In this document: piece after piece, positions 1 through 64,000 of the stretch
Layout of the letters: each line of letters begins with the position of its first letter
Position numbering within the stretch: the first letter of the stretch is position 1
NCBI GenBank assembly: GCA_029432815.1
Contig: JAROBA010000004.1
Span: forward strand, 62,001 to 126,000
Reading direction: 5' to 3'
Length of the DNA stretch: 64,000 bases
Source: Pontiellaceae bacterium B1224
GTDB taxonomy: Bacteria; Verrucomicrobiota; Kiritimatiellia; Kiritimatiellales; Pontiellaceae
Translations under genes and position numbers: made by a program
Notes under the pieces: model-generated
The model's database searches: none
Told to the model about the DNA's origin: nothing
Seen by the model: the letters and a program-made list of their open reading frames with translations, nothing else

Positions 1-1
1 T

Positions 2-967
2 GCCGGACGTACCTTCCCCTACAAGGGCAACTACGAAGCGTGGCTCGAACAGAAACAGATGATTGCCGAGAAGACGCAGAAGCTGAATGCGTCCCGCCGT
101 AAAATGCTGAAGCAGGAACTCGAATGGGTGCGCATGAATGCCTCCAGCCGACTGACCAAAAACAAGGCGCGGTTAAAACGCTACGACGAGTTGGCAAATC
201 AGGAGTTCGATACCGCAGAAGAAAACCTCGCCATTCAGATTCCCGTCGGCAAGCGCCTCGGCCAAAAGGTGGTGCAGGCCAAAGAAGTTTCCAAAGCCTT
301 CGGCGATCGCCTGCTGTTCGACGGCGTAAACTTCGATCTGCCGCCCGGCGGCATCGTAGGCGTGATTGGCGGGAACGGTGCCGGCAAAACCACTCTCTTT
401 AAAATGATCCTCGGAACAGAAACGGTTACCTCCGGAACACTGGAGCTTGGCGAAAGCGTCGACATTTCCTATGTCGATCAATCACGCGACGACCTCGATG
501 CCGACAAAACGATCTGGGAAGAAATTTCCAATGGCGAGGAAACCATCGAAGTCGGCGGACGCGAAATGAACAGCCGGGCCTATTGCGCGCGCTTTAATTT
601 TAAAGGCGCGGAACAGCAGAAAAAAGTGGGCGTGCTTTCCGGCGGCGAGCGCAACCGCGTGCATCTGGCAAAGCTGCTACGCGGCGGCGGCAATCTGCTG
701 ATGCTCGACGAACCGACCAACGACCTCGATGTGGCAACGCTCCGATCATTGGAAGAAGGGCTGATGAACTTCGGCGGTTGCGCCGTCGTCATCAGCCATG
801 ACCGCTGGTTCCTCGACCGCGTCGCCACCCACATCCTCGCCTTCGAGGGCGACGAGGTGATCTGGCACGAAGGCAACTATGAATCGTTCAAGGATCTCAT
901 GAAAAACTCGAAAGGTGACAACTGGACCCCGCACCGCGTTCGCTACCGTCCGCTGAAAAACGGCTGA
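2..967 (+). CDS. ettA: ABC-F ATPase, EttA-type translational throttle (5' truncated by window)
   Basis: The frame is open from base 2, so the start lies outside the window and only about the last 321 residues are present. ABC-F proteins of this type bind the ribosomal E site and gate early elongation in response to ATP/ADP. Visible are the end of the first ABC domain ([12 protein letters not shown]), the charged inter-domain linker that contacts P-site tRNA in EttA, then the second ABC domain with Walker [10 protein letters not shown], signature [13 protein letters not shown], Walker [13 protein letters not shown] and the switch histidine in [11 protein letters not shown]. There is no long C-terminal extension, as in EttA and unlike Uup. 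The next gene starts 8 bp later on the same strand. Assignment to EttA rather than another ABC-F subgroup rests on the linker and the C-terminal pattern. Confidence 0.9.
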
Positions 968-975
968 TAAAACTT

Positions 976-2619
976 ATGAAAAAGATAAAAAAACGTTGGT
1001 TGGTTCCGCTGCTCCTCATTGTCCTGGCGCTCGTACTGATTCGAGTGATGCTCCCACCGCCAGTGATTCTCGAGCCCTTGGAAGCCGGCAACATAAAAGT
1101 CCCGACGGAACGATCGATGATCTGGAATGACCGTTCGGAAGCGACGGATGAGATACTGGAATACTGGGCGGAAAAGCCCCTGGACGATTGGCCCAAACGT
1201 GGAAAGATTCATATCCCGCGCGCATTATTGGCCCGTTTTGCTCTCCAACACGATCTGGATGCCGCCAATGAATTTCTAACCACCGCCACGCCGTGGGGCA
1301 ACGCGGGTTCCGTGTGGGCGCTGCACCCGCAAGGTGATTATGATTTCACGATGGCCGGACTCATCCCGATTCTCTATCTGTTCGGCGACGACCCCACCGT
1401 GCTCTACCCCGAGGCGCGGGATCAGTTGCTGAATACGCTGCTGCCGCTGGAAGGCGGCGATCCGCTCGTATCTGTTCCGCGTACGCTCGGCGCGGTGCGC
1501 GACACGGAAAATCATCTACTCATGACCGAGGGCTCGCGCTATTTGAAAAACCGCTGGCTCGCATTGCACGGGGACTCGAACCCCCTATACGACAATGAAG
1601 CAAACGGTCTTGAAGACTGGTTGCAGAATCTGATCATCGAATTGGAGGAAACCGGGCCCTATGAGTTTAATTCAATTCCCTACGAAGGCTACACGCTCAC
1701 CGCCCTGTTGAACCTGGAGGCATTCGGTTCGGAGCGCATACAACTCGCCGCGCGCAATGTGCTCGACCAGCTGAACTGGAACTATGCGCTGGGCAGTCTG
1801 GATTTCCGCCGCGCCCCCCCGTTCCGCCGTCGGTATGAGCACGCAGATGATACGGCATTGGATGAAGACCGGCACACGCCGCTGATGAAACTATGGATCA
1901 GTCTGCTGCCCGAAAGTCCCCCCAACCTGACACCCCGTTCCAGCCAGCACATTGGAATCTGGGCCTGTTGGTCGCCTTACCGCTTGCCGGATAAAACCGC
2001 GCAATGGATTCTCGAAAAACCATCCGAATATTTCGTGCGAATCGGTCATGGCCTGAATGGCTCGCCGGAGATTTATTCCGGTGGACCGGGTTACCTGATT
2101 ACGGCCGGCGGGGTGCATCGTGGGAAACGCTCGCTGCTGGTCGCGCGCCCCATCACGCTGATGCTGGACGATGGAATCACCGACCTGACGCAGGTGCTGC
2201 ACCTGGCGGGTCCCGGCGAAGATTTCCGGGAATGGAACAACACAGGCGTATGGCACGACTTCGCCGTTGCGGCGGGGCCGGTTTACATTCCGGAAGAATG
2301 GACGACCTCTGCCGAAGGAGTCCTTTGGAACGTGTATCGCCGTGAAGCGGATTTATGCATCGCTGTACATTCTCGCGACAACCTGGGCATTGTCCATTTA
2401 ATCCGTTCCTCCGATCCGCAAGGCGTTCTCGTTGCGATCGAAGCGGCCAATGATGATCCCGAAATTCTGGTGAATTCATTTCAGGTTCCCGGGGGTCCTC
2501 GCATTGATTATGCCCCCGACGCGCCGAAAGATCAGTGGGTGATTCAATCCATTGACGGGCAAGCGATTGATCGTGATTTCGACCGCTGGCCGAGGCTGGA
2601 AGGCGAAGGAATCGATTAA
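976..2619 (+). CDS. Membrane-anchored protein of unknown function, 547 aa
   Basis: I do not recognise this family. The N-terminus is MKKIKKRW followed by one hydrophobic helix at about residues 8-27 with no obvious cleavage site, so the remaining 520 residues are probably periplasmic and tethered to the inner membrane. The body has no Walker, haem or metal-cluster motifs. Its middle (about residues 100-340) is rich in amphipathic helices with many Trp, Tyr and Leu residues, and the last third is richer in predicted strands (GGPGYLITAGG, LLVARPITLMLDD). A helical toroid followed by a beta domain is seen in polysaccharide-lyase-like proteins, but no catalytic motif supports that here. It starts 8 bp after ettA, with no clear Shine-Dalgarno sequence, so co-transcription is possible. 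Confidence 0.7.
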   Translation: MKKIKKRWLVPLLLIVLALVLIRVMLPPPVILEPLEAGNIKVPTERSMIWNDRSEATDEILEYWAEKPLDDWPKRGKIHIPRALLARFALQHDLDAANEFLTTATPWGNAGSVWALHPQGDYDFTMAGLIPILYLFGDDPTVLYPEARDQLLNTLLPLEGGDPLVSVPRTLGAVRDTENHLLMTEGSRYLKNRWLALHGDSNPLYDNEANGLEDWLQNLIIELEETGPYEFNSIPYEGYTLTALLNLEAFGSERIQLAARNVLDQLNWNYALGSLDFRRAPPFRRRYEHADDTALDEDRHTPLMKLWISLLPESPPNLTPRSSQHIGIWACWSPYRLPDKTAQWILEKPSEYFVRIGHGLNGSPEIYSGGPGYLITAGGVHRGKRSLLVARPITLMLDDGITDLTQVLHLAGPGEDFREWNNTGVWHDFAVAAGPVYIPEEWTTSAEGVLWNVYRREADLCIAVHSRDNLGIVHLIRSSDPQGVLVAIEAANDDPEILVNSFQVPGGPRIDYAPDAPKDQWVIQSIDGQAIDRDFDRWPRLEGEGID

Positions 2620-2634
2620 GAGTAATGGCACCTG

Positions 2635-4266
2635 TTAATATGCCGTTGGTTCCGGAGGGGTCGGATGGACTCGATTACAGAATGGGTCAAGAAATGCACC
2701 GACCGGCTGTTGCTGAAGTCTTCCAAGGTATGGAGACAGCCACTCTGCGGAACCGTGATGACTAATCACGGTGCCCTCGGCATCCTTTATTAAAAACAGA
2801 TAGCTGAATACATCCTCGTCCCGTGGTTTATCATCGTACATTTCGTCGTTCATGCGAATCGGTTTCGTGGTAACCACGACCGACTGCCCGGCATTGCGTT
2901 CCGATTTAAACGGCAGTTGCTCCCTTGCCAGCAGAATATGGGCATTCCCATTCAGCTCGCGGGTGAATACATAAAGTTCACCTACCAGATCATGCGTTTC
3001 TTTGGCCGAACGAAGCTGTTTTGCGGTGGCGCTGAAAATATATTCATACTGCATCACGGTCCGGTTCGGGAGCAGATACGGTTGCGTTTTCTGCATCTTC
3101 ACCTCAAATGAAACATTATACTCTTGCTTATGAACGAGCGCGATATAGCGTTGATCTGCCTTTGAAAGTCGATCGATGGGAATGCGTATTTTCCTGCCGG
3201 AAGCATCTTTCAAAATCACGATGTTACCGGATGTTCCTTCAGCGCGCGCTTCCAGTACACTGCCATTATCCCCGGTCCAGATTCGCAAACCCGAACCGGA
3301 GGATTCATCCATCATCTTTAAATTTCCCTGGACTGCAGTTTCTAAATTGCTCACCACTACATCCCCATCATTAAAGACGGGTCCGCCCTCAACAGCTACC
3401 TCCCCCGCCGGGAGGCGCAGGCAAATCTGATCCATCACATCGAATGACATCACATCCACTTTAAAGGGAGGCAGGATCGGGCCGCCCTGTTGGTTTTCCG
3501 GATAGCGCACGCCTTTTTCTTCCACCAGCAGCATGGCACTTGAAACGCCATCGGAACCTTCAGCCACCACAATTTCAATTTGAACCGGAACCCCGGGTAT
3601 CAGAGTAATCCAGTCGCCCACCACGGCCGCAGTACTACCCAGATAATATTTACCGGACTGCTTATCACTGCTTTTCCAGACCTTGGAAAATTTTTCGGCC
3701 ATTTCTTTGTCATCAGAAAAACCGTGGTCGCAAAACACCACCCGATCGTCAATACGTACGACGATGCCATCTTCAGCCGCTCCCACGAAACGAAAGGTGA
3801 TACCTTTCGGATGAACCAGCTGTCCAACGTAATGCAACAGCCAGTGGACACCCATGGTATCATCTTCACCGAAAGCGGTTAATACCGCATAGGCGACTAC
3901 GGGAGGAATCATAACAGCCGTGGCATAGCGCTTCAGGGGAGACCGATAGTATCGCGCCATCTTGGACGGCTTCCAACCGCTCTGAAGATAGTTAAGCAGA
4001 ATATTATTCAGTTCCACTTGATCCATCGGAATTATATTGCCACTGCGGTTCCGTTTTAGATCATAAAAGGTGCAGACCAGATGATTGGAATTCACCTGAG
4101 AACTGCCGACCAGAATTGCACCGGGTGCGCTTTCGTCGATAACAACGGTAGATCCTTTTGAAGCATCCTCTCCTGCGGCCATAGACCGGCCCACAGCCAC
4201 ACCAACCAGCAACACAACAAACAGTCCCTTGAACCCCATAGCTATACCCCGTAAATAGAAATTCAT
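2635..4266 (-). CDS. Secreted protein with an SHD1 domain, 543 aa
   Basis: The signal peptide is clear if translation starts at the second methionine (4239: MGFKGLFVVLLVGVAVG then SMAAG). Between about residues 320 and 375 lies a region with the SHD1 pattern: RIWTGDNGSVLEARAEG, then IVILKDASGRKIRIP, then DRLSKADQRYI. SHD1 domains are abundant in secreted proteins of Planctomycetes, Verrucomicrobia and Kiritimatiellae, where their role is mostly unknown. The rest is an unrecognised, beta-rich sequence. The gene converges on the 547-aa gene with a 15-bp gap. A copy of the window-wide palindrome lies just upstream at 4277 and another lies inside at 3674. ATG 4266 and ATG 4239 are both possible starts; neither has a strong Shine-Dalgarno sequence. 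Confidence 0.75.
   Translation of the reverse strand: MNFYLRGIAMGFKGLFVVLLVGVAVGRSMAAGEDASKGSTVVIDESAPGAILVGSSQVNSNHLVCTFYDLKRNRSGNIIPMDQVELNNILLNYLQSGWKPSKMARYYRSPLKRYATAVMIPPVVAYAVLTAFGEDDTMGVHWLLHYVGQLVHPKGITFRFVGAAEDGIVVRIDDRVVFCDHGFSDDKEMAEKFSKVWKSSDKQSGKYYLGSTAAVVGDWITLIPGVPVQIEIVVAEGSDGVSSAMLLVEEKGVRYPENQQGGPILPPFKVDVMSFDVMDQICLRLPAGEVAVEGGPVFNDGDVVVSNLETAVQGNLKMMDESSGSGLRIWTGDNGSVLEARAEGTSGNIVILKDASGRKIRIPIDRLSKADQRYIALVHKQEYNVSFEVKMQKTQPYLLPNRTVMQYEYIFSATAKQLRSAKETHDLVGELYVFTRELNGNAHILLAREQLPFKSERNAGQSVVVTTKPIRMNDEMYDDKPRDEDVFSYLFLIKDAEGTVISHHGSAEWLSPYLGRLQQQPVGAFLDPFCNRVHPTPPEPTAY
3674..3688. repeat. TTCCAR-NSN-YTGGAA palindrome, intragenic
   Basis: TTCCAGACCTTGGAA, one arm with an A-to-G change. 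It lies in the SHD1-protein gene, where the reverse strand reads F-S-K-V-W-K (third frame of the motif). Confidence 0.85.
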
Positions 4267-4276
4267 TTAACCGGAT

Positions 4277-4291
4277 TTCCAATGCCTGGAA
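4277..4291. repeat. TTCCAR-NSN-YTGGAA palindrome, intergenic
   Basis: TTCCAATGCCTGGAA in the 133-bp divergent space between the SHD1-protein gene and the PsiE-family gene, 11 bp from the first possible start of the former. The flanks extend the stem (GGATTTCC...GGAAAATCC). Confidence 0.85.
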
Positions 4292-4399
4292 AATCCTAAT
4301 GCGCTTTTTTCAAACCACGGGCGAAATAACAGCGTTCCGCTAAGTACGTCCATCAATACTTGCTTCCATTTCGGTTTCATGCTCAGAATGAATTATTAA

Positions 4400-4849
4400 A
4401 TGGATGCTGCTATGAAAAATCTTCTCGAAAAATTTGAACGAATCGTCGTGCTGACCCTGATGGCCTTTATGGTGTTTGCCGTGCTGCTGGCCACGATTGA
4501 AGTCGGTGTGATCCTGTGGCAGCAAATGAAAGAACCTCCGTTCCTGCTGCTGGACGTGAAAGAAATGATGGAAGTTTTCGGCTTTATCCTGATGGTTGTG
4601 ATCGGGCTCGAGCTGCTTGAAACGATTAAGGCTTATCTCGACAAACGAGTCATTCATGTTGAGGTCGTGTTGCTGGTTTCCATTGTGGCGGTGGCGCGGA
4701 AAATCATCATCATGGACTACAAAGAAATCACCCCGCAGATGATCATGGCGGTTGCAACCCTGGTCCTGTCGCTTTCCGTCGGATTCTTTGCGGTGCGCCG
4801 CGCCCTGGACGGCTCCGGGAAATACCGCAAAGAAAGTACCGATGTCTAA
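4400..4849 (+). CDS. PsiE-family (phosphate-starvation-inducible E) membrane protein
   Basis: A 149-aa protein with four hydrophobic segments at about residues 15-38, 55-75, 86-105 and 115-135. The third and fourth follow the PsiE pattern: ELLETIKAYL, then HVEVVLLVSIVAVARKIIIMD, then a last helix ending in FAVRRAL. The function of PsiE proteins is not established; E. coli psiE responds to phosphate starvation and catabolite repression. No pho gene or Pho-box-like repeat was noticed nearby, so the name describes the family only. ATG 4412 is an alternative start; neither start has a good ribosome binding site. Its stop overlaps the stop of the convergent lipoprotein gene by 4 bp. Confidence 0.75.
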   Translation: MDAAMKNLLEKFERIVVLTLMAFMVFAVLLATIEVGVILWQQMKEPPFLLLDVKEMMEVFGFILMVVIGLELLETIKAYLDKRVIHVEVVLLVSIVAVARKIIIMDYKEITPQMIMAVATLVLSLSVGFFAVRRALDGSGKYRKESTDV

Positions 4850-5331
4850 TGAAGTTTCGGCTCGATGGTGATGCGTTTGACGGCATAAGACGCAGAAGGT
4901 TCGCCTTTGACGTATATGTATAGGGTCCCGGCATTTTCCAGCGACAGTCCTGCGGTTTTTGCACGCTGGAACAACTCAGCGTCCTGAATCAACATCAGGC
5001 AGGTATACGCCGGAACCCCATGGGCGCCATTGATCTCAAGATTGGTGATGCGCACCGGGGCCCGCTCATTGCTAGATGGGTCGATCAGCACCCCTTCCCC
5101 GTGTTTTCCAATCATTGGAACGCCGGAATTCGACCATTCAAAGACGGCGCTACCGGCGGCCGCCCCCAGCTCAGCCTGCACGCCGGGTTGCTCAAATACT
5201 ATTTTTGCAACGGCATTATCGGCCATCCGGTTCAGCTCCCGCATCTTCGTTTCATTCACCGTTGAACAGCCGGTCGAAAGCAAGCCAACCAGCGCGAGTA
5301 CATAGCAGATTTTCAACAATTTCCTAATCAT
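4846..5331 (-). CDS. Predicted lipoprotein, 161 aa, unknown function
   Basis: The N-terminus MIRKLLKICYVLALVGLLSTGCS is a lipoprotein signal with lipobox LSTGC (Cys about residue 22), followed by S-T, which suggests outer-membrane sorting by the +2 rule known from E. coli. The middle reads AAAGSAVFEWSNSG then GKHGEGVLIDPSSN, which faintly resembles the YSC84/SYLF lipid-binding pattern; I would not rest a function on that. The C-terminal third looks like alternating strands. It is convergent with the PsiE-family gene. A window-wide palindrome (5106) lies inside, reading V-P-M-I-G-K on the coding strand. Confidence 0.75.
   Translation of the reverse strand: MIRKLLKICYVLALVGLLSTGCSTVNETKMRELNRMADNAVAKIVFEQPGVQAELGAAAGSAVFEWSNSGVPMIGKHGEGVLIDPSSNERAPVRITNLEINGAHGVPAYTCLMLIQDAELFQRAKTAGLSLENAGTLYIYVKGEPSASYAVKRITIEPKLH
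5106..5120. repeat. TTCCAANSNTTGGAA palindrome (exact), intragenic
   Basis: Spacer TCA. In the lipoprotein gene, second frame of the motif. Confidence 0.9.
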
Positions 5332-5349
5332 TCAAGAGCCTATAATTAT

Positions 5350-5379
5350 TTGACAAGTTTTTCCAAACACTGGAAGATT
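5350..5379 (+). promoter_or_regulatory. Possible promoter of the glutaminase-porin operon with a palindrome in the spacer
   Basis: TTGACA at 5350-5355 is a perfect -35 hexamer. The best -10 at an acceptable spacing is weak (AAGATT, 5374-5379, 18-bp spacer). The palindrome TTCCAAACACTGGAA (5361-5375) fills the spacer, where a bound protein could block or assist polymerase. The glutaminase start is 58 bp downstream of this -10. Confidence 0.3.
5361..5375. repeat. TTCCAR-NSN-YTGGAA palindrome, intergenic
   Basis: TTCCAAACACTGGAA upstream of the glutaminase gene, between candidate -35 and -10 hexamers. Confidence 0.85.
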
Positions 5380-5436
5380 CATATTACCGAATGGGGGTAA
5401 TCGACACCCCGCGTTTAAAAAACAAGGAGAGCAATC

Positions 5437-6552
5437 ATGCAAGCATTATCCGTGAAGTGCCGTCTAATTGTTATCGCCGTTTTCGGCACAGCCCTCACCA
5501 CCCACCTGTACGCAGGTGCCAGTCAGTCGCCCTCGGCAGTATCCCAAAAAGAAGCCGGGCAATTAGAAATCGAAATCAATCCGCTCATTGCCGGTTTCAC
5601 TGCTGAAGAGCTGCAGGCGGCGGTTGATGAAGCGTATGCAAAATATAAGGATCTCAACGAAGGCAAAAATGCCGACTACATTCCGATTCTTACCGAAACC
5701 CCCAGCAACCTGTTTGCGGTTGTGATTGCCACCCCCGATGGACAGCTGTTCACCGCCGGCGATATCGACTATAAGTTTTCGATTCAATCCGTCTCCAAAC
5801 CGTTTACCGCCGCACTGATCATGACGCAGAAGAATCCGGAAGCCGTTCAGGAAAAAATCGGCGTTGAACCAACAGGCCTTCCTTTCAACTCGAAAATGGC
5901 ACTCGAGCTGTATGAGGCGCGGTCGGTCAACCCCCTTGTGAACGCCGGGGCCATTGCCTCCGTCAGCATGGTGGATGCCTCCGATGAAGATCGGCGCTGG
6001 GCGAAAGTCCTCCAGAATCTCAACGACTTTGCCGGGGCCGATCTTCAGGTGCTGGATAAAGTTTTTAAATCGGAATACGATACGTCCTGGAGTAACCGCG
6101 CGATTGCCAATCTGCTTTATAACTATGGCCGGCTTTACTGCCAACCGGAAGAAGCGCTGCGGGTCTACACCAAACAATGCTCCGTGGGAGTCAGCACCAA
6201 AGATCTCGGCATTATGGGAGCCACGCTGGCAAACGACGGAATCAATCCAATCACAGGAAAACGTGTGATGCCCGCCGAACATGTGCCCGAGCTGCTCGCC
6301 ATAATGGCCACTGCCGGTTTTTACGATGAATCGGGCGAATGGATGACCACCGCAGGTCTTCCGGCGAAGACCGGTGTCGGCGGCGGCATTGTTGCGGTTG
6401 CTCCCGAAAAATTTGCCATCGCCGCATTTTCACCCCGTCTGAACGAAGCCGGCAATTCCATTAAAGCCATGAAAGCCATCCGCCATATTTCCGGCGAGCT
6501 TGGCCTCGGTGTTTTCGGCGCCAACCCGGCATTAAATACGGAGGAAGAGTAA
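5437..6552 (+). CDS. glsA: Glutaminase A, exported form
   Basis: Hydrolyses L-glutamine to glutamate and ammonia. The serine-dependent glutaminase motifs are present: F-S-I-Q-S-V-S-K-P-F with the S-x-x-K catalytic pair, NPLVNAGAIAS, GVSTKDLGIMGATLANDG and PAKTGVGGGIV. At 371 aa it is about 60 residues longer than the cytoplasmic bacterial enzyme. The excess is an N-terminal signal peptide (hydrophobic LIVIAVFGTALTTHL followed by YAGA) plus a short linker, so the enzyme should act in the periplasm. An AAGGAG Shine-Dalgarno sequence precedes ATG 5437. Its stop TAA overlaps the ATG of the downstream porin by one base, so the two are very likely co-translated; the porin may admit substrate. Confidence 0.9.
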   Translation: MQALSVKCRLIVIAVFGTALTTHLYAGASQSPSAVSQKEAGQLEIEINPLIAGFTAEELQAAVDEAYAKYKDLNEGKNADYIPILTETPSNLFAVVIATPDGQLFTAGDIDYKFSIQSVSKPFTAALIMTQKNPEAVQEKIGVEPTGLPFNSKMALELYEARSVNPLVNAGAIASVSMVDASDEDRRWAKVLQNLNDFAGADLQVLDKVFKSEYDTSWSNRAIANLLYNYGRLYCQPEEALRVYTKQCSVGVSTKDLGIMGATLANDGINPITGKRVMPAEHVPELLAIMATAGFYDESGEWMTTAGLPAKTGVGGGIVAVAPEKFAIAAFSPRLNEAGNSIKAMKAIRHISGELGLGVFGANPALNTEEE

Positions 6553-7754
6553 TGAAATCAGGAATCAGTACGCTGGTGGCATGTGGTTTGGTAGCCGGAG
6601 CATCGGCTCAATTCGAGATCGGCAAAACCACGATGGATATCTACGGGTATGCACAGCTCGATATGGGCATACAGACCGGACAGAATAATCCGGACTGGTA
6701 CGATGTGGTGCGCCCGTCCCAGCTTCCGGTGTATGAACACCAATATGGTTCCGATGGCAACTTCTATGCCTCCGTCCGGCAGAGCCGACTGGGCTTTAAA
6801 ACCGCCACCGAAGTCGGGGATGATGAATTGACCACGATCTTTGAGTTCGAGCTCTTCGGCGTCGGGGCCGATGCCGGGCAAACCACCTTCCGCCTGCGGC
6901 AGGCTTACGGACAATATAAAAACTTCGGTGCCGGCCAAACCTGGAGCGTGTTTATGGACCCGAGCGTGTTCCCGAACTCGCTGGAATACTGGGGGCCGAG
7001 CGGTATGATTTTCTACCGCAACATTCAGTTCCGCTACACGCCCGTAATGACCAAAGAAAACAATGTGGCCATCTCTCTCGAACAGCCCGGCGGCAGTGCT
7101 GACGAGGGGAATAATTCGGGAAGTTTTCCTAACACAGCAAGTCATTACCCGGTGCCTGATCTGGCTGCGCACTATCGGCATTCACAGGATTGGGGGCACG
7201 TACAGCTCGCCGGCATTCTGCGTTATCTCGGAACCGAAAGTACGGGCCCCGGCGGAAATGATGATTCCTACCTTGGATGGGGACTCAACCTGAGCGGAAA
7301 TTATAAAATCAACAACGATACCCTGCGCCTTCAATTGGTCTATGGCGAAGGCATTGGTAACTATCTGAACGACGGGGGTCCCGATATTGCAGCCACCGGG
7401 CCGGGCTCCGCAGAAACCGTTCCCCTCCTCGGCGTGGTGGCCTTCTATGACCATGCGTGGTGCGACACGCTGAGTTCCTCGATCGGCTATTCCATGTATC
7501 AGTTCGACAACACGTCCGGGCAATATAACACGGCGGTGAGCAGTGGTCATTATGCCCTCGCCAACATACTGCATCAGCCCACCCCGAATGTAATGTATGG
7601 GTTGGAACTGCAATACGGCATGCGCAAGAACAATGACGGCGGAGCGGCCGACCCTGACTTCGCCGGAGAAACCATTGAGGATTTAAATGATATCCGCCTC
7701 CAGTTTTCCGTGCGGCTCTCCTTCGGCGCGAAGTATATCGGCGGCGACTCTTAA
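6552..7754 (+). CDS. DcaP-like outer-membrane porin
   Basis: A 400-aa protein with a signal peptide (MKSGISTLVACGLVAGASAQ), then the DcaP-family opening strand DIYGYAQLDMG. It carries the long conserved block of that family: SRLGFKTATEVG, EFELFGVGADAGQTTFRLRQAYGQ, GAGQTWSVFMDP and PNSLEYWGPSGMIFYRN. DcaP porins are trimeric 16-strand channels that favour dicarboxylates and other small anions. The C-terminus is a beta-strand with alternating aromatics. Translation is coupled to the exported glutaminase (one-base TAATG overlap), which suggests uptake of an amide or of glutamate across the outer membrane. A hairpin with a T-rich tail follows at 7782. Confidence 0.85.
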   Translation: MKSGISTLVACGLVAGASAQFEIGKTTMDIYGYAQLDMGIQTGQNNPDWYDVVRPSQLPVYEHQYGSDGNFYASVRQSRLGFKTATEVGDDELTTIFEFELFGVGADAGQTTFRLRQAYGQYKNFGAGQTWSVFMDPSVFPNSLEYWGPSGMIFYRNIQFRYTPVMTKENNVAISLEQPGGSADEGNNSGSFPNTASHYPVPDLAAHYRHSQDWGHVQLAGILRYLGTESTGPGGNDDSYLGWGLNLSGNYKINNDTLRLQLVYGEGIGNYLNDGGPDIAATGPGSAETVPLLGVVAFYDHAWCDTLSSSIGYSMYQFDNTSGQYNTAVSSGHYALANILHQPTPNVMYGLELQYGMRKNNDGGAADPDFAGETIEDLNDIRLQFSVRLSFGAKYIGGDS

Positions 7755-7756
7755 AC

Positions 7757-7771
7757 TTCCAAACATTGGAA
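7757..7771. repeat. TTCCAANSNTTGGAA palindrome (exact), intergenic
   Basis: Spacer ACA. It lies 3 bp after the porin stop codon and 13 bp before a second exact copy. Confidence 0.9.
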
Positions 7772-7781
7772 ACAGCCGCAA

Positions 7782-7812
7782 CCCTTCCAAACCTTGGAAG
7801 GGTATTTTGTTG
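7782..7812 (+). terminator. Intrinsic terminator built on a palindrome copy
   Basis: Exact palindrome TTCCAAACCTTGGAA (7785-7799) extended by CCC/GGG to a perfect 9-bp stem with a 3-nt loop, followed by TATTTTGTT. It lies 27 bp after the porin stop and would end the glutaminase-porin transcript. Confidence 0.6.
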
Positions 7813-7823
7813 AAAACCGTACC

Positions 7824-7840
7824 GCAGGCATCTTGCCTGC
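7824..7840. repeat. Short hairpin GCAGGCA-TCT-TGCCTGC
   Basis: Perfect 7-bp arms around a 3-nt TCT loop in the 179-bp gap after the porin gene. It belongs to the same loose class as the hairpins at 17494, 44659, 44698 and 44778 (G/C-rich stem, TCC/TCT/GGA loop). Confidence 0.7.
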
Positions 7841-7933
7841 CCCGTCGCCTCTCTAAACAGGACTTCGACTTTGAAGATGCAAATTCCTTCTGCTAGCATC
7901 GCGCTTCAATTTCACCAGTAGTGGAGCCAAAGC

Positions 7934-8368
7934 ATGATCAATAAATTGCGGTATCTTTTCGTCTTAACCATTCTATGCACCGCCGGCGCATTTGCCGAGC
8001 CGCGTGGTTGGGGAGCGGGCATCGGCGTTTTCGACAGCGACTTCGGCATCCAGGTCCGCAAGGATTTTCTATTTGGCAAAGAACTTCAATATGCGGTCGA
8101 CCTGCAGGCCGGTTTGTATAACCAGAACAAATGGACCACGCGGTTGGATGCCGACTTTCACTATATCTTCCGGGCCGACTCCGCCTTCCGCCTTTACCCA
8201 CTTGCCGGAGTCAACCTGGCCATTCAGAGCAAATACAACCGCGCCGGCTTCAACATCGGCGGCGGCACCACCTTTGATCTCAATTCCGAAACGTGCATGT
8301 TCCTCGAAGCAAAATATGTTGCCGGCGATTGGGACGGCTATGCGCTAACCATCGGACTCTATTTTTAA
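7934..8368 (+). CDS. Small outer-membrane beta-barrel protein, 144 aa
   Basis: Signal peptide MINKLRYLFVLTILCTAGAFA, then about 120 residues of alternating polar/apolar strands with turns rich in D, N and G (GWGAGIGVF, FGIQVRKDF, YAVDLQAGLY, TTRLDADFHYIF, RLYPLAGVNLAI, NIGGGTTFDL, MFLEAKYV), ending in YALTIGLYF. A C-terminal aromatic is the usual signal for BAM-dependent insertion. The size suggests an eight-strand barrel of the OmpA/OmpW type. No substrate can be inferred. The next gene begins 11 bp downstream. Confidence 0.7.
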   Translation: MINKLRYLFVLTILCTAGAFAEPRGWGAGIGVFDSDFGIQVRKDFLFGKELQYAVDLQAGLYNQNKWTTRLDADFHYIFRADSAFRLYPLAGVNLAIQSKYNRAGFNIGGGTTFDLNSETCMFLEAKYVAGDWDGYALTIGLYF

Positions 8369-8379
8369 TGGGAGCCTTT

Positions 8380-9201
8380 ATGTTCCAATCCTTGGAAACC
8401 GGTCTGAAGACACTGGCAGTGCTGAGCCTGCTTGCCGTTGCACCGGCGATGGCGGATGAGCAGACCTATTGGGCCGAGCAGAATCAGAACACGTTCGCCG
8501 ATTTGATCAAACTGCCTGTTGTAAATCAGTTCGATACCGATTACGGACATAAAGCAGCGGTGAAATATACGCTGGCGTTTCAGCCTTCCATGGTTTCGGA
8601 ATTTTCCAAAGGTTGGAACATCGTCAATCGGCTGAACGTTCCGTTTATCTATCAGCCCGGCCGGACGCAGGGCGAAAAGGATTCGCACGGACTCGGCAAC
8701 ATCGTATACGAAAGCTTCATCGGACCTTCCAATGGTCGGAACGTATTCTGGGGCATTGGTCCGACCTTCCAGATTCCCACCCAAACCGATAAGCATCTTG
8801 GCTCCACCAAATGGAGTGCGGGTATCGCTGGCGCGGTTTCTTTTGTGAAAGGCCCCATCGTGGCCGGTGCCCGAATAAACCAGCTCTGGTCTTTTGCCGG
8901 CAGCAATGCCAGCGGAGATATGAACCAAACCACGATTGAATATTTTGTATATGCCAACCTCGGCAGTGGATGGTGGATTGGAACCTCGCCGATCAACGTC
9001 GCCAATTGGGAATCCTCGTCCGACGAACGCTGGACCATTCCGCTCGGCGGCGGCTTTGGTAAGGTGGTCGGCAAACGCCTTCCGGTGAATCTAAAGCTGG
9101 AAGCATATTCCTATGCGGAAGCCCCGCCCGGCGCCGGCGACTGGACCGTGCTGCTCGGCGTCGATTTCCTGATCCCGGAAAGCAGCCTGTTTAAACGATA
9201 G
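8380..9201 (+). CDS. Outer-membrane beta-barrel, MetA-pathway/phenol-degradation-like transporter family
   Basis: From ATG 8380 the protein is 273 aa, with a signal peptide ending VLSLLAVAPAMA-DEQ. GGGAG at 8370-8374 is a suitable Shine-Dalgarno sequence for this start and not for ATG 8368. The body shows repeated strands and the C-terminal pattern WESSSDERWTIPLGGGFGKVVG, LPVNLKLEAYS, PGAGDWTVLLGVDFLIP found in the PF13557-like putative outer-membrane transporters. Codons 2-6 (F-Q-S-L-E) are an exact copy of the window-wide palindrome, and another lies at 8604. Probably in one transcript with the 144-aa barrel. What it transports is unknown. Confidence 0.7.
   Translation: MFQSLETGLKTLAVLSLLAVAPAMADEQTYWAEQNQNTFADLIKLPVVNQFDTDYGHKAAVKYTLAFQPSMVSEFSKGWNIVNRLNVPFIYQPGRTQGEKDSHGLGNIVYESFIGPSNGRNVFWGIGPTFQIPTQTDKHLGSTKWSAGIAGAVSFVKGPIVAGARINQLWSFAGSNASGDMNQTTIEYFVYANLGSGWWIGTSPINVANWESSSDERWTIPLGGGFGKVVGKRLPVNLKLEAYSYAEAPPGAGDWTVLLGVDFLIPESSLFKR
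8383..8397. repeat. TTCCAANSNTTGGAA palindrome (exact), intragenic
   Basis: Spacer TCC. It forms codons 2-6 of the barrel gene (F-Q-S-L-E), immediately after the ATG. Confidence 0.9.
8604..8618. repeat. TTCCAANSNTTGGAA palindrome (exact), intragenic
   Basis: Spacer AGG. In the barrel gene, third frame (F-S-K-G-W-N). A one-mismatch copy, TTCCAATGGTCGGAA, lies at 8727-8741 (P-S-N-G-R-N). Confidence 0.9.
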
Positions 9202-9212
9202 GTTGTATTCGA

Positions 9213-9716
9213 TTATTTAATCGAGTCACTCACAGCCGCACTCATTGAGGCCGGGAAGGCGATAATCAGTACGCGTTTTATGGCGGTCACATGATCCGTT
9301 GTCCACGGGCATTTGTTGATGATGGTCAGCAGCCCGGCCACAACCAGCAGGGAAATGAAATAGATACCGGCTACACGCTTAACAAATTCCCAAACGTGCT
9401 CGCGAAACGTGAATCGGTAAAAGTTGTAGTATACAAACAGGCCGATAAAGATCAGCGAAAGCGCACTGAGCCCGATCACATTGGCCAGCGGAAGTTCCCG
9501 CCCGAGCACCCAGGTTTCTTCGGTGAACGCAATCGGAACCGAAAGCAGCGAGGCGCCGACCACCACCTGCATCACATCGCGCGGCTTGAATTCCACCATC
9601 AGCGGTTTGAGTGTGTAGTCCAGCACCTTACCCGTGGCATCCTTAATCGGCACAACGCTGTGCAGATAGCCGCCGATCCGCTTAATCATTTCATCCGGTG
9701 TCTTTTTTAAAGCCAT
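9213..9716 (-). CDS. DUF2391-family integral membrane protein
   Basis: From ATG 9716 the protein is 167 aa; AAGGAA five bases upstream is the ribosome binding site, so the longer reading frame back to 9800 is rejected. About 60 cytoplasmic residues precede four hydrophobic segments. The family pattern is RDVMQVVVGASLLSVPIAFTEE, then LFVYYNFYR, then KRVAGIYFISLLVVA, and finally KRVLIIAFPASMSAAVSDS. Function is unknown. The stretch upstream of its start holds two exact palindromes and separates it from the divergent RND efflux operon. Confidence 0.75.
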   Translation of the reverse strand: MALKKTPDEMIKRIGGYLHSVVPIKDATGKVLDYTLKPLMVEFKPRDVMQVVVGASLLSVPIAFTEETWVLGRELPLANVIGLSALSLIFIGLFVYYNFYRFTFREHVWEFVKRVAGIYFISLLVVAGLLTIINKCPWTTDHVTAIKRVLIIAFPASMSAAVSDSIK

Positions 9717-9727
9717 AGCGTTTCCTT

Positions 9728-9742
9728 TTCCAAAGATTGGAA
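9728..9742. repeat. TTCCAANSNTTGGAA palindrome (exact), intergenic
   Basis: Spacer AGA. In the 137-bp divergent region between the DUF2391 gene and the RND efflux operon, 12 bp upstream of the DUF2391 start. Confidence 0.9.
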
Positions 9743-9753
9743 GCCTAGCGGTT

Positions 9754-9768
9754 TTCCAACCCTTGGAA
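9754..9768. repeat. TTCCAANSNTTGGAA palindrome (exact), intergenic
   Basis: Spacer CCC, extended to perfect 9-bp arms (GTTTTCCAA/TTGGAAAAC). It starts 26 bp after the start of the copy at 9728. Confidence 0.9.
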
Positions 9769-9853
9769 AACAGGAATAAAAAGGTATTCAATCTCGACAA
9801 TACCCCTGCGGGATAACTAGGGTTTTCTTTCTCAACCCGTGGAGATGTGAGTT

Positions 9854-11008
9854 ATGAAGACAATGTTGTTAGTTCCTGCTGTTACGATCGCCTTACTTTT
9901 CGGGTGTGCACCGAAAAATGAATTTCAGCCGCCACCGCCTCCCGGCGTGACCGTTCAGATGCCTGTTGAAAAAACGGTAACGGTCTACACCTCCTTTCCC
10001 GGTCGGCTGGTTGCCCATGACCACGTTGATATCCGTGCCCGGGTGAAAGGCTTCCTGAAGTCGATCGACTTTGTTGATGGCCAACGTGTTAAAGAGGGCG
10101 ATCTGCTCTTCACCATTGAGCCGGAACAGTATGAAGCCGAAGTCAATTCGGCAGAAGCCATGCTCGCTCAGGCTCAGGCCGCACAGAAGCTGGCCGAAGC
10201 CACCTTGCAGCGCACAGAAAACGCCTATAAAACCAAAGCGGTTTCCGAGGTGGATGTCTTAACCTCTGAAGCCAACAAACAGGCGGCCGATGCGGCTGTT
10301 CTGGAAGCGCAGGCTGCACTCGATAACGCAAAGCTTAATCTTTCCTATACTAAAATTCATGCACCGATGGGCGGGCGGCTCGGTCGCCGCTCATTGAGCG
10401 CCGGGAATCTGGTGGGTGATGGACAATCGACTCTGCTGACCACCCTCGTGGTGGAAGCCCCGATTGATGCGTTCTTTAATGTGGATGAACGGGCTGCCAT
10501 CCCTTTTCTTAAAGAGGGCAGGCGGAATGAAGGTCCTGACATTAAAACCATCCCCCCGGTTCAGCTGGAGCTGGCCGATGGATCTATTTATGAGGACACG
10601 GGCAAGGTAAACTATGTTGACCCGGAATTCGATCCGGAAACCGGAACCGCGCAGGCACGCGCTGTTTTCCAGAACACGGATTACAAATTGATTCCCGGTA
10701 TGTATGGGAAAATCCTCATTCCGAGGGAAATCGAAAATGCTCTGGTCGTACCCGACCTCGCGGTGCAACAGGATATGTCCGGCAGTTATGTGCTCTCGGT
10801 AAATTCATCTAACATTGTGGAAAGCATTTACGTTACAAAAGGGCCATTGGTCGGCACTGAACGGGTGGTTGAAAAAGATCCGACCAAAGATCGCTACCTC
10901 ACGGTTGAAGATCGCGTCGTTGTGAACGGCCTGCAGCGTGCCCGCCCGGGAATTCCGGTTACCGCAACAGAAGCCAAAGCGACTGCCGAAGCCCCTGCTG
11001 ATAAATAA
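9854..11008 (+). CDS. RND efflux periplasmic adaptor (membrane fusion protein)
   Basis: A 384-aa lipoprotein with lipobox LLFGC (Cys about residue 18) and a proline-rich tether. It has the AcrA/MexA layout: an N-terminal barrel half (VYTSFPGRLVAHDHVDIRARVKGFL), a split lipoyl domain (VDGQRVKEGDLLFTIEPEQYEA), a coiled-coil hairpin rich in Ala/Glu/Gln (about residues 95-165) and the return lipoyl strand (YTKIHAPMGGRLGRRSLSAG). The adaptor links the inner-membrane pump to an outer-membrane channel. It lies 15 bp upstream of the pump gene. GGAG is found 9 bases before ATG. No adjacent TolC-like gene or TetR-type repressor is present. Confidence 0.92.
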   Translation: MKTMLLVPAVTIALLFGCAPKNEFQPPPPPGVTVQMPVEKTVTVYTSFPGRLVAHDHVDIRARVKGFLKSIDFVDGQRVKEGDLLFTIEPEQYEAEVNSAEAMLAQAQAAQKLAEATLQRTENAYKTKAVSEVDVLTSEANKQAADAAVLEAQAALDNAKLNLSYTKIHAPMGGRLGRRSLSAGNLVGDGQSTLLTTLVVEAPIDAFFNVDERAAIPFLKEGRRNEGPDIKTIPPVQLELADGSIYEDTGKVNYVDPEFDPETGTAQARAVFQNTDYKLIPGMYGKILIPREIENALVVPDLAVQQDMSGSYVLSVNSSNIVESIYVTKGPLVGTERVVEKDPTKDRYLTVEDRVVVNGLQRARPGIPVTATEAKATAEAPADK

Positions 11009-11023
11009 ACCGGGAGAACAATC

Positions 11024-14000
11024 ATGTTCAGCCACTTTTTTGTAAGAAGACCTATCTTCGCAATGGTTATTGCCATTGTGATCGTGCTCATCGGCCTGTT
11101 TTCCCTGAAGGGGCTACCGGTTGAGCGCTACCCGAATATTGCCCCGCCCGCCATCACGGTGGACGCCACCTATGCCGGGGCCGATGCACAGACCGTGGCC
11201 GACACCGTTGCAGCCGTGATCGAGAAAGAGGTCAACGGCGTGGAAGGCATGATCTATATGAACTCCATCAGCGCAAACGATGGAACCATGAAGCTGACCG
11301 TCACCTTCGAAACCGGTGTTGATCTGGATATGGCCAACGTACTGGTGCAGAACCGCGTGGCCAAAGCCATCCCGCAGCTGCCGCAGGAAGTGCAGCGCCT
11401 CGGGGTTAAAACACAGAAAAAATCAACCGATGCCAATCTCTACATCGGCTTTTCCAGCGGCGACGATCGCTACGACGATATCTTCCTCGCCAACTATGTC
11501 GCTCTCCGCGTTAAAGATGAAGTGGCGCGTGTGCCCGGCGTTGGCGAAGTGCAGGCCTTCGGGGCCGGCGACTATTCCATGCGCATGTGGCTCAATCCCG
11601 ACAAAATGAAGGCGCGCGGAATCGTGGCCGACGACATTGTGAATGCAGTGAAAGAGCAGAACCTGCAGGTCGCCGCCGGCCAGATCGGTGAACCGCCGGT
11701 ACCGGCAGGTCAGGCCTATCAGATGACGATGCGGGTGAAAGGCCGTCTGCTCACCCAGGAAGAGTTCGGCAATATCGTAATCCGCAGCGGCGAAGACGGT
11801 CGCGTTCTTCGGGTTAAAGATGTCGCCGACGTGGAGCTGGGAGCAAAAACCTACGTGATCGGCTCCTCGCTCAACGGCCGCGAATCGGCCACCATTGCCG
11901 TCTACCAGATCCCCGGCGAAAATGCCATTGATGTGGTCGATGGCGTGAAGACTAAAATGGAAGAACTCAAGGCCGGTTTCCCTGAGGGGCTGGATTACAC
12001 CATCATTTACGACAATACCGTCGTCATTAAAGCGTCAATCAAGGAAGTGGTAGAAACCCTCTTCATCACCCTGATTCTCGTGGTCTTAACCGTGTACATC
12101 TTCCTGCAGAATTTCCGCGCCACCCTCATCCCCTCCGTCACCATTCCGGTTTCACTGATCGGCACGTTTGCCGCTCTTTCGGCGATGGGCTATTCCATCA
12201 ATACCTTCACGTTGTTCGGATTGGTTTTAGTAATCGGAATTGTGGTCGACGACGCGATTGTGGTGGTGGAAAACTGTACCCGCCTGATCGATGAAGAAGG
12301 CCTGAAACCTAAAGATGCCGCACTTCGCGCCATGACGGAGATTTCGGGCCCGGTAATCGCAACAACGCTCGTTCTTTTATCGGTGTTCATTCCAACCACC
12401 TTCATGGGCGGCATCACCGGAACGCTCTTCAAACAGTTTGCGGTAACCATTTCGATTGCCACGGTCTTTTCCACCATCAATGCCCTCACACTCAGCCCGG
12501 CACTTTGCGGATTGCTGCTCAGGCCATCCGGCGGAGAAAAAACAACCGGCCCGCTGGGCCTGTTCAACAAGGCATTGAATTCCACGAAAACCGGATACCT
12601 CAAGGTGGTCAACCAGGCCCTGCGAAAAGCAGCCATTGGGCTGATCCTTTTCATCGGCATGTCCGCCGTCGCCTTCATCGGCTTCGGCAGTCTTCCCGGA
12701 GGTTTCGTTCCACAGGAGGATGAAGGCTACTGTATGGTGAATGTGATCCTGCCGGAAGCCGCTTCACTGGAACGAACGAAAGCGTTCTTGAAAGAGGTGG
12801 ATGCCGTGATCGGCAGTACCGAAGGCGTTTCTGATTTTATGTCTATTTCCGGCTACTCCATTCTCGATAACGCGGCCATTCCGAATGCGGCCTTCAGCGT
12901 GACCACCTTTACCCATTGGGACGAGCGCCCGCATCTTCACCAGAGTGAAATCATCGGCAATCTCAACATGAAACTGGCCCAGTTGCAGGACGGCATGGCC
13001 TTTGCGTTTCCGATGCCGTCCCTTCCAGGGGTTGGAATGTCGGGCGGTCTGGTGATGCAGCTGCAGGATCGCGGCGGAGTCGGCATGAATACGCTCCAGC
13101 AGGTCGGCGATGAATTCATGAACGATGGAAATTCGCAGGCCGGACTTCAGGGTATGTATACCACCTTCCGCGCCAACGTGCCCCAGCTGTTCATTGATAT
13201 TGCGCGCGATCAGGTGCTTACCAAGAATGTTTCCATGAGCGCCGTCTTCAATGCCCTGCAGTATTTTTACGGCTCGGTCTATATGAACGACTTCACGTAT
13301 ATGAACCGGGTCTTCCAGGTGAAAGCCCAGGGCGCGCCGGACTTCCGAACCCGTCCCGAGCAGGTGCTCGATCTGATCATCCGCAATCGCGACGGCAAGC
13401 AGCTTCCGCTCGGTGCCGTGGCTTCCGTAACTGAAATCCTCGGGCCGCAGTCGATCAATCGCTACAACATGTATCCGTCCGCCAAGATTATGGGACAGCC
13501 CGGTGACGGATTCAGTACCGGACAGGCCATGGACATTGTCGAAAATATGGCAGCGGAAAAACTTCCTCCTTCCATGGGCGTCGAATGGACCGAACTCTCC
13601 TATCAGGAAAAGGCCGCACAGGGCTCCTCCAACATCATCTATATTCTGGCCATCGTGCTGGTGTATCTTGTGTTGGCGGCGCAGTACGAAAGCTGGAGCA
13701 TTCCGGTATCCGTCTGTCTGTCCGTCCCCACCGCCCTGCTTGGTGCTGTGATTGCATTGATGATCGGGCACTTCGATAACAACGTCTATGCGCAGGTCGG
13801 GGTGGTGCTGCTGATTGGTCTCTGTACCAAAACGGCCATTCTGCTCGTGGAATTTGCCAAGGTCGAAAATGAAAATGGAAAGAGCCTTTTTGATGCGGCC
13901 ATGTCGTCCGCAAAACTACGCTTCCGCGCGGTACTCATGACCGCCTTCTCCTTCATCCTTGGTGTGATTCCGTTGCTGACCGCGAGCGGTGCCGGCGCGG

Positions 14001-14134
14001 AAAGCCGGAAGGTGCTCGGTGCCACCGTATTCGGCGGCATGCTCGTGGCCACCGTTGCCAGCCTGATTTTTGTTCCCATGCTGTTTTACATCATTGCCAA
14101 GGCCGTCAGCAAAAAGGTGAAAGAAGAAGGATGA
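11024..14134 (+). CDS. RND efflux pump, AcrB/MexB-type (HAE1)
   Basis: A 1036-aa protein of the usual HAE1 length. N-terminus MFSHFFVRRPIFAMVIAIVIVL is the first transmembrane helix. Helix 4 carries the proton-relay aspartates in GIVVDDAIVVVEN, and helix 10 carries the lysine in KTAILLVEFA. Two large periplasmic loops (porter and docking domains) lie between helices 1-2 and 7-8. It exports lipophilic or amphipathic compounds as a homotrimer with the adaptor upstream. Its end overlaps the next gene by 4 bp (ATGA). A one-arm variant palindrome lies at 13023 (L-P-G-V-G-M). Substrates cannot be told from sequence. Confidence 0.93.
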   Translation: MFSHFFVRRPIFAMVIAIVIVLIGLFSLKGLPVERYPNIAPPAITVDATYAGADAQTVADTVAAVIEKEVNGVEGMIYMNSISANDGTMKLTVTFETGVDLDMANVLVQNRVAKAIPQLPQEVQRLGVKTQKKSTDANLYIGFSSGDDRYDDIFLANYVALRVKDEVARVPGVGEVQAFGAGDYSMRMWLNPDKMKARGIVADDIVNAVKEQNLQVAAGQIGEPPVPAGQAYQMTMRVKGRLLTQEEFGNIVIRSGEDGRVLRVKDVADVELGAKTYVIGSSLNGRESATIAVYQIPGENAIDVVDGVKTKMEELKAGFPEGLDYTIIYDNTVVIKASIKEVVETLFITLILVVLTVYIFLQNFRATLIPSVTIPVSLIGTFAALSAMGYSINTFTLFGLVLVIGIVVDDAIVVVENCTRLIDEEGLKPKDAALRAMTEISGPVIATTLVLLSVFIPTTFMGGITGTLFKQFAVTISIATVFSTINALTLSPALCGLLLRPSGGEKTTGPLGLFNKALNSTKTGYLKVVNQALRKAAIGLILFIGMSAVAFIGFGSLPGGFVPQEDEGYCMVNVILPEAASLERTKAFLKEVDAVIGSTEGVSDFMSISGYSILDNAAIPNAAFSVTTFTHWDERPHLHQSEIIGNLNMKLAQLQDGMAFAFPMPSLPGVGMSGGLVMQLQDRGGVGMNTLQQVGDEFMNDGNSQAGLQGMYTTFRANVPQLFIDIARDQVLTKNVSMSAVFNALQYFYGSVYMNDFTYMNRVFQVKAQGAPDFRTRPEQVLDLIIRNRDGKQLPLGAVASVTEILGPQSINRYNMYPSAKIMGQPGDGFSTGQAMDIVENMAAEKLPPSMGVEWTELSYQEKAAQGSSNIIYILAIVLVYLVLAAQYESWSIPVSVCLSVPTALLGAVIALMIGHFDNNVYAQVGVVLLIGLCTKTAILLVEFAKVENENGKSLFDAAMSSAKLRFRAVLMTAFSFILGVIPLLTASGAGAESRKVLGATVFGGMLVATVASLIFVPMLFYIIAKAVSKKVKEEG
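13023..13037. repeat. TTCCAR-NSN-YTGGAA palindrome, intragenic
   Basis: TTCCAGGGGTTGGAA in the RND pump gene, second frame. Confidence 0.8.
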
Positions 14135-14826
14135 TGATTATGCGCCTAGTCCCAAAGATCCTCGTGGCGGCACTTGTCACGTTCACCGCATCAAGCGGTT
14201 GGGCGCAGTTTCATAAATACGATGTGTGGGATGAAAACTTCACCGTTTCCGGTCTGCTGGGCGCCGTGCAATATCAGAACCTGAAGTTCACTCCGCCGGA
14301 CAGCGCAGAACCAACCGAGGTCGACCTTTCACTCATTCCACAGGTGGGTGGAGCCTGGACCACCCTGCCATTGGGAGAGCGCTTTCAATATGGATTGGAA
14401 GCAACTTTCCTGCTGGGCTTCCGCTTCGACAAAGTAAACTATGCCTATCTCGGCGGCGGCGGAGCCTACATCAGTCTCTCCACCTCCATGTGGATGTTCG
14501 ATCTCGCCGGAGGTCCATACGTAAACCTGTTCCTCACAAAGTCAGAAAAGGTCCGCATCTTCGCCGGAGCAGGCCCCACCATGACCTTCGCGATGTATCA
14601 GACCGACCGTACCTATAGCGACAGTAGCACCACCGAGTCCGGCGATGAGTCCGCATTCGGTCTCGGCCTCTATGCCCGTGCCGGCTTTGAATTCCGTGTC
14701 GTGGAAAAAGGAATGCTGGGCATGAGTGTACGCGGCTCCTGGGCCAATCTTGATTTTTCCGAAGTCGGCGGAAACACCAGTGTCGACGGCATCGGTCTAT
14801 ACGCCAGCTTCACTGCCGGATTTTAG
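14131..14826 (+). CDS. Outer-membrane beta-barrel protein, 231 aa, in the RND operon
   Basis: Signal peptide at about residues 1-26 (LVPKILVAALVTFTASSGWAQ). The rest alternates strands and short turns (FTVSGLLGAVQYQNL, SLIPQVGGAWTTL, FQYGLEATFLLGF, YAYLGGGGAYISLSTSMW, RIFAGAGPTMTFAMYQ, FGLGLYARAGFEFRV) and ends GLYASFTAGF with a terminal Phe. It looks like an 8-10-strand barrel and is too short and of the wrong type to be a TolC-family channel. It is translationally coupled to the pump gene (ATGA overlap), but its part in efflux is unknown. Confidence 0.7.
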   Translation: MMIMRLVPKILVAALVTFTASSGWAQFHKYDVWDENFTVSGLLGAVQYQNLKFTPPDSAEPTEVDLSLIPQVGGAWTTLPLGERFQYGLEATFLLGFRFDKVNYAYLGGGGAYISLSTSMWMFDLAGGPYVNLFLTKSEKVRIFAGAGPTMTFAMYQTDRTYSDSSTTESGDESAFGLGLYARAGFEFRVVEKGMLGMSVRGSWANLDFSEVGGNTSVDGIGLYASFTAGF

Positions 14827-14972
14827 TACTAAGCATCTGTCTGCGGGCCTTTCGTCCACTTTTTTTGTGCATCGCAGACTTCCCGCATGTCCGTTGGACC
14901 GCTATTTTGTTTTGCTTCATGAAAAAGAACGAACAGATGCGTTTCTCAGACCGCAAGCGGGTGGAGCTCGAT

Positions 14973-14987
14973 TTCCAATGGTTGGAA
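14973..14987. repeat. TTCCAANSNTTGGAA palindrome (exact), intergenic
   Basis: Spacer TGG. Its right arm overlaps the only Shine-Dalgarno-like sequence (GGAAG) before the trmL start at 14994, so a hairpin in the mRNA would cover the ribosome binding site. Confidence 0.9.
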
Positions 14988-14993
14988 GTCCCG

Positions 14994-15446
14994 ATGAATA
15001 TTGTATTGGTTGCACCCTCCATCCCACCCAACACCGGAAACATTTCCAGGCTCTGCGCCGCCACCGGTTCGCGTCTCCACCTCATCGAACCGCTCGGATT
15101 CGATGTCTCGGACAAAGCCGTGCGCCGCGCCGGCCTCGACTACTGGGATTCCGTCGACATTACCGTCTATCCGGACTTCGAAACATTCATGAAAAAAAAT
15201 GCTGAGGGTCGGAAATATTTCTTTTCCACCGCCGGAAATAAAAGTTTTTATACTGCCGAATTTCAGCCCGGAGACTATCTGGTTTTCGGCAACGAAACCT
15301 ACGGGCTTCCTGACAAAATCATTGAAGCGCAACCGGTTGAACAGATCCTGAATATCCCGATTAAACTCGATTGCGTGCGCTCGTTGAATTTGTCAAATTG
15401 TGCGGCCATTGTGCTCTACGAAGCCCTGCGGCAAATTAATAGATGA
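14994..15446 (+). CDS. trmL: tRNA (cytidine/uridine-34 2'-O)-methyltransferase
   Basis: Starting at ATG 14994 the protein is 150 aa, the normal TrmL length; the frame extends further upstream but that part is not family-like. SPOUT motifs are visible: MNIVLVAPSIPPNTGNISRLCAATG at the N-terminus, LVFGNETYGLP in the middle and IPIKLDCVRSLNLSNCAAIVLYEALRQ forming the trefoil knot that binds S-adenosylmethionine. TrmL methylates the wobble ribose of tRNA-Leu in E. coli. The Shine-Dalgarno sequence is supplied by the palindrome at 14973. The gene stands alone between the efflux operon and the MoxR gene. Confidence 0.88.
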   Translation: MNIVLVAPSIPPNTGNISRLCAATGSRLHLIEPLGFDVSDKAVRRAGLDYWDSVDITVYPDFETFMKKNAEGRKYFFSTAGNKSFYTAEFQPGDYLVFGNETYGLPDKIIEAQPVEQILNIPIKLDCVRSLNLSNCAAIVLYEALRQINR

Positions 15447-15459
15447 ATTTTGAACGCGC

Positions 15460-15495
15460 GTTGATGATATCGGTCTGAAAACGCATCAACTTTTT
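15460..15495 (+). terminator. Possible weak terminator after trmL
   Basis: GTTGATG (15460-15466) and CATCAAC (15484-15490) can form a 7-bp stem with a 17-nt loop, followed directly by TTTTT. The long loop makes this a weak candidate. Confidence 0.35.
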
Positions 15496-15514
15496 AAATT
15501 AGGAGTCCAGACTT

Positions 15515-16501
15515 ATGGCGGGAATCGAAGTGATTAATCAAAAGGTGCGCGAACAAAGCGCATTCGTACCCACCCTCAAAACTGAAATTGGAAAAGTGAT
15601 CGTTGGTCAGGACTATTTGATCGACCGACTGATCATCAGCATGCTGGCCAACGGCCACGTTTTGCTCGAAGGGGTTCCGGGATTGGCAAAAACGCTGACC
15701 ATTAACACACTCGCCTCAGCGCTCGACACCTCCTTTCAACGCATTCAGTTCACCCCCGACCTGCTCCCCGCGGACATCATCGGCACCCTGATCTACAATC
15801 AGAAAGACGGCGACTTCATCATTAAAAAAGGCCCTGTTTTTGCGAACGTCATTCTGGCCGATGAAATCAACCGTGCTCCTGCAAAAGTACAGAGCGCCCT
15901 GCTCGAAGCCATGCAGGAAAAACAGGTCACGATCGGCGACGAAACCTTTAAGCTGCCCAAGCCCTTCCTCGTGATGGCCACCGAAAACCCAATCGAGCAG
16001 GAAGGCACCTATCCGCTTCCCGAAGCGCAGGTCGACCGTTTCATGCTTAAGCTCAAAGTCGGCTACCCGACCATCGAAGAGGAACGCCGCATCCTCGATC
16101 GCATGGCGCACTCCAATACCGAGATTCAAGTGAATCCCGTCCTGCATCCCGATGAAATTCTGAAAGCCCGCGAAATTGTAGACGAAATTTACATCGACGA
16201 AAAAATCAAGGATTACATCCTCAGCATCGTCTTCGCCACCCGCGAGCCGGAAAAGTACAACCTCGACATCAAAGACTACCTGCAATACGGCGCCTCACCG
16301 CGCGCCACCATCAACCTGACCATGGGAGCCCGCGCACATGCCTTCATGCAGGGCCGGGGCTATGTGACCCCGCAGGATGTAAAATCAATTGCGCCCGATG
16401 TCCTTCGTCACCGCGTCATCGTTTCCTACGAAGCCGAAGCCGAAGAGCTGAGCAGCGAAGATCTCATCAAAGAAATCCTAAGCGAAATCCCGGTTCCCTA
16501 A
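15515..16501 (+). CDS. MoxR-family AAA+ ATPase, first gene of the Bat operon
   Basis: A 328-aa AAA+ protein with the MoxR Walker A variant GVPGLAKT, Walker B VILADEINRAP, sensor 1 MATENPIEQEGTYPLPEAQ and the C-terminal lid domain (YGASPRATINLTMGARAHAF). MoxR ATPases act as chaperones with VWA-domain partners. The next four genes encode the DUF58, DUF4381-like and VWA proteins typically found with them. AGGAG nine bases upstream of ATG 15515 supports the start. The gene is followed after 8 bp by an imperfect hairpin repeat and the DUF58 gene. It is cytoplasmic, probably acting at the membrane on the VWA proteins. Confidence 0.92.
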   Translation: MAGIEVINQKVREQSAFVPTLKTEIGKVIVGQDYLIDRLIISMLANGHVLLEGVPGLAKTLTINTLASALDTSFQRIQFTPDLLPADIIGTLIYNQKDGDFIIKKGPVFANVILADEINRAPAKVQSALLEAMQEKQVTIGDETFKLPKPFLVMATENPIEQEGTYPLPEAQVDRFMLKLKVGYPTIEEERRILDRMAHSNTEIQVNPVLHPDEILKAREIVDEIYIDEKIKDYILSIVFATREPEKYNLDIKDYLQYGASPRATINLTMGARAHAFMQGRGYVTPQDVKSIAPDVLRHRVIVSYEAEAEELSSEDLIKEILSEIPVP

Positions 16502-16505
16502 CGTG

Positions 16506-16542
16506 ATGCGTGAGCCGTGAAACGAGATTCATCACGCCTCAC
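16506..16542. repeat. Imperfect inverted repeat of CGTGA words between moxR and DUF58 genes
   Basis: CGTGAGCCGTGA on the left pairs with TCACGCCTCACG on the right, with one central mismatch. The surrounding sequence repeats the words CGTGA and CACG several times. It occupies almost the whole 65-bp junction. Confidence 0.6.
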
Positions 16543-16566
16543 GTTTCAATCGTCACGCCCTCCTCC

Positions 16567-17454
16567 ATGAACGAAATAAGCCACAAAGATCTTCTTAAAA
16601 AAGTCCGGCGGATTCAGATCACGACGAAGCACGCGGTGAATGATGTGTTTGCTGGGCAATACCATTCCACCTTTAAAGGACGCGGAATGGAGTTCGATGA
16701 AGTCCGCGAATATGTTCCCGGCGACGACATCCGTTCCATTGACTGGAATGTAACGGCCCGTTCCGGCGCGCCCCACATCAAAAAATTTGTGGAAGAGCGC
16801 GAAATGACCGTCATGCTGGTGGTCGATATTTCAGCCTCTAACCTCTTCGGCAGCGGATCGCAATTGAAGCGAGACCTCGCGGCGGAAGTTGCCGCCGTGC
16901 TGGCCTTTTCCGCGATCCGTAACAACGACCGGATCGGGCTGATTCTTTTTTCGGAAGAAGTCGAAAAATATATTCCACCGAAAAAAGGGACACGCCACGT
17001 GTTGCGCCTCGTTCGTGAAATGCTTTCGCACAAACCGCAAGGCAAAGGCACCAATGCCGTACCGGCACTGGACTACCTCAACCACATCAGCACCCGCAAG
17101 AATGTCACCTTTCTGATTTCCGATTTCATGTTCAGTGATAACTACGAAAAACTGCTGAAAATTTCTGCACGCCGCCACGACCTCATCAGCGTCATCATTG
17201 GCGACAAACGCGAAATCGCCTGGCCGAAGATCGGCCTCATCAACTGGCACGATGCCGAAACCGACGAAACCGTTCTCGTAGATACCTCAAGCAAAAAGGT
17301 GCGGGCCAAACTTGCGTCGGATCAGCAAGCCCTATCCACATCCATCGACGAACTCCACCGCAAGGCCGGCATCGATACCATCCGTCTGTTCGCCGGCGAG
17401 TCCTACGACAAACAATTTATCAAATTTTTCCGCCAACGCGCACAACGCAGATGA
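16567..17454 (+). CDS. DUF58 protein (VWA-like), Bat operon
   Basis: From ATG 16567 the protein is 295 aa; the longer frame from GTG 16510 would translate the repeat in the junction and is rejected. It has the DUF58 signature GRGMEFDEVREYVPGDDIRSIDWNVTAR (about residues 38-65) and the degenerate MIDAS motif VVDISAS in a VWA-like fold. DUF58 proteins occur next to MoxR ATPases and are thought to be their clients. No clear Shine-Dalgarno sequence precedes the start, so translational reinitiation from moxR is possible. It overlaps the next gene by 4 bp. No transmembrane segment is seen. Confidence 0.88.
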   Translation: MNEISHKDLLKKVRRIQITTKHAVNDVFAGQYHSTFKGRGMEFDEVREYVPGDDIRSIDWNVTARSGAPHIKKFVEEREMTVMLVVDISASNLFGSGSQLKRDLAAEVAAVLAFSAIRNNDRIGLILFSEEVEKYIPPKKGTRHVLRLVREMLSHKPQGKGTNAVPALDYLNHISTRKNVTFLISDFMFSDNYEKLLKISARRHDLISVIIGDKREIAWPKIGLINWHDAETDETVLVDTSSKKVRAKLASDQQALSTSIDELHRKAGIDTIRLFAGESYDKQFIKFFRQRAQRR

Positions 17455-18437
17455 TTATGAGACCGCTAAGACGCAACGTCGCAAAGAGAGTAGATGAGGC
17501 ATCCTGCCTCATTGCGTTGGCATGTGTAGCCCTGCTTCTCACCGGATGCGAACCGGAAGAGACAAAGGTTTATCCGCAGGATCGCCTGACGGTTGAATAT
17601 TCCGTGGATCGTGACTCGATCATGATCGGCGATCCGGTTGAGTTGATCGTGACGGCATTGTTCCCGACCAACGGCACGCTGAATCTTCCAGAGATTGGAA
17701 ATGAGAAGGATGTCGTGTTGCTTTCCAGAGATTGGACGGACGTGCTACGGGAGGACGGACTGACTCAATCTGAAAGCCGCTATTCCATTACCTCGTTCCG
17801 CCTCGGTGAACATCTGGTTTCCACCGGCATGATTTCCTGCGCTGTGGGTGAGCAGCTTTTCACCACCAACTTCCCGGCTGTTACTCTGCAGGTCAGCTCA
17901 TCTTTGAATGAAGAAAGCAGCTCTGAAATTGCTGACATTAAAGGAATACAGAAGCTCCCGGGTCGAATTCCAAAATGGATCTGGATTGTGCTGGGTTCTG
18001 CCGTCGTCGCCTTTCTGATCGGTTTGATTACTTCCAAACTATGGAAGAACCGCGAGACCCTAATCCCAAGCGCTCCGCCGATTCCTCCAGATGTGATCGC
18101 TTTCCAGGCATTGGAAGCCCTGAAGAACCGGGGCCTGCTGGAAAAGGATGAGTGCAACCCGTTCTACACGGAACTGTCGCTGATTCTTCGCACCTACCTT
18201 GAAGGCCGCTTCAAGCTCAATGCGCCAGACGAAACCACTGAAGAAATTGTGTCCGAACTGAGTAAATCTCCCGATCTCAGCGGACCGCAGCAGAGCATAC
18301 TCCAGGACTTTATGCGTCAGGCCGACATGGTGAAATTTGCCAAAGGCCACCCCGACCGCACTACGATGGAATCTGCCTTCTCCACCACGAAGCAGTTTGT
18401 TGTAGAGACTAAAAACCAGACGAATCAAAATCAATGA
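17451..18437 (+). CDS. DUF4381-like membrane lipoprotein of the Bat operon
   Basis: A 328-aa protein. The N-terminus contains a hydrophobic stretch and the lipobox ALLLTGCE (Cys about residue 33). About 120 periplasmic residues follow with a BatD-like beta domain (VEYSVDRDSIMIGDPVELIVTA), then one transmembrane helix (about 175-195: WIWIVLGSAVVAFLIGLI). The cytoplasmic C-terminus carries the DUF4381 pattern PPDVIAFQALEALKNRGLL and YTELSLILRTYLEGRFKLNAPDETTEEI. The first 30 residues are encoded partly by dispersed repeats (17458-17512). It overlaps DUF58 and the next gene by 4 bp each. Three palindrome copies or near-copies lie inside (17686, 17723, 18102). Confidence 0.8.
   Translation: MIMRPLRRNVAKRVDEASCLIALACVALLLTGCEPEETKVYPQDRLTVEYSVDRDSIMIGDPVELIVTALFPTNGTLNLPEIGNEKDVVLLSRDWTDVLREDGLTQSESRYSITSFRLGEHLVSTGMISCAVGEQLFTTNFPAVTLQVSSSLNEESSSEIADIKGIQKLPGRIPKWIWIVLGSAVVAFLIGLITSKLWKNRETLIPSAPPIPPDVIAFQALEALKNRGLLEKDECNPFYTELSLILRTYLEGRFKLNAPDETTEEIVSELSKSPDLSGPQQSILQDFMRQADMVKFAKGHPDRTTMESAFSTTKQFVVETKNQTNQNQ
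17458..17512. repeat. Two short dispersed repeats inside the signal-peptide region of the DUF4381-like gene
   Basis: First a run of AAGACGCAACGTCGCAAAGAG words (17467-17487), then a perfect hairpin ATGAGGCA-TCC-TGCCTCAT at 17494-17512. Together they encode the residues before the hydrophobic core (R-P-L-R-R-N-V-A-K-R, then D-E-A-S-C-L-I). Confidence 0.65.
17686..17700. repeat. TTCCAR-NSN-YTGGAA palindrome, intragenic
   Basis: TTCCAGAGATTGGAA, second frame (L-P-E-I-G-N). A one-mismatch copy, TTCCAGAGATTGGAC, begins 37 bp later at 17723. Confidence 0.85.
18102..18116. repeat. TTCCAR-NSN-YTGGAA palindrome, intragenic
   Basis: TTCCAGGCATTGGAA, first frame (F-Q-A-L-E). A weaker copy, TTCCAAACTATGGAA, lies at 18032-18046. 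Confidence 0.85.
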
Positions 18438-19396
18438 CCCTCGCACATCCATATTTTCTGTTACTGCTCCTGGTGATTCCGGTCCTGTTATGGCTTCGGC
18501 TTTTCATGGTTCGGAAACAGTCGATGCAGTTCAGCAGCAGTGTGGTGCTTAAAGGGCTCCCGAAGAGTTGGCGCATCCGACTGCAACCGCTCATTCCGCT
18601 TTTTTATACACTCGGGCTCATTTGCCTGATCGTTGCCCTTGCCCGCCCGCAGCGCGGATTGGACGACAGCCGAGTGCGTACGGAAGCGGTGGATATTATT
18701 CTGCTGATGGACCTTTCCGGGTCGATGGACACTCAGGATTTCCAGAAGTTTGGCCGACGCATGAGCCGCCTCGATGCGTCCAAGGAAGTCATTACGCGCT
18801 TTCTTGAAAACCGGCCCGACGACCGGATCGGGATGGTGGCGTTTGCCTCGGTGCCCTACGCAATTGCGCCGCTGACCCTCGACCACGGCTGGCTGGTCCA
18901 GCGCATGGAAGGACTGCATACCGGCATGCTCGATGGCAACCGCACGGCGATCGGCGATGGAATGATGTCGGCCATCAACCGCCTGCAGGACAGTGAGGCC
19001 AAAAGTAAAGTGATCATTCTTCTGACCGACGGAGCGAATAACGCGGGAACGGTGTCGCCGGAAAATGCCGCCGCCGTGGCAGAGGCGGTCGGCGTTAAGA
19101 TATACACCATCGGAGCCGGCGGTGCCCGCACCGGATTCTTCATGCAGCGCCAGGAAGTCGACGAAGATTCGCTCAAAAAAATTGCCGCAACAACGCAGGC
19201 TAAATTCTACCGTGCCAAGGATCTCGAAACCCTCGAGGCGGTTTATGGAGAAATCGATCTGCTTGAAAAAACGGAGATTGAAGTGGAACGCTTTACCCGT
19301 TTCGAAGAAGCATCAAAAGTTTGGCTTATTATGGGCATCCTGTTCCTTGGTCTGGAACAGTTACTGGGACTCAGCAGAATCGGGAGACTCCCCTAA
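18434..19396 (+). CDS. batA: VWA-domain membrane protein, BatA-type
   Basis: A 320-aa protein with two N-terminal transmembrane helices (about residues 8-25 and 55-75), a periplasmic-side VWA domain and a C-terminal helix (VWLIMGILFLGLEQLLGL). The MIDAS motif is intact: LLMDLSGSMD, T in GNRTAIGDGMM and LLTDGANNAG. In Bacteroides and Francisella, Bat proteins affect oxidative-stress tolerance and surface integrity; the exact role is unresolved. ATG overlaps the previous gene by 4 bp and TAA overlaps the next ATG by one base. Confidence 0.9.
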   Translation: MTLAHPYFLLLLLVIPVLLWLRLFMVRKQSMQFSSSVVLKGLPKSWRIRLQPLIPLFYTLGLICLIVALARPQRGLDDSRVRTEAVDIILLMDLSGSMDTQDFQKFGRRMSRLDASKEVITRFLENRPDDRIGMVAFASVPYAIAPLTLDHGWLVQRMEGLHTGMLDGNRTAIGDGMMSAINRLQDSEAKSKVIILLTDGANNAGTVSPENAAAVAEAVGVKIYTIGAGGARTGFFMQRQEVDEDSLKKIAATTQAKFYRAKDLETLEAVYGEIDLLEKTEIEVERFTRFEEASKVWLIMGILFLGLEQLLGLSRIGRLP

Positions 19397-20394
19397 TGAA
19401 ATGGAATAATCCAGATATCCTGATGTGGCTGCTGGCCCTGCTGCCGCTGTTCTTGATTACGGGACTGATGCTGAAGCGCCGCGTGAATCTGCTGAAACGC
19501 ATGGCGGATCAAGGCTTGTGGTCCACAATGCTTCCTCTGTTTTCTCCTCGGCGGCTGCGGTTTAAGAACCTGGTGCGCATTCTTGTGCTTGCACTGGTTA
19601 TTACCGCACTGGCCCGCCCGCAATGGGGCTTTAAGTGGGAAGAGGTGAAGCAGCGCGGACTGAGTATTCTCGTGGCCCTCGACACATCTAAAAGCATGCT
19701 GGCTCAAGACATTAAACCCAACCGCCTGCAACAGGCCAAATGGGGTGTGCGCGATCTGGTAAAAGAACTCCGCGGCGACCGGATTGGCATTGTGGCATTT
19801 TCCGGTGATGCATTCCTGCAGTGCCCGGCCACCATCGACTATGCCGCTTTTCTGATGATGCTCGACGATATTTATGCCGGCATCGTACCCATCGGCGGTA
19901 CCGACTTTTTCCGAGCCTTGGAAACTTCGATTGAAAGTTTTGAAAAGGCCGAAGAAACGCAGGCCGATAAAGTAATCATCCTGATCTCAGATGGTGAAAG
20001 CACAACCGGAGATCCGCTGGCCCTGTTGCCTCGGCTGAAGGAAGAGAAGATCCGGGTATATGCCATTGGTGTCGGCACCAAACAGGGAGAACTCATTCAG
20101 ACCTCTGATGGATTTGTGAAAGATAAAGAAGGCAATGTCGTTAAGAGTTCGCTGAATGAAAATCTACTGGAACGCATAGCCTTTGAGACCGGAGGATTCT
20201 ATGTCCGGTCGGCCCCGGGCGACTTCGGGCTGGAACGCGTTTACCAGCAAGGCATCGCCGAGCTGCAGCGCGAAGACCGCGAGTCGCGTGTATCGAAAAG
20301 CTGGACCGAACGGTTTCAGTGGTTTGTCGGCGCAGCCATTCTGCTGCTGATTCTCGAAGCGATTATCCGACCCATCAAATGGAGGAGTCGATAA
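19396..20394 (+). CDS. batB: VWA-domain membrane protein, BatB-type
   Basis: Starting at ATG 19396 (TAATG overlap with batA) the protein is 332 aa. It has two N-terminal transmembrane segments (WLLALLPLFLITGLML and LVRILVLALVITALA), a VWA domain with MIDAS VALDTSKSML, the second metal ligand region GGTDFFRALE and ILISDGESTTG, and a C-terminal helix (FVGAAILLLILEAII). BatA and BatB are paralogous and usually adjacent, as here, and probably interact in the membrane. A near-copy of the palindrome (19909, arm TTCCGA) reads F-R-A-L-E. Confidence 0.9.
   Translation: MKWNNPDILMWLLALLPLFLITGLMLKRRVNLLKRMADQGLWSTMLPLFSPRRLRFKNLVRILVLALVITALARPQWGFKWEEVKQRGLSILVALDTSKSMLAQDIKPNRLQQAKWGVRDLVKELRGDRIGIVAFSGDAFLQCPATIDYAAFLMMLDDIYAGIVPIGGTDFFRALETSIESFEKAEETQADKVIILISDGESTTGDPLALLPRLKEEKIRVYAIGVGTKQGELIQTSDGFVKDKEGNVVKSSLNENLLERIAFETGGFYVRSAPGDFGLERVYQQGIAELQREDRESRVSKSWTERFQWFVGAAILLLILEAIIRPIKWRSR
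19909..19923. repeat. Near-copy of the palindrome, intragenic
   Basis: TTCCGAGCCTTGGAA in batB, first frame (F-R-A-L-E). One transition in the left arm. Confidence 0.7.
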
Positions 20395-21362
20395 TGAAAT
20401 TATCTCCATTGAAGATTTCAGATTGCCGATTGCCGATCAAATGCCTCGATGTACACCGTGTAGCCAAATCGGCAATGCCGATACGTTTATCCATCATCGC
20501 GATTTTCAGTATACTGACACTGACCGTTCAGGCCGAAGACACGCCGCGCTCTTCTATGCGAAAAGGATTAAAGGCGTATAAGGCCGGCGACTACACCAAC
20601 GCAATTGAGCATCTTGAAAAAACGGCGTTGGAATTTCCAGACATTGGAAACTATGACTTAGGCAATGCGCAGTATCGCGCGGGCGATTTTGAAGCCGCAG
20701 CAAATTCCTTCAACGAGGCACTTCGCACATCGGATCTGGAGCTGCAGGCCAAGGCCTATTTCAACCGCGGCAATGCCCTGCTGGCTCGCACGACGGCGCT
20801 GACCAAAACCGAAGAGATCAGCCTCGCCATTGAATTGTCGTTTCAGGCGATGGATATGTATGAGAAGGCCATCCTGCTGCAGCCGGAAGATCTGCTGGCC
20901 AAGCAGAATTTTGAGCGGGCGCAGCAGCTGCGACTGAAACTCGAATATAATTTGGGCCGCTGGTACTTTGATCAGGCGGAAGAGCTGCTGCCGCAATTTA
21001 AAGCGAAGGATGCTAAGAAAAATTATCAGCTGGCGAAAAAGCAGTTTAATCACATTCTGGAGAACGTGAATCCGAACCACGCCGAGTCGCAACAGTTTCT
21101 TCCGAAAATCGATGAGCGTCTGGAAATGCTGGCCCTCGCAGTGGAAGCCGCAGAGATCGACTTGAAGACGGCTCTTCAGTATATTGCCGATTATCAGTAC
21201 ATGCTCGCCGCCCAGCGGTTGACAACGGAGACCGATGAGCGAAAATATGCATTCGATTTAAAACCCGATTTGAAGAAACGATACGAAGAGGTCATTAAAA
21301 AAAACCAGGAGATCCTGAAGATTATCCAGGACCTGTTCCCAACAACAAATATTGCCCAATGA
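20394..21362 (+). CDS. TPR-repeat exported protein of the Bat operon
   Basis: ATG 20394 follows GGAGGAG and overlaps the batB stop by one base. The protein is 322 aa with an unusually long N-terminal region. A repeat-derived segment (residues about 6-13, I-S-D-C-R-L-P-I) comes first, then a signal-peptide core (RLSIIAIFSILTLTVQA) near residue 45. After cleavage there are at least three TPR-like helical pairs (KGLKAYKAGDYTNAIEHLEK, NAQYRAGDFEAAANSFNEAL, AYFNRGNALL) and a long C-terminal helical part. In Bat operons TPR proteins such as BatC sit beside VWA proteins and probably serve as scaffolds in the periplasm. MPIRLSI (ATG 20478) would give a more ordinary signal peptide and is a possible alternative start. 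Confidence 0.8.
   Translation: MKLSPLKISDCRLPIKCLDVHRVAKSAMPIRLSIIAIFSILTLTVQAEDTPRSSMRKGLKAYKAGDYTNAIEHLEKTALEFPDIGNYDLGNAQYRAGDFEAAANSFNEALRTSDLELQAKAYFNRGNALLARTTALTKTEEISLAIELSFQAMDMYEKAILLQPEDLLAKQNFERAQQLRLKLEYNLGRWYFDQAEELLPQFKAKDAKKNYQLAKKQFNHILENVNPNHAESQQFLPKIDERLEMLALAVEAAEIDLKTALQYIADYQYMLAAQRLTTETDERKYAFDLKPDLKKRYEEVIKKNQEILKIIQDLFPTTNIAQ
20407..20500. repeat. Short inverted/tandem repeat with GATTGCCGAT words at the 5' end of the TPR gene
   Basis: GATTGCCGATTGCCGAT near 20418-20436 is mirrored by AATCGGCAATGCCGAT about 40 bp further on. The arms are complementary, and the element lies within the first 35 codons of the gene. Confidence 0.55.
20635..20649. repeat. TTCCAR-NSN-YTGGAA palindrome, intragenic
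   Basis: TTCCAGACATTGGAA in the TPR gene, second frame (F-P-D-I-G-N). Confidence 0.85.
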
Positions 21363-21898
21363 AGATTAGCCTTTCCATTCTACTGACTGCCCTGGCGGCT
21401 GCGGTTTCTGCGCAGGACATCGAGGTTGATATTGATTCAACGTATTTTCATCCTGCCGCCAGCATGTATGTTCAGGGCAATTCCGCCGGTGCGAGTAATC
21501 TGGTCTACACCGGTCTTGCCCAATTTCCCGACAATGGAAAACTGCTCCGTCTGAAGGAACTGCTGGACCAGCAGCAGGAACAGGAAAATCAAGATCAGAA
21601 CCAGGACCAGCAGGACCAACAAGACCAGCAGGATCAAGAGGACCAACAGGATCAGCAGGACCAACAGGATCAGCAGGATCAAGAGCAAGACCAACAAAAT
21701 CAGAACCAGCAGGATCAGGAGCAACAGGATCAGGAGCAACAGGAGGCGGATGCTCAGCAACCGCCTCCCAGCGCGGAAAAGATGAGCCAGGATGAAGCGG
21801 AACGACTGTTGGAGGCCATGAAGCAGGATGAAGAGAATAAACGTCTTCAACTGCATCCGGTGATGGGCGCTCCAGTTAAAGTAGACAAAGATTGGTAA
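21359..21898 (+). CDS. Exported Asp/Gln-repeat protein of the Bat operon
   Basis: A 179-aa protein with signal peptide MKISLSILLTALAAAVSAQ, about 55 ordinary residues (YVQGNSAGASNLVYTGLAQFP, which resembles one TPR unit), then an extreme low-complexity tract from about residue 75 to 128 made almost only of D, Q, E and N (units such as D-Q-Q). It ends with a conserved-looking tail SQDEAERLLEAMKQDEENKRLQL, similar to the end of BatC-type proteins, where EAERLLNAL-type sequences follow an acidic/glutamine-rich linker. The start overlaps the previous stop (ATGA). The acidic tract may act as a flexible spacer or bind cations; this is speculation. Confidence 0.75.
   Translation: MKISLSILLTALAAAVSAQDIEVDIDSTYFHPAASMYVQGNSAGASNLVYTGLAQFPDNGKLLRLKELLDQQQEQENQDQNQDQQDQQDQQDQEDQQDQQDQQDQQDQEQDQQNQNQQDQEQQDQEQQEADAQQPPPSAEKMSQDEAERLLEAMKQDEENKRLQLHPVMGAPVKVDKDW
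21580..21755 (+). repeat. Imperfect 9-bp tandem repeat (CAGGACCAA-type) encoding D/Q
   Basis: About 18 units of CAGGACCAA, CAGGATCAG, CAAGACCAG and similar, all in frame and all encoding Gln-Asp-Gln or close variants. Expansion and contraction by slippage would keep the frame. The boundaries are approximate. Confidence 0.8.
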
Positions 21899-21899
21899 A

Positions 21900-22012
21900 A
21901 CGAATTTCGAATAACGAACAGGGAATGATGAATTTCGAGGGAATACAACAGGGCTGGATGGCAAGGAAACTTCGTAATTCGATATTCCTTGTTCTCTGCT
22001 CGTTATTCGTAA
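21900..22012. repeat. MITE-like inverted repeat at the batC-like/batD-like junction
   Basis: TTTCGAATAACGAACAGGGAAT near the left end is mirrored by ATTCCTTGTTCTCTGCTCGTTATTCGTAA near the right end; the two arms are largely complementary. The element starts directly after the upstream stop codon. Its right arm encodes the hydrophobic core of the next signal peptide (N-S-I-F-L-V-L-C-S-L-F-V-S). Confidence 0.6.
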
Positions 22013-23727
22013 GTGCGGGCACCGCACTTGCGGCGGATGTACAGATGACGATTGATCGCGAACTGATCAGTCTTCTCGACCGAGCGGTTCTGAAAGTCGA
22101 ATTCATTAACGCCAGCGGAAAGGCGCTGGATATTCCCCCGGTGGATGGCCTGAAGATTCAATATCAGGGGCAGAGCTCAGAGACGCGCATCGTGAATATG
22201 AAGCGCACTTCAAAGGTGATTCATACCTATATCATCACACCTTCAAAAGTCGGCGACTACACCATCGGCCCGGTGACCGCACACTATAAAGGTGGAGAAA
22301 AGGAACTCTCGGCCCAGCTCCGGGTCATCAAACCCGCCGACGACAAAGAAGCGCAGGAAATTTCCGAGCTGATGTATTCGGAAATCACCAGTGATCGCGA
22401 TGCGCCCCATGTGCATGAACCGTTCAACCTGACCCTGAAAGTTTTTATCCGGGACGGCGTTCAGATTGATGGAAATTTTGCGCTTCGCGGCGGGATGCCG
22501 GAAAACGGGATGGACGGCGAACTGCAGTGGAGAGTGACGGGCCGCGACCGAGCGGAAATAGACGGTTCAATTTTCACGGTCCACACGCTTACGGCGACGG
22601 CAAAAACCCTGACGGCCGGTACCTTTACGTTCCAGCCGCAGGTTCAGATGAATGTCATCATCCCGCGTCAGAATCGCCGCTCCTACGGCTTCGACGATCC
22701 GTTCTTCGGCGACTTTTTCGGGCGGCAGGAAACCCGCCCCTTTGTGCTGGATTGCAATAAACTGGAGGTCGATGTGCGGGCCGTTCCAATGGCTGGAAGA
22801 CCGGAAAGTTTTACCGGTGGTGTCGGCATTTTTGATTTTGATGTGGAAGTTGGACCCAAACAGGTGAAAGCGGGTGAACCGATTACCATCAAAACCCGTA
22901 TTCGCGGCGAAGGCAACCTTTCGCAGATCACGCCGCCGACCATTGAAGAAAGTCACGAGTTTAAACTATATGATGCGCGAACGGTGGCGACCGATAATCC
23001 GAACGAAGTAAAGTTTGAGCAGGTGTTGATTCCCAAGTCGGACAGCGTCACGAATGTTCCTGCGATTTCGTTCTCCTATTTCAACACCAAGACCACCGAC
23101 TTCCGCACCATTAAACAGGGCCCCTTCCCCATTTCGGTTGAGGCGGTTCCGCAGCAAACAGCTCAGGTGATTGCCACCGTCCCAAGCACTATTCAACAGG
23201 AAACCAAAATTCTCGGCCGTGATATTGTATATCTGAAGCCCATGCCGACTGTCTGGAGCCGAACCACAGAACTGCCCTGGTATCGAAAGATAACATTCCA
23301 GGCCCTGTTGGCCCTGCCCGCCCTGCTTCTATTGCTGGTATCGGGCTCCACGGCTCGTAGAAACCGGCTGTCGAACAACGTGGCACTGGCCCGCCGCCAA
23401 CAGGCACCAAAGGCCGCCCGCAAACAGGTGCAGCTGGCGGAACAGGCTTTGCGCAAAAGGGATGAAGCTGCCTTCTACGAAGCGCTATGGAATGCGATGG
23501 CGGAATATTTCGGTCATCGGCTGAACCTGGCTCCCGGCGAAGTTTCGATGCAGGCGGTGCTTAAATCGTTTCCCGCTGAACAGGCCGCCATTGAAACGCT
23601 GTTCAACAGCGTCGAACAGCGGCGCTACGGCATTAAGCCGGATCGCTCAAATTCGAAAGACGAGATGAAAGCGTTGCTGAATCAACTGACGACCACACTG
23701 AAAAAATGTGAAAGGATTAAGCTATGA
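21958..23727 (+). CDS. BatD-like oxygen-tolerance protein
   Basis: From ATG 21958 the protein is 589 aa. The frame is open back to TTG 21892, but the extra residues come from a dispersed repeat. The signal peptide is MARKLRNSIFLVLCSLFVSAGTALA. It has several beta-sandwich repeats in the periplasm, including LLDRAVLKVEFINASGKALD, TPSKVGDYTIGPVTAHYKGG and FDVEVGPKQVKAGEPITIKTRIRGEGNLS. A single transmembrane helix near residue 470 (FQALLALPALLLLLVSGS) precedes a cytoplasmic helical tail (ALRKRDEAAFYEALWNAMAEYFGHRL). This is the BatD (PF13584) layout. It overlaps the next gene by 4 bp. A palindrome variant lies at 22784. Confidence 0.85.
   Translation: MARKLRNSIFLVLCSLFVSAGTALAADVQMTIDRELISLLDRAVLKVEFINASGKALDIPPVDGLKIQYQGQSSETRIVNMKRTSKVIHTYIITPSKVGDYTIGPVTAHYKGGEKELSAQLRVIKPADDKEAQEISELMYSEITSDRDAPHVHEPFNLTLKVFIRDGVQIDGNFALRGGMPENGMDGELQWRVTGRDRAEIDGSIFTVHTLTATAKTLTAGTFTFQPQVQMNVIIPRQNRRSYGFDDPFFGDFFGRQETRPFVLDCNKLEVDVRAVPMAGRPESFTGGVGIFDFDVEVGPKQVKAGEPITIKTRIRGEGNLSQITPPTIEESHEFKLYDARTVATDNPNEVKFEQVLIPKSDSVTNVPAISFSYFNTKTTDFRTIKQGPFPISVEAVPQQTAQVIATVPSTIQQETKILGRDIVYLKPMPTVWSRTTELPWYRKITFQALLALPALLLLLVSGSTARRNRLSNNVALARRQQAPKAARKQVQLAEQALRKRDEAAFYEALWNAMAEYFGHRLNLAPGEVSMQAVLKSFPAEQAAIETLFNSVEQRRYGIKPDRSNSKDEMKALLNQLTTTLKKCERIKL
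22784..22798. repeat. TTCCAR-NSN-YTGGAA palindrome, intragenic
   Basis: TTCCAATGGCTGGAA in the batD-like gene, second frame (V-P-M-A-G-R). Confidence 0.85.
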
Positions 23728-24455
23728 GATGGATAAAGAACATCATAGTGGCCCTCCTGCTCAGCAGTTTTTCGGTTCAGGCACAGGACGAATCATTCAG
23801 AAAAGCACAAACGGCCTATGATGACGGCCGCTACGCGGAAGCCATTCTGCTGTATGACAGCCTGCTCAAAGACGGGCTGAATAATCCTGAAATACACTAC
23901 AACCTGGGTAATGCCTGCTTTAAAGACAGCGACCTGCCCAAAGCCATTCTGCATTATCGAAAAGCATGGTATGACCTGCCGCGCGACCCGGACATCGTGG
24001 CAAACCTTCATTTTGCCTTGAATGCAGCCGGGGCCATCGAACACAGCCCGGGCTTTGCGGAACGCATACTGTTCACCCTGTCTTATCAGGAATGGATTCT
24101 GGTCGCCACGGCCGGTTATCTTCTGCTGAGTTTCCTGCTGCTGCTCATCATTATCTCGAAGCGATCCAGAAGACTTCTGTTTAAACTCTGCCTCATTCCC
24201 GGCCTGCTGATTCTGCTGTCCACCTTTGGCTGGCTGCAATGGAGGCAGCTGCAGGCCAATCCGGAATGGGTGGTTTCAAAAACCGAAGCCACGGCACTGT
24301 TCGGTCCGGTGGACGGCAGCACCGCCCACTTCAAACTTCCGATCGGTGCGCTGGTTCAACAAAGCAATATTGACCCGAAAGGTTGGATCGAAGTGGAATA
24401 TGACGGAAAAAAAGGGTGGCTGAAGAATGAATATATAACTCCAGTTTCGCCTTGA
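23724..24455 (+). CDS. TPR and SH3-like membrane protein, BatE-type
   Basis: A 243-aa protein and the last gene of the Bat operon. Signal peptide IIVALLLSSFSVQA, two TPR units (FRKAQTAYDDGRYAEAILLYDSLL and NPEIHYNLGNACFKDSDLPKAILHYRKA), then two transmembrane helices (about 115-140 and 150-170) and a C-terminal SH3-like domain (ATALFGPVDGSTAHFKLPIGALV, GWIEVEYDGKKGWLKNEYI). This domain order matches BatE-type proteins. The SH3-like part should face the periplasm and could bind peptidoglycan or a partner protein. Confidence 0.85.
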   Translation: MRWIKNIIVALLLSSFSVQAQDESFRKAQTAYDDGRYAEAILLYDSLLKDGLNNPEIHYNLGNACFKDSDLPKAILHYRKAWYDLPRDPDIVANLHFALNAAGAIEHSPGFAERILFTLSYQEWILVATAGYLLLSFLLLLIIISKRSRRLLFKLCLIPGLLILLSTFGWLQWRQLQANPEWVVSKTEATALFGPVDGSTAHFKLPIGALVQQSNIDPKGWIEVEYDGKKGWLKNEYITPVSP

Positions 24456-24493
24456 TATTCCCCCCATTGAGGTAGTTAATCGCTGACTTGACT

Positions 24494-24715
24494 ATGAAAC
24501 AGAAAAACACGCCATTCCGACCAAACGCCATGCTCTGGTGGGTTGCTATTTTTGCCCTCATTTTATCGGGCGCCCTCTACTATTTTCTCGGTACACAAGC
24601 CGAGATTGATGTCTCAATACGGCAGGCCCGTATGGCTATTCTGCTCATTGGAATTGTTATTGCCGGGGTTTGCCTGATTGCCGGCACTGCCAGTCGCTGG
24701 TTCTATCCGAAATAA
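24494..24715 (+). CDS. Small two-helix membrane protein, 73 aa
   Basis: Two hydrophobic segments (about residues 14-33 and 46-66) joined by a short polar loop (QAEIDVSIRQAR), with positively charged ends. I recognise no family. ATG 24494 is preferred over TTG 24488. There is no convincing Shine-Dalgarno sequence, so confidence is moderate. It lies 38 bp after the batE-like gene, but nothing ties it to the operon. Confidence 0.5.
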   Translation: MKQKNTPFRPNAMLWWVAIFALILSGALYYFLGTQAEIDVSIRQARMAILLIGIVIAGVCLIAGTASRWFYPK

Positions 24716-24723
24716 CCCCTCGT

Positions 24724-24765
24724 TTCCACACCCTGGAACGGAACCATTTTTTCCAATCTCTGGAA
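24724..24765. repeat. Two variant palindromes before the 85-aa gene
   Basis: TTCCACACCCTGGAA (24724-24738, two arm changes) and TTCCAATCTCTGGAA (24751-24765, one). The second ends just before the GGAG that serves the GTG start at 24778. Confidence 0.8.
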
Positions 24766-24777
24766 CTGGAGACTCCT

Positions 24778-25035
24778 GTGAAAGCTGATATTGAATGGGT
24801 TGATAAACTCGACGATGGCGTAAAACGCAAAGTCCGCATTACCTTCACCGGTAAAACCCAAATGAAGTGGCAGACGAAGCGCTCCGATGAAGAGATGTGG
24901 GATTACGACACCCCCCCGACTGCGGAAGACTGGGACGCGATTGAAGAAAAAATCGATATTCTCTACCACCGCCGCCGCCAGCCCTACAAACGCGTTGAAC
25001 TCATAAAAAAACTCCGCAAAGAAGCGGGGCTCTAA
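24778..25035 (+). CDS. Conserved-looking small basic/acidic protein, 85 aa, unknown function
   Basis: The GTG at 24778 is chosen because GGAG lies 6 bases upstream and because the frame before it runs through two palindrome copies. The protein has no signal peptide or membrane segment. It begins KADIEWVDKLDDG, has a beta-like stretch KRKVRITFTGKTQMKWQTKRSDE and an amphipathic helical end (EDWDAIEEKIDILYHRRRQPYKRVELIKKLRK). I do not recognise the family. It is followed after 3 bp by the S4 protein, so the two are probably co-transcribed. Confidence 0.65.
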   Translation: MKADIEWVDKLDDGVKRKVRITFTGKTQMKWQTKRSDEEMWDYDTPPTAEDWDAIEEKIDILYHRRRQPYKRVELIKKLRKEAGL

Positions 25036-25038
25036 GCC

Positions 25039-25251
25039 ATGGATATTCCGATTACCAGCGAATATATCGAGCTCTGCAAACTGCTCAAGCTTGCAAATCT
25101 GGTGATGTCCGGCGGAGAGGGAAAAGAAGTTGTGGCGCAGGAAATGGTGCAGGTCGACGGACAGCTCGAAACCCGCAAGCGCTGCAAAATCAGAGCTGGC
25201 CAAACCGTTGAGTTCGCCGGCGAAACCATCCACGTTGTCAGCACAACCTAA
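25039..25251 (+). CDS. S4-domain RNA-binding protein, YbcJ-type
   Basis: A 70-aa single-domain protein. It reads IELCKLLKLANLVMSGGEGKEVV, then VQVDGQLETRKRCKIRAGQTVEF, which is the S4 alpha-L RNA-binding fold seen in YbcJ and in the S4 domains of RluB and RsuA. Such small proteins bind structured RNA, often rRNA, but their role is poorly defined. It sits between a short unknown gene and a strong terminator. Confidence 0.85.
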   Translation: MDIPITSEYIELCKLLKLANLVMSGGEGKEVVAQEMVQVDGQLETRKRCKIRAGQTVEFAGETIHVVSTT

Positions 25252-25252
25252 A

Positions 25253-25288
25253 AAGGGCTTCCAATCATTGGAAGCCCTTCTGCTTTTT
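25253..25288 (+). terminator. Strong intrinsic terminator built on an exact palindrome
   Basis: AAGGGCTTCCAA and TTGGAAGCCCTT form a perfect 12-bp stem with a 3-nt loop (TCA), followed by CTGCTTTTT. It lies directly after the S4 gene. The embedded palindrome is 25259-25273. Confidence 0.85.
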
Positions 25289-25301
25289 CCAGTGTTTGGA
25301 A
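25287..25301 (-). terminator. Palindrome hairpin at the end of the UDP-glucose dehydrogenase gene
   Basis: TTCCAGTGTTTGGAA with TTTT/AAAA extensions. On the minus strand it follows the ugd stop and is trailed by A/G-rich sequence rather than a clean T-run, so termination here is uncertain. Together with 25253-25288 it forms a bidirectional block between convergent genes. Confidence 0.5.
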
Positions 25302-25304
25302 AAT

Positions 25305-26675
25305 CTATTTCAGGTGGGTCTTGAATCCTTTTCCGATGGAATAGACCTCGAAGCCGATTTCGAATAAGGCATCGTGATCGAGCATATTACGGCCATCGAA
25401 CAAGAAAGCCGGCTTCTGCATCGAATCGTAAATGCGCTGGAAATCGAGTTCCTTATAAAGCTTCCAATCAGTCAGCACGGCGACGGCATGAGAACCCTCG
25501 ACGGCTTTATAAGGATCTTCTTCAAACTCAATCTTGTCGGCCAGTTCAGGCATTTCCAATTTAGCATTATCCATGGCTTCCGGATCAGAAACCACAATTG
25601 CAGCATGCTCAGCCGCCAGCTCGCGGCAGACTTTAATGGCAGGGCTTTCGCGGGTGTCTCCGGTATCGGCCTTAAAAGCAAACCCGAGCACAGCAATGCG
25701 CTTATTCGCAATGGTATTAAACATACTGTGAAGCATCGTGGTCACAAAACGGCGCTCCTGATATTCGTTCATCGTAACCACCGAGCGCCAGTAATCGGCC
25801 GGTTCTTTCAGGCCGTAGGTTTCGCACAAATAGACCAGATTCAGAATGTCCTTCTTAAAGCAGGAACCGCCGAACCCAATGGATGCTTTCAGGAATTTCG
25901 GGCCGATCCGACTGTCGGTTCCAATGGCATGCGCCACTTCGCCAACGTCGGCTTCAGTGGCTTCGCAGAGGGCGGAGATGGCATTAATAGAACTGACTCG
26001 CTGCGCAAGAAAGGCGTTGGCGGTCAGCTTGGAAAGCTCTGAAGACCAGAGATTGGTGGTCAGAATGCGATCGCGCGGAATCCACGTGGCATAAACATCA
26101 ACCAAAGTCTGCAATGCTTTCTGGCCGCTTTCGGTTTCGTGGCCGCCGATCAAAACCCGGTCCGGCATTTTTAGATCTTCAATGGCCGTTCCTTCCGCCA
26201 GGAACTCGGGATTGGAGAGAACTTCGAAGTGCACCGGATTGTCTCCGGCATGCAGCACGCGTTCCATGGCTTCGGCGGTACGAACCGGAAGTGTGGATTT
26301 TTCAACAATGATTTTATCGGAGGTGGAAACTTCCTTGATGCGGCGTGCGCAGAGTTCCCAGTATTGAAGGTCCGAAGCACAACCGGCACCTTCACCGAAG
26401 GTTTTGGTCGGGGTATTCACACTCACGAAAATAATATCAGCCTTGCGGATTCCTTCATCAACGTCTGTTGAGAAAAACAGGTTGCGCCCGCGGGCTTCCT
26501 GCACCACTTCAAGCAGGCCGGGTTCATAGATCGGTAGTTCATCGGTCTGCCAGGCAGCAATCCTGTCAGCATTAATATCAACCACGTTCACTTCAACGTC
26601 CGTGCACTGCTTGGCAATCATGGCCATGGTCGGCCCGCCGACATAGCCGGCTCCAATACAACAGATCTTCGTCAT
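25305..26675 (-). CDS. ugd: UDP-glucose 6-dehydrogenase
   Basis: Oxidises UDP-glucose to UDP-glucuronate with two NAD+, feeding polysaccharide synthesis. The 456-aa protein has the N-terminal Rossmann motif [14 protein letters not shown], the catalytic cysteine in [10 protein letters not shown] and the C-terminal UDP-binding domain ([20 protein letters not shown]). The wording ([24 protein letters not shown]) and length are closer to the animal/plant-type enzyme than to the roughly 390-aa E. coli Ugd. AGGAG eight bases before ATG 26675 supports the start. The gene is preceded by a DUF4404 gene and a glycosyltransferase on the same strand. Confidence 0.92.
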
Positions 26676-26691
26676 TTCACTATTCTCCTGT

Positions 26692-26943
26692 TTAAATACC
26701 TAGGTTGCTCAGCGAGGTCATTACATTGTTGATCAATGACGTGATCCTCGGGTGTTCCACCTCAAATTCATCCGCTTCTTTTTGCAATATTTGTACCAAG
26801 TCTTTGATTGCTTCGGGGGTGTAGTGCTCAATCCCGTCTTTGGCGGACTCGAGCGTCTCCTCAAACAAACCGGTTTCCTTAGGCGTTTGCTCCAGCTCAC
26901 CTTTCAGTTGATCGATCGACTTTTTTACTTCGTTATGCGGCAT
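26692..26943 (-). CDS. DUF4404-family small protein
   Basis: An 83-aa soluble protein with the DUF4404 pattern: [49 protein letters not shown]. It is probably an all-helical protein. Function is unknown. It is 16 bp upstream of the ugd start on the same strand. Confidence 0.75.
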
Positions 26944-27040
26944 GGCTGCTCCCTGTTAATTTGAGACTTGAACGGTCGAATATGCGGATTTCTCTTTCGC
27001 ATCGCCAGTCTTTATGCAGACTTTTCTGCCGACAATTTGC

Positions 27041-28285
27041 TTACCTTTTCTTCATCGTTTGCTCATATATTTCACACAACCGATCAATGATGAGCGGCCA
27101 GTCATAGTGCGTTGCCACTTCTCCGAACGCACGTCGGGCGAGATCAGCACGGAGGCTGACGTTGTTGGCTAATCGGGCCATGCACGCTGACATTTCATCT
27201 TCATTGCCCGGTTCTGCCATGAGAACGGTTTTTCCGTCTTCGGAAAATCCGGGAATACCGCCGACTGCTGACGCCACCACCGGAAGGCCGGCTGCCCATG
27301 CCTCAAGCACCACAATGCCAAACGGCTCATGCAAGGAGGGCAGCACAAAAAGTTCTGCTGCTTTATAGGCGGATGGCAGCAGTGGACTGTCGGGAGCAAC
27401 CCCTTCAATCAGGCAGACTTTATTGCCCAGTTCCAACCGTTGAATTTCCGTTTTGATTTCATCCCGATAGCTTTCGACGGTAACCGGACCGAGCAGCACC
27501 AACCGGTGTTCCGAATGCTGTTCTGCAAAAGAGGCAAAGGCGCGCACCAGTCCCAGCTGGTTTTTCTGGTAGTCAATCCGGGAGACGCAAAGGACCAGCT
27601 TTTCCAAGGGTTGGAAACCGTACTGTTTTCTAAAGAGCTCACCATCTGCTTCAGCAAATCGCTTCACATCCACCCCGTTAGGCACATAGTGAACCGGTTT
27701 TTGCGGATAGCGCTTCCGGACTTCATCGCATTCACTCTGCCCCACGCAGATGATGGCATCGGCATCTTCGAGTACGCGGCGGGAACCGAACAGAGCACCA
27801 AAGGCCTTGCCCCACTCGGGTTTCCCACGAAACGGCGCGATCATTTTATCCACCTGCTCCTGCGGCAGTGTAAAATGCCCACCGTGCAGGCTGACTACAT
27901 ATGGAATTTTTTTCAATCGCGCGGCCGTACGGGCCATTCCTCCCAACCGATGCTGGACATGCGTATGAATGATGGAGATTTCCTTTTCTCTCATCAGCGA
28001 CCAGAAAAGCGGTAGCGAAAGCGGACTCCCACCTTTGAGCTCCAGCTGTCGCCGGGCGGATTTCGACAGGAACAACCAGGGGAAGACATAGGAAAAACGA
28101 TGGACCGGAACATTCTCCACTTCCTGGAAACCCGGTCCTGACAGCATATCGGTGCAGAATACAGGGCTTTGAGTGCCACGCCGAATCAACTCGCGGGATG
28201 TGTTCAATACGACACATTCTGTCCCTCCCCATTTTCCGGGGGAAAACCGACGCATCACATGAACTACTTTTTTTAACGGGAGCAT
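27041..28285 (-). CDS. GT4-family glycosyltransferase
   Basis: From ATG 28285 the protein is 414 aa and begins LPLKKVVHVMRRFSPGKWGGTE, a normal GT4 N-terminus with the acceptor-side Rossmann fold. The frame runs back to 28378, but that part includes a palindrome copy (F-Q-G-L-E) and is not family-like. The donor domain has VLCVSRIDYQKNQLGLVRAF and the E-x7-E motif in HEPFGIVVLEAWAAGLPVVAS. It transfers a sugar from a nucleotide donor with retention of configuration; the donor and acceptor are unknown. UDP-glucose dehydrogenase downstream suggests glycan synthesis. The start lacks a clear ribosome binding site. Confidence 0.88.
   Translation of the reverse strand: MLPLKKVVHVMRRFSPGKWGGTECVVLNTSRELIRRGTQSPVFCTDMLSGPGFQEVENVPVHRFSYVFPWLFLSKSARRQLELKGGSPLSLPLFWSLMREKEISIIHTHVQHRLGGMARTAARLKKIPYVVSLHGGHFTLPQEQVDKMIAPFRGKPEWGKAFGALFGSRRVLEDADAIICVGQSECDEVRKRYPQKPVHYVPNGVDVKRFAEADGELFRKQYGFQPLEKLVLCVSRIDYQKNQLGLVRAFASFAEQHSEHRLVLLGPVTVESYRDEIKTEIQRLELGNKVCLIEGVAPDSPLLPSAYKAAELFVLPSLHEPFGIVVLEAWAAGLPVVASAVGGIPGFSEDGKTVLMAEPGNEDEMSACMARLANNVSLRADLARRAFGEVATHYDWPLIIDRLCEIYEQTMKKR
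27602..27616. repeat. TTCCAANSNTTGGAA palindrome (exact), intragenic
   Basis: Spacer GGG (CCC on the coding strand). In the glycosyltransferase gene, first frame (F-Q-P-L-E). Confidence 0.9.
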
Positions 28286-28306
28286 AAACAGCAGGGTACG
28301 GCATTT

Positions 28307-28321
28307 TTCCAACCCTTGGAA
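28307..28321. repeat. TTCCAANSNTTGGAA palindrome (exact), intergenic
   Basis: Spacer CCC. It lies 21 bp upstream of the preferred glycosyltransferase start, in the divergent gap before the hybrid kinase gene. Confidence 0.9.
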
Positions 28322-28402
28322 GTTCAACTTCGATTTCCCGCATTGATACTCTGTTTTGATTTGCTCTACTATGGACAATCTCTATAGTTTTGCATTTCTC
28401 TT

Positions 28403-30877
28403 ATGACGACTTTCATCCGCTATACAATCCTTTCCGGATTCATCGCCATAGTGTCAGGAGCTCATTCGCAACCGTTAAGCGAGCGAGCGCTGACCTATCT
28501 TTCGGATAAAGGGGAAATTGTCTTTGTTGCGCAGCCGGACCATGCCCCCTTTGAATTTGTCCATAAGAAACACGTTACCGGGATGAATGTAGAGTTAGTG
28601 CAGTGGATTGCGGCTGACATGGGTTTTAAAATCCGCATCCAAACCGCACCGCAGGAGCAAGCGATTGAGATGCTCCGCAGCGGGGAAGCGGATGCCATGA
28701 CCAGCCTCTTTTATTCAAAAGAGCTCAACTCAGAATTCGACTTTTCGCATACGCTTAAAATGGCACCGGTTACGCTCTTCGTGCGTAATGATCGGGAAGA
28801 TATCCACGACATTTATTCGCTGAATAATCTCAGAGTCGCCGTGATGGGGTCCGGGCATTCGCTGGAAATTCTTCAAAAACACGGCATTCGCTGCGAGCTT
28901 AAATTTGTTCCGACAACGGCAGCGTGTGTTGAAATGGTTTCCTCGGGGGAAGTCGATGCCATGATCGGGAATGAGCTCGTAACACAACACTATATGTATG
29001 CCACAGACCATAGCTCGCTTAAGATTGTCGGAGACCCTCTTTATACCGCGCGTCTCTGCATGGCAGTGAAAGACGGCGATTATGAGCTGCTGGATATCCT
29101 GAATAAAGGGATTGCTCACGCGCAGAAAAGCGGAACCCTTAACCGGATTCAGGCGAAATGGCTGGGGTCTGAATATGCCCGGCAAATCATGCCGATCAAA
29201 CACATTCTTCTCATATCATCGGGGGCCTCCGCGCTGGTTGCCCTGATCTTTGCTCTTATTCTTCTCTGGAACCGGAAACTTCAACGAAAAGTAGACGAAC
29301 GCACCTTGCAATATGCCGAGAGTGAAGACCGGTTACGACAGATCTTTGAGAACTCGCCCGATGCCGTCTTTGTACTCGATCGGGAAGGAAATATTCTGTC
29401 AGCAAACAATCGGGCCTGCCAGTTTATAGGTATGAGCAAACAGCAAATGCTCTCAATGCGGGTTCATGATCTGGCTCCGGAGGGGGCTTCAGAAGATGTT
29501 GATGCAAATATGAAACTTTGGTTTGATGGCAACCTCAGTCAATGCGAAGGAGTCAGCAAGACTGCCTCCGGTGAAGTCATTCCAATTGAGATGACCGGAT
29601 CGCTCCAGAAGATGGATGGACGCAACGTACTGCAACTCCATGTCCGCGACATCACCCTTCGAAAAGAAGCAGACGAAAAGCTTCATGCTGCCCGTCAGTT
29701 GGCCGAAGACGCGAAGGAGATGGCAGAGAAATCACGCGAAATTGCGGAGCATGCCAGCCAGGCAAAGAGTGAGTTTCTCGCCAATATGAGTCATGAAATC
29801 CGTACCCCGCTGAACGGCATTGTCGGCATGGCTCAGCTGATCGCCGATACCCCGCTGAACAGCGAACAGAACAGCTGTCTTGAAACGATCCAGCAATCTT
29901 CAGCCGGATTGCTGAACATTATCAATCATGTGCTCGATATTTCAAAAATTGAAGCCGGGCAAATGGATGTCCGCGTATCCTCCATTGATTTGCGCGAGAT
30001 GGTTGATACCCTCTTTCAAATCTTCCAGCCCCAGGCTAAGCTGGCGGGCGTAACCCTGAAATGCGAATGTCAGGACAATGTTCCTTTATATGTTACCGGC
30101 GATGAAGGTCTCATCGAACAGGTTCTGGTCAACCTACTGGGAAATGCCCTCAAATTTACACATAGCGGCTCGGTGACCCTCAATATAGAATGCCATAAAA
30201 AAACGGCTGACGGAGCGGAACTGTATTTCCAGGTCATTGACACGGGCATTGGCATCAGCAAAGAGAAACAAAATGCGGTTTTCGATAAATTTACACAGGC
30301 AGATGGTTCGGCCAAACGACTGTACGGAGGAACCGGGCTTGGCCTGGCAATCTGCCAGCAACTGGTTGAACTGATGGGGGGTTCGATCGGATTGATCAGT
30401 TCCACCGGACAGGGGTCGACCTTCTTTTTTAACCTGACTCTTCCCCTGGCTTCCCATCCCGCCTCCCTGAAAGAACCGGAATCCGCCCGGTCGAAAACAG
30501 TCCGAAAACCCGATGCAAAAATTCTTTTGGTTGAGGACAACCTGGTCAACCAGAAGGTTGCAACCGCCATTCTTCGCAAGGCGGGATGCATCGTCGAAAC
30601 GGCCGATAATGGACAGGATGCCATCCAGCAGATCCACAAAAAACAGTACGATGTTGTACTCATGGATTGTCAGATGCCGGTGATGGACGGCTTCGAAGCC
30701 ACGGCCCGCATACGCGCCATGAATAAACCCATCTGCGATATTCCGATCATTGCCATCACAGCACACGCCATGAAGGACGACAAACAGAAATGCCTTGATG
30801 GAGGCATGAACGATTATATCCCCAAACCGGTAAGCCGGCAGGCGTTGATTGATCTCATTAACCAATATACCTCGTAA
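28403..30877 (+). CDS. Hybrid sensor histidine kinase with periplasmic solute-binding domain (BvgS/EvgS-like)
   Basis: An 824-aa inner-membrane protein. In order: signal/anchor (1-22), SBP_bac_3 Venus-flytrap domain (about 35-258), transmembrane helix (about 268-290), PAS (about 315-430), a helical linker, HisKA with the phosphoacceptor in MSHEIRTP (His about 463), HATPase with DTGIGI and GGTGLGLAI boxes, and a C-terminal receiver domain with phosphoacceptor VVLMDCQMPVMDG (Asp about 754). A small molecule bound in the periplasm would control autophosphorylation and intramolecular transfer. No Hpt domain or output regulator is encoded within or next to it, so phosphate must pass to a protein elsewhere. 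It is followed after 3 bp by a YcgN-family gene. Confidence 0.9.
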   Translation: MTTFIRYTILSGFIAIVSGAHSQPLSERALTYLSDKGEIVFVAQPDHAPFEFVHKKHVTGMNVELVQWIAADMGFKIRIQTAPQEQAIEMLRSGEADAMTSLFYSKELNSEFDFSHTLKMAPVTLFVRNDREDIHDIYSLNNLRVAVMGSGHSLEILQKHGIRCELKFVPTTAACVEMVSSGEVDAMIGNELVTQHYMYATDHSSLKIVGDPLYTARLCMAVKDGDYELLDILNKGIAHAQKSGTLNRIQAKWLGSEYARQIMPIKHILLISSGASALVALIFALILLWNRKLQRKVDERTLQYAESEDRLRQIFENSPDAVFVLDREGNILSANNRACQFIGMSKQQMLSMRVHDLAPEGASEDVDANMKLWFDGNLSQCEGVSKTASGEVIPIEMTGSLQKMDGRNVLQLHVRDITLRKEADEKLHAARQLAEDAKEMAEKSREIAEHASQAKSEFLANMSHEIRTPLNGIVGMAQLIADTPLNSEQNSCLETIQQSSAGLLNIINHVLDISKIEAGQMDVRVSSIDLREMVDTLFQIFQPQAKLAGVTLKCECQDNVPLYVTGDEGLIEQVLVNLLGNALKFTHSGSVTLNIECHKKTADGAELYFQVIDTGIGISKEKQNAVFDKFTQADGSAKRLYGGTGLGLAICQQLVELMGGSIGLISSTGQGSTFFFNLTLPLASHPASLKEPESARSKTVRKPDAKILLVEDNLVNQKVATAILRKAGCIVETADNGQDAIQQIHKKQYDVVLMDCQMPVMDGFEATARIRAMNKPICDIPIIAITAHAMKDDKQKCLDGGMNDYIPKPVSRQALIDLINQYTS

Positions 30878-30880
30878 ATT

Positions 30881-31309
30881 ATGAAACCTTTCTGGGAAAC
30901 CAAACAGCTCAACGAACTCAATAAAATGGAGTGGGAATCACTTTGCGACGGCTGCGCCAAGTGCTGCGTCCATAAGCTTCAGGTCGAAGAGACGGGTAAA
31001 GTGCATTATACCTGTGTCGCCTGCCGAATGCTGGATGTGACAACCTGCCGCTGCACCAACTATGATAACCGCCATGAGCTGGTTCCCGACTGCGCCGTAC
31101 TCTCCGTTGACCATCCTGAATATTTTGAATGGATGCCGGAGACCTGCGCCTATCGACTGTTGCACGAAGGAAAACCACTACCCGAATGGCATCCACTCAT
31201 AACAGGCGACCTCTCCTCGGTACACGAACACGGAGCTTCAGCCAGAAAAAAGCTCATCCCGGAGTTTCTCGCCGATGAAAAATGCCTCGAAAAATATATC
31301 GTGGACTAA
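30881..31309 (+). CDS. YcgN-family cysteine-cluster protein (UPF0260)
   Basis: A 142-aa protein with eight cysteines arranged LCDGCAKCCVHKL, TCVACRMLDVTTCRCTNYDNR and DCAVL, then ETCAYRLL and GKPLPEWHPLITGD. This matches the YcgN/UPF0260 family. The CxxCxxCC opening is typical of proteins proposed to bind zinc or an Fe-S cluster. Function is unknown. It is 3 bp after the hybrid kinase gene, but the pairing looks incidental. Confidence 0.85.
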   Translation: MKPFWETKQLNELNKMEWESLCDGCAKCCVHKLQVEETGKVHYTCVACRMLDVTTCRCTNYDNRHELVPDCAVLSVDHPEYFEWMPETCAYRLLHEGKPLPEWHPLITGDLSSVHEHGASARKKLIPEFLADEKCLEKYIVD

Positions 31310-31367
31310 TCATTTCCATTCCCGTCGGCTCTTTCATCTCCCGACACAACTCCCTTTTATAGTTTGA

Positions 31368-31384
31368 TGGCATCTTTACTGCTT
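31368..31384 (+). promoter_or_regulatory. Possible sigma-54 promoter
   Basis: TGGCATCTTTACTGCTT keeps the GG and GC pairs exactly 10 bases apart, as required for -24/-12 elements, and the flanks partly match TGGCAC-N5-TTGC. It is 132 bp upstream of the degenerate kinase gene. An NtrC-type activator is encoded nearby at 33455. Confidence 0.35.
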
Positions 31385-31388
31385 AATA

Positions 31389-31420
31389 TGCATCGGGAAT
31401 ATAAACATATCCCCAATGCA
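31389..31420. repeat. 32-bp interrupted dyad upstream of the degenerate kinase gene
   Basis: Two 14-base arms (TGCATCGGGAATAT and ATATCCCCAATGCA) around an AAAC loop. The two mismatched positions would be G-U pairs in RNA. It lies at the expected transcription start of the candidate sigma-54 promoter, so it could be an operator or a 5' mRNA hairpin. Confidence 0.5.
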
Positions 31421-31515
31421 ATGAGCTAATGAGTAAGGTAATGCTGTGTGATGACAACAATGGATAAGAGAAGAATACGGTTTTCGACGATCCAAAACCT
31501 AATTGGTACTGAGAG

Positions 31516-32811
31516 ATGATTGAAAATAACACCCTATTCGAGGAAGACCGGCAAGAACTCAATCAGGATGTATCCGCCTCTATTCCACGGGAAAACATTA
31601 TCTCTGAAACAGATACTGCATCCAGTGCGAAACAGGCTCTCGATGCAATTACTCCAGCAAAAAAAGCCCCGAAGGAAAAAACCCAAACCAGCATTTCCGG
31701 CCGCTTACTGTCTGCTGTCAGTCATGATATTCGCACTTCACTCACCGGAATCGTTGGAATGGCCCAACTCGTTTCCGATACCGAATTAAATACAGAGCAA
31801 CGCAACTACATCAATGCAATTCAGCAATCCTCCAGCTCTCTGCTGAAAACCATTAACTATGTTCTCGATATCGCCAGCCTTGAATCAGGAAAAATGGAGT
31901 TAAATGAATCTGCGGCAGATCTGCATTCTCTATGCAAAAAGGTGATGCGTATAATGCGTCCATTGGCAGACTTAAAATCGCTTAACCTTAGTTGTGTATG
32001 CGATGACAGTGTACCACTTTCCATTATGTGCGATGAAAACCTAATGGAACACCTGATTTCAAATCTGCTCCAGAACTCCATCAACAATACAGATCAGGGC
32101 TCGGTATCTCTCAACATTAGTTGCCCAGGAAAAAGCCAAAAAGGCGCTGACTTTGTTTTCCGTATTTCAGACACCCGATCAGAACCAAATTCCTTTGCCG
32201 CAAACCAGGAACCGCCCCTCCAGAAAAACGATCATGCGGCTTCATCTGTAAGCGAAAACACCGAAGGCATGGAGCAGATCATCATCCATCATCTACTCGA
32301 ACTTTTGGGAGGCAAACTTGAAATCTCCGAAGAGAACGGGATTGGCTATACCTCAATCATTCATGTAACCCTTCAACAGGCCAACCGTCCTGCCCCCCTC
32401 GTATTTGCCAATGTGGATCAGGTCAAAAAAATTATTAAACCTAATCTCAGAGTTTTATTCGCGGAAGACAACAAGCTGAACCAGAAAGTCGTGGAAAAAT
32501 TACTCAGCAATGCCGGCTGCGAAGTCGACACCGCAAGTAACGGAACAATCGCACTGCAGAAGCTTCAAACATTTTCGTACGATTTGGTGATTATGGACTG
32601 CCAGATGCCCGTCATGGATGGCTATGAAGCTACTGCCGCAATCCGCAACATGGGAGAGCCTACCTCCCAGATCCCCATCATCGCCGTCACCGCCAATGCT
32701 CTGGCGAAAGACAAGCAGAAATGCCTGGATAGCGGAATGAATGCTTATCTAACAAAACCGATCGATCGTCAGGAGCTCATCGAACTTATTAACAAATTCA
32801 CCGCCGGCTGA
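31516..32811 (+). CDS. Kinase-like protein with degenerate ATP-binding domain and intact receiver domain
   Basis: A 431-aa soluble protein without any sensor or membrane segment. HisKA is intact (VSHDIRTSLTGIVGMAQLV, His about 70) and resembles that of the hybrid kinase upstream. The HATPase region keeps part of the N box (LISNLLQNSINNTD), but the G1 box reads ISDTRSEP instead of DTGxGI, the G2 glycine box is missing and about 40 residues are unstructured and polar. The C-terminal receiver is complete (FAEDNKLNQ, LVIMDCQMPVMDG with Asp about 361, TANALAKDK, LTKP). The protein may therefore not bind ATP and could serve as a phosphate sink or competitor. It is probably a diverged duplicate of the kinase at 28403. 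Confidence 0.8.
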   Translation: MIENNTLFEEDRQELNQDVSASIPRENIISETDTASSAKQALDAITPAKKAPKEKTQTSISGRLLSAVSHDIRTSLTGIVGMAQLVSDTELNTEQRNYINAIQQSSSSLLKTINYVLDIASLESGKMELNESAADLHSLCKKVMRIMRPLADLKSLNLSCVCDDSVPLSIMCDENLMEHLISNLLQNSINNTDQGSVSLNISCPGKSQKGADFVFRISDTRSEPNSFAANQEPPLQKNDHAASSVSENTEGMEQIIIHHLLELLGGKLEISEENGIGYTSIIHVTLQQANRPAPLVFANVDQVKKIIKPNLRVLFAEDNKLNQKVVEKLLSNAGCEVDTASNGTIALQKLQTFSYDLVIMDCQMPVMDGYEATAAIRNMGEPTSQIPIIAVTANALAKDKQKCLDSGMNAYLTKPIDRQELIELINKFTAG

Positions 32812-32846
32812 CGCTCATCTGCGTGAAGGCCGCAGGCAGTGTGTGT

Positions 32847-33386
32847 TTATTTAATGAGTTTAAGCAGACCTCTAAATGCCGGGTCCTTCGCGTCCCGCAG
32901 CAAAGCAAACAGGACCGATTCCGTAGGTAGAATCTGAGCTCCCGCATCGCGCATCGCCTGAAGTGCCAGCATTATGTTTTCAGCACTCCGCGATGACACC
33001 GCATCGGCCGCCACAAAAACCTCAATCCCCTGCTCCAGCAAATCGACCGCTGTCTGGTAGACGCACACGTGCGTTTCAATACCCACAAGAATGGCCTGCT
33101 TCTTTTCCAAGGATTGGAACTTCTGCTCAAAGGTCGGCTCTCCGCAACAGCTGAATGCAGTTTTTCCAAACATTGGAACATCCGAGAGCATACTCTTAAA
33201 CGGCTCATTGGTGTCGCCCAGCTTTTCAGGGATCTGTTCTGTTCCAAGGATTGGAACATCCAGCAGCTGGGCGCATTGAATCAATTTTCCCATATTCGCA
33301 TCGAGCGTTTCCTTCTCGTGCATGATTTCATGCAGGCGGCCCTGCACATCGATGAAAATTAAAACTACATGATTTCGATTTAACAT
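32847..33386 (-). CDS. Isochorismatase-family cysteine hydrolase
   Basis: ATG 33386 follows AGGAG with a 5-base spacer, so the longer frame back to 33437, which translates a dispersed repeat, is rejected. The 179-aa protein has the family core: Asp in IFIDVQGRL, Lys in MFGKTAFSCCGEP and the catalytic Cys in VGIETHVCVYQTAVDLLEQG, followed by VAADAVSSRS. Such enzymes hydrolyse nicotinamide, isochorismate or related amides; the substrate cannot be told here. Three exact palindrome copies lie within 150 bp of this gene, the highest local density in the window. Confidence 0.88.
   Translation of the reverse strand: MLNRNHVVLIFIDVQGRLHEIMHEKETLDANMGKLIQCAQLLDVPILGTEQIPEKLGDTNEPFKSMLSDVPMFGKTAFSCCGEPTFEQKFQSLEKKQAILVGIETHVCVYQTAVDLLEQGIEVFVAADAVSSRSAENIMLALQAMRDAGAQILPTESVLFALLRDAKDPAFRGLLKLIK
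33105..33119. repeat. TTCCAANSNTTGGAA palindrome (exact), intragenic
   Basis: Spacer GGA. Coding strand first frame, F-Q-S-L-E. Confidence 0.9.
33164..33178. repeat. TTCCAANSNTTGGAA palindrome (exact), intragenic
   Basis: Spacer ACA. Coding strand second frame, V-P-M-F-G-K; it overlaps the codon for the predicted catalytic lysine. Confidence 0.9.
33242..33256. repeat. TTCCAANSNTTGGAA palindrome (exact), intragenic
   Basis: Spacer GGA. Coding strand second frame, V-P-I-L-G-T. Confidence 0.9.
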
Positions 33387-33396
33387 ATTTTCTCCT

Positions 33397-33462
33397 GTGT
33401 ATTGTGTATTGCGTATCAATAGGAACTTTTCTGTCAAGCAATACGCAGTACGTACTATTGTA
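33397..33462. repeat. Inverted array of TATTG/CAATA words between hydrolase and NtrC-type genes
   Basis: GTGTATTGTGTATTGCGTATCAAT on one side and CAAGCAATACGCAGTACGTACTATTG on the other, largely complementary. It spans the junction and reaches into the 3' end of the NtrC-type gene. It belongs to the same word family as the tandem array at 34822. Confidence 0.65.
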
Positions 33463-34804
33463 TCCCATACTGATTCAATTTCCGGTGCAGCGTGCGCCGG
33501 CTGATGCCGAGCTTCTCAGCGGCCTTGGTGCGATTGCCTCCGGTTTTTTCCAAGGCCTGGATGACCATTCGTTTTTCCATTTCATCAACCGTCAATTCGG
33601 CATCAATCTTTACCCCATCCCCGCCGCTCGCCTGTTCACGAACCTGCGTGGGAATGTCGGTCACGTCCAGCATTTTTCCATGCGCCAGCACCACCATGCG
33701 TTCGACCAGATTCCGCAGCTCACGAATATTTCCCGGCCAACCGTAGTTCGACAGCATGTCATAGGCTTCGGGCGTAAAACCTTCGATCTGCTTAGCATTC
33801 TCTTCGTTAAAGACGGCCAGATAGTGATTCAGCAACAATAGGATGTCGTCCTGACGTTCCCGCAAGGGCGGCAGTGTGATGACCACGACGTAGAGCCGAT
33901 AGAACAGGTCTTCGCGAAAGTCGCCATCATCCACCATACCTCGCAAGTCGCGGTTCGTTGCAGCAATAAGGCGGGTATCCACATCCACCGGCGTATCGCC
34001 GCCCACCCTTTCAATCTGCCGCTCTTCCAAGGTTCGGAGAATCTTCACCTGCACCGATGCATCAATCTCAGAAATTTCATCCAGAAACAGCGATCCGCCA
34101 TCGGCCTTTTCAAACCGCCCGATCCGCCGCTCCATTGCCCCGGTAAACGCGCCCTTTTCATGACCGAACAATTCACTCTCTAATAGGTTTTGGGATAACG
34201 CCGCACAGTGTACCGCCACAAAAGGCCCTTTGGAGCGCGAGCTCAGCTGATGAATGGCTTTGGCCACGAGCTCCTTACCGGTTCCGCTTTCCCCCTGAAT
34301 CAACACGGTGGCGCGGGAATTCGCCACCTGCCTAATCGTATCGAAAACCTCCTGCATCGGAGCGGAACGGCCGATAATATTTTCCAGCCCGTATTTATCG
34401 TCGAGTTGAACCTTGAGCTGCTCGTTTTCCAATTGGATTTTTTTCGCCTTCAACAATCGTTCCAGCACCAGTTCGAGTTTATCGAGATTAATCGGCTTCG
34501 TCATAAAATCGGTGGCACCAAACTTCATGGCCTGAACAGCCAGCTCCACATCCCCATAGGCCGTGAGAATAATGACGGTGAGTTCCGGATGCTTTCCCAA
34601 TGCCCGCTGCATCAGAGCAATACCATCCATACCCGGCATTCGCACATCGCTCAATAAGACATCGATACTCTGAGTATCCAGAATCTCCAGTGCAGCCGCA
34701 CCGTTCTCCGCTGCGAATACATTATATTCCCGGCGCAGCGCCCGAACCAATCCATCGCGCGCGCTCTTTTCATCGTCAACAATTAATACCGTAGGTTTAG
34801 TCAT
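33455..34804 (-). CDS. NtrC-family sigma-54-dependent response regulator
   Basis: From ATG 34804 the protein is 449 aa. The receiver domain begins KPTVLIVDDEKSARDG, with phosphoacceptor VLLSDVRMPGMDG. The AAA+ domain has Walker A GESGTGKE, the sigma-54 contact loop GAFTGA and GGSLFLDEIS. The C-terminal Fis-type helix-turn-helix is GGNRTKAAEKLGISRRTLHRKL. The 25 residues upstream of this ATG in the same frame (N-T-Q-Y-A-I-R-N-T-Q-Y) are a translation of the 7-bp tandem repeat at 34822 and are not part of the protein. Its partner kinase is the next gene upstream, 211 bp away. Confidence 0.92.
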   Translation of the reverse strand: MTKPTVLIVDDEKSARDGLVRALRREYNVFAAENGAAALEILDTQSIDVLLSDVRMPGMDGIALMQRALGKHPELTVIILTAYGDVELAVQAMKFGATDFMTKPINLDKLELVLERLLKAKKIQLENEQLKVQLDDKYGLENIIGRSAPMQEVFDTIRQVANSRATVLIQGESGTGKELVAKAIHQLSSRSKGPFVAVHCAALSQNLLESELFGHEKGAFTGAMERRIGRFEKADGGSLFLDEISEIDASVQVKILRTLEERQIERVGGDTPVDVDTRLIAATNRDLRGMVDDGDFREDLFYRLYVVVITLPPLRERQDDILLLLNHYLAVFNEENAKQIEGFTPEAYDMLSNYGWPGNIRELRNLVERMVVLAHGKMLDVTDIPTQVREQASGGDGVKIDAELTVDEMEKRMVIQALEKTGGNRTKAAEKLGISRRTLHRKLNQYGIQ

Positions 34805-34821
34805 GGGAGTAATCCGTAGTT

Positions 34822-34856
34822 CGTATTGCGTATTGCGTATTGCGTATTGCGTATTG
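34822..34856. repeat. Five perfect tandem copies of CGTATTG
   Basis: Five 7-bp units directly upstream of the NtrC-type start. Mirrored words (CAATACG, ACGCAGTACG) lie at 34987-35017 on the other side of the gap, so the whole 211-bp spacer is bracketed by an inverted repeat family. Confidence 0.85.
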
Positions 34857-34986
34857 CTAAAATGGAACATCCTTTTCAAGAGGAGTTACAATCCTATATT
34901 TCGGAACCTCTTCCTGCAGAGTACTGCCTCGTTCTTTGGGCACATTTTTTTCAAATCAGCAACGTTCATAACATTCCCTCTCCTGA

Positions 34987-35017
34987 GCAATACGTACTAC
35001 GCAGTACGCAATACGTT
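34987..35017. repeat. Inverted partner of the CGTATTG array
   Basis: GAGCAATACGTACTACGCAGTACGCAATACG at the 3' edge of the kinase gene; words are reverse complements of the array at 34822. Confidence 0.6.
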
Positions 35018-36179
35018 AAGGAGCCTCCAAAAGATTCATCCGCGCGTCTTCTCGCGGGAAGCGCAGGGTCATTCGGGTTCCTCGGTTTGGTTCGGAATTA
35101 ATCTCAATCTCACCGCCGTGATCGCGCATGATGCGCTGAACAATCATCATGCCCAATCCGGTGCCTTCCGTTTTGGTGGTGTGATAGGGTTCGTAGATTG
35201 CGCCCAGTTGATCAGGTTCAATCCCCAAGCCGTTGTCTTCGATTACCACGCCTACATAGCGTTCGCCCAGTTGTGTTTCGATTTTAAGAATCCCGCCATC
35301 GTCCATGGCCTGCAGTGCATTTTTAATGACGTTGAAAAACACCTGTTTCACCTGCGTGTCATCCACAGCGACCGCAGGAGCATGCTCATCGAACTCGGTT
35401 TCCACTAACATACGGCGGTCGCGAATCTCATGCTGCATAACCTCCAGCGTTTCTTCGATCAGCCGATCGAGACTGTGCGGTTTTCGCTCGGGAAGCGATG
35501 GGCGCAGCGCCTTTAGAAACTGACGAATTATCGTATCCAACCGGCCAACTTCTTTCCGCGAAACATCCACCAGTTCCTTCAGTTCCTGCTTCGCCGTTTC
35601 GTCGGCAAGATAGCCGATTTCACGATCCAGCAACTGGAGATGAATATTGATTGAATTGAGCGGGTTTCCAATTTCGTGTGCGACTCCTCCTGCCAACAGA
35701 CTGAGCGCATGCAGCCGTTCTGACTCGATGGAAGATGCGGTCGATTCGCGCTCTCGGGTCACATCGCGGAAAATCACTACAGCCCCCTCTTCCTTTTCAT
35801 CGACTGCGGCCAGCGGAACCACATAAAATTCCATGAAACGATGCTGTGGATACGTGATTTCAATTTCGCGCCGAACCAGCTGACTCCACTCAGACTCATC
35901 CAGATTAAGCACCAGGTCCCAGTGAATATCTTTTAGATAGCGGCCAATTTTCACGCCCTGCGCATCGTCGAGTTTAAAACCCAGAAACTGCTCGGCCGCG
36001 CGATTGGCATAACTGATCTGAGCGGCGGGATCCAATACAATAATCCCCTCTTCCAATGCCTGGAAGATCGTTTCCATCAGCCCCTTTTCACGGGCCAGCC
36101 GCAGGAAATAGGTTTGCAGACTGCCCTTATCCAAATGGTCCAACCGATCAACAAGCTTATCAAAAAATCCCGGTTTCAT
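35016..36179 (-). CDS. NtrB-type sensor histidine kinase
   Basis: A 387-aa cytoplasmic kinase. It has an N-terminal helical region, a PAS domain (FQALEEGIIVLDPAAQISYANRAAEQFLG, about residues 40-150), HisKA with AGGVAHEIGNPLNSINIHLQLL, and a HATPase domain with N box FFNVIKNALQAMDDGG, G1 DNGLGI and G2 GTGLGMMIVQRIM. There is no membrane segment, so the signal is probably intracellular. It precedes the NtrC-type regulator on the same strand and should phosphorylate it. A palindrome copy (36051) encodes F-Q-A-L-E at the start of the PAS domain. Confidence 0.9.
   Translation of the reverse strand: MKPGFFDKLVDRLDHLDKGSLQTYFLRLAREKGLMETIFQALEEGIIVLDPAAQISYANRAAEQFLGFKLDDAQGVKIGRYLKDIHWDLVLNLDESEWSQLVRREIEITYPQHRFMEFYVVPLAAVDEKEEGAVVIFRDVTRERESTASSIESERLHALSLLAGGVAHEIGNPLNSINIHLQLLDREIGYLADETAKQELKELVDVSRKEVGRLDTIIRQFLKALRPSLPERKPHSLDRLIEETLEVMQHEIRDRRMLVETEFDEHAPAVAVDDTQVKQVFFNVIKNALQAMDDGGILKIETQLGERYVGVVIEDNGLGIEPDQLGAIYEPYHTTKTEGTGLGMMIVQRIMRDHGGEIEINSEPNRGTRMTLRFPREDARMNLLEAP
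36051..36065. repeat. TTCCAR-NSN-YTGGAA palindrome, intragenic
   Basis: TTCCAATGCCTGGAA. Coding strand first frame, F-Q-A-L-E. Confidence 0.85.
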
Positions 36180-36287
36180 GCCGAAACTGTGCCATTAAGA
36201 CGCAGTTTATGCAACCCCATTTCCAAACCCTGAAAATGCGCCAAAACGGCACTTATGGGAATAAACAACCGGGACTCTGATTTTACT

Positions 36288-36302
36288 TTCCAACCACTGG
36301 AA
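36288..36302. repeat. TTCCAR-NSN-YTGGAA palindrome, intergenic
   Basis: TTCCAACCACTGGAA in the gap between the kinase gene and hsdR; a one-mismatch copy, TTCCAAACCCTGAAA, is at 36221-36235. Confidence 0.85.
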
Positions 36303-36373
36303 AAATTATTCAGAGCAAAATAACTTCATAATTTGCCGTTGACGGATATTCCCTTCAGGACCATCTTTTGAAG

Positions 36374-38764
36374 ATGAATAAGAAAGCGCTCAGCGAACGC
36401 GACATCTGCACCAAGTTCATCACGCCCCACCTCGTGTCGGCAGGTTGGGATTTGAACACGCAAATCCGGGAAGAAGTCGGGTTTACTGATGGACGGATTT
36501 ATGTCCGGGGCAAACTCCATACACGAGGTGCTCAGAAGCGGGCGGACTACATCCTTTACTACAAACCCAATATTCCCATCGCCGTCATAGAGGCCAAAGA
36601 CAATAACCATACCGTGAACGCTGGCATTCAACAGGCACTTGGTTATGCAGATACGCTCGAAATCCCGTTCGTATTCAGCAGCAATGGTGATGCCTTCCTC
36701 TTTCACGACAAAACGGTTAAATCCGGAACCATTGAAACAGAGTTGCCATTGAATGCGTTCCCTTCTCCTGAGGAGCTCTGGGAAAAATATAAAACCTTCA
36801 AGGGAATTTCCGACGACGTCGAACCCATCGTTGCTCAGGATTATTATTCCGACGGAACGGATCGCTCGCCCCGCTACTACCAGCAAATTGCCATCAACCG
36901 CACCATCGAAGCCATCGCGCGGAACGAAGGCGATAACCGCCACCTGCTCGTCATGGCCACCGGCACCGGAAAAACCTACACCGCCTTTCAGATTATTTAC
37001 CGCCTTTGGAAAAGCGGTCGGAAAAAGCGCATCCTCTTTCTGGCGGATCGCACCGCGTTGATTGATCAGACGATTCGCGGCGACTTCCGCCATTTCAAGG
37101 AAGCCGTCACCGTCATTAAAAACAAGCAGATCGACACCGCCTACAACATTTACCTCGCGCTCTACCAGGGCCTCTCCGACAACAAGAACAGCGATTCCGA
37201 TGCCTACAAACAATTCAGCCCCGAATTTTTCGATCTGGTTGTGGTGGACGAGTGCCACCGCGGAAGCGCCCGTGAGGACAGCAAGTGGCGGGAAATCCTC
37301 GATTACTTCAAAAGCGCAACGCACATCGGCATGACCGCCACGCCGAAGGAAACCAAAGAGATATCCAGCAGCGAATACTTCGGCGACCCGCTCTACACCT
37401 ATTCCCTCAAACAGGGCATCGACGACGGATTTCTTGCTCCCTACAAAGTCGTCAAAGTTACGCTGGATGTGGATGCCGAAGGCTGGCGCCCGCCCAAAGG
37501 ATTCCTGGATAAGGAAGGCAATCCCGTCGAAGACCGCATTTATAATCGTACCGATTTCGATAAACACATCGTCATCGAAGAACGGCGGAAGCTCGTGGCG
37601 GCAAAGATCACTGAGTTTCTCAAGGGCAGCGGCCGCTTTTCCAAGACCATTGTCTTTTGTGTCGATATCGAACACGCCGAAGGCATGCGAACCGAAATGG
37701 CGAATGCCAATACCGATCTCGTAGCCATCAACAGCAAATATGTCATGCAGATCACCGGCGATAACTTAGAAGGGAAACGCCATCTGGATGCATTCACCAA
37801 CCCGTCCGAAATTTATCCCGTCGTCGCCACCACCTCCAAACTCATGACTACCGGTGTGGATGCGCAGACCTGCAAGCTGATCGTGCTCGATTCCAACATT
37901 GGCTCCATGACCGAGTTCAAACAGATCATCGGGCGCGGCACCCGCATCAATGAAGATTTTGACAAACACTATTTCACCATCATGGATTTCCGCAACGTCA
38001 CCGCCCTCTTTGCCGACAAGGCTTTCGATGGTGACCCCGTCCGCGTGAAAGAAGCCCGTCAGGACGACGACATTTCCGGTGCCGAGGACGAAACCGAAGA
38101 AGAGACGATCTTCGACGAGCTGACCGGGGAAGACCTTACTTTCCCGGAAGCGGAAACACCGGACATCACGATTGAAGAAGAACTTCCAACCTTTGGAACC
38201 CGCCGCAAGGTCAAGGTCAACGGGGTCGAAGTGCTCATCATTAAAGAGCGTGTTCAATATATGGGAGAAGACGGACGGATCATCACCGAAAGCCTGCGCG
38301 ACTACACCCGCAAAAGCGTCCGCACGGCCTATGCCTCGCTCGACACTTTTCTATCCTCCTGGCGAAACGCCGCCAAGAAACGCGCCCTCGTCGAAGAGCT
38401 GGAACAGCACGGCGTCATCTTCGCCGCATTGCAGGAAGAAATCGGTTCCGCCTTCGATCCGTTCGATCTCATCTGCCACATCGCCTACGAGCAAAAACCG
38501 CTCACCCGTAAAGAGCGCGCGGATAACGTCAAAAAGCGCGACTACTTTACCAAATACGGCGAGCTCGCCCGCAAGGTGATCGACGCCCTGCTCAACAAAT
38601 ATGCCGACGACGGCCTGCTCGATCTTGAAAACCCGGCCATCATCACCCTCGACCCCATCAAACAGCTCGGAACCGCGCCCGAAATTATCCGCGCATTCGG
38701 CGGCAAGCCTGCGTATGATGCCGCGATTCATGAACTAACCGACGAACTCTATAATGCGGTCTAA
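36374..38764 (+). CDS. hsdR: Type I restriction enzyme R subunit (EcoEI-type)
   Basis: A 796-aa motor/nuclease subunit, shorter than EcoKI HsdR and similar to the EcoEI-family length. The N-terminal nuclease has ADYILYYKPNIPIAVIEAKD, a PD-(D/E)xK core. The helicase has Walker A MATGTGKTYT, DECH box VVVDECHRG, motif III GMTATP and motif VI QIIGRGTRINE. An acidic linker (DDDISGAEDETEEET) precedes the C-terminal EcoEI-type domain. With HsdM and HsdS it would cut DNA away from unmethylated target sites. ATG 36374 is preferred over TTG 36368; no strong Shine-Dalgarno sequence is visible. The gene is followed by a 129-bp gap and then hsdM. Confidence 0.92.
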   Translation: MNKKALSERDICTKFITPHLVSAGWDLNTQIREEVGFTDGRIYVRGKLHTRGAQKRADYILYYKPNIPIAVIEAKDNNHTVNAGIQQALGYADTLEIPFVFSSNGDAFLFHDKTVKSGTIETELPLNAFPSPEELWEKYKTFKGISDDVEPIVAQDYYSDGTDRSPRYYQQIAINRTIEAIARNEGDNRHLLVMATGTGKTYTAFQIIYRLWKSGRKKRILFLADRTALIDQTIRGDFRHFKEAVTVIKNKQIDTAYNIYLALYQGLSDNKNSDSDAYKQFSPEFFDLVVVDECHRGSAREDSKWREILDYFKSATHIGMTATPKETKEISSSEYFGDPLYTYSLKQGIDDGFLAPYKVVKVTLDVDAEGWRPPKGFLDKEGNPVEDRIYNRTDFDKHIVIEERRKLVAAKITEFLKGSGRFSKTIVFCVDIEHAEGMRTEMANANTDLVAINSKYVMQITGDNLEGKRHLDAFTNPSEIYPVVATTSKLMTTGVDAQTCKLIVLDSNIGSMTEFKQIIGRGTRINEDFDKHYFTIMDFRNVTALFADKAFDGDPVRVKEARQDDDISGAEDETEEETIFDELTGEDLTFPEAETPDITIEEELPTFGTRRKVKVNGVEVLIIKERVQYMGEDGRIITESLRDYTRKSVRTAYASLDTFLSSWRNAAKKRALVEELEQHGVIFAALQEEIGSAFDPFDLICHIAYEQKPLTRKERADNVKKRDYFTKYGELARKVIDALLNKYADDGLLDLENPAIITLDPIKQLGTAPEIIRAFGGKPAYDAAIHELTDELYNAV
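38184..38198. repeat. TTCCAANSNTTGGAA palindrome (exact), intragenic
   Basis: Spacer CCT. In hsdR, second frame (L-P-T-F-G-T). Confidence 0.9.
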
Positions 38765-38839
38765 ACCATGAAGATAAACGGCATCGACAACTCAACTCTA
38801 AATGTGACCCGCCTGCCCTGCTCGCACGATCAGCTCAAA

Positions 38840-38880
38840 AGATCAAAATCCAACCCTTCATAATTCATCCTTCAACCCTC
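38840..38880. repeat. Short repeat of CATCCTT/CTTCA words between hsdR and hsdM
   Basis: CTTCATAATTCATCCTTCAACCCTCATCCTTT contains three near-copies of the word (T)CATCCTT. It lies just upstream of hsdM, which has no other obvious feature in this gap. Confidence 0.45.
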
Positions 38881-38893
38881 ATCCTTTCTGCTT

Positions 38894-40333
38894 ATGTCCA
38901 ACATTTCCTCCATTGTTAAAAACGTCCGCAACATCATGCGCAACGAAGACCAGGGCATCTCCGGCGATGCCCAGCGCCTGGAACAGCTCGGTTGGATGCT
39001 CTTCCTCAAAATCCTCGACGAAAAGGATCAGGAACTCGAATGCATCCGCGACGGATATCAATCCGTCATCCCCGAACCGCTCCGCTGGCGCAGCTGGGCC
39101 GTTGATCCCGAAGGCATCACCGGCGACGACCTGCTGCTCTTCATCGACCACCCGTCCGACGGCTTATTCGCTCAACTCAAAAACCTGAAAGCCCCGCACC
39201 ACCCGCAACGCGCCGCCCTCGTGCGCGAAGTATTCGACGGCCTCAACAACTACATGAAGTCCGGCTATGCCATGCGCAAAGTCATCAACCAGCTCAACGG
39301 CTTCGACTTCAACAACTCCGACGACCGCCACATCTTCGGCACCATCTACGAATCCATCCTCATCGAACTGCGCGATGCCGGCAACAAAGGCGAATACTAC
39401 ACCCCCCGCGCCATCACCCAGCTCATGACGCAGATGACCGATCCAACCCTTGGAAACAAGGTGCTCGATCCCGCCGCCGGAACCGGCGGCTTCCTCTCCG
39501 CCGCCATCGATCACATCCGCGACAACGGCGTCAAAACCCTCGACGACGAAGCCATTCTGCAAAAATCCATTTCCGGCTGGGAATACAAACCCGTCGCCTA
39601 CGTCCTCGGCCTCACCAATCTCATCCTCCACGGCCTCGAAGTGCCCGACTGGCACTACCGCGACAGTCTCAAAACCGAATACAACTCCATCGGCCCCAAA
39701 CAGCAGGTCGATGTCATCCTCGCCAACCCGCCCTTCGGTGCCGGCATTGCCGAAGGCGTCGAAACCAACTTTCCCGCCTCCTTCCGGTGCAAGGAATCGG
39801 CCGACCTCTTTGTCATCCTTATGCTTCAGCTGCTCAAACCCGGTGGACGCTGTGCCATCGTCCTGCCCGACGGCTGTATTACCGGCGACGGCTATAAAGA
39901 GCGCATCCGCGAAAAACTGCTGACCGACTGCAACCTGCACACCATCATTCGCCTGCCGCAGTCCACCTTTTTCCCGGCCACCGTCTCGACCAACCTGCTC
40001 TTCTTTACCAAAGGCACCCCGACCAAAGAGATCTGGTATTGGGAACACCGCCTGCCCGAAGGACAGAAAAGCTATTCCAAAACCAAAGCCATCCAGTTCG
40101 ACGAATTCGCCCCGCTCATCGCATGGTGGAACAACCGCGAAGAAAACGAAACCGCCTGGAAGGTCAACGTCAGCGATCTTAATCGCGGCTTTGATCTGGA
40201 TGTGAAGAATCCGGAGTCTTCCGTTGAAGAACACGAACATACCGTGCCCGAGTGTTTGGTAGCCTTCCGTAAATCAATGGAACGGGTTGGAAGCGCATTG
40301 GCCGCCGTCGAAAAGGAATACGCAGACAAATGA
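38894..40333 (+). CDS. hsdM: Type I restriction-modification M subunit (N6-adenine methyltransferase)
   Basis: A 479-aa protein of normal HsdM length. The N-terminal helical domain (NIMRNEDQGISGDAQRLEQLGWMLFLKILDEKD) contacts HsdS. The catalytic part has the S-adenosylmethionine motif DPAAGTGGFLSAAIDHI and the adenine motif NPPF in VILANPPFGAGIAEG, followed by GGRCAIVLPDG. It methylates adenine within the sequence chosen by HsdS. It overlaps hsdS by 4 bp (ATGA). A near-copy of the palindrome is at 39441 (D-P-T-L-G-N). The gene is GC-rich like its chromosomal surroundings. Confidence 0.94.
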   Translation: MSNISSIVKNVRNIMRNEDQGISGDAQRLEQLGWMLFLKILDEKDQELECIRDGYQSVIPEPLRWRSWAVDPEGITGDDLLLFIDHPSDGLFAQLKNLKAPHHPQRAALVREVFDGLNNYMKSGYAMRKVINQLNGFDFNNSDDRHIFGTIYESILIELRDAGNKGEYYTPRAITQLMTQMTDPTLGNKVLDPAAGTGGFLSAAIDHIRDNGVKTLDDEAILQKSISGWEYKPVAYVLGLTNLILHGLEVPDWHYRDSLKTEYNSIGPKQQVDVILANPPFGAGIAEGVETNFPASFRCKESADLFVILMLQLLKPGGRCAIVLPDGCITGDGYKERIREKLLTDCNLHTIIRLPQSTFFPATVSTNLLFFTKGTPTKEIWYWEHRLPEGQKSYSKTKAIQFDEFAPLIAWWNNREENETAWKVNVSDLNRGFDLDVKNPESSVEEHEHTVPECLVAFRKSMERVGSALAAVEKEYADK

Positions 40334-41712
40334 AGCGTATCAGCGACATTATCACGCGGAACAAAACAGCGGTAACGGTCGAAGACGGCACGATCTACAA
40401 GCAGGTTACCATTCGCACCAACTACAAAGGCGTAACCCTTCGCGGCACGAAGGAAGGCTCAACCATCGGCACCAAGAACCAGTTTTCCGTTTCCGGCGGG
40501 CAATTTATCCTCAGTCGCATCGATGCCCGCAACGGTGCGTTCGGCATCATTCCGGATGAGCTCGAGGGCGCAATCATTACCAACGACTTCCTCGCCTTCG
40601 ACATCAATGAAGACGAGGTGGAACGGGAATTCTTCAATGTCTTTCTTCAATCTCCCATCTTTCTTGAAGCCTGCATCAAAGCCAGCCGGGGCAACACCAA
40701 CCGCAAACGGGTCAACGAAAAGTTCTTTCTGAATTACGAGATCAACCTTCCGCCGCTCGCCGAACAGCACCAGCTCATCAAAAAAATCAACACGGCACGG
40801 GCGCACCTCTCAATCGCCCAGCACGAAATCGCGCATCAGGAAGCGTTGCTGGGCAAACTCAAACAGGCGATTTTACAGGAGGCGATTCAGGGCAAGCTGA
40901 CGGAAGACTGGCGCGCCACCCACCCCGACACCGAACCCGCCGCCGAACTGCTCAAACGCATCCAAAAAGAAAAAGCCCAACTCATCGCCGATAAAAAACT
41001 CCGCAAAGAAAAACCCCTCCCAAAAATCACCCCCGAAGAAATCCCTTTCGATATTCCTGAGAACTGGGAGTGGTGCAGATTTGGTACATATGCGCTATTT
41101 GAGAGAGGTAAATTTTCAGCAAGACCACGAGGTGATAAACGGTTTTTCGGTGGCCCGTATCCATTCATTCAAATAGGCAGTCTCGACAAACACGGTTCTG
41201 TGATTACATCTTCGCCCCAAACACTCAATGAAGAGGGCCTGGCAGTGAGTAAAATATTTGAGGCCGGAACAATAGCCATTGCAATTGTAGGTGGAACAAT
41301 TGGCAACCTCGGGGTTCTGGGCAAAAATATGTGCTTCACAGACAGCGTAGTTGGAGTAAGACCAACCGGACTAACGAACCAAGATTTTATTCTACAGATG
41401 CTTCGTAGCAAACAATCCGAGATTCAATTTGCTGCTTACCAACGGTCGGGACAGCCAAACATTAGTCTTCCAAATTTGACAGATCTTTTAATCCCCCTCC
41501 CGCCTTTGACGGAGCAGGCGGCGATTGTGGAGCGGGTGGAGGCGCTGATGGAAACCTGCCGCGCGCTGGAAAAAGAAATCGACCACTCCCGCACGCACGC
41601 CGCCCACCTCCTCCAGGCCGTCCTCAAAGAAGCCTTCGCCTCCACTTCACCGCAGAAAAATCTCGTCAGAGCTGAAGAGACTCGCATTATTCGAGAGGCT
41701 TTGAAAAAGTAG
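40330..41712 (+). CDS. hsdS: Type I restriction-modification S (specificity) subunit
   Basis: A 460-aa protein with two target-recognition domains separated by conserved helices. The first half ends LPPLAEQHQLIKKINTARAHL then LLGKLKQAILQEAIQGKLTEDW; the second ends [29 protein letters not shown]. It sets the DNA sequence recognised by both methylation and restriction. The second recognition domain (about 41080-41480) is visibly more AT-rich than the rest of the gene, which fits exchange of recognition domains by recombination. The last about 30 codons are duplicated 3.0 kb downstream (44562-44646). Confidence 0.93.
   Translation: MKRISDIITRNKTAVTVEDGTIYKQVTIRTNYKGVTLRGTKEGSTIGTKNQFSVSGGQFILSRIDARNGAFGIIPDELEGAIITNDFLAFDINEDEVEREFFNVFLQSPIFLEACIKASRGNTNRKRVNEKFFLNYEINLPPLAEQHQLIKKINTARAHLSIAQHEIAHQEALLGKLKQAILQEAIQGKLTEDWRATHPDTEPAAELLKRIQKEKAQLIADKKLRKEKPLPKITPEEIPFDIPENWEWCRFGTYALFERGKFSARPRGDKRFFGGPYPFIQIGSLDKHGSVITSSPQTLNEEGLAVSKIFEAGTIAIAIVGGTIGNLGVLGKNMCFTDSVVGVRPTGLTNQDFILQMLRSKQSEIQFAAYQRSGQPNISLPNLTDLLIPLPPLTEQAAIVERVEALMETCRALEKEIDHSRTHAAHLLQAVLKEAFASTSPQKNLVRAEETRIIREALKK
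41556..41640 (+). repeat. Left copy of an 85-bp direct repeat (hsdS 3' end)
   Basis: Homologous to 44562-44646. The last 45 bases (41596-41640) are identical to 44602-44646; the first 40 differ at scattered positions. It encodes the C-terminal coiled segment of HsdS (R-A-L-E-K-E-I-D ... [11 protein letters not shown]). Confidence 0.93.
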
Positions 41713-41752
41713 TCACAAAGGAATTTGAAACCAGAGCAGATGGAGTTCCATT

Positions 41753-43159
41753 ATGTTAAAGCAATTACGAATACAAAATTTTAAGGGTTGGAAGGATACG
41801 GATGCCATTCGTATGGCCCCGATTTCTTTATTTTTTGGAGCCAACAGTTCGGGCAAGTCAAGTATCGGCCAGTTTCTGATGATGCTAAAGCAGACGGTAG
41901 AGTCGCCGGACCGCAAGGCGGTGTTTCATCCGGGGAGCAAGAACTCTGCCGTACAGCTTGGCTCCTTTCAGGAAATGGTTTTTCACCGTGATCCGGAAAA
42001 CAAGATTAGCTTTGAGTATGAATGGACCTTGCCTGTTTCGACTAAATTCAAAGATCCGAACTCCGGCCAATCGTATGAATACAGTGCGATAGGCTTCGAT
42101 GCTGAAGCAGGGCTAGGCAATAAAGATCAACATGTGCTGGTGGTGGACAAATTCCACTATGATTTAAAGAAGGGTGCGGACAGAAGCCTGTCCGTCGGGA
42201 TGGAAAGAAAAGCGGATTCAAAATCGGAGTATAAAGTGGAAGCGACTGATTTTTCGCTCAAACGCAATAAAGGCCGAGTCTGGTATCCCGGTGCGCCGGT
42301 TCGTTTTTACGGTTTTCCTGATGAGGTGGTTGCGTACCACCAGAACGCTGATTTTGTTCAGGACTTAAATCTACTGCACGAAAAGTTATTTAGATCCATT
42401 TGTTATTTAGGACCACTACGCACAAAGGTGGAGCGCTTATATTCCTGGACGGGGATGGAACCGGAGAGTGTTGGCTATTCGGGTGAGAATACGATTGCGG
42501 CAATTCTGGCAGCCAGAAATCGAAAAATCAGTATGGGTTACAAAAAAGCAACGAAACCTTTTGAGCAAATCATTGCGATGAAGCTTAAGCAAATGAGCCT
42601 GATTGAAGAATTTCGAGTGAATCCAATTTCTAAACAGCGTCAAGAATATGAGGTAAAAGTTCGCACGAAAGGTTCCAGAGATTGGGTGGATTTGCCGGAT
42701 GTTGGATTTGGAATTTCACAAGTGCTTCCTGTGTTGGTGCAATGCTTTTATGCACCTGCAAACTCAATTATTATTATGGAACAGCCCGAGATTCATCTAC
42801 ATCCTAATGCGCAGTCGGCATTAGCCGATGTGTTAATTGATGTGATTAACTCTCGAGAAAACGGCTGTGACCGGAATATTCAGCTGGTTATTGAAACCCA
42901 TTCTGAGCATTTCCTGAGGCGCTTACAGCGTAGAATCGCAGAAGATGCCGTGTCGCAAGAAAAAGTCTCGGCCTATTTTGCGAATGTCAGTAGAACACCT
43001 GCCAAATTAGAACCCTTACAGATTGATATGTTTGGCAGCATTCTGAACTGGCCGCCAAACTTTTTCGGCGATGAAATGGGTGATATTACCGGGCAAGCAA
43101 AAGCTGCCATAAAAAAACGGATGGAGCAGAAATCCCGAAATACGGAGCTTTCTGAATGA
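41753..43159 (+). CDS. AAA family ATPase (DUF3696/AAA_15-21, OLD-like) of a putative defence cassette
   Basis: A 468-aa ATPase. The N-terminus LKQLRIQNFKGWKD is typical of SMC/RecF/OLD-type ATPases. It has Walker A FFGANSSGKSS (about residues 28-38), the late signature-like VGFGISQVLPVLVQC, Walker B SIIIMEQPEIHLHP and the histidine in VIETHSEHFLRRLQRRI, and a C-terminal DUF3696-like end (MFGSILNWPPNFFGDEMGDI). There is no TOPRIM nuclease domain as in OLD or GajA. Related ATPases act as sensors or motors in Septu, PARIS and similar anti-phage systems. GGAG precedes the start, and the gene overlaps the PIN-like gene by 4 bp. The DNA is much less GC-rich than hsdM: one hand-counted line at 42541 has 23 of 60 G/C. 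Confidence 0.85.
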   Translation: MLKQLRIQNFKGWKDTDAIRMAPISLFFGANSSGKSSIGQFLMMLKQTVESPDRKAVFHPGSKNSAVQLGSFQEMVFHRDPENKISFEYEWTLPVSTKFKDPNSGQSYEYSAIGFDAEAGLGNKDQHVLVVDKFHYDLKKGADRSLSVGMERKADSKSEYKVEATDFSLKRNKGRVWYPGAPVRFYGFPDEVVAYHQNADFVQDLNLLHEKLFRSICYLGPLRTKVERLYSWTGMEPESVGYSGENTIAAILAARNRKISMGYKKATKPFEQIIAMKLKQMSLIEEFRVNPISKQRQEYEVKVRTKGSRDWVDLPDVGFGISQVLPVLVQCFYAPANSIIIMEQPEIHLHPNAQSALADVLIDVINSRENGCDRNIQLVIETHSEHFLRRLQRRIAEDAVSQEKVSAYFANVSRTPAKLEPLQIDMFGSILNWPPNFFGDEMGDITGQAKAAIKKRMEQKSRNTELSE

Positions 43160-43689
43160 GCTATCCAAATTTATGTGTGGTGGATACGAATGTTGCCAAA
43201 ACAGCCAATCTGGCAACTCAGCCAGATCCCGCTTCCGATGTGCCTGATGAATGCGTTCTTGCATGTATTGACGCAATAGAGCTGGTCATCAAAAAAAAGG
43301 GAGTGGTACTGGATGCAGGGGACGAAATTTTTGATGAGTATCGGCAACAGCTTTCAATGAGTGGGAATCCCGGCATGGGGGACCGTTTTATGAAGTGGGT
43401 GCATGATAATCGATATGCACTACCAGACCATCAACGCGTTGAAATCACAAAGAACGGAGATTCATACCATGAATTTCCGCAGCATGCGGACCTAACGGAA
43501 TTCGATATTTCAGATCGCAAATTCGTTGCCGTTGCGAATACACATCCAAACAAGCCAACCATTCTTCAGGCAACAGATAGCAAATGGTGGGGATGGAAAG
43601 ATGCGCTAAGTATCTGCAATATCACGGTACAATTCATGTGTGCTTCATACATTCAGGGTAAGTATGAGGAGAAAATCGAGAGTGAATGA
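43156..43689 (+). CDS. PIN-like nuclease of the putative defence cassette
   Basis: A 177-aa soluble protein. Acidic residues are placed as in PIN-fold nucleases: D10 in CVVDTNVAK, D53/D56/E57 in VVLDAGDEIFDEY, D117/D120 in EFDISDRKFVAVA and D141 in ILQATDSKW. PIN domains usually cleave RNA using a metal held by such residues. The protein is longer than VapC toxins (about 130 aa) and no antitoxin gene is adjacent. It is translationally coupled to the ATPase upstream and overlaps the RNA ligase downstream. By analogy with two-gene ATPase/nuclease defence systems, the ATPase would control it. The fold call is by motif only. Confidence 0.7.
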   Translation: MSYPNLCVVDTNVAKTANLATQPDPASDVPDECVLACIDAIELVIKKKGVVLDAGDEIFDEYRQQLSMSGNPGMGDRFMKWVHDNRYALPDHQRVEITKNGDSYHEFPQHADLTEFDISDRKFVAVANTHPNKPTILQATDSKWWGWKDALSICNITVQFMCASYIQGKYEEKIESE

Positions 43690-44413
43690 CTCGTTTTACA
43701 AATTCCCATCAACCCCTCACCTGACGACGCTAGAAGGCATGGTCGTTCGGGGCGACAAGGTTATGTCAAAAGCAGAACAAGATGATTTCCTCCTGAATAA
43801 ACTGATTGTTGAAGAAAAAGTTGATGGTGCGAATTTGGGAATATCCTTTGATTCAGAGGGAAGCCTGCTTTGTCAAAACAGAGGGTCGTATTTGAGTTTT
43901 CCTGCCGTAGGACAGTGGAAAAAACTGGCTCAATGGCTAGAGCCTAAATTAGAGCTGCTGCTTGAAATATTAACAGACCGTTATATCCTCTTTGGAGAGT
44001 GGTGCTACGCACAGCATTCTGTTCATTACAACCATTTGCCTGATTGGTTTCTGGCATTTGACATTTTTGATAAGCACGAAGAAAAATTCCTCTCAATTTC
44101 ACACCGGAATAAATTGCTCGAGAGAATGGAAGTCACAAAAGTTCCGCAGCTGGCCCATGGGCACTTTTCTTTGTCGGAGATAGAACTGATGTTAGCACAA
44201 TCAAAAATATCAGGTGATCCAGCTGAAGGGCTTTATCTCCGGGCGGACAACGGACAGTGGCTGATGAAACGCGCTAAACTCGTTCGATCCTCTTTTATTC
44301 AGTCCGTAGAAAAGCATTGGTCACGTTCGTCCATAAAACCCAATAAGCTCGCCCCGACGGTTTGGGAGGGGCAGAATACAGTGCTGGATAAAAATGAGGA
44401 GACCAGCTCATGA
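43682..44413 (+). CDS. RNA ligase family protein of the putative defence cassette
   Basis: From GTG 43682, 10 bases after GAGGAG, the protein is 243 aa; ATG 43664 is an alternative. Nucleotidyltransferase motifs are complete: motif [13 protein letters not shown] (the lysine, about residue 46, becomes adenylated), motif III-like [25 protein letters not shown], motif [11 protein letters not shown] and motif [10 protein letters not shown]. This is the RNA_ligase (PF09414) type, related to T4 Rnl2 and Deinococcus RNA ligase. Such enzymes join 3'-OH and 5'-phosphate RNA ends. It overlaps the PIN-like gene by 8 bp and the next reading frame by 4 bp. In this position it may repair RNA cut by the neighbouring nuclease. 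Confidence 0.88.
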
Positions 44414-44658
44414 CCACCTTCACTCCAAAATGCACCATTACGAATCGCATGACCGCCGCCATCACGCAGATTGAGCGGGCGCGTGGTTTATTGAAGACAG
44501 CACCTTTTTCGAATTATTTGGTGCGGGATATGGGAGATAAAGCGCTAATTGAAAAGGCGCACTGCCGAGCGCTGGAAAAAGAGATTGAACAGTCGCGCAC
44601 CCACGCCGCCCACCTCCTCCAGGCCGTCCTCAAAGAAGCCTTCGCCCCCGCAACGTAG
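44410..44658 (+). pseudogene. Chimeric remnant: Fic-like N-terminus fused to an HsdS C-terminus
   Basis: An 82-aa frame. Residues 1-51 ([24 protein letters not shown] ... [11 protein letters not shown]) resemble the N-terminal segment that precedes the Fic core in many Fic/DOC proteins. Residues 52-82 ([28 protein letters not shown]) match the end of the HsdS encoded 3 kb upstream. No Fic catalytic motif (HPFxxGNGR) and no HsdS recognition domain is left. It is most simply a recombination scar where a fic-like gene lost everything but its start and was joined to an hsdS tail. It overlaps the ligase stop by 4 bp, so it may still be translated. Confidence 0.7.
44562..44646 (+). repeat. Right copy of the 85-bp direct repeat (hsdS 3' end)
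   Basis: Matches 41556-41640 at an offset of 3006 bp. The pair brackets the ATPase, nuclease and ligase genes. Confidence 0.93.
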
Positions 44659-44677
44659 AGCAAGCGTCCCGCTTGCT
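44659..44677. repeat. Short hairpin AGCAAGCG-TCC-CGCTTGCT
   Basis: Perfect 8-bp arms, directly after the stop codon of the chimeric remnant. Confidence 0.8.
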
Positions 44678-44697
44678 TCCCGCCGAACCGAAAAAAC

Positions 44698-44710
44698 GAG
44701 CGGGACGCTC
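44698..44710. repeat. Short hairpin GAGCG-GGA-CGCTC
   Basis: Perfect 5-bp arms. The core GCGGGACGC is the reverse complement of GCGTCCCGC in the hairpin at 44659. Confidence 0.65.
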
Positions 44711-44777
44711 ATTCTACTTTCCAACACCTGAAAATGAGCGAACGTAGTTTATGTGACGCGGGCATCCTTTCCTGCGC

Positions 44778-44801
44778 GGGGCAGACAGGAATGTCTGCCC
44801 C
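44778..44801. repeat. Short hairpin GGGGCAGACA-GGAA-TGTCTGCCCC
   Basis: Perfect 10-bp arms with a 4-base loop. No T-run follows, so it is not read as a terminator. Confidence 0.8.
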
Positions 44802-44831
44802 ACATTATTCAGCTATTGGGTTGCGCCGGAC

Positions 44832-44846
44832 TTCCAATGCTTGGAA
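44832..44846. repeat. TTCCAANSNTTGGAA palindrome (exact), intergenic
   Basis: Spacer TGC. The last copy before a stretch of about 9 kb (the cytochrome genes) without any. Confidence 0.9.
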
Positions 44847-44976
44847 GGAATCAGGCCGATATCACAGAGGGCCGATAGGGAAATAGACAGCACAGCCGCA
44901 ATCAAGACCCATGCAGATCTGCTTTGCATCAGGTTCAATTCTTGACGGAAACAGTCATGTTAACCATAGTTTGTGC

Positions 44977-45621
44977 ATGTCTGAAAAAAGTACAAAAAAG
45001 CCCCGATTCAACGGAAGTTATATCGCATTGGCTGCAATGGTTTTGATTGTGGTTTTTGTCTGGAGAGATCTGGCCGAAACCAAAAAAGCCCAGGATGATT
45101 TAGCGCAAAAGAATCTTCAACTTCTTGAAGAGCTCTCCGATACCCGGAAGGAATTGAATACGCTTAAGTCAGCTCGTTTAGATCAGCCCGTTAGCAGCAA
45201 ACAGACTACTAGACAGCAACGGCAGACAGCACAACCAATCGAAGAACCAGAAGCGTTTTTTTTGCAACCACCCAGCGTTTCGGATAGAGGCGGCGAACTG
45301 ACCGCCCGCTTTAAATTTGAACCTGAAGAAAACACGCCTTTACCGGAACAAATTACCTTGGTGGTACGGGTTCCCGGTAATACAGATGCAAAAATAATTT
45401 CCCTTAAACCGGTAGATTCCAAAGCCTTTTCCGGCGTTGAGTTTTTGGTCAACGCGCAAGGCAGTCTGGGTATGATTGAGGGAAGCCCATCCGATGTTGC
45501 CGCTCTGGAATTCGAAGTAACCGTTTCCGCGCCGGTGGCGGTTACCATCCGCGGTTCAAAAGGCATTAAGGATTTTGAAATGGACATCAGCCGATCCGGC
45601 TGCACGGTTCGGAAGCTCTAA
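44977..45621 (+). CDS. Single-pass membrane protein with coiled coil, 214 aa, unknown function
   Basis: From ATG 44977 the protein reads SEKSTKKPRFNGSY, one transmembrane helix (IALAAMVLIVVFVW), a coiled coil of about 45 residues (DLAETKKAQDDLAQKNLQLLEELSDTRKELNTLKSA), a Gln/Thr-rich linker and a C-terminal beta-rich domain of about 120 residues in the periplasm. No family was recognised. It converges on the 12-haem cytochrome gene with an 11-bp gap. Confidence 0.65.
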   Translation: MSEKSTKKPRFNGSYIALAAMVLIVVFVWRDLAETKKAQDDLAQKNLQLLEELSDTRKELNTLKSARLDQPVSSKQTTRQQRQTAQPIEEPEAFFLQPPSVSDRGGELTARFKFEPEENTPLPEQITLVVRVPGNTDAKIISLKPVDSKAFSGVEFLVNAQGSLGMIEGSPSDVAALEFEVTVSAPVAVTIRGSKGIKDFEMDISRSGCTVRKL

Positions 45622-45632
45622 AACCCTTCTTT

Positions 45633-46589
45633 CTATTTATTGTACGGATTGTGACATTCGTAGCAATTGAGCTGATCCCCGAACCGGTCATGTACCGGCG
45701 GCCAGAAGGACTGGTGCAACATCACATTGTTGCCATCTTCGTGGCAGACTACGCACCCTTCCCCAACCGGCGCAGCCGTATGGCAGCCGTAACAATGCGT
45801 CGGGTTCTTTCCGGAAGCAGCCCACCTGCCGCGGTGTGAAACCGGGCTGGCCTGCGAGTGGCAGGACTGACAGGAATCTTCATAGTGGCAGACCATGCAA
45901 CCGGTGCGGTCCCATGCAGCCACAACCCCGTGGGTTTTGAGGCGCCACTGGTTGTTGTGATTAAGCGGTTCCATGACGCTGTGGCATTGCCGGCAGGAAT
46001 CCTCTGCATGGCACACACTGCAAGAGGCGTCGTCCATACTGCCAAAAGCACCGTGGCGCTTCATCCATAGCTGATCGTGATCGGGCGGTGCCTGATTCGG
46101 GTCCATGTCGATATGGCAGGTGGAGCAGGCCTGCCCCGAGTTGTGCGCCTCATCGCGAATTTTGACAATATCATTACGGCCCAGAGACTCAATGACCGTC
46201 ATATCTTCAGCCATAATCGAAGCATGACACTCCTGACATTTTCCAGCCAGCGCCTCTGTATGCACGAAGATGCTGCGACGGGGTATTTCCGGCTCCGGTG
46301 TCAGATCCTTCAGCTGAGGGAGCTGCTTTTCCTGGTGGCACATGCCACAGGTTTCCTGATTGATCTCGTCCGCTTCCGGCTCGTCATGGCAGTCGATACA
46401 GGTCGCATGGGTGATCGCCTTAAACCTTTCTGTCCCCAATTCACCGTGGCACTCATCACACGTCATCTCCATATCCGTGACGTGTAGATAGTGACTGAAT
46501 TTGAGGCTGTATTTTTCCTCTTTGCATCCGGTCAATAGCCCCAGCATGGCGAGAGCGAGAAAGAGGTTGCCTATGGTTATAGTTTTCAA
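45633..46589 (-). CDS. Dodecahaem c-type cytochrome lipoprotein
   Basis: A 318-aa protein with 12 CxxCH motifs (CDECH, CIDCH, CGMCH, CQECH, CSTCH, CSVCH, CRQCH, CMVCH, CQSCH, CYGCH, CVVCH, CYECH). The N-terminus MKTITIGNLFLALAMLGLLTGCK is a lipoprotein signal with lipobox LLTGC, so the protein is exported and lipid-anchored. The CxxCH spacing and extra histidines suggest mostly bis-His haems. The upstream gene, overlapping by 4 bp, encodes an outer-membrane barrel, so the pair may form a porin-cytochrome conduit. No CxxCK catalytic motif of NrfA is present. No family name can be given from motifs alone. Confidence 0.9.
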   Translation of the reverse strand: MKTITIGNLFLALAMLGLLTGCKEEKYSLKFSHYLHVTDMEMTCDECHGELGTERFKAITHATCIDCHDEPEADEINQETCGMCHQEKQLPQLKDLTPEPEIPRRSIFVHTEALAGKCQECHASIMAEDMTVIESLGRNDIVKIRDEAHNSGQACSTCHIDMDPNQAPPDHDQLWMKRHGAFGSMDDASCSVCHAEDSCRQCHSVMEPLNHNNQWRLKTHGVVAAWDRTGCMVCHYEDSCQSCHSQASPVSHRGRWAASGKNPTHCYGCHTAAPVGEGCVVCHEDGNNVMLHQSFWPPVHDRFGDQLNCYECHNPYNK

Positions 46590-47968
46590 AGTCGTACCCC
46601 GATTGATGTGCGGAACCGATAGCCAACATCGTTTGCTTCACTGTCGTCCTCGATTTCACCGGCTGCGGACAGAACAATATGCTCACCAACGTTCCACTTT
46701 GCACGCAGGAAATAGGTGAACGAATAGGGAGAGACCTCGACTCGGGTTCCGTCGTCAGCAACAATGGTCGACCCCCCATCTGCCGTAAGTGAAAAATCGG
46801 AGAACTGGAAATAGGTGTAATCCGCGTACGCCGCGCCCAGGGAAATATCCCAAATCCTGCGGTAGCGATAACGGATATCGCCCGACAGCCCCATGAATTG
46901 ATCTCCATCCTCCACATCCCAGTATTCAAATGAAATATTCGCACTGAGCGCCTCAGAAGGCTCAAAAATAAAACTTAAATCGTAGACTCCGAAACCCTGA
47001 TTGGTGTAGTCGGGTTCATCGGTATAGCGCAGCATGGCCCCCGGCGAAAGGTAGAGCCAGGAAGTGAGTTGCGAAGTAAAACGCCCGTAGGCGGTTGCAT
47101 AGGGATTCTGAGCACCCAGCGTTTGGACGAGCGGCGAATAGACCCGTGTGTAGGCATCGAACTCTCCCCAGTACCGCGCACCCACCACAGCATCGAATAC
47201 TTTTTCGCCGAATGAAGTGTAGTAAAAATCGAGCCCGGCCATCTGCACGCCTTCGTTGATGACGGAGAGGTAGGATCGAGCTCTCACCTCTTCGCCCATT
47301 TGCTGACGGACATCGAAGAAATAGTTATTATCTGCTTCGCCGACGCTGTCGTCGTAATACCGTGCATAGGTTGCCCGGCTGCGGTTGCCATCCCACGGCT
47401 TGCCCACCAGCGAAATGCCCCCGAAAAGATCGCCCGATACGGATGAATAGTAACTGACGGGCTTGCCACCAAAGACGCGACCGCCCAACTGCTTGTTTTC
47501 AAACAACATCGCCTGCATCCCATCCATCTGGATATAATCAGCAATATCCACGTATTGCCGACCGATCCGCAGTGCCATGGTTCGTTTAGGGTCGTGCAAC
47601 TCGAGATAAAGCTGAAGCATCCGCGTGGCGTTGTCGACGGAGGTATCGTTCAGGCTGATAAAAGGATCGGTGGAAAAGGACGAACCCACACCATCCAAGT
47701 CCTGATAGTACCGTCCCGAGGTATAGACATCGACCCGGTTGTCCGCAAGGTTTTGTCCGCGCAGATACCAATAGGTATACAGGTCCTGATCGGAATAGCT
47801 TCCGAAACCCCGGTAGTCGTAGGTTGCCCAAATACTCCCCGAATAGACGGCGGTCGATGGCTTTTCCAGCTTTTCCCTAGCCTCTTCTCCCGATGCGGGC
47901 ACTAAAACCAAAAAGAGCCCTGCCAAAAACAGGGATCCTAAAAGGCTTGTTTTGAAGTAATACTTCAT
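46586..47968 (-). CDS. Outer-membrane beta-barrel associated with multihaem cytochromes
   Basis: A 460-aa protein with signal peptide MKYYFKTSLLGSLFLAGLFLVLVPASG. The rest is made of amphipathic strands with D/N/G turns (IWATYDYRGFGSYSD, RVDVYTSGRYYQDL, RTMALRIGRQYVDIADYIQMDG, ANISFEYWDVEDGDQ, GLSGDIRYRYRRIWDISLGAAYADYTYF), ending TSIGVRL. About 20-24 strands could fit. It overlaps the 12-haem lipoprotein gene by 4 bp (ATGA) and follows the 9-haem gene after a terminator-like hairpin. The layout resembles barrel/cytochrome pairs such as MtrB/MtrA, but the sequence was not recognised as MtrB and lacks its N-terminal CxxC. Confidence 0.75.
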   Translation of the reverse strand: MKYYFKTSLLGSLFLAGLFLVLVPASGEEAREKLEKPSTAVYSGSIWATYDYRGFGSYSDQDLYTYWYLRGQNLADNRVDVYTSGRYYQDLDGVGSSFSTDPFISLNDTSVDNATRMLQLYLELHDPKRTMALRIGRQYVDIADYIQMDGMQAMLFENKQLGGRVFGGKPVSYYSSVSGDLFGGISLVGKPWDGNRSRATYARYYDDSVGEADNNYFFDVRQQMGEEVRARSYLSVINEGVQMAGLDFYYTSFGEKVFDAVVGARYWGEFDAYTRVYSPLVQTLGAQNPYATAYGRFTSQLTSWLYLSPGAMLRYTDEPDYTNQGFGVYDLSFIFEPSEALSANISFEYWDVEDGDQFMGLSGDIRYRYRRIWDISLGAAYADYTYFQFSDFSLTADGGSTIVADDGTRVEVSPYSFTYFLRAKWNVGEHIVLSAAGEIEDDSEANDVGYRFRTSIGVRL

Positions 47969-47986
47969 ATTGATAGACCAAAGAAA

Positions 47987-48010
47987 GGAACCGGTCCATA
48001 GACCGGTTCC
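47987..48010 (-). terminator. Terminator or attenuator between the nonahaem and barrel genes
   Basis: Perfect 10-bp stem GGAACCGGTC/GACCGGTTCC with loop CATA (TATG on the minus strand), followed on the minus strand by TTTCTTT. It lies 10 bp after the stop of the nonahaem gene and 18 bp before the barrel start, so it could reduce read-through within the cluster. Confidence 0.65.
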
Positions 48011-48019
48011 GTTGTGTTT

Positions 48020-50248
48020 TTAGTCCTCGGTCGCGCGGAAGAAGCGGTTCATCCCGTTCGTCCGTGTGTTTTCGAGTTGGAATACCCAGCTACCCGCACT
48101 GATCTGTTCCGGACCGATATTCGTCCAGGATCCTTCAGTCAGGCTGTCAATCGACTGGAAGCGAACCACGGTGCCGGTGCCTTTCGGCAGATAGGCCAGT
48201 TCCGCAGCCGGGAGCAAGACCAGGTCCTCAGTCAGCACGCTATCGATATCAAGCGGATCACTGCCTCCCTGAAGCTCGGCCAGATCCCAGATGGTGTCAC
48301 CATCGGTATCGGCCAGTTTCGGATCGGTTCCAACATTCAGCTCTTCGATATTCTTGAGGCCGTCGTTATCCCAGTCGTCTGCACCGGACTGACTGGTCAG
48401 ATCATCGAAATGCGCCATTTCCCACGAATCCACCAGACCGTCGCAGTCGACATCGATACCGCCTTTAAGGTCTTCGATGGATGACTGAAGCAGGGCCGCA
48501 GCATATTTTGGGTTATGCACCCCGAGGCTGCCGTCTTCTTCAACAAACAGATAGTTATATGCACCGCGTTTCTGCGCAAGCGTTTCGCAGTCTCCGGTAC
48601 TGACAGTTGTTGATCCCTCTGGAGGCAGCAGCATACCGAGTTCATGCAACAGACTTTCGATTTCAGTCTGCACACCTTCCACCATACCGTTGCGGTTATA
48701 GTCTTCACCGCCAAAGTCGAAGTCTTCAATTTCACCGTGACAGGATGAGCAGCTTTCCGTCAGATAAATCGGTGCATTGGTTCCATCGTTATAGGACAGA
48801 AGGAAGGAGTGCCCGCCGACCTTTCCAGCTGCATATTCCGGCAAACCGGAAGGTGTTTCCTGCATATGACACTGCGCACAGGAATCCTCCACTACACTCA
48901 GGTGCTTGGAGCTGGGAAGATCCTGCCCATATTCGATCGCATTCACCCCGGCGATCATGTCGCCCTGCGGGCCATGATGCGGACCGGAATGCGAACTGAA
49001 ATCATCATAAACATAAGATTCGGCATCACGACGTGATTTATGGCAGGACATACAGACGAGACCGGCACCGCCTTCGGCAGTCACAACGCCATTCTCAAAA
49101 GTAACGCTTTCGATGTCACGAAGCTGGTGAACCTGAGCTCCGGCAGCATGCGGATCATGACAGGCGGCACAGGTGATGCCTTCCTTGAAACTGGCGGTTG
49201 TCGGAACAACCTCACCATATTCATTCATTCCGGGGTCGTTGGCATCAACAAAACCTGCGGCTGTATGGCAGTTTACACAGCTTCCAGTACGATCAACTTC
49301 AGTTTGGCCATGCAACGAATTACCCCACTCGAAATTCTTTACGTGGTGCGATGGAGCGTCATGACACTGCCCGCAACTACCAGCACTCATGGTAACACCG
49401 ATTTTGCTGATCAGACCGCCCGTACGCATATGTTCCTGAGCAGGGCCATGGCAGTTTTCGCACTGCACATTGGATTTCATCTGAAGAGCCTCCGGCATAT
49501 CATCCCAATTTGTATCCACCAGGTTGGTTGGGAACGTCCACCCAAGATCAGCCGCCACGTCATCGAATCCACCGTTCACGGCCAGAGGAGCCGCGTCATA
49601 ACCCAACGAATGGCATTTGATGCAGGACTCCTTAAAATGGCCGTCCGAATCATTAATGCTGGCCTCCAGAGCAACCGCATGTTGAGTCGCATTAAACGGG
49701 GCTTGTTTGCTGGCATGGCAAAGTGTGCACGCCACATAATCCTTGCCGAGAAAGACAGATCCAACCACCTCGATGGAATTCGTCAGCATCATGCCGTCAT
49801 CCAACTGAGCAGTGGCAATGATATTATAAGTCCCTTTCACATCAGGCACAATCATGGCCTGGTCAAGCACATCGTACGCAACACGCTCAACGGAGTTATA
49901 AGTTGGCAGATTCGTCAGCGGACTATCTACAAGCGCTGCGGAGGAAGACACCGGTTCATTATCCGAATTGATCACGGAATCAATCGACCAGCTTGCATTC
50001 GAGACCGCCGTTCCTGCACTGATGAACAGCTCCAGATAAACCGGTTGCCCCAATCCAACAACAGGAGTTCCGTTCGCAATCTGCAAGCTCGAATCGAGCC
50101 CGTAATCTTCAATTTCGCGTGGCGTAAGCGGCCGCGTATTTATCCTGAATTCCTGAGCCTGTGTAAGGCTCGCTCCGAATCCAAAGAGGATGAATACCGT
50201 AAGCATGATTCCCCAGAACCCGAGTATGTTCGTTTTTTGCTTTTTCAT
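48020..50248 (-). CDS. Exported nonahaem c-type cytochrome with calcium-binding repeats
   Basis: From ATG 50248 (GGAG six to seven bases upstream) the protein is 742 aa. Signal peptide: KKQKTNILGFWGIMLTVFILFGFGASLTQA-QE. Then comes a beta domain of about 150 residues, then nine CxxCH motifs (CTLCH, CIKCH, CENCH, CGQCH, CVNCH, CAACH, CMSCH, CAQCH, CSSCH). These are followed by calcium-binding type-3 repeats (DVDCDGLVDSWEMAHF, DDWDNDGLKNIEELNVGTDP, DTDGDTIWDLAELQGGSDPLD) and a short tail WVFQLENTRTNGMNRFFRATED. The repeats and the RFFRA ending are typical of surface proteins in Verrucomicrobia and Kiritimatiellae, which suggests a location outside the outer membrane. Substrate is unknown. Confidence 0.9.
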   Translation of the reverse strand: MKKQKTNILGFWGIMLTVFILFGFGASLTQAQEFRINTRPLTPREIEDYGLDSSLQIANGTPVVGLGQPVYLELFISAGTAVSNASWSIDSVINSDNEPVSSSAALVDSPLTNLPTYNSVERVAYDVLDQAMIVPDVKGTYNIIATAQLDDGMMLTNSIEVVGSVFLGKDYVACTLCHASKQAPFNATQHAVALEASINDSDGHFKESCIKCHSLGYDAAPLAVNGGFDDVAADLGWTFPTNLVDTNWDDMPEALQMKSNVQCENCHGPAQEHMRTGGLISKIGVTMSAGSCGQCHDAPSHHVKNFEWGNSLHGQTEVDRTGSCVNCHTAAGFVDANDPGMNEYGEVVPTTASFKEGITCAACHDPHAAGAQVHQLRDIESVTFENGVVTAEGGAGLVCMSCHKSRRDAESYVYDDFSSHSGPHHGPQGDMIAGVNAIEYGQDLPSSKHLSVVEDSCAQCHMQETPSGLPEYAAGKVGGHSFLLSYNDGTNAPIYLTESCSSCHGEIEDFDFGGEDYNRNGMVEGVQTEIESLLHELGMLLPPEGSTTVSTGDCETLAQKRGAYNYLFVEEDGSLGVHNPKYAAALLQSSIEDLKGGIDVDCDGLVDSWEMAHFDDLTSQSGADDWDNDGLKNIEELNVGTDPKLADTDGDTIWDLAELQGGSDPLDIDSVLTEDLVLLPAAELAYLPKGTGTVVRFQSIDSLTEGSWTNIGPEQISAGSWVFQLENTRTNGMNRFFRATED

Positions 50249-50314
50249 TTTATTCTCCATGGCTGACCCCCAGCCGCTAGGTGATAACAACTTTTCCCTG
50301 TAGTAAATTTTCCC

Positions 50315-51409
50315 TCAGACAGCCTGCGCAACAGCCGCCCTGTCGTGATACGCATTCTGCGCCACCGCCCGACGCTCGAACTGCAACTGAAGGTTCTCCA
50401 TTTCGCGTTCAACAATCTCCTCGCACACTGCCAAATCTTTTTCCCAACGTCCCATCGTCTGCTGAACCGATGTCTCCAGCGCATCAATGTCATGCAGATG
50501 AACGCCGTCAATTTTCCCTGCCTCAGGATCAATATCCCGAGGAACGGCTATATCAATCAAGACGAGCGGATGATCTTTCCTGGATTGCATAACCGCTTCA
50601 ACATCCGCGCCGTTGATGACCGTTTCCGAACTACCGGTTGAACTGATCACAACATCGGCTTTTTTCATGGCTTCGAACATTTGATCGAAAGGCACGGCCG
50701 TACCGTGAAATTCATCAGCCAGTTTTTCTGCGCGCTCTATGGAACGGTTGGCCACAACGACGGCACACTCCCCCTTTTTCTGCAGATGAAGCAGACAACA
50801 GGACGCCATCTCGCCTGCCCCGATCATCAGCACCGAATGTTTATTCAACCCGGTAGTTCCCAGCACCTCGCGGGCATGCGCCACAGCAACCCCGCCGACC
50901 GAGCGCGCGCCCTGCCCGATGGAAGTCTGCGTGCGAACCGCTTTAGCAGTCCGCAGCGCCGTTTGGAACACACTGTTCAGAACCTTGCCCACGAGCTTAG
51001 CTTCGCGGGCTGCTTCATAGGCATCTTTCACCTGGCCTGTAATCTGGGTTTCACCCAACACCATGGAGTCGAGCCCGCTGGCCACTGTGAAAAGATGTTT
51101 CAGGGCATCTTCGCCCTGATGACAGTAGACATGCGCAGAAAGATCCGGCATCTCGCGGGCCAGGCAGGCGAAGATCGAGTTCAGGTCGGGCCCGGCTCCC
51201 CTGGAGACCACGCCATAAATTTCAACCCGGTTGCAGGTCCAAAGAACAACCACTTCAGAAAGACCGGCTTTAAGCTGGAGCATACGACTGACTTCAATAC
51301 GGTCGGGATGAGCAATCGCCATGCGTTCACGCACCTGGACTGGTGCGGTGCGATAGTTAACGCCCGCAACAAAGAAACGGCTGTCTAATGCAAAGCTTGA
51401 CGGTTCCAT
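50315..51409 (-). CDS. hemA: Glutamyl-tRNA reductase (stand-alone)
   Basis: Reduces glutamyl-tRNA to glutamate-1-semialdehyde with NADPH, the first step of tetrapyrrole synthesis. The 364-aa protein has the catalytic cysteine in VVLWTCNRVEIYG, the conserved GLDSMVLGETQITGQVKDAY, the NADPH-binding VLMIGAGEMAS and VLIDIAVPRDIDPEAG. It is somewhat short at the C-terminal dimerisation domain (usual length 410-430). It sits between two cytochrome genes, 11 bp after a tetrahaem gene, which fits a high haem demand. A second HemA-like domain is present at 61186. Confidence 0.92.
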   Translation of the reverse strand: MEPSSFALDSRFFVAGVNYRTAPVQVRERMAIAHPDRIEVSRMLQLKAGLSEVVVLWTCNRVEIYGVVSRGAGPDLNSIFACLAREMPDLSAHVYCHQGEDALKHLFTVASGLDSMVLGETQITGQVKDAYEAAREAKLVGKVLNSVFQTALRTAKAVRTQTSIGQGARSVGGVAVAHAREVLGTTGLNKHSVLMIGAGEMASCCLLHLQKKGECAVVVANRSIERAEKLADEFHGTAVPFDQMFEAMKKADVVISSTGSSETVINGADVEAVMQSRKDHPLVLIDIAVPRDIDPEAGKIDGVHLHDIDALETSVQQTMGRWEKDLAVCEEIVEREMENLQLQFERRAVAQNAYHDRAAVAQAV

Positions 51410-51420
51410 GGAGTTCCCGA

Positions 51421-51999
51421 TTAGTTGGCCGGACGTTCGTGCTTGATTTTTTCGTAGGCCTGATCGGCATCAAATCCGGTTTTAGTTCCGTCCGGCAACG
51501 TATAGCGATCCGGTTTCCAGGTCGGGCTGGTGTCATTATGACAGAGCGTGCAGCTTTTTTCCTTGGCAGGATAAACCATGCCTCCGGCAATCGATGCTTC
51601 CCGACTCTCCATAACCGATTTCTTTCTATAGTTGGCTCCCGGACCGTGGCAGGACTCGCAGGAAACCCCGTCTTCAACCGCAACGGCATCACTCTGCTGC
51701 GTTTCAGTGAAGAAGTACGCCGTGGAATGGCATTTTAAACATTGCCCACTGGTTTGAGGATTATCAATGCCCAGCTTGGCACCAACAGCCTTGGCCTCTT
51801 CGCCGGAAAGCATGGTATAGGCTTTCGAATGCGCCTTCGTCTGCCAAACGCCGTATTGATCACCAGTAGATGCCTTTTTGTGGCACATCGCGCATTTCTT
51901 TGTGCCGATCAGATTCGCCGGATCACCGGTTTGCCCAAACGCGATGCTCGCTGAGAGAGCAAGCCCTAAACTCAATACAGTCCGTGTTATTTTCATCAT
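51421..51999 (-). CDS. Tetrahaem cytochrome c554-like protein
   Basis: A 192-aa exported protein with signal peptide TVLSLGLALSASIAFG and four CxxCH motifs (CAMCH, CLKCH, CESCH, CTLCH). The order IGTKKCAMCHKK, VWQTKAHSKAYTML, GQCLKCHSTAYF, GVSCESCHGPGANYR follows the cytochrome c554 family, periplasmic electron carriers. AAAGGTGG precedes the two adjacent ATG codons (51999 and 51996). It is the first gene of the leftward cytochrome group. A perfect dyad at 52086 lies about 90 bp upstream. Confidence 0.88.
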   Translation of the reverse strand: MMKITRTVLSLGLALSASIAFGQTGDPANLIGTKKCAMCHKKASTGDQYGVWQTKAHSKAYTMLSGEEAKAVGAKLGIDNPQTSGQCLKCHSTAYFFTETQQSDAVAVEDGVSCESCHGPGANYRKKSVMESREASIAGGMVYPAKEKSCTLCHNDTSPTWKPDRYTLPDGTKTGFDADQAYEKIKHERPAN

Positions 52000-52085
52000 T
52001 TACCACCTTTGTGCTATCCCGCACGTGCAATATTTTTATCTGAATTAACGTACTCATATAGGTTTCTCAGATGAACTTACCAGAA

Positions 52086-52109
52086 AAAATAGATACTGTT
52101 ATCTATTTT
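52086..52109. promoter_or_regulatory. Dyad AAAATAGATA-CTGT-TATCTATTTT, candidate operator
   Basis: Perfect 10-bp arms around a 4-bp centre, 87 bp upstream of the tetrahaem cytochrome start and in the gap downstream of the Rrf2 gene. It shares the core GATA-N4-TATC with the dyad at 52749. Candidate binding site for the Rrf2 regulator. Confidence 0.55.
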
Positions 52110-52238
52110 AAATTGAATCTTATTAGCACCGCCAAAAACATATGTAATATTGTAACTATTAAAGGATTATAGACAGAAACAACAAAAAGCCCACTCTAAA
52201 CGAATGAGCTTTCTTGCATTCTGATGGTCGTTCCTCGA

Positions 52239-52685
52239 TCAACGCGCACGGTCGGGCATGTGATGTTCCTCGCGGGACTGATAAAACTGGAGCACATCTG
52301 ACAGCTTGGTCCGCTCCAGCTCTTTTCGAATAAGCTCGCGATTCTTTATCCAGAATTTGTGGGTGGGACACGTGCGCTCATCGCTGCAATGATCTGATCC
52401 GAGAAGACACCCGTCGAGGAAATCTTCTCCCTCAAGGGCCAGACTGATATCCAGCAGACTGATCAGCTTTGCCGGTCGCGCCAGCCAAATCCCCCCTTTA
52501 CTTCCCCTCTTTGAAGCAACGATGCCGGCATCATTCAGCAGTTTAACAATTTTTGCTAAATACGCCTTAGGCACATCGGCACACTCGGCAACATCATTGA
52601 TATTAGCAGGCGGGTTTGTGCAGCCTGCCAGACATGACAGCGCTCGCACAGCATGCCCGGTTGTATTACTTAATGCCATCATCAT
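52239..52685 (-). CDS. Rrf2-family transcriptional regulator with three clustered cysteines
   Basis: A 148-aa protein with an N-terminal winged helix (ALSNTTGHAVRALSCLAG, NINDVAECADVPKAYLAKIVKLLNDAGIVASKRGSKGGI) and a C-terminal helix. Three cysteines occur as CLLGSDHCSDERTC (C-x6-C-x5-C), the spacing with which Rrf2 proteins such as NsrR and IscR bind an Fe-S cluster. It may therefore sense nitric oxide, oxygen or iron. AGGAGG precedes a run of three ATG codons; 52685 or 52682 is the likely start. It is divergent from the 7-haem cytochrome operon and lies between the two cytochrome groups. Confidence 0.9.
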   Translation of the reverse strand: MMMALSNTTGHAVRALSCLAGCTNPPANINDVAECADVPKAYLAKIVKLLNDAGIVASKRGSKGGIWLARPAKLISLLDISLALEGEDFLDGCLLGSDHCSDERTCPTHKFWIKNRELIRKELERTKLSDVLQFYQSREEHHMPDRAR

Positions 52686-52748
52686 GAACCTCCTTCTCCT
52701 CTAATATGCGCTTACACTAACGCTGGCGTCAGATCGTAACAAGTATAT

Positions 52749-52768
52749 TATGGATATGCTTATCCATA
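52749..52768. promoter_or_regulatory. Dyad TATGGATA-TGCT-TATCCATA, candidate operator
   Basis: Perfect 8-bp arms around a 4-bp centre in the AT-rich divergent region between the Rrf2 gene and the 7-haem gene. A further loose pair, TATAGAT and ATCTATA, lies about 20 bp to the right (52783-52813). It could control both directions. Confidence 0.55.
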
Positions 52769-52913
52769 TTATTGTGCTATAGATGATAATGATACCTAGC
52801 TATCTATATTTAACTTGACTAAGCCTAGCTCCCCTTTCATGTTGCCCCTGATGCGTCGGAAAGCTTTATCGTTTCTCAATCCATACTGACTCGGTCCTAT
52901 TGGAGATTCCACG

Positions 52914-54401
52914 ATGAGTACAACCCGAAAACGGAATTTAGCACATAATCTCACCAGCCTCTGCGGCATGGTGCTGGCGGCCATTGGGTTTATCGTCGGC
53001 GCAACACTGATCATCATTGATTTACAAAGCCACTTCGATAATCCGTACACCGGCATATTCACTTATATGGTTGTGCCCACCATCCTCTTTGGCGGCCTGC
53101 TCCTGATCCTGATCGGCGTATTACGAGAGCGAAAACGCCGCAAGAAAACCGATGCGGAAATCCCAGAACTTCCCATCATCGACCTGAACAATAAGAAACA
53201 ATTTGCAACGTTGATCATCATTATCGTGGTCACTCTGCTTTTCATCGCCATCAGCGTGGTCGGCAGCTACCGCGCCTATCACTTCACCGAATCGGTTGAA
53301 TTTTGCGGAAAGACCTGTCACAGCGTCATGAAGCCGGAATATACCGCCTACCAAAATTCGCCGCACGCCAATGCGGGTTGTACCAAGTGCCATATCGGTC
53401 CCGGCGCAGACTTCTACGCCAAGTCAAAACTCAATGGGCTCTATCAGGTCTATTCCACAATCTTCAACAAATACAGCCGGCCCATTCCGGCCCCGGTCCA
53501 CAACCTCCGGCCCGCCAAAGAAACCTGCTACACCTGCCACTGGCCGGAAAAGTTTTTCGGAGCCACAGAACTCAAACGCACCTACTTCCGGGCCGATGAA
53601 GAAAACTCGCCCTGGACCATCCAGATGCTGATGAACGTGGGCGGCGCCGATCCCGCACTCAGCCATTCGAAAGGTATTCATTGGCACATGGCCATCGATA
53701 ATAAGATTGAATACATTGCGGCCGATGAACAACGTCTGGAAATTCCTTGGGTGCGCATGACCGATGGCGATGGTAATGAAACCATTTTCCAAACATTGGA
53801 AAAAAGTAAACAGCTCACCCCCGAACAGATTGCATCCTCGGAAATCCGGACGATGGACTGCATCGACTGTCACAACCGCCCCACCCATCAATTCCATTCG
53901 CCCGAACGCGCCCTGAACGAAGCGCTTTCCGCCGGACTGCTGAACCCCGATATCCCGGAAATAAAACTGAACGGCATCGACGTACTCACCGGAGACTACG
54001 CAACAGAAGGTGAAGCCCTGATGGCAATCGAGACCAGACTCACCGAGGCCTATCCCGATGGAGGCAAAACCCTGACACAGGCCATATCCGCCATTCAGAA
54101 AATCTATGCGCAGAATATTTTTCCGGAAATGAAAGTCAGCTGGGAACAGTACCCCGACCATATCGGCCATATGATCACCCCCGGTTGCTTCCGTTGTCAC
54201 AACGGAGATCATCAGAGCGAACAAGGCCAAACCATTTCCCGCGAATGCGCGTCCTGCCACACCATCATTGCCCAGGGCCCCGGACGCGACGTCACGAGCA
54301 TAAACTCCGGCGGACTCGAATTTAAACATCCCGAGGATATCGATGAAGAATGGAAAGAAACCCGATGCGATGAATGCCACACCGGCGTTCCTGTCATGTA
54401 A
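52914..54401 (+). CDS. Membrane-bound heptahaem cytochrome c, NapC/NirT-related
   Basis: A 495-aa protein with three membrane segments (about residues 17-36, 47-67 and 98-118) followed by a periplasmic part. Haem motifs are CGKTCH (a CxxxCH variant) in ESVEFCGKTCHSVMKPEY, then CTKCH, CYTCH, CIDCH, CFRCH, CASCH and CDECH. The first two motifs match the NapC/NirT quinol-dehydrogenase pattern, but the protein has additional membrane helices before it and additional haems after it. It probably takes electrons from quinol and hands them to the periplasmic cytochromes. It overlaps the next gene by 59 bp. A palindrome at 53787 encodes F-Q-T-L-E. Confidence 0.88.
   Translation: MSTTRKRNLAHNLTSLCGMVLAAIGFIVGATLIIIDLQSHFDNPYTGIFTYMVVPTILFGGLLLILIGVLRERKRRKKTDAEIPELPIIDLNNKKQFATLIIIIVVTLLFIAISVVGSYRAYHFTESVEFCGKTCHSVMKPEYTAYQNSPHANAGCTKCHIGPGADFYAKSKLNGLYQVYSTIFNKYSRPIPAPVHNLRPAKETCYTCHWPEKFFGATELKRTYFRADEENSPWTIQMLMNVGGADPALSHSKGIHWHMAIDNKIEYIAADEQRLEIPWVRMTDGDGNETIFQTLEKSKQLTPEQIASSEIRTMDCIDCHNRPTHQFHSPERALNEALSAGLLNPDIPEIKLNGIDVLTGDYATEGEALMAIETRLTEAYPDGGKTLTQAISAIQKIYAQNIFPEMKVSWEQYPDHIGHMITPGCFRCHNGDHQSEQGQTISRECASCHTIIAQGPGRDVTSINSGGLEFKHPEDIDEEWKETRCDECHTGVPVM
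53787..53801. repeat. TTCCAANSNTTGGAA palindrome (exact), intragenic
   Basis: Spacer ACA, first frame (F-Q-T-L-E) in the heptahaem gene. Confidence 0.9.
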
Positions 54402-56298
54402 ACGAATTTTATGGCTCGCCTTTTCAGTGTCTTTTTTGGCACTGAACCCGGCTAATGCTGTTGATATTCCAAATGCGGCCTGCCTCGAATGCCACGGCGA
54501 AGAGGATGCGGAACCGTTTATCGACGGGCATATCTTTGGCGGCTCCGTGCATGCCGACAATCAGTGCGTCAGCTGCCATAGCGACATCACCGAAGCCGAA
54601 CACGACACGCCGCTGAAAAAAGTCGCCTGCGCGGAATGCCATGACATCGAAGCGGAAATCTATCTGCAAAGCTCGCACGGTCAGGCACTGTTGCAAGGTC
54701 GCGATCAGGCGGCCACCTGTAAAGATTGCCACGGCGATGCCCACCACATTGTCTATTCCAAGAATCCGGCATCCCCTATCAACCGGGCAAACATTTCCCA
54801 GACCTGCGCCCGCTGCCACGGCGATGTGGAACAAATGAAGCAGTTCAACCTGAATCAGCTCACCCCCATCGAAACCTACGAACACAGCGTTCATGGCCAG
54901 GCCAATACCGGAGACGGCTCCTCTGCCGCCACCTGTACCGACTGCCACGGTTCACACAATCTGCTGAAATCGACGAATCCAAACTCCAAACTCTACTGGC
55001 AGAACATTCCCCAAACCTGCGGCAAGTGTCATGAAAATATCGCACAAACCTATTCACGCAGTATCCATGGAGAAGCCGTGGCGGAAGGCATCAAAGATGC
55101 CCCCACGTGTACTGACTGCCACGGAGAACATGAAATTGCAGCGGTTTCATCTGAAGAGTCCAAAGTCTCCGGCGCACGTATATCTGAAACCTGCGCATCC
55201 TGCCACGCCGCCGAACGCATCATCACAAAATACCGGTTGCCCAGATTTGCGGTCGAAACCTATATGGAAAGCTATCACGGCCTTTCCATGCGCCTCGGTT
55301 CTGTAACGGCAGCCAACTGCTCCTCCTGCCACGGCAAACACGACATCCTGCCGTCGGGCGATCCGCGCTCATCCATTCACCCCAACAATCTGCAAAAAAC
55401 CTGCAGCGTCTGCCATGCGGGTGTTACCGACCTCGTGGCCCAGGGCCAGATCCATTCGGGAACCCGCCCCGGCATGGAAAAAAATGCGAGCACAGTGGTG
55501 CGGAATATCTATATCATGCTCTTCTTCATTGTGTTGGGCGGCATGCTCATTCACAACGCACTGGATCTCTACCGTAAACTGCACGAGCATTTCAAAAAGC
55601 TGCGCGAAAGCGGGGGCGGCCCGCACCGCATGACCCTGAATGAACGTATTCAACACGGCATTCTTGCCAGCACGTTCATCATACTGGGCTATACTGGATT
55701 TGCGCTGGTCAATCCCGATGCCTGGTGGGCACGACCGTTTGTGGGCCAGACCTACGATATCCGCGGACTGGGTCACCGTCTGATGGCCATCATATTCATT
55801 ACCCTCAGTGTCTACCATCTCAGCTACATTTGCTTCACCAAGCGTGGCCGTTGGCAGATTCACCAACTGGCACCCCGCTGGTCCGATTTTGTCCACTTCG
55901 GGCAGATGATTATGTTCTATCTCGGCCTCCGCAAAGAACGCGCTCGTTTCGAACACTACAGCTATATTGAAAAGGCCGAATACTGGGCACTTGTCTGGGG
56001 GTCCGTCGTGATGGTGATCACCGGCGCACTGCTGACCTTCGAGGAATGGACGCTCGCGCTCTTCCCGAAATGGTTCTTCGATGTCTGTCTGGCCATTCAC
56101 TACTATGAAGCGATTCTCGCCTGCGCCGCCATTGTGATTTGGCACTTCTACTTCGTCATGTTCGATCCCGAAGAGTATCCCGTAAAATGGACCGCTTTCT
56201 CCGGACTCGAAGGCCCGTCCGATAAGGAACGCCTCAGCCCCGAAGAAAGTCAGATCGGCAAAAAGAAACAGAAAAAATCCAGCAAAGAGGAGCAATAA
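54343..56298 (+). CDS. Undecahaem cytochrome c fused to a cytochrome b561-like membrane domain
   Basis: A 651-aa protein. Signal peptide ends FSVSFLALNPANA. Eleven CxxCH motifs (CLECH, CVSCH, CAECH, CKDCH, CARCH, CTDCH, CGKCH, CTDCH, CASCH, CSSCH, CSVCH) fill residues about 45-375. Then come four to five transmembrane helices with b-haem ligand-like histidines (IYIMLFFIVLGGMLIHNAL, RIQHGILASTFIILGYTGFALV, GHRLMAIIFITLSVYHLSYICF, AIHYYEAILACAAIVIWHFYFVMF), as in cytochrome b561/NarI-type domains. It ends in a Lys-rich tail. It would exchange electrons between quinones and periplasmic haems. Start ATG 54343 has GAGG upstream; ATG 54370 is an alternative. Confidence 0.9.
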   Translation: MKNGKKPDAMNATPAFLSCKRILWLAFSVSFLALNPANAVDIPNAACLECHGEEDAEPFIDGHIFGGSVHADNQCVSCHSDITEAEHDTPLKKVACAECHDIEAEIYLQSSHGQALLQGRDQAATCKDCHGDAHHIVYSKNPASPINRANISQTCARCHGDVEQMKQFNLNQLTPIETYEHSVHGQANTGDGSSAATCTDCHGSHNLLKSTNPNSKLYWQNIPQTCGKCHENIAQTYSRSIHGEAVAEGIKDAPTCTDCHGEHEIAAVSSEESKVSGARISETCASCHAAERIITKYRLPRFAVETYMESYHGLSMRLGSVTAANCSSCHGKHDILPSGDPRSSIHPNNLQKTCSVCHAGVTDLVAQGQIHSGTRPGMEKNASTVVRNIYIMLFFIVLGGMLIHNALDLYRKLHEHFKKLRESGGGPHRMTLNERIQHGILASTFIILGYTGFALVNPDAWWARPFVGQTYDIRGLGHRLMAIIFITLSVYHLSYICFTKRGRWQIHQLAPRWSDFVHFGQMIMFYLGLRKERARFEHYSYIEKAEYWALVWGSVVMVITGALLTFEEWTLALFPKWFFDVCLAIHYYEAILACAAIVIWHFYFVMFDPEEYPVKWTAFSGLEGPSDKERLSPEESQIGKKKQKKSSKEEQ

Positions 56299-56300
56299 CC

Positions 56301-56987
56301 ATGCGTACTTTCCTTCCATTCCTCATCGGCCTCCTCGCAGTGGGCGCTGCATCGGCCGCAAAAACCGGCACCGTCGTCTCCACTATCGATGCCGGCAGCT
56401 ATACCTATGTCGAAATTAACATCGAAGGGAAACCAACCTGGTATGCCGCTACCAAGCTCAACCTGAATAAAGGCGATCAGGTCGTGGCCCCCGACGGCAT
56501 GCCTATGAAAAATTTCCGAAGCGAGACCCTCGACCGCACCTTCGACCTCGTCTACTTCGTCGATACCATCCCCCTCGCGGGCGCGGCAAACAATGCGGGA
56601 GCCTTGCCCGCCGGTCATCCGCCGATCCAGACCACAGCGTGCCCGGCATCCACCCCGGCCCCTGCAGAAATCGCCAGCATCGAAAAACCCGAAGGGGGGA
56701 AAACCGTGGCCGAAATCTATCAGGATTCCGCCGCCCTCGCCGGCAAACCGGTTGTTGTGCGCGGCAAAGCGGTAAAAGTGACGAATGGGATCATGGGCAA
56801 AAACTGGGTTCACCTGCAGGATGGCACCGGCGATGCCGATTCAAATGATCTCACCGTAACCACCACCGACACCGTCACCCCAAATACAATCATCACCGTC
56901 CGCGGCATCCTCGCCACCGACCTCGATTTCGGTTCCGGCTACACCTACAGCGTCCTGCTTCAGGACGCTGCGGTTGAAACTGAGTAG
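56301..56987 (+). CDS. Exported OB-fold protein, NrfJ-like
   Basis: A 228-aa protein, 2 bp after the 11-haem gene, with GGAG before its ATG. Signal peptide MRTFLPFLIGLLAVGAASA. It has two parts. The first is the NrfJ-type pattern AGSYTYVEINIEGKPTWYAATKLNLNKGDQV...DGMPMKNFRSETLDRTFDLVYFV. The second is an OB-fold (GKPVVVRGKAVKVTNGIMGKNWVHLQDGTGD ... ITVRGILATDLDFGSGYTYSVLL). Proteins like this are found with multihaem nitrite-reductase-type loci; their role is not established. No haem motif is present. It is probably the last gene of the rightward cytochrome operon. Confidence 0.8.
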   Translation: MRTFLPFLIGLLAVGAASAAKTGTVVSTIDAGSYTYVEINIEGKPTWYAATKLNLNKGDQVVAPDGMPMKNFRSETLDRTFDLVYFVDTIPLAGAANNAGALPAGHPPIQTTACPASTPAPAEIASIEKPEGGKTVAEIYQDSAALAGKPVVVRGKAVKVTNGIMGKNWVHLQDGTGDADSNDLTVTTTDTVTPNTIITVRGILATDLDFGSGYTYSVLLQDAAVETE

Positions 56988-57007
56988 TCAACAACCCAGC
57001 GCACACG

Positions 57008-57022
57008 TTCCAACCTCTGGAA
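57008..57022. repeat. TTCCAR-NSN-YTGGAA palindrome, intergenic
   Basis: TTCCAACCTCTGGAA, with flanks CACG and (A)CGTG that extend the stem with a one-base bulge. It lies 20 bp after the NrfJ-like stop. Confidence 0.85.
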
Positions 57023-57057
57023 ACGTGCCGCCCACTCAAAGACCCTCTTCAGCGGAA

Positions 57058-57114
57058 AGCAGGCAGAATAATCATCAGGCGCAGTTCCGAATCATTCTGC
57101 CTCAATATTATTCT
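57058..57114. repeat. Imperfect inverted repeat with GGCAGAATAAT/ATCATTCTGCC arms
   Basis: AGGCAGAATAATC on the left and GAATCATTCTGCCT on the right, then a further ATTATTCTGC. It lies between palindrome copies in the 201-bp convergent gap after the NrfJ-like gene. Confidence 0.5.
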
Positions 57115-57121
57115 GCATATG

Positions 57122-57136
57122 TTCCAATCCCTGGAA
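57122..57136. repeat. TTCCAR-NSN-YTGGAA palindrome, intergenic
   Basis: TTCCAATCCCTGGAA in the convergent gap. Confidence 0.85.
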
Positions 57137-57173
57137 GTTTCCATGTTTTCAGTATCTTCCGTGGTTCGACCGC

Positions 57174-57188
57174 TTCCAACCTTTGGAA
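57174..57188. repeat. TTCCAANSNTTGGAA palindrome (exact), intergenic
   Basis: Spacer CCT. It directly abuts the stop codon of ccsA on the minus strand. Confidence 0.9.
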
Positions 57189-58955
57189 CTATTGAACCGG
57201 CCTGCTTTTCCAGAGCCGAAGCGGGACGAGGCCGGCGAAGATGACAAGCAGCTGCGAGCAGACAAAGACGAGCAGCCAGAAGGTGGCGGAGGAGGTAAAG
57301 CCGTAGGAGTGCAGGCCAACGCTGAGCTGGTTAACCCCGAACCATGACCAGGCCGTTACGATATTTCCGGCCACTGCCAGCACTGCAAATCCGCGGTTCG
57401 CAACCATTTTTCCGTAGCGCGCGTGTAGCATAATCGCGTTCCAGATTACGATCAGCAACGCCCCGTTTTCCTTCGGATCCCAGCCCCAGAAGCGGCCCCA
57501 TGAATCGTCGGCCCACAGGCCACCGAGTACCGTTCCAACAAAGCTGAGCAACAGGGCAAAGCAGGTGGTTCCATACATCATGCGATACATATTTTCGTTG
57601 GTCTCGGTATCGAGACGCCGCGAGAAGAGGCCTGCAAAAATATAGAAGATCCCGATCGTACCGGCCACAAACGTTGCCATGTAGCCGAGGGTCACCGTAA
57701 TCACATGGGTGGCCAGCCAGAAACGGGTATCGAGTACGGCGCGCATCATGGCCATCGTATCGCCGTCGCCGGCCAGGAAGTGTGCAATCAGCAGCGTAAC
57801 GAATCCGGCAATACTGCCCACCAGATTGCCCATTCCATCGGCCTTGCGGTAGACCAGCTCGAGAATAATCCCGGCACCGACCGCCGCCCAGCCGATGAAA
57901 ATGGCAGAGGAATAGAGGTTGGTGACCGGCGGGTAGCCGGATAGAAATACGCGGGCAATAATCGCAAAGGTGTGCGGAATGAATGCGCAGATCATGAGCG
58001 TCAGGCCGGCTTTGATGGGGCCCGGTTTTCGGGTCATCCAGCCGAAACAGCTCAACAGAAAGACCAGCAGATAGAGCTGGGCCGATTTCATGAACGCGCC
58101 CAGGCGATTGTAGAAGCACTCGAAAGAGAGCTTCCTGAACACCTCAGGATTATCCGCCATTACCAGCCCGCCGAACTCCATCAGACTATTATTAAACAAT
58201 GCAACGTTTCCTTCGCGGTAGGCAGCCAGCATGACGCCATAGGCCACGGCCGTCGGGTCGGGCTCCCCAATGTGCCCCATCGACTGCATCGCCGGATGGT
58301 TGGCCAGCAATGTGCTCATCAGCGGGCGCCACTTTTCATTTCCGGAGTTGGGAGGAATGACCAGCGGAATGGAAAAGCCTTCCAGTCGCATGTAGCGCTG
58401 CGCCACGGCCATCAGCTGTTCCTGCTGAATACTGGACGGATCTTCAAATGCCGACATGATATTCTGATAGAGATAAAACTTGTTGGCGGTCTTGATCACC
58501 TGCTTGTCATAAAGATCGCGCTGCTTTTCACTTTTCGCGTAGGCCGCGCGGGACGCTGCATCCAGTTTTCCAATGTTTGGAGCAACGTCCGCATAGGAAT
58601 AGCGGAAACGTTTGACCTCTTCCAAACCGAGGCTGGAGAGGACGTCGAGACTTTCAATGCGGAAGACCTTGTAGTTCATCGCTTCCGGGCGACCGGAAAT
58701 ATTGTCCAACAGCCACTTCGAGGCAGAAACCTTTTCTCCGTCGGCTGTACGCACCGATTGCTTATCCGAAAGAACAGTCAGAACATTCCGTGCCAGCGTG
58801 TCCATGGGCTTGGTGCGCCCCTCGTATTTTACGGGCAGATGCGCAAACGCATTAATCTGAAAGTCGGTCGCAGTTTCTTTCGGCGGTTTGACACCGCTTT
58901 GGAAAAACCAAACCGCGAAAAGAACAACGATGATCGTGCTGATATGTTTTTTCAT
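57189..58955 (-). CDS. ccsA: Cytochrome c biogenesis protein CcsA/ResC (System II)
   Basis: A 588-aa multispanning protein. The tryptophan-rich haem-handling motif is present as WADDSWGRFWGWDPKENGAL, with flanking histidines (IPHTFAII, FWLATHVITVTLGYMA, LHARYGK, GLHSYGF). The N-terminal part (residues about 30-290) is a long extracytoplasmic region between the first helix and the main membrane core. CcsA with CcsB moves haem across the membrane and attaches it to CxxCH apocytochromes. AGGAG precedes the ATG, which overlaps the ccsB stop by one base. Placed next to 43 haem sites, its role is evident. Confidence 0.92.
   Translation of the reverse strand: MKKHISTIIVVLFAVWFFQSGVKPPKETATDFQINAFAHLPVKYEGRTKPMDTLARNVLTVLSDKQSVRTADGEKVSASKWLLDNISGRPEAMNYKVFRIESLDVLSSLGLEEVKRFRYSYADVAPNIGKLDAASRAAYAKSEKQRDLYDKQVIKTANKFYLYQNIMSAFEDPSSIQQEQLMAVAQRYMRLEGFSIPLVIPPNSGNEKWRPLMSTLLANHPAMQSMGHIGEPDPTAVAYGVMLAAYREGNVALFNNSLMEFGGLVMADNPEVFRKLSFECFYNRLGAFMKSAQLYLLVFLLSCFGWMTRKPGPIKAGLTLMICAFIPHTFAIIARVFLSGYPPVTNLYSSAIFIGWAAVGAGIILELVYRKADGMGNLVGSIAGFVTLLIAHFLAGDGDTMAMMRAVLDTRFWLATHVITVTLGYMATFVAGTIGIFYIFAGLFSRRLDTETNENMYRMMYGTTCFALLLSFVGTVLGGLWADDSWGRFWGWDPKENGALLIVIWNAIMLHARYGKMVANRGFAVLAVAGNIVTAWSWFGVNQLSVGLHSYGFTSSATFWLLVFVCSQLLVIFAGLVPLRLWKSRPVQ
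58568..58582. repeat. One-mismatch copy of the palindrome, intragenic
   Basis: TTCCAATGTTTGGAG in ccsA; coding strand reads A-P-N-I-G-K. Confidence 0.7.
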
Positions 58956-60373
58956 TAACCGTTGCTCCTCTGGGACCGGCGAAGCGATTGAACGAACTGA
59001 GCGGCCATACCAACAAAAACAATCATGCAGGAGAGATAGGGAATCATCCAGCTGTCGTTACGGACCACCTGCAGCACAGTGCCGCCGTCATCGGGCAGAT
59101 AGCCCGACTGATAAAACGTGCGGCGGGCATAGCGAAGCGGATTATTCATCCATATCCGCAGCTCACGATCCACATCATCTCCCTCATTCACCAACATGAT
59201 CTGACTGGCAAAATCTTTGGGCATCTGAGTGCCTTCATATTTTTCGTGCACAAAATCGAGCAGTTTAATGGAATAGGGGCTGCCGCTTGGCGATGTTAAA
59301 TATTCCCGACGGAAGCGGAAATAAACCTCATATTCGTGATCGACCAATTTGATGCGCGTCGGCATATCCCAGGCGCGATTCACAAAGTTGGGATACATCC
59401 AGATACTGAGAATATAGCGTCCGAGTGATGCCCCGCTTTCGCGATCAAACAACTCAATATCCACCGCCGGGGCATTGCGTGCTCCGGTGGCACCGCTCAC
59501 TTCGGGTTGTTCACCCACATAGAGCCGCGATCCGTACCCTTCGTATTGCGGATAACCGCTTCGAATGCCCGCAGGAATGGAATCCAGCGGTTGCGGTCGG
59601 GTGGAGTTCACAAAATAGTCATGCACTTTCACATCGAAGGGAAGCCCGTCCGAGCTGATCACATCCCCAACCTGGAGCAGGCGCTGCGGCAGAACCGTTA
59701 CACTGTCGTGGTCGGGATTGGATTTATCCGTAAAGGCGATTTCCAGTTGTTGCGAGTGGTCAATATAGTTGACTGTTTCGCCTTCCTTAATCGTCATGGT
59801 GGCTTCAACCGCATACATGGCGGTCAAAAACTCGCCGACCATCAGGAACAGGATGCCGCCGTGCAGCAGCACCATGCCGGCGCGTTTGCGATAAAGCAGC
59901 ACGCAGGCAATGTAGAAAATAACGGCCGCCAGCGTGCCGCGACCCAGACGAAGAAAGACCCGCCAGAATGCGTCATCTTCCGTGGCGGCGACCGGTGCTG
60001 TGCCCCATCCGAACATTACGCCCAGGGTCACCAGTACGCCGAGTGCAAGCACCACCAATCCCGCGATACGCCGTCCGCCGTTAACCTGAACTTTAAAACT
60101 GGCCCAGTGCACCATCACCAGATTGATGGTCAACAGCCAGCCAATCAGGAACCCGCCGGGAAACGGCAACCGGATATCGGGAACATCCCACGATCGGGGA
60201 AAGAAAACCGGCAGGTCAATCCAGGCGATCAGACAACGGAAATATTGGTCGACCACCGTCCAGATGCCCTTATCCACCTGCGCCAGCGTGCCGGCAAAAA
60301 CCAGCACCATACTCAGCGAAAGCAGTACAACCGTCAGTTTCAGCGAGAGGAAAAAATCAACGATTTTTTTCAT
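58955..60373 (-). CDS. ccsB: Cytochrome c biogenesis protein CcsB/ResB (System II)
   Basis: A 472-aa protein with the ResB layout. There are three membrane helices in the first 220 residues (LKLTVVLLSLSMVLVFAGTLAQ, FLIGWLLTINLVMVHWASF, IAGLVVLALGVLVTLGVMFG), another near 150-175, a large periplasmic beta domain, and a last helix near the C-terminus (WMIPYLSCMIVFVGMAAQF). The start LSLKLTVVLLSLSMVLVFAGTLAQVDKGIW is characteristic. It partners CcsA. It is flanked by one-base stop/start overlaps on both sides, so the three genes 60987-57189 form one operon. Confidence 0.9.
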   Translation of the reverse strand: MKKIVDFFLSLKLTVVLLSLSMVLVFAGTLAQVDKGIWTVVDQYFRCLIAWIDLPVFFPRSWDVPDIRLPFPGGFLIGWLLTINLVMVHWASFKVQVNGGRRIAGLVVLALGVLVTLGVMFGWGTAPVAATEDDAFWRVFLRLGRGTLAAVIFYIACVLLYRKRAGMVLLHGGILFLMVGEFLTAMYAVEATMTIKEGETVNYIDHSQQLEIAFTDKSNPDHDSVTVLPQRLLQVGDVISSDGLPFDVKVHDYFVNSTRPQPLDSIPAGIRSGYPQYEGYGSRLYVGEQPEVSGATGARNAPAVDIELFDRESGASLGRYILSIWMYPNFVNRAWDMPTRIKLVDHEYEVYFRFRREYLTSPSGSPYSIKLLDFVHEKYEGTQMPKDFASQIMLVNEGDDVDRELRIWMNNPLRYARRTFYQSGYLPDDGGTVLQVVRNDSWMIPYLSCMIVFVGMAAQFVQSLRRSQRSNG

Positions 60374-60987
60374 TAGTGGTTGTGGCCTTCAAACTGAATG
60401 GATTCAAGAAAGCCACGAATTTCAGACGCTTTGGCCTGCAGCTCATCAACCGATCCCTTGGCGGTGAAGTACCAATAACTAGGCGAAAGGTCGATAATGG
60501 CCGCAATGATTCCCTTCCCGCCCTCTTCGTTATAAATCTCAATGTAGCTCACCTCATGACCACCGGCGGTGAAAACCTGCACGTCTTCAGTAATTTCTTC
60601 CGCCGAAACATCTGGCAGGCCTACCTGACCGCGCCAACGGTTAACGTTGCTGGGCACATCGCCCACGGAGAGAGAGGTCAGGTAAAAATCGATCGCGGTG
60701 CCTTCGATGGAATAACTGGCCTTGCGCATGCCGGAGCCGGGATTTTCCGTCCATCCGTCCGGAAGGTCGGCCGTAAACCCGGGACTGGCCGGTGCTTGTG
60801 CGGTCATGGCAGCATGGGCGGCCATCACAGCCTGGTTATCCGCGTCCGATCCCATCATATTAGAAGCTGGCGCAGCGGCGGGTGCGGCAGCTTTTTCCTT
60901 GGGCACGACATAGCTTACGGTCTCTTCTTTCCCGCAGCCCGCAATAAAAATGGATGATCCAATGAGCAGTAAAACACTAAATTTCAT
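60373..60987 (-). CDS. Lipoprotein of the ccs operon, 204 aa, unknown function
   Basis: ATG 60987 has AAGGAA seven bases upstream; the longer frame to 61032 is rejected. Signal peptide MKFSVLLLIGSSIFIAGCGKE with lipobox FIAGC. An Ala/Pro-rich linker (about residues 30-65) is followed by a compact domain with FTADLPDGWTENPGSGMRKASYSIEG and PSYWYFTAKGSVDELQ. I do not recognise a named family. Its stop overlaps the ccsB ATG by one base, so it may help in cytochrome maturation or thiol chemistry, although it has no CxxC motif. Confidence 0.75.
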   Translation of the reverse strand: MKFSVLLLIGSSIFIAGCGKEETVSYVVPKEKAAAPAAAPASNMMGSDADNQAVMAAHAAMTAQAPASPGFTADLPDGWTENPGSGMRKASYSIEGTAIDFYLTSLSVGDVPSNVNRWRGQVGLPDVSAEEITEDVQVFTAGGHEVSYIEIYNEEGGKGIIAAIIDLSPSYWYFTAKGSVDELQAKASEIRGFLESIQFEGHNH

Positions 60988-61185
60988 GGTCAGATTCCTT
61001 ATATGAAAAGTTGAGCGAATATAGAAATCCAACCCCTCGATGTCGACTAATATTATAATGTTTAAGGTCTATCCAACTTGCATTCCCGCCCGTCGTTGCC
61101 TATGTTTCCGCGTTTTGCAGGAAGTATAATATCTGCCTAGCCAAATAATACAGGCTTTGATCTACTGATTTACAAAGAAAGCACC

Positions 61186-62682
61186 ATGACAGAATTAGAA
61201 CAGAATCATAGTGGCATCCATATCAACCTCTTCCTGAACGATCGCCCGTGCCTGGTGGTTGGCGGCGGGAAAGTGGCCCTGCGTAAAATCATGTTACTGC
61301 TCGACTCCGGCGCTCTGATCACCGTCGTAAGTCCGAACGTCTGCGAAGAGCTTGCTAAACTGATTCAGCAGGAAAAAGTTCGCCATATTGCGCGCCGCTT
61401 TGAAAACGACGACGTTGCAGGCAGCACCATTGTGTATGCCGCAACGAACAGCCGCGGCGTAAACCGAGGCATTCTTGAAGCCTGCCGGGAGCGGGGTGTT
61501 CTCTGCTGCTGTGTGGACGGAAACTGGGCCCAAAGCGATTTTACCACACCGGCCATGACACGGCACAATCAGTTGACTCTGTCGGTCTCCTCCGGCGGAA
61601 AAGACTGCCGCCAGTCCAAAATGGTGAAAAACAGCCTGGCACGTCATCTTAAAATGATGGATGCCGCTCACCTCGTCGTCGTCGGCACCGACCATAATCA
61701 TCTGAACGTTGAAGAACGTGAACCCTTTCATCTCACCGGCCATCGTTTTGAGCGCGCCGGATTCATGATTATGCAGCTGTGGGGTATCCACGAATTTATG
61801 GTCCTGAATACGTGCAACCGGGTGGAAATCATCGCAGTCGTCTCGCAGGAAACGGCGGAAAACGGAATTTTGCGGCACATCCTGGGCTTCACGAATCTCA
61901 AGGAAGATAAGTTTTACATTAAGGAAGGCTGGATGGCCTTCAAACATCTCTGCCTGGTCACCGCCGGTATGCTCTCGCAAACACCCGGTGAAAACCACAT
62001 TACCGCACAGATGAAGGAAGCGCTGGAAACCGCAAAACAGCGCGGGTGGGCCGGCAACATGACCCAGGAATGGATCAATTCGGCTCTTCATATTTCCAAG
62101 GCCATCAAAAATGATGTGGCCCCCCTGCTCCATAGTTACGAGATCGAAGACCTCGCCCTCCGCTATCTGGAAGCACACGGCAAGAATCTATCCGAATCCA
62201 CCCTCATGGTGCTCGGCGCAGGGATGATCGGCAAAGGCCTCGTGAACGACAGCCTTCCAAAGATTGGAAAAATCATTTGGTGCTACCACGTCAACAAACC
62301 GGAACTTCCGGCGGGTACTGAAGATAAAATTGAACTTTGCACCTTTAACGACATGAAAAACCGCATCACCGATGCCGACATCATCGTCAGTGCCACCGAC
62401 GCTCCCGGCCATATTCTGCACATGGCACACGCCCCGTTTTTTAATCAGGAACGGCCCGTCGTTGTGATCGACCTCGGGATGCCGCGCAATATCGATCCCG
62501 AACTCGATGACCTTTCGTCCGACGTCACCGTCGTCGATCTCGATGGCTTGAAATACTGGTATCGCCGTGAACTCGCCGATATGGATGAAGTACTGACCCG
62601 CAGCCGTGGCATCGCCACCGCCAACAAGGATCTCTATGACAAGATCGCGAACAGTTTTAAAGGCGGGAACGCGACCGAGTAA
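61186..62682 (+). CDS. Fusion of precorrin-2 dehydrogenase (SirC/CysG-N) and glutamyl-tRNA reductase-like protein
   Basis: A 498-aa fusion. Residues about 10-155 are SirC-like: NAD-binding LVVGGGKVALRK, VYAATNSRGVNRGI, VDGNWAQSDFTTPA and LTLSVSSGGKDCRQSKMVKN. Residues about 160-490 are HemA-like: catalytic Cys in MVLNTCNRVEI, NADPH site LMVLGAGMIGKG and VVIDLGMPRNIDPE. The usual HemA signature GLDSMVLGEPQI reads GMLSQTPGENHI here, so this copy is divergent. The fusion would combine the first step of the pathway with NAD-dependent oxidation of precorrin-2 to sirohydrochlorin. A stand-alone HemA is at 50315. A weak GAAAG lies upstream of the ATG. Confidence 0.88.
   Translation: MTELEQNHSGIHINLFLNDRPCLVVGGGKVALRKIMLLLDSGALITVVSPNVCEELAKLIQQEKVRHIARRFENDDVAGSTIVYAATNSRGVNRGILEACRERGVLCCCVDGNWAQSDFTTPAMTRHNQLTLSVSSGGKDCRQSKMVKNSLARHLKMMDAAHLVVVGTDHNHLNVEEREPFHLTGHRFERAGFMIMQLWGIHEFMVLNTCNRVEIIAVVSQETAENGILRHILGFTNLKEDKFYIKEGWMAFKHLCLVTAGMLSQTPGENHITAQMKEALETAKQRGWAGNMTQEWINSALHISKAIKNDVAPLLHSYEIEDLALRYLEAHGKNLSESTLMVLGAGMIGKGLVNDSLPKIGKIIWCYHVNKPELPAGTEDKIELCTFNDMKNRITDADIIVSATDAPGHILHMAHAPFFNQERPVVVIDLGMPRNIDPELDDLSSDVTVVDLDGLKYWYRRELADMDEVLTRSRGIATANKDLYDKIANSFKGGNATE
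62255..62269. repeat. TTCCAANSNTTGGAA palindrome (exact), intragenic
   Basis: Spacer AGA. In the SirC-HemA gene, second frame (L-P-K-I-G-K). Confidence 0.9.
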
Positions 62683-62685
62683 AAA

Positions 62686-62758
62686 AAACAAACACAAAGG
62701 CACCGGGAACACAAAGCCCGACACATCCCGCAACTTAGAGTTCTTCATGTCTTCGTGT
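62686..62758. repeat. Inverted repeat of ACACAAAG / CTTCGTGTTT words between the two tetrapyrrole genes
   Basis: AACAAACACAAAGGCACCGGGAACACAAAG on the left faces CTTCATGTCTTCGTGTTT on the right; the arms are imperfectly complementary. It nearly fills the 95-bp gap. Confidence 0.6.
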
Positions 62759-62777
62759 TTAAAAAAGGTAGCAGCAC

Positions 62778-64000
62778 ATGCCAGCAGATCAAACAGTATT
62801 TAAAGCAGGCACCCGCCCCAGTTCGCTGGCCCTCACACAGACCCGCGACGCACTCGACCGAATGGAAGGCATGCTCGAAGGCATTGCTTTCGAGATGCTT
62901 CCCATCACCTCCGTTGGCGACACCGATCGGACCACCGACCTGCGCGAAAGCCCGGCCGATTTTTTCACCCGCGAGCTCGACGAAGCCCTGCTCAACGGCG
63001 AGGTTGATATGGCCGTGCACAGCGCCAAAGATCTTCCGGTTCCAATGCCGGGAAAGATCGACTGGTTCTGGCTGCCCTGGCAGGAAGAACCCCGCGACTG
63101 TCTGATTCTTTCCAAAGGTCGGAAAGTTAAAGACCTGCCGGATAATCCCGTCATTGGTGTCAGTTCCGAACGGCGCGAGGCCTATTGCCGGAACCGCTTT
63201 CCGTTTGCCATTCAAAAAAATATACGCGGCAATATTGAAGAGCGCATTGCGCAGGTCGACAGTGGCGACTTTGATATCTGCGTCATGGCCGGAGCCGCGC
63301 TGAACCGCCTCAACCTGCGCGACCGGATCACTGAATGGATTCCGCTCGAAGAACTCGAAGTGCCTGAGGCGCAGGGCTATCTCGCCATCACCTTCCGCGA
63401 AGGCGACGAACGCATGATGGCCCTTCGCAGCCTTTTCATGCACGCCGTCACCTTTGCCGGCGCCGGTGTCAGCAATAAAGAGCTCTGCACCATCGCCACC
63501 TTGCGTGCGTTAAAGCAGGCCGATATCTGCCTCTACGATTCCCTCATCGACCATTCTCTGCTCGATGAACTGCCCTTGAATGCAGAGGCCATCGACGTCG
63601 GAAAGCGCTGCGGTGCGCACAGCAAAGAACAGCACGAAACCACCAAACTGATCTGCCAATGTGTGCGGCAGAGCAAACGGGTGGTGCGTCTGAAAGGTGG
63701 CGACCCAGGCATCTTCGGCCGCCTCGCCGAAGAAACAGAAGCGCTTGAAAACCTGGGAATTCCTTTTCGCGTCATTCCCGGCATCAGTGCGCTGCAGGCA
63801 GCCACTACCGGCACCGGAATGCTGCTGACCCGCCGGAATGTTTCGCGTGGATTTGTGGCGCTCACGCCTCGCAAAAGCGGCGGAGCTCTGGCCCGTTGCG
63901 ACGGCGAAATGAAAAACCAGCTCCCGGTCATCTACTACATGTCGATCCGGGCCATGGAACCCATTGCTCAGCAGCTGATTGCCGACGGCCGTTCGCCCGA
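62778..64000 (+). CDS. Truncated HemC-like domain fused to uroporphyrinogen-III C-methyltransferase (3' end outside window)
   Basis: The frame is open from ATG 62778 to the window edge (407 codons seen). Residues about 5-220 are HemC-like: KAGTRPSSLALTQTRDAL, SVGDTDRTTDL, the catalytic aspartate in VDMAVHSAKDLPVPMPG, GVSSERREAYCRN and IQKNIRGNIEERIAQVDSGDFD. The sequence then passes straight into a SUMT domain: VTFAGAGVSNKELCTIATLRALKQADICLYDSLI, VVRLKGGDPGIFGRLAEE and VIPGISALQAA. HemC domain 3, which carries the cysteine for the dipyrromethane cofactor, is missing at the junction. A HemD domain may follow beyond the window. The predicted pathway is towards precorrin-2. Confidence 0.85.
   Translation, partial: MPADQTVFKAGTRPSSLALTQTRDALDRMEGMLEGIAFEMLPITSVGDTDRTTDLRESPADFFTRELDEALLNGEVDMAVHSAKDLPVPMPGKIDWFWLPWQEEPRDCLILSKGRKVKDLPDNPVIGVSSERREAYCRNRFPFAIQKNIRGNIEERIAQVDSGDFDICVMAGAALNRLNLRDRITEWIPLEELEVPEAQGYLAITFREGDERMMALRSLFMHAVTFAGAGVSNKELCTIATLRALKQADICLYDSLIDHSLLDELPLNAEAIDVGKRCGAHSKEQHETTKLICQCVRQSKRVVRLKGGDPGIFGRLAEETEALENLGIPFRVIPGISALQAATTGTGMLLTRRNVSRGFVALTPRKSGGALARCDGEMKNQLPVIYYMSIRAMEPIAQQLIADGRSP
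63110..63124. repeat. One-mismatch copy of the palindrome, intragenic
   Basis: TTCCAAAGGTCGGAA in the HemC-SUMT gene, third frame (L-S-K-G-R-K). Confidence 0.7.

Follow-up and report, generated by a model that had tools for sequence, protein, structure and literature searches.

The 64,000-nt window from Pontiellaceae bacterium B1224 that was analysed holds a Bat operon with short repeats at four of its gene junctions (Table 1). The lipoprotein-like gene at the DUF4381 position had no Pfam or NCBIfam match at E <= 0.01, and an Rfam search of the window gave zero matches. The hairpin behind moxR begins right at the moxR stop codon (TAA, 16499-16501) and is built from the words CGTGATG CGTGAGC CGTGAAA and their inverted copies (TCACGCC TCACGTT ... 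GTCACGC).

Table 1 Genes and junction repeats of the Bat operon (window coordinates; fold z, RNA folding z-score).
Feature	Position	Strand	Evidence or remark
moxR-type AAA ATPase gene, first of the operon	15515..16501	+	Pfam AAA_3, AAA_lid_2
moxR/DUF58 heptad hairpin	16500..16558	+	lag-7 excess +0.33, fold z -3.64
DUF58 gene, cytosolic, without signal peptide	16567..17454	+	Pfam DUF58
Lipoprotein-like gene, DUF4381 position	17451..18437	+	profile searches
Weak AAGACGCAA array, 8-nt period	17463..17486	+	below threshold; 8 nt past the DUF58 stop
GTAG plus palindrome ATGAGGCA-TCC-TGCCTCAT (TCC-loop hairpin)	17490..17512	+	REP-like form
BatA-like VWA gene	18434..19396	+	NF047508, PF07584
BatB-like VWA gene (vwa2)	19396..20394	+	NF047506
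TPR (BatC-like) gene	20394..21362	+	ATG overlaps vwa2 stop; GGAGGAG upstream
vwa2/TPR heptad array GATTTCA GATTGCC GATTGCC GAT	20408..20437	+	lag-7 excess +0.40
Short inverted partner AATCGGCAATGCCGAT of the vwa2/TPR array	20468..20483	+	
Q/D-rich low-complexity gene, between TPR and batD	21359..21898	+	
batD element, left heptad arm GAATTTC GAATAAC GAACAGG GAATGAT GAATTTC	21902..21945	+	lag-7 excess +0.21, lag-14 +0.23
batD gene	21925..23727	+	Pfam BatD
batD element, right arm	21970..22012	+	79% complementary, fold z -4.24

Junctions were scored in fixed 200-nt segments against gene-interior controls; narrow-window inverted-repeat z-scores missed arms reaching into a gene. The four repeats described in an earlier note were all present, and three of the four junctions passed the test, namely moxR/DUF58 (lag-7 score 10, control 99th percentile 7), vwa2/TPR (lag-7 score 15, with a fold z of merely -0.3) and batC/batD (inverted-repeat score 20, from arms at 21905-21938 and 21979-22012). 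DUF58/DUF4381 stayed below threshold in the source genome, with a lag 8-11 score of 7 against a control 99th percentile of 10 and a fold z of -0.7, and exceeded it in five relatives. The repeats had been called unrelated, which is true of their letters but not of their architecture, as the three solid cases share a 7-nt period; that of DUF58/DUF4381 is 8 nt.

Genome-wide counts covered 1.13 of 5.38 Mb and relied on a home-made gene caller. GATTGCC in 2.5 units had 15 matches and CGTGAAA in 2.7 units had 107, compared to 0 for the reversed control in both cases, while the batD hairpin matched 25 places by BLAST at E <= 10, with about nine non-self matches, the strongest, at E <= 0.025. The TCC-loop hairpin, tested as a dispersed REP, was a single copy in the 1.13 Mb. 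Lag-7 runs lay mostly outside gene interiors (28 of 36), though interiors made up 79% of the sample. Overall, the results support the view that the repeats are members of dispersed families with the look of inserted elements. In a survey of 21 genomes (Pontiella and close relatives), we observed repeats over and over at the same Bat-operon junctions (44 of 129, against a background of 1.9%; P about 8e-43, which overstates independence because sequences at one junction share descent). Between close species, the repeat of one junction varied in sequence, type and even presence.

AGGG, the start codon and the signal-peptide core of batD are all supplied by its palindrome. The left arm, which sets in about 3 nt past the upstream stop, provides AGGG and the ATGs at 21925/21928, and the right arm is an open frame into the gene that encodes L-R-N-S-I-F-L-V-L-C-S-L-F-V (codons 21970-22011), confirming the claim that this arm encodes the hydrophobic core. 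Repeat-encoded residues had been proposed for three signal peptides, and for the other two this was so for the n-region only, encoded in the TPR protein by the vwa2/TPR array (K-I-S-D-C-R-L-P-I) and in the DUF4381-position protein by the weak AAGACGCAA array. If translation began at an internal TPR ATG (20478), the signal peptide would start within the right-hand inverted copy. The n-region of the batD signal peptide holds different repeat families in different species. Some batD arrays of the TTGAAAC type may have grown in situ from an ancestral TTGAAA start.

The suggestion that mobile repeats prefer signal peptides as landing sites would fit the repeat-encoded residues in the batD, TPR and DUF4381 signal peptides of many relatives. 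However, junctions before signal-peptide genes carried a repeat about as often as those before other genes (27/77 vs 17/52, Fisher P = 0.85), and the batC signal peptide was struck in only 1 of 21 genomes. Hydrophobic N-termini were not enriched in genes adjoining heptad arrays genome-wide (5/19, background 33%), and in the cross-phylum sample just 3 of 18 arm-encoded N-termini were hydrophobic; such N-termini occur in cytosolic proteins too. A preference for signal peptides is thus very unlikely, and what the repeat sites have in common is a stop-start junction rather than a signal peptide.

In five relatives, the moxR/DUF58 junction held an element with an IVP gene, which codes for a four-helix-bundle "23S intervening-sequence" protein and was identified by profile searches (TIGR02436, 85.8 bits; PF05635, 60.2 bits). 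A second cargo family, GxxExxY (TIGR04256/PF13366 in profile searches), was found between arms at DUF58/DUF4381 in relatives G004 and G014 and at DUF4381/vwa1 in G004 and G006, and at the latter junction G008 had an empty palindrome with the arm type of the G004 and G006 copies. The window copies contain no ORF. The architecture was observed directly and recurred across phyla, with inverted arms around 53 of 71 IVP genes (54 of 72 in the first run) and, in Pontiella, around 21 of 28 IVP and 21 of 29 GxxExxY genes; among other small genes the figure was 4.5% (n = 178). Periodicity in the IVP arms was +0.20 at lag 7, +0.15 at lag 14 and +0.09 at lag 21 (lag 8, +0.03; otherwise <= 0), and the words of GxxExxY arms were 8-10 nt long with a peak at 9. 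The batD left arm is identical at 35 of 41 nt to the arm of an IVP-carrying element in the same genome (G000:C99), a match scoring 27 against a shuffle maximum of 16. Since G004 and G014 have a GxxExxY gene between such arms at DUF58/DUF4381, the weak AAGACGCAA array there is best seen as a putative decayed arm of the GxxExxY type.

These elements sit at junctions between protein genes and touch gene ends only. Their position relative to stop codons was observed directly: heptad arrays began a median of +1 nt from the stop of the gene before them (between -3 and +10 in 42 of 56), as did GxxExxY arms (median +1; 11 of 18 within -5 to +10), with less tight anchoring in the Pontiella IVP sample (6 of 19 within -5 to +10). 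The upstream gene was co-directional in 36 of 37 scorable cases, and in 18 of 38 cross-phylum cases the right arm, preceded by a start codon, could be read as the N-terminus of the following protein. A TGA or TAG inside an array truncates entering frames, which alone pulls stops towards arrays; yet most arrays begin after the stop.

We conclude that the repeats are probably arms of small palindromic elements placed directly behind stop codons within operons. Those of the window we take to be arms of elements of the IVP and GxxExxY types, for the most part without cargo, given the arms around IVP and GxxExxY genes and the match between the batD and G000:C99 arms. A full element would run from a left arm of tandem words of about 7 nt through a short ORF for an IVP four-helix bundle to a right arm with these words in inverted orientation. 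Alongside it, a second type would combine arms of 8-10-nt words (peak 9) with a GxxExxY (PD-(D/E)XK-like) ORF. Cargo-less copies or remnants would be the palindrome alone, the ORF having presumably been lost or absent from the outset. The elements would be mobile, and by analogy with 23S rRNA intervening sequences (IVSs) their hairpin may be cut or tolerated in the mRNA. Since 7 is not divisible by 3, any heptad array that lacks stops reads as one and the same 7-residue peptide whichever frame is used, and the right arm could therefore serve as an N-terminal extension in any of them. If the following protein is secreted, this extension lies within the signal peptide, which tolerates it; at batD it provides the hydrophobic core. 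Neither a target-site duplication nor a transposition event was seen in the junctions compared, and an empty-like (G028) and a filled (G005) moxR/DUF58 site, from distant genomes, displayed no obvious duplication by eye.

An alternative explanation is that the heptad arrays are ordinary short tandem repeats grown by polymerase slippage at junctions, the hairpins and IVP genes being incidental. Repeats with a 7-nt unit are common across bacteria and an origin by slippage has been put forward (PMC4679880, PMC4692102), pure arrays exist (12 x GCGTAAT in G005; a TGAGGCG array at G000:C149), and the TTGAAA words of batD may stem from a TTGAAA start conserved in relatives. Slippage, however, yields direct rather than inverted arrays, whereas about 75% of IVP genes, against 4.5% of controls, lie between paired inverted arms, and separate loci have identical arm families. 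More than slippage is needed, and we regard this account as improbable. We also find it unlikely that the hairpins are kept for operon function, as RNase III or translation-control structures setting the ratio of Bat proteins. Folding is strong at two junctions (z of -3.6 and -4.2), about one third of junctions have a repeat, and the stems of 23S IVSs serve as substrates for RNase III (PMC4990558), all of which would suit such a role, but the variability of one junction between close species, the visibly decayed batD palindrome in G016 and the lack of a matching Rfam family argue against it. REP/RAYT palindromes are a highly improbable source. GTAG does stand before other palindromes of the genome (39 of 3601 GTAG sites; control tetramers, 0.3-0.8%), and the TCC-loop hairpin at 17490 is one of these. 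At the window junctions, however, it is the sole palindrome with that tag, and no GTAG/GGAG was seen before the heptad arms there. Heptad arms also have a 7-nt period and, as their consistent neighbour, an IVP gene.

Earlier work has described heptanucleotide repeats, palindromes that code for protein and 23S IVSs, each on its own. The 23S rRNA IVSs with an S23/IVP ORF, for example in Coxiella burnetii, were suggested by earlier authors to be mobile elements (PMC4990558). They share with our palindromic elements the ORF family (PF05635/TIGR02436) and terminal inverted repeats that enclose it in a long stem, but lie in helices 9, 25 or 45, whereas our elements lie between protein genes at operon stop codons, have arms of 7-nt tandem words translated into the next gene and were not seen inserted in rRNA. 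Known heptanucleotide repeats include the STRR of cyanobacteria, TAACTGA of Beggiatoaceae (PMC4679880) and GGGAATC of Xanthomonas (70-75 inverted-pair cases per genome; PMC4692102); they too are 7-nt units between co-directional genes by start or stop codons, sometimes in inverted pairs, and three of the four window repeats are likewise 7-nt tandem units in junction DNA. One of the two papers favours a post-transcriptional regulator site and the other G-quadruplexes, and the parts consulted link neither repeat to an IVP gene. Rickettsia palindromic elements (Ogata et al. 2000, as described in PMC10969869) are in-frame short palindromes that also encode part of a protein, but they lie inside genes rather than at junctions and have neither heptad arms nor IVP or GxxExxY cargo. 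Like MITEs, our elements are short, non-autonomous and dispersed with terminal inverted repeats, though no target duplication or parent transposase was identified for them. A literature search, with preprints and most subscription papers outside its range, returned no publication that connects heptad arrays with IVP genes (such a link may be published there) or GxxExxY to a four-helix bundle, and nothing relevant on IVP with repeats.

A broader and more tentative possibility is that IVP (TIGR02436) and GxxExxY may each drive one of two sister classes of mobile palindromes, which would target operon stop codons, copy their own tandem-word arms, account for much of the heptanucleotide (STRR-like) repetitive DNA long known in bacteria and provide an ongoing supply of new N-termini. 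For two widespread families, the elements offer a genomic context that hints at their function, and for the heptanucleotide repeats seen in many phyla a candidate owner. They also show a route from non-coding palindromes to protein N-termini, signal peptides included. Caution is warranted with annotated N-termini such as NRQSAIGNRQSAIGN or NQQSKIENQQSKIG, which may be element arms; MSTLNSKLQTPNIPRN-like and NRQSAIGN-like N-termini are candidates for being arm-encoded.

We confirmed that repeats are present in the window sequence at all four Bat-operon junctions for which they had been claimed. The operon of the source genome (a 5.38-Mb draft) was compared to those of 20 relatives (18 from the same genus, one from the same family and one from the same order); the lipoprotein-like protein in the "DUF4381" position had no match in Pfam or NCBIfam. 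Junctions were assessed in 200-nt windows and passed when exceeding the 99th percentile of 378 gene-interior windows from the same operons for period 7, periods 8-11 or inverted repeats. Overall, 44/129 junctions passed, compared to a control rate of 1.9% for any of the three criteria. Shared ancestry among the genomes makes the nominal P value (8e-43) too strong, yet the pattern still lies far outside chance expectation. The window junctions moxR/DUF58, vwa2/TPR and batC/batD were among those passing, and DUF58/DUF4381 did not pass by period or inverted repeat. RNA folding agreed with this at moxR/DUF58 (z -3.64) and batC/batD (z -4.24), with no equally stable shuffle for either, and was unremarkable against shuffles at the two other junctions.

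Features of the Bat operon region and associated repeats (window positions unless a contig is named)
Feature	Position	Description
Bat operon	15515-23727	MoxR-type ATPase, DUF58, lipoprotein-like, two VWA (BatA-/BatB-like), TPR, Q/D-rich, BatD
moxR/DUF58 words		CGTGATG-CGTGAGC-CGTGAAA; lag-7 excess +0.33
vwa2/TPR words		GATTTCA-GATTGCC-GATTGCC; lag-7 excess +0.40
batC/batD words		GAATTTC-GAATAAC-GAACAGG-GAATGAT-GAATTTC; lag-7 excess +0.21/+0.29
REP-like palindrome	17490-17512	GTAG, then perfect 8-bp palindrome with TCC loop
Q/D-rich tandem region	21560-21750	gene between TPR and batD; 9-nt period, ~60 codons
Pure heptad array	G000:C149:34916-35003	source genome; TGAGGCG, ~12 copies
TTCCAANNNTTGGAA copies	5106, 7757, 7785, 8383, 8604, 9728, 9754, 14973, 25259, 27602, 28307, 33105, 33164, 33242, 38184, 44832, 53787, 57174, 62255	palindrome

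The earlier note had called these repeats unrelated, which holds for their words, but the three solid ones have a common 7-nt period; the weak fourth has a period of 8 nt. The window repeats are one architecture rather than four accidents. Period 7 was also the most frequent long tandem period in 1.13 Mb of the source genome, with 28/36 runs outside gene interiors, which make up 79% of this sample. The pure array on contig C149 and another of about 12 GCGTAAT copies at the vwa1/vwa2 junction of relative G005 appear recently expanded.

In five relatives, moxR/DUF58 carries roughly 400 nt extra, with an ORF for a four-helix-bundle 23S intervening-sequence protein (IVP; TIGR02436/PF05635) flanked by a GATTGCC array on one side and the inverted copy of that array on the other. 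A second cargo gene, GxxExxY (TIGR04256/PF13366), lies between inverted CGCGAAAGAACGCAAGGAACGCAAA arms at DUF58/DUF4381 (G004, G014) and DUF4381/vwa1 (G004, G006), and a palindrome of this arm type stands alone, without cargo, at DUF4381/vwa1 of G008. Across phyla, 75% of 71 IVP loci had inverted flanks that were significant, and 92% carried an array of 7-nt words; among 178 other small genes in the source genome the shares were 4.5% and 7.3%. In Pontiella, inverted arms flanked 21/28 IVP and 21/29 GxxExxY genes. The only peaks of IVP arms were at lags 7, 14 and 21, with lag 8 barely above zero (+0.03); for GxxExxY arms the peak was at lag 9. The arms of the IVP gene on source-genome contig C99 match the batD left arm (35 identities over 41 nt; score 27, against a maximum of 16 in 500 shuffles), which ties the batD palindrome directly to an IVP element.

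Arrays began -3 to +10 nt from the upstream stop codon in 42/56 cross-phylum cases (median +1, likewise for GxxExxY arms), and the upstream gene was co-directional in 36/37 scorable cases; the smaller Pontiella IVP sample was more scattered (6/19 within -5 to +10). In the window, the moxR/DUF58 array begins at the moxR stop and the batD array about 3 nt past the stop that precedes it.

A long downstream frame on the same strand follows 38 of the cross-phylum elements, and in 18 of these the right arm lies in that frame behind a predicted start codon. We take some of the downstream genes, from their sequences, to resemble UppS (VPRHVAIIMDGNGRWA), D-Ala-D-Ala ligase, NuoG and DUF58. The gmd/fcl junction (L064, L073, L082) is a second hotspot of IVP elements, with different arm words in three Pontiella genomes; each arm is readable as a GDP-fucose synthetase-like N-terminus (predicted MSTLNSKLQTPNIPRN..., MNLQTTDSKLQTSGIAKGS... 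and MNSATNNQQPTTSIPRD...). Because 7 is coprime to 3, a heptad array encodes one seven-residue peptide, whichever frame is read. The extreme case is batD, whose left arm supplies AGGG and the ATGs and whose right arm, by codon reading, encodes LRNSIFLVLCSLFV of its signal peptide. Other species have TTGAAAC/GAAATTC, CGTGATG or CGTAATG words at this site.

Signal peptides were not special as landing sites, contrary to the earlier suggestion: repeats were borne by 27/77 junctions before signal-peptide genes versus 17/52 others (Fisher P=0.85), and the batC signal peptide was nearly free of them (1/21). N-termini were hydrophobic in 5/19 genes adjoining heptads genome-wide, compared to 33% of all genes, and in 3/18 cross-phylum arm-encoded cases. 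All of these tests relied on small samples and a simple rule for hydrophobicity, and none indicated a preference.

Beyond the observed architecture, position, recurrence and readable arms, we propose that a palindromic element inserts behind a stop codon and that its arms are kept or regenerated as paired copies, the bare palindromes having lost, or never had, the ORF. Such an element would be tolerated because it lies between genes and because the next gene can use its right arm as an N-terminal extension. By analogy with 23S intervening sequences (IVSs; PMC4990558), it may form a stem cleaved by RNase III. This picture agrees with the earlier idea of Ralph and McClelland (1993, as cited in PMC4990558) that the IVS ORF functions in mobility. 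Already known are 23S IVSs (PMC4990558), the palindromic elements of Rickettsia (via PMC10969869), and heptanucleotide repeats that separate genes pointing the same way (PMC4679880, PMC4692102). A literature search excluding preprints found no link of heptad arrays to IVP genes or of 8-10-nt arrays to GxxExxY genes.

Other palindromes were also seen. The TCC-loop palindrome occurred once in 1.13 Mb, and the operons of the 20 relatives lacked it. TTCCAANNNTTGGAA occurred 1177 times in the source genome versus 0 for its reversed control, with 0 to 1339 copies in relatives; 185/266 copies in the 1.13-Mb sample lay inside genes. Among the copies listed in relatives G048 and G052, spacing was often 31-32 nt, as would suit a DNA-binding protein that binds cooperatively.
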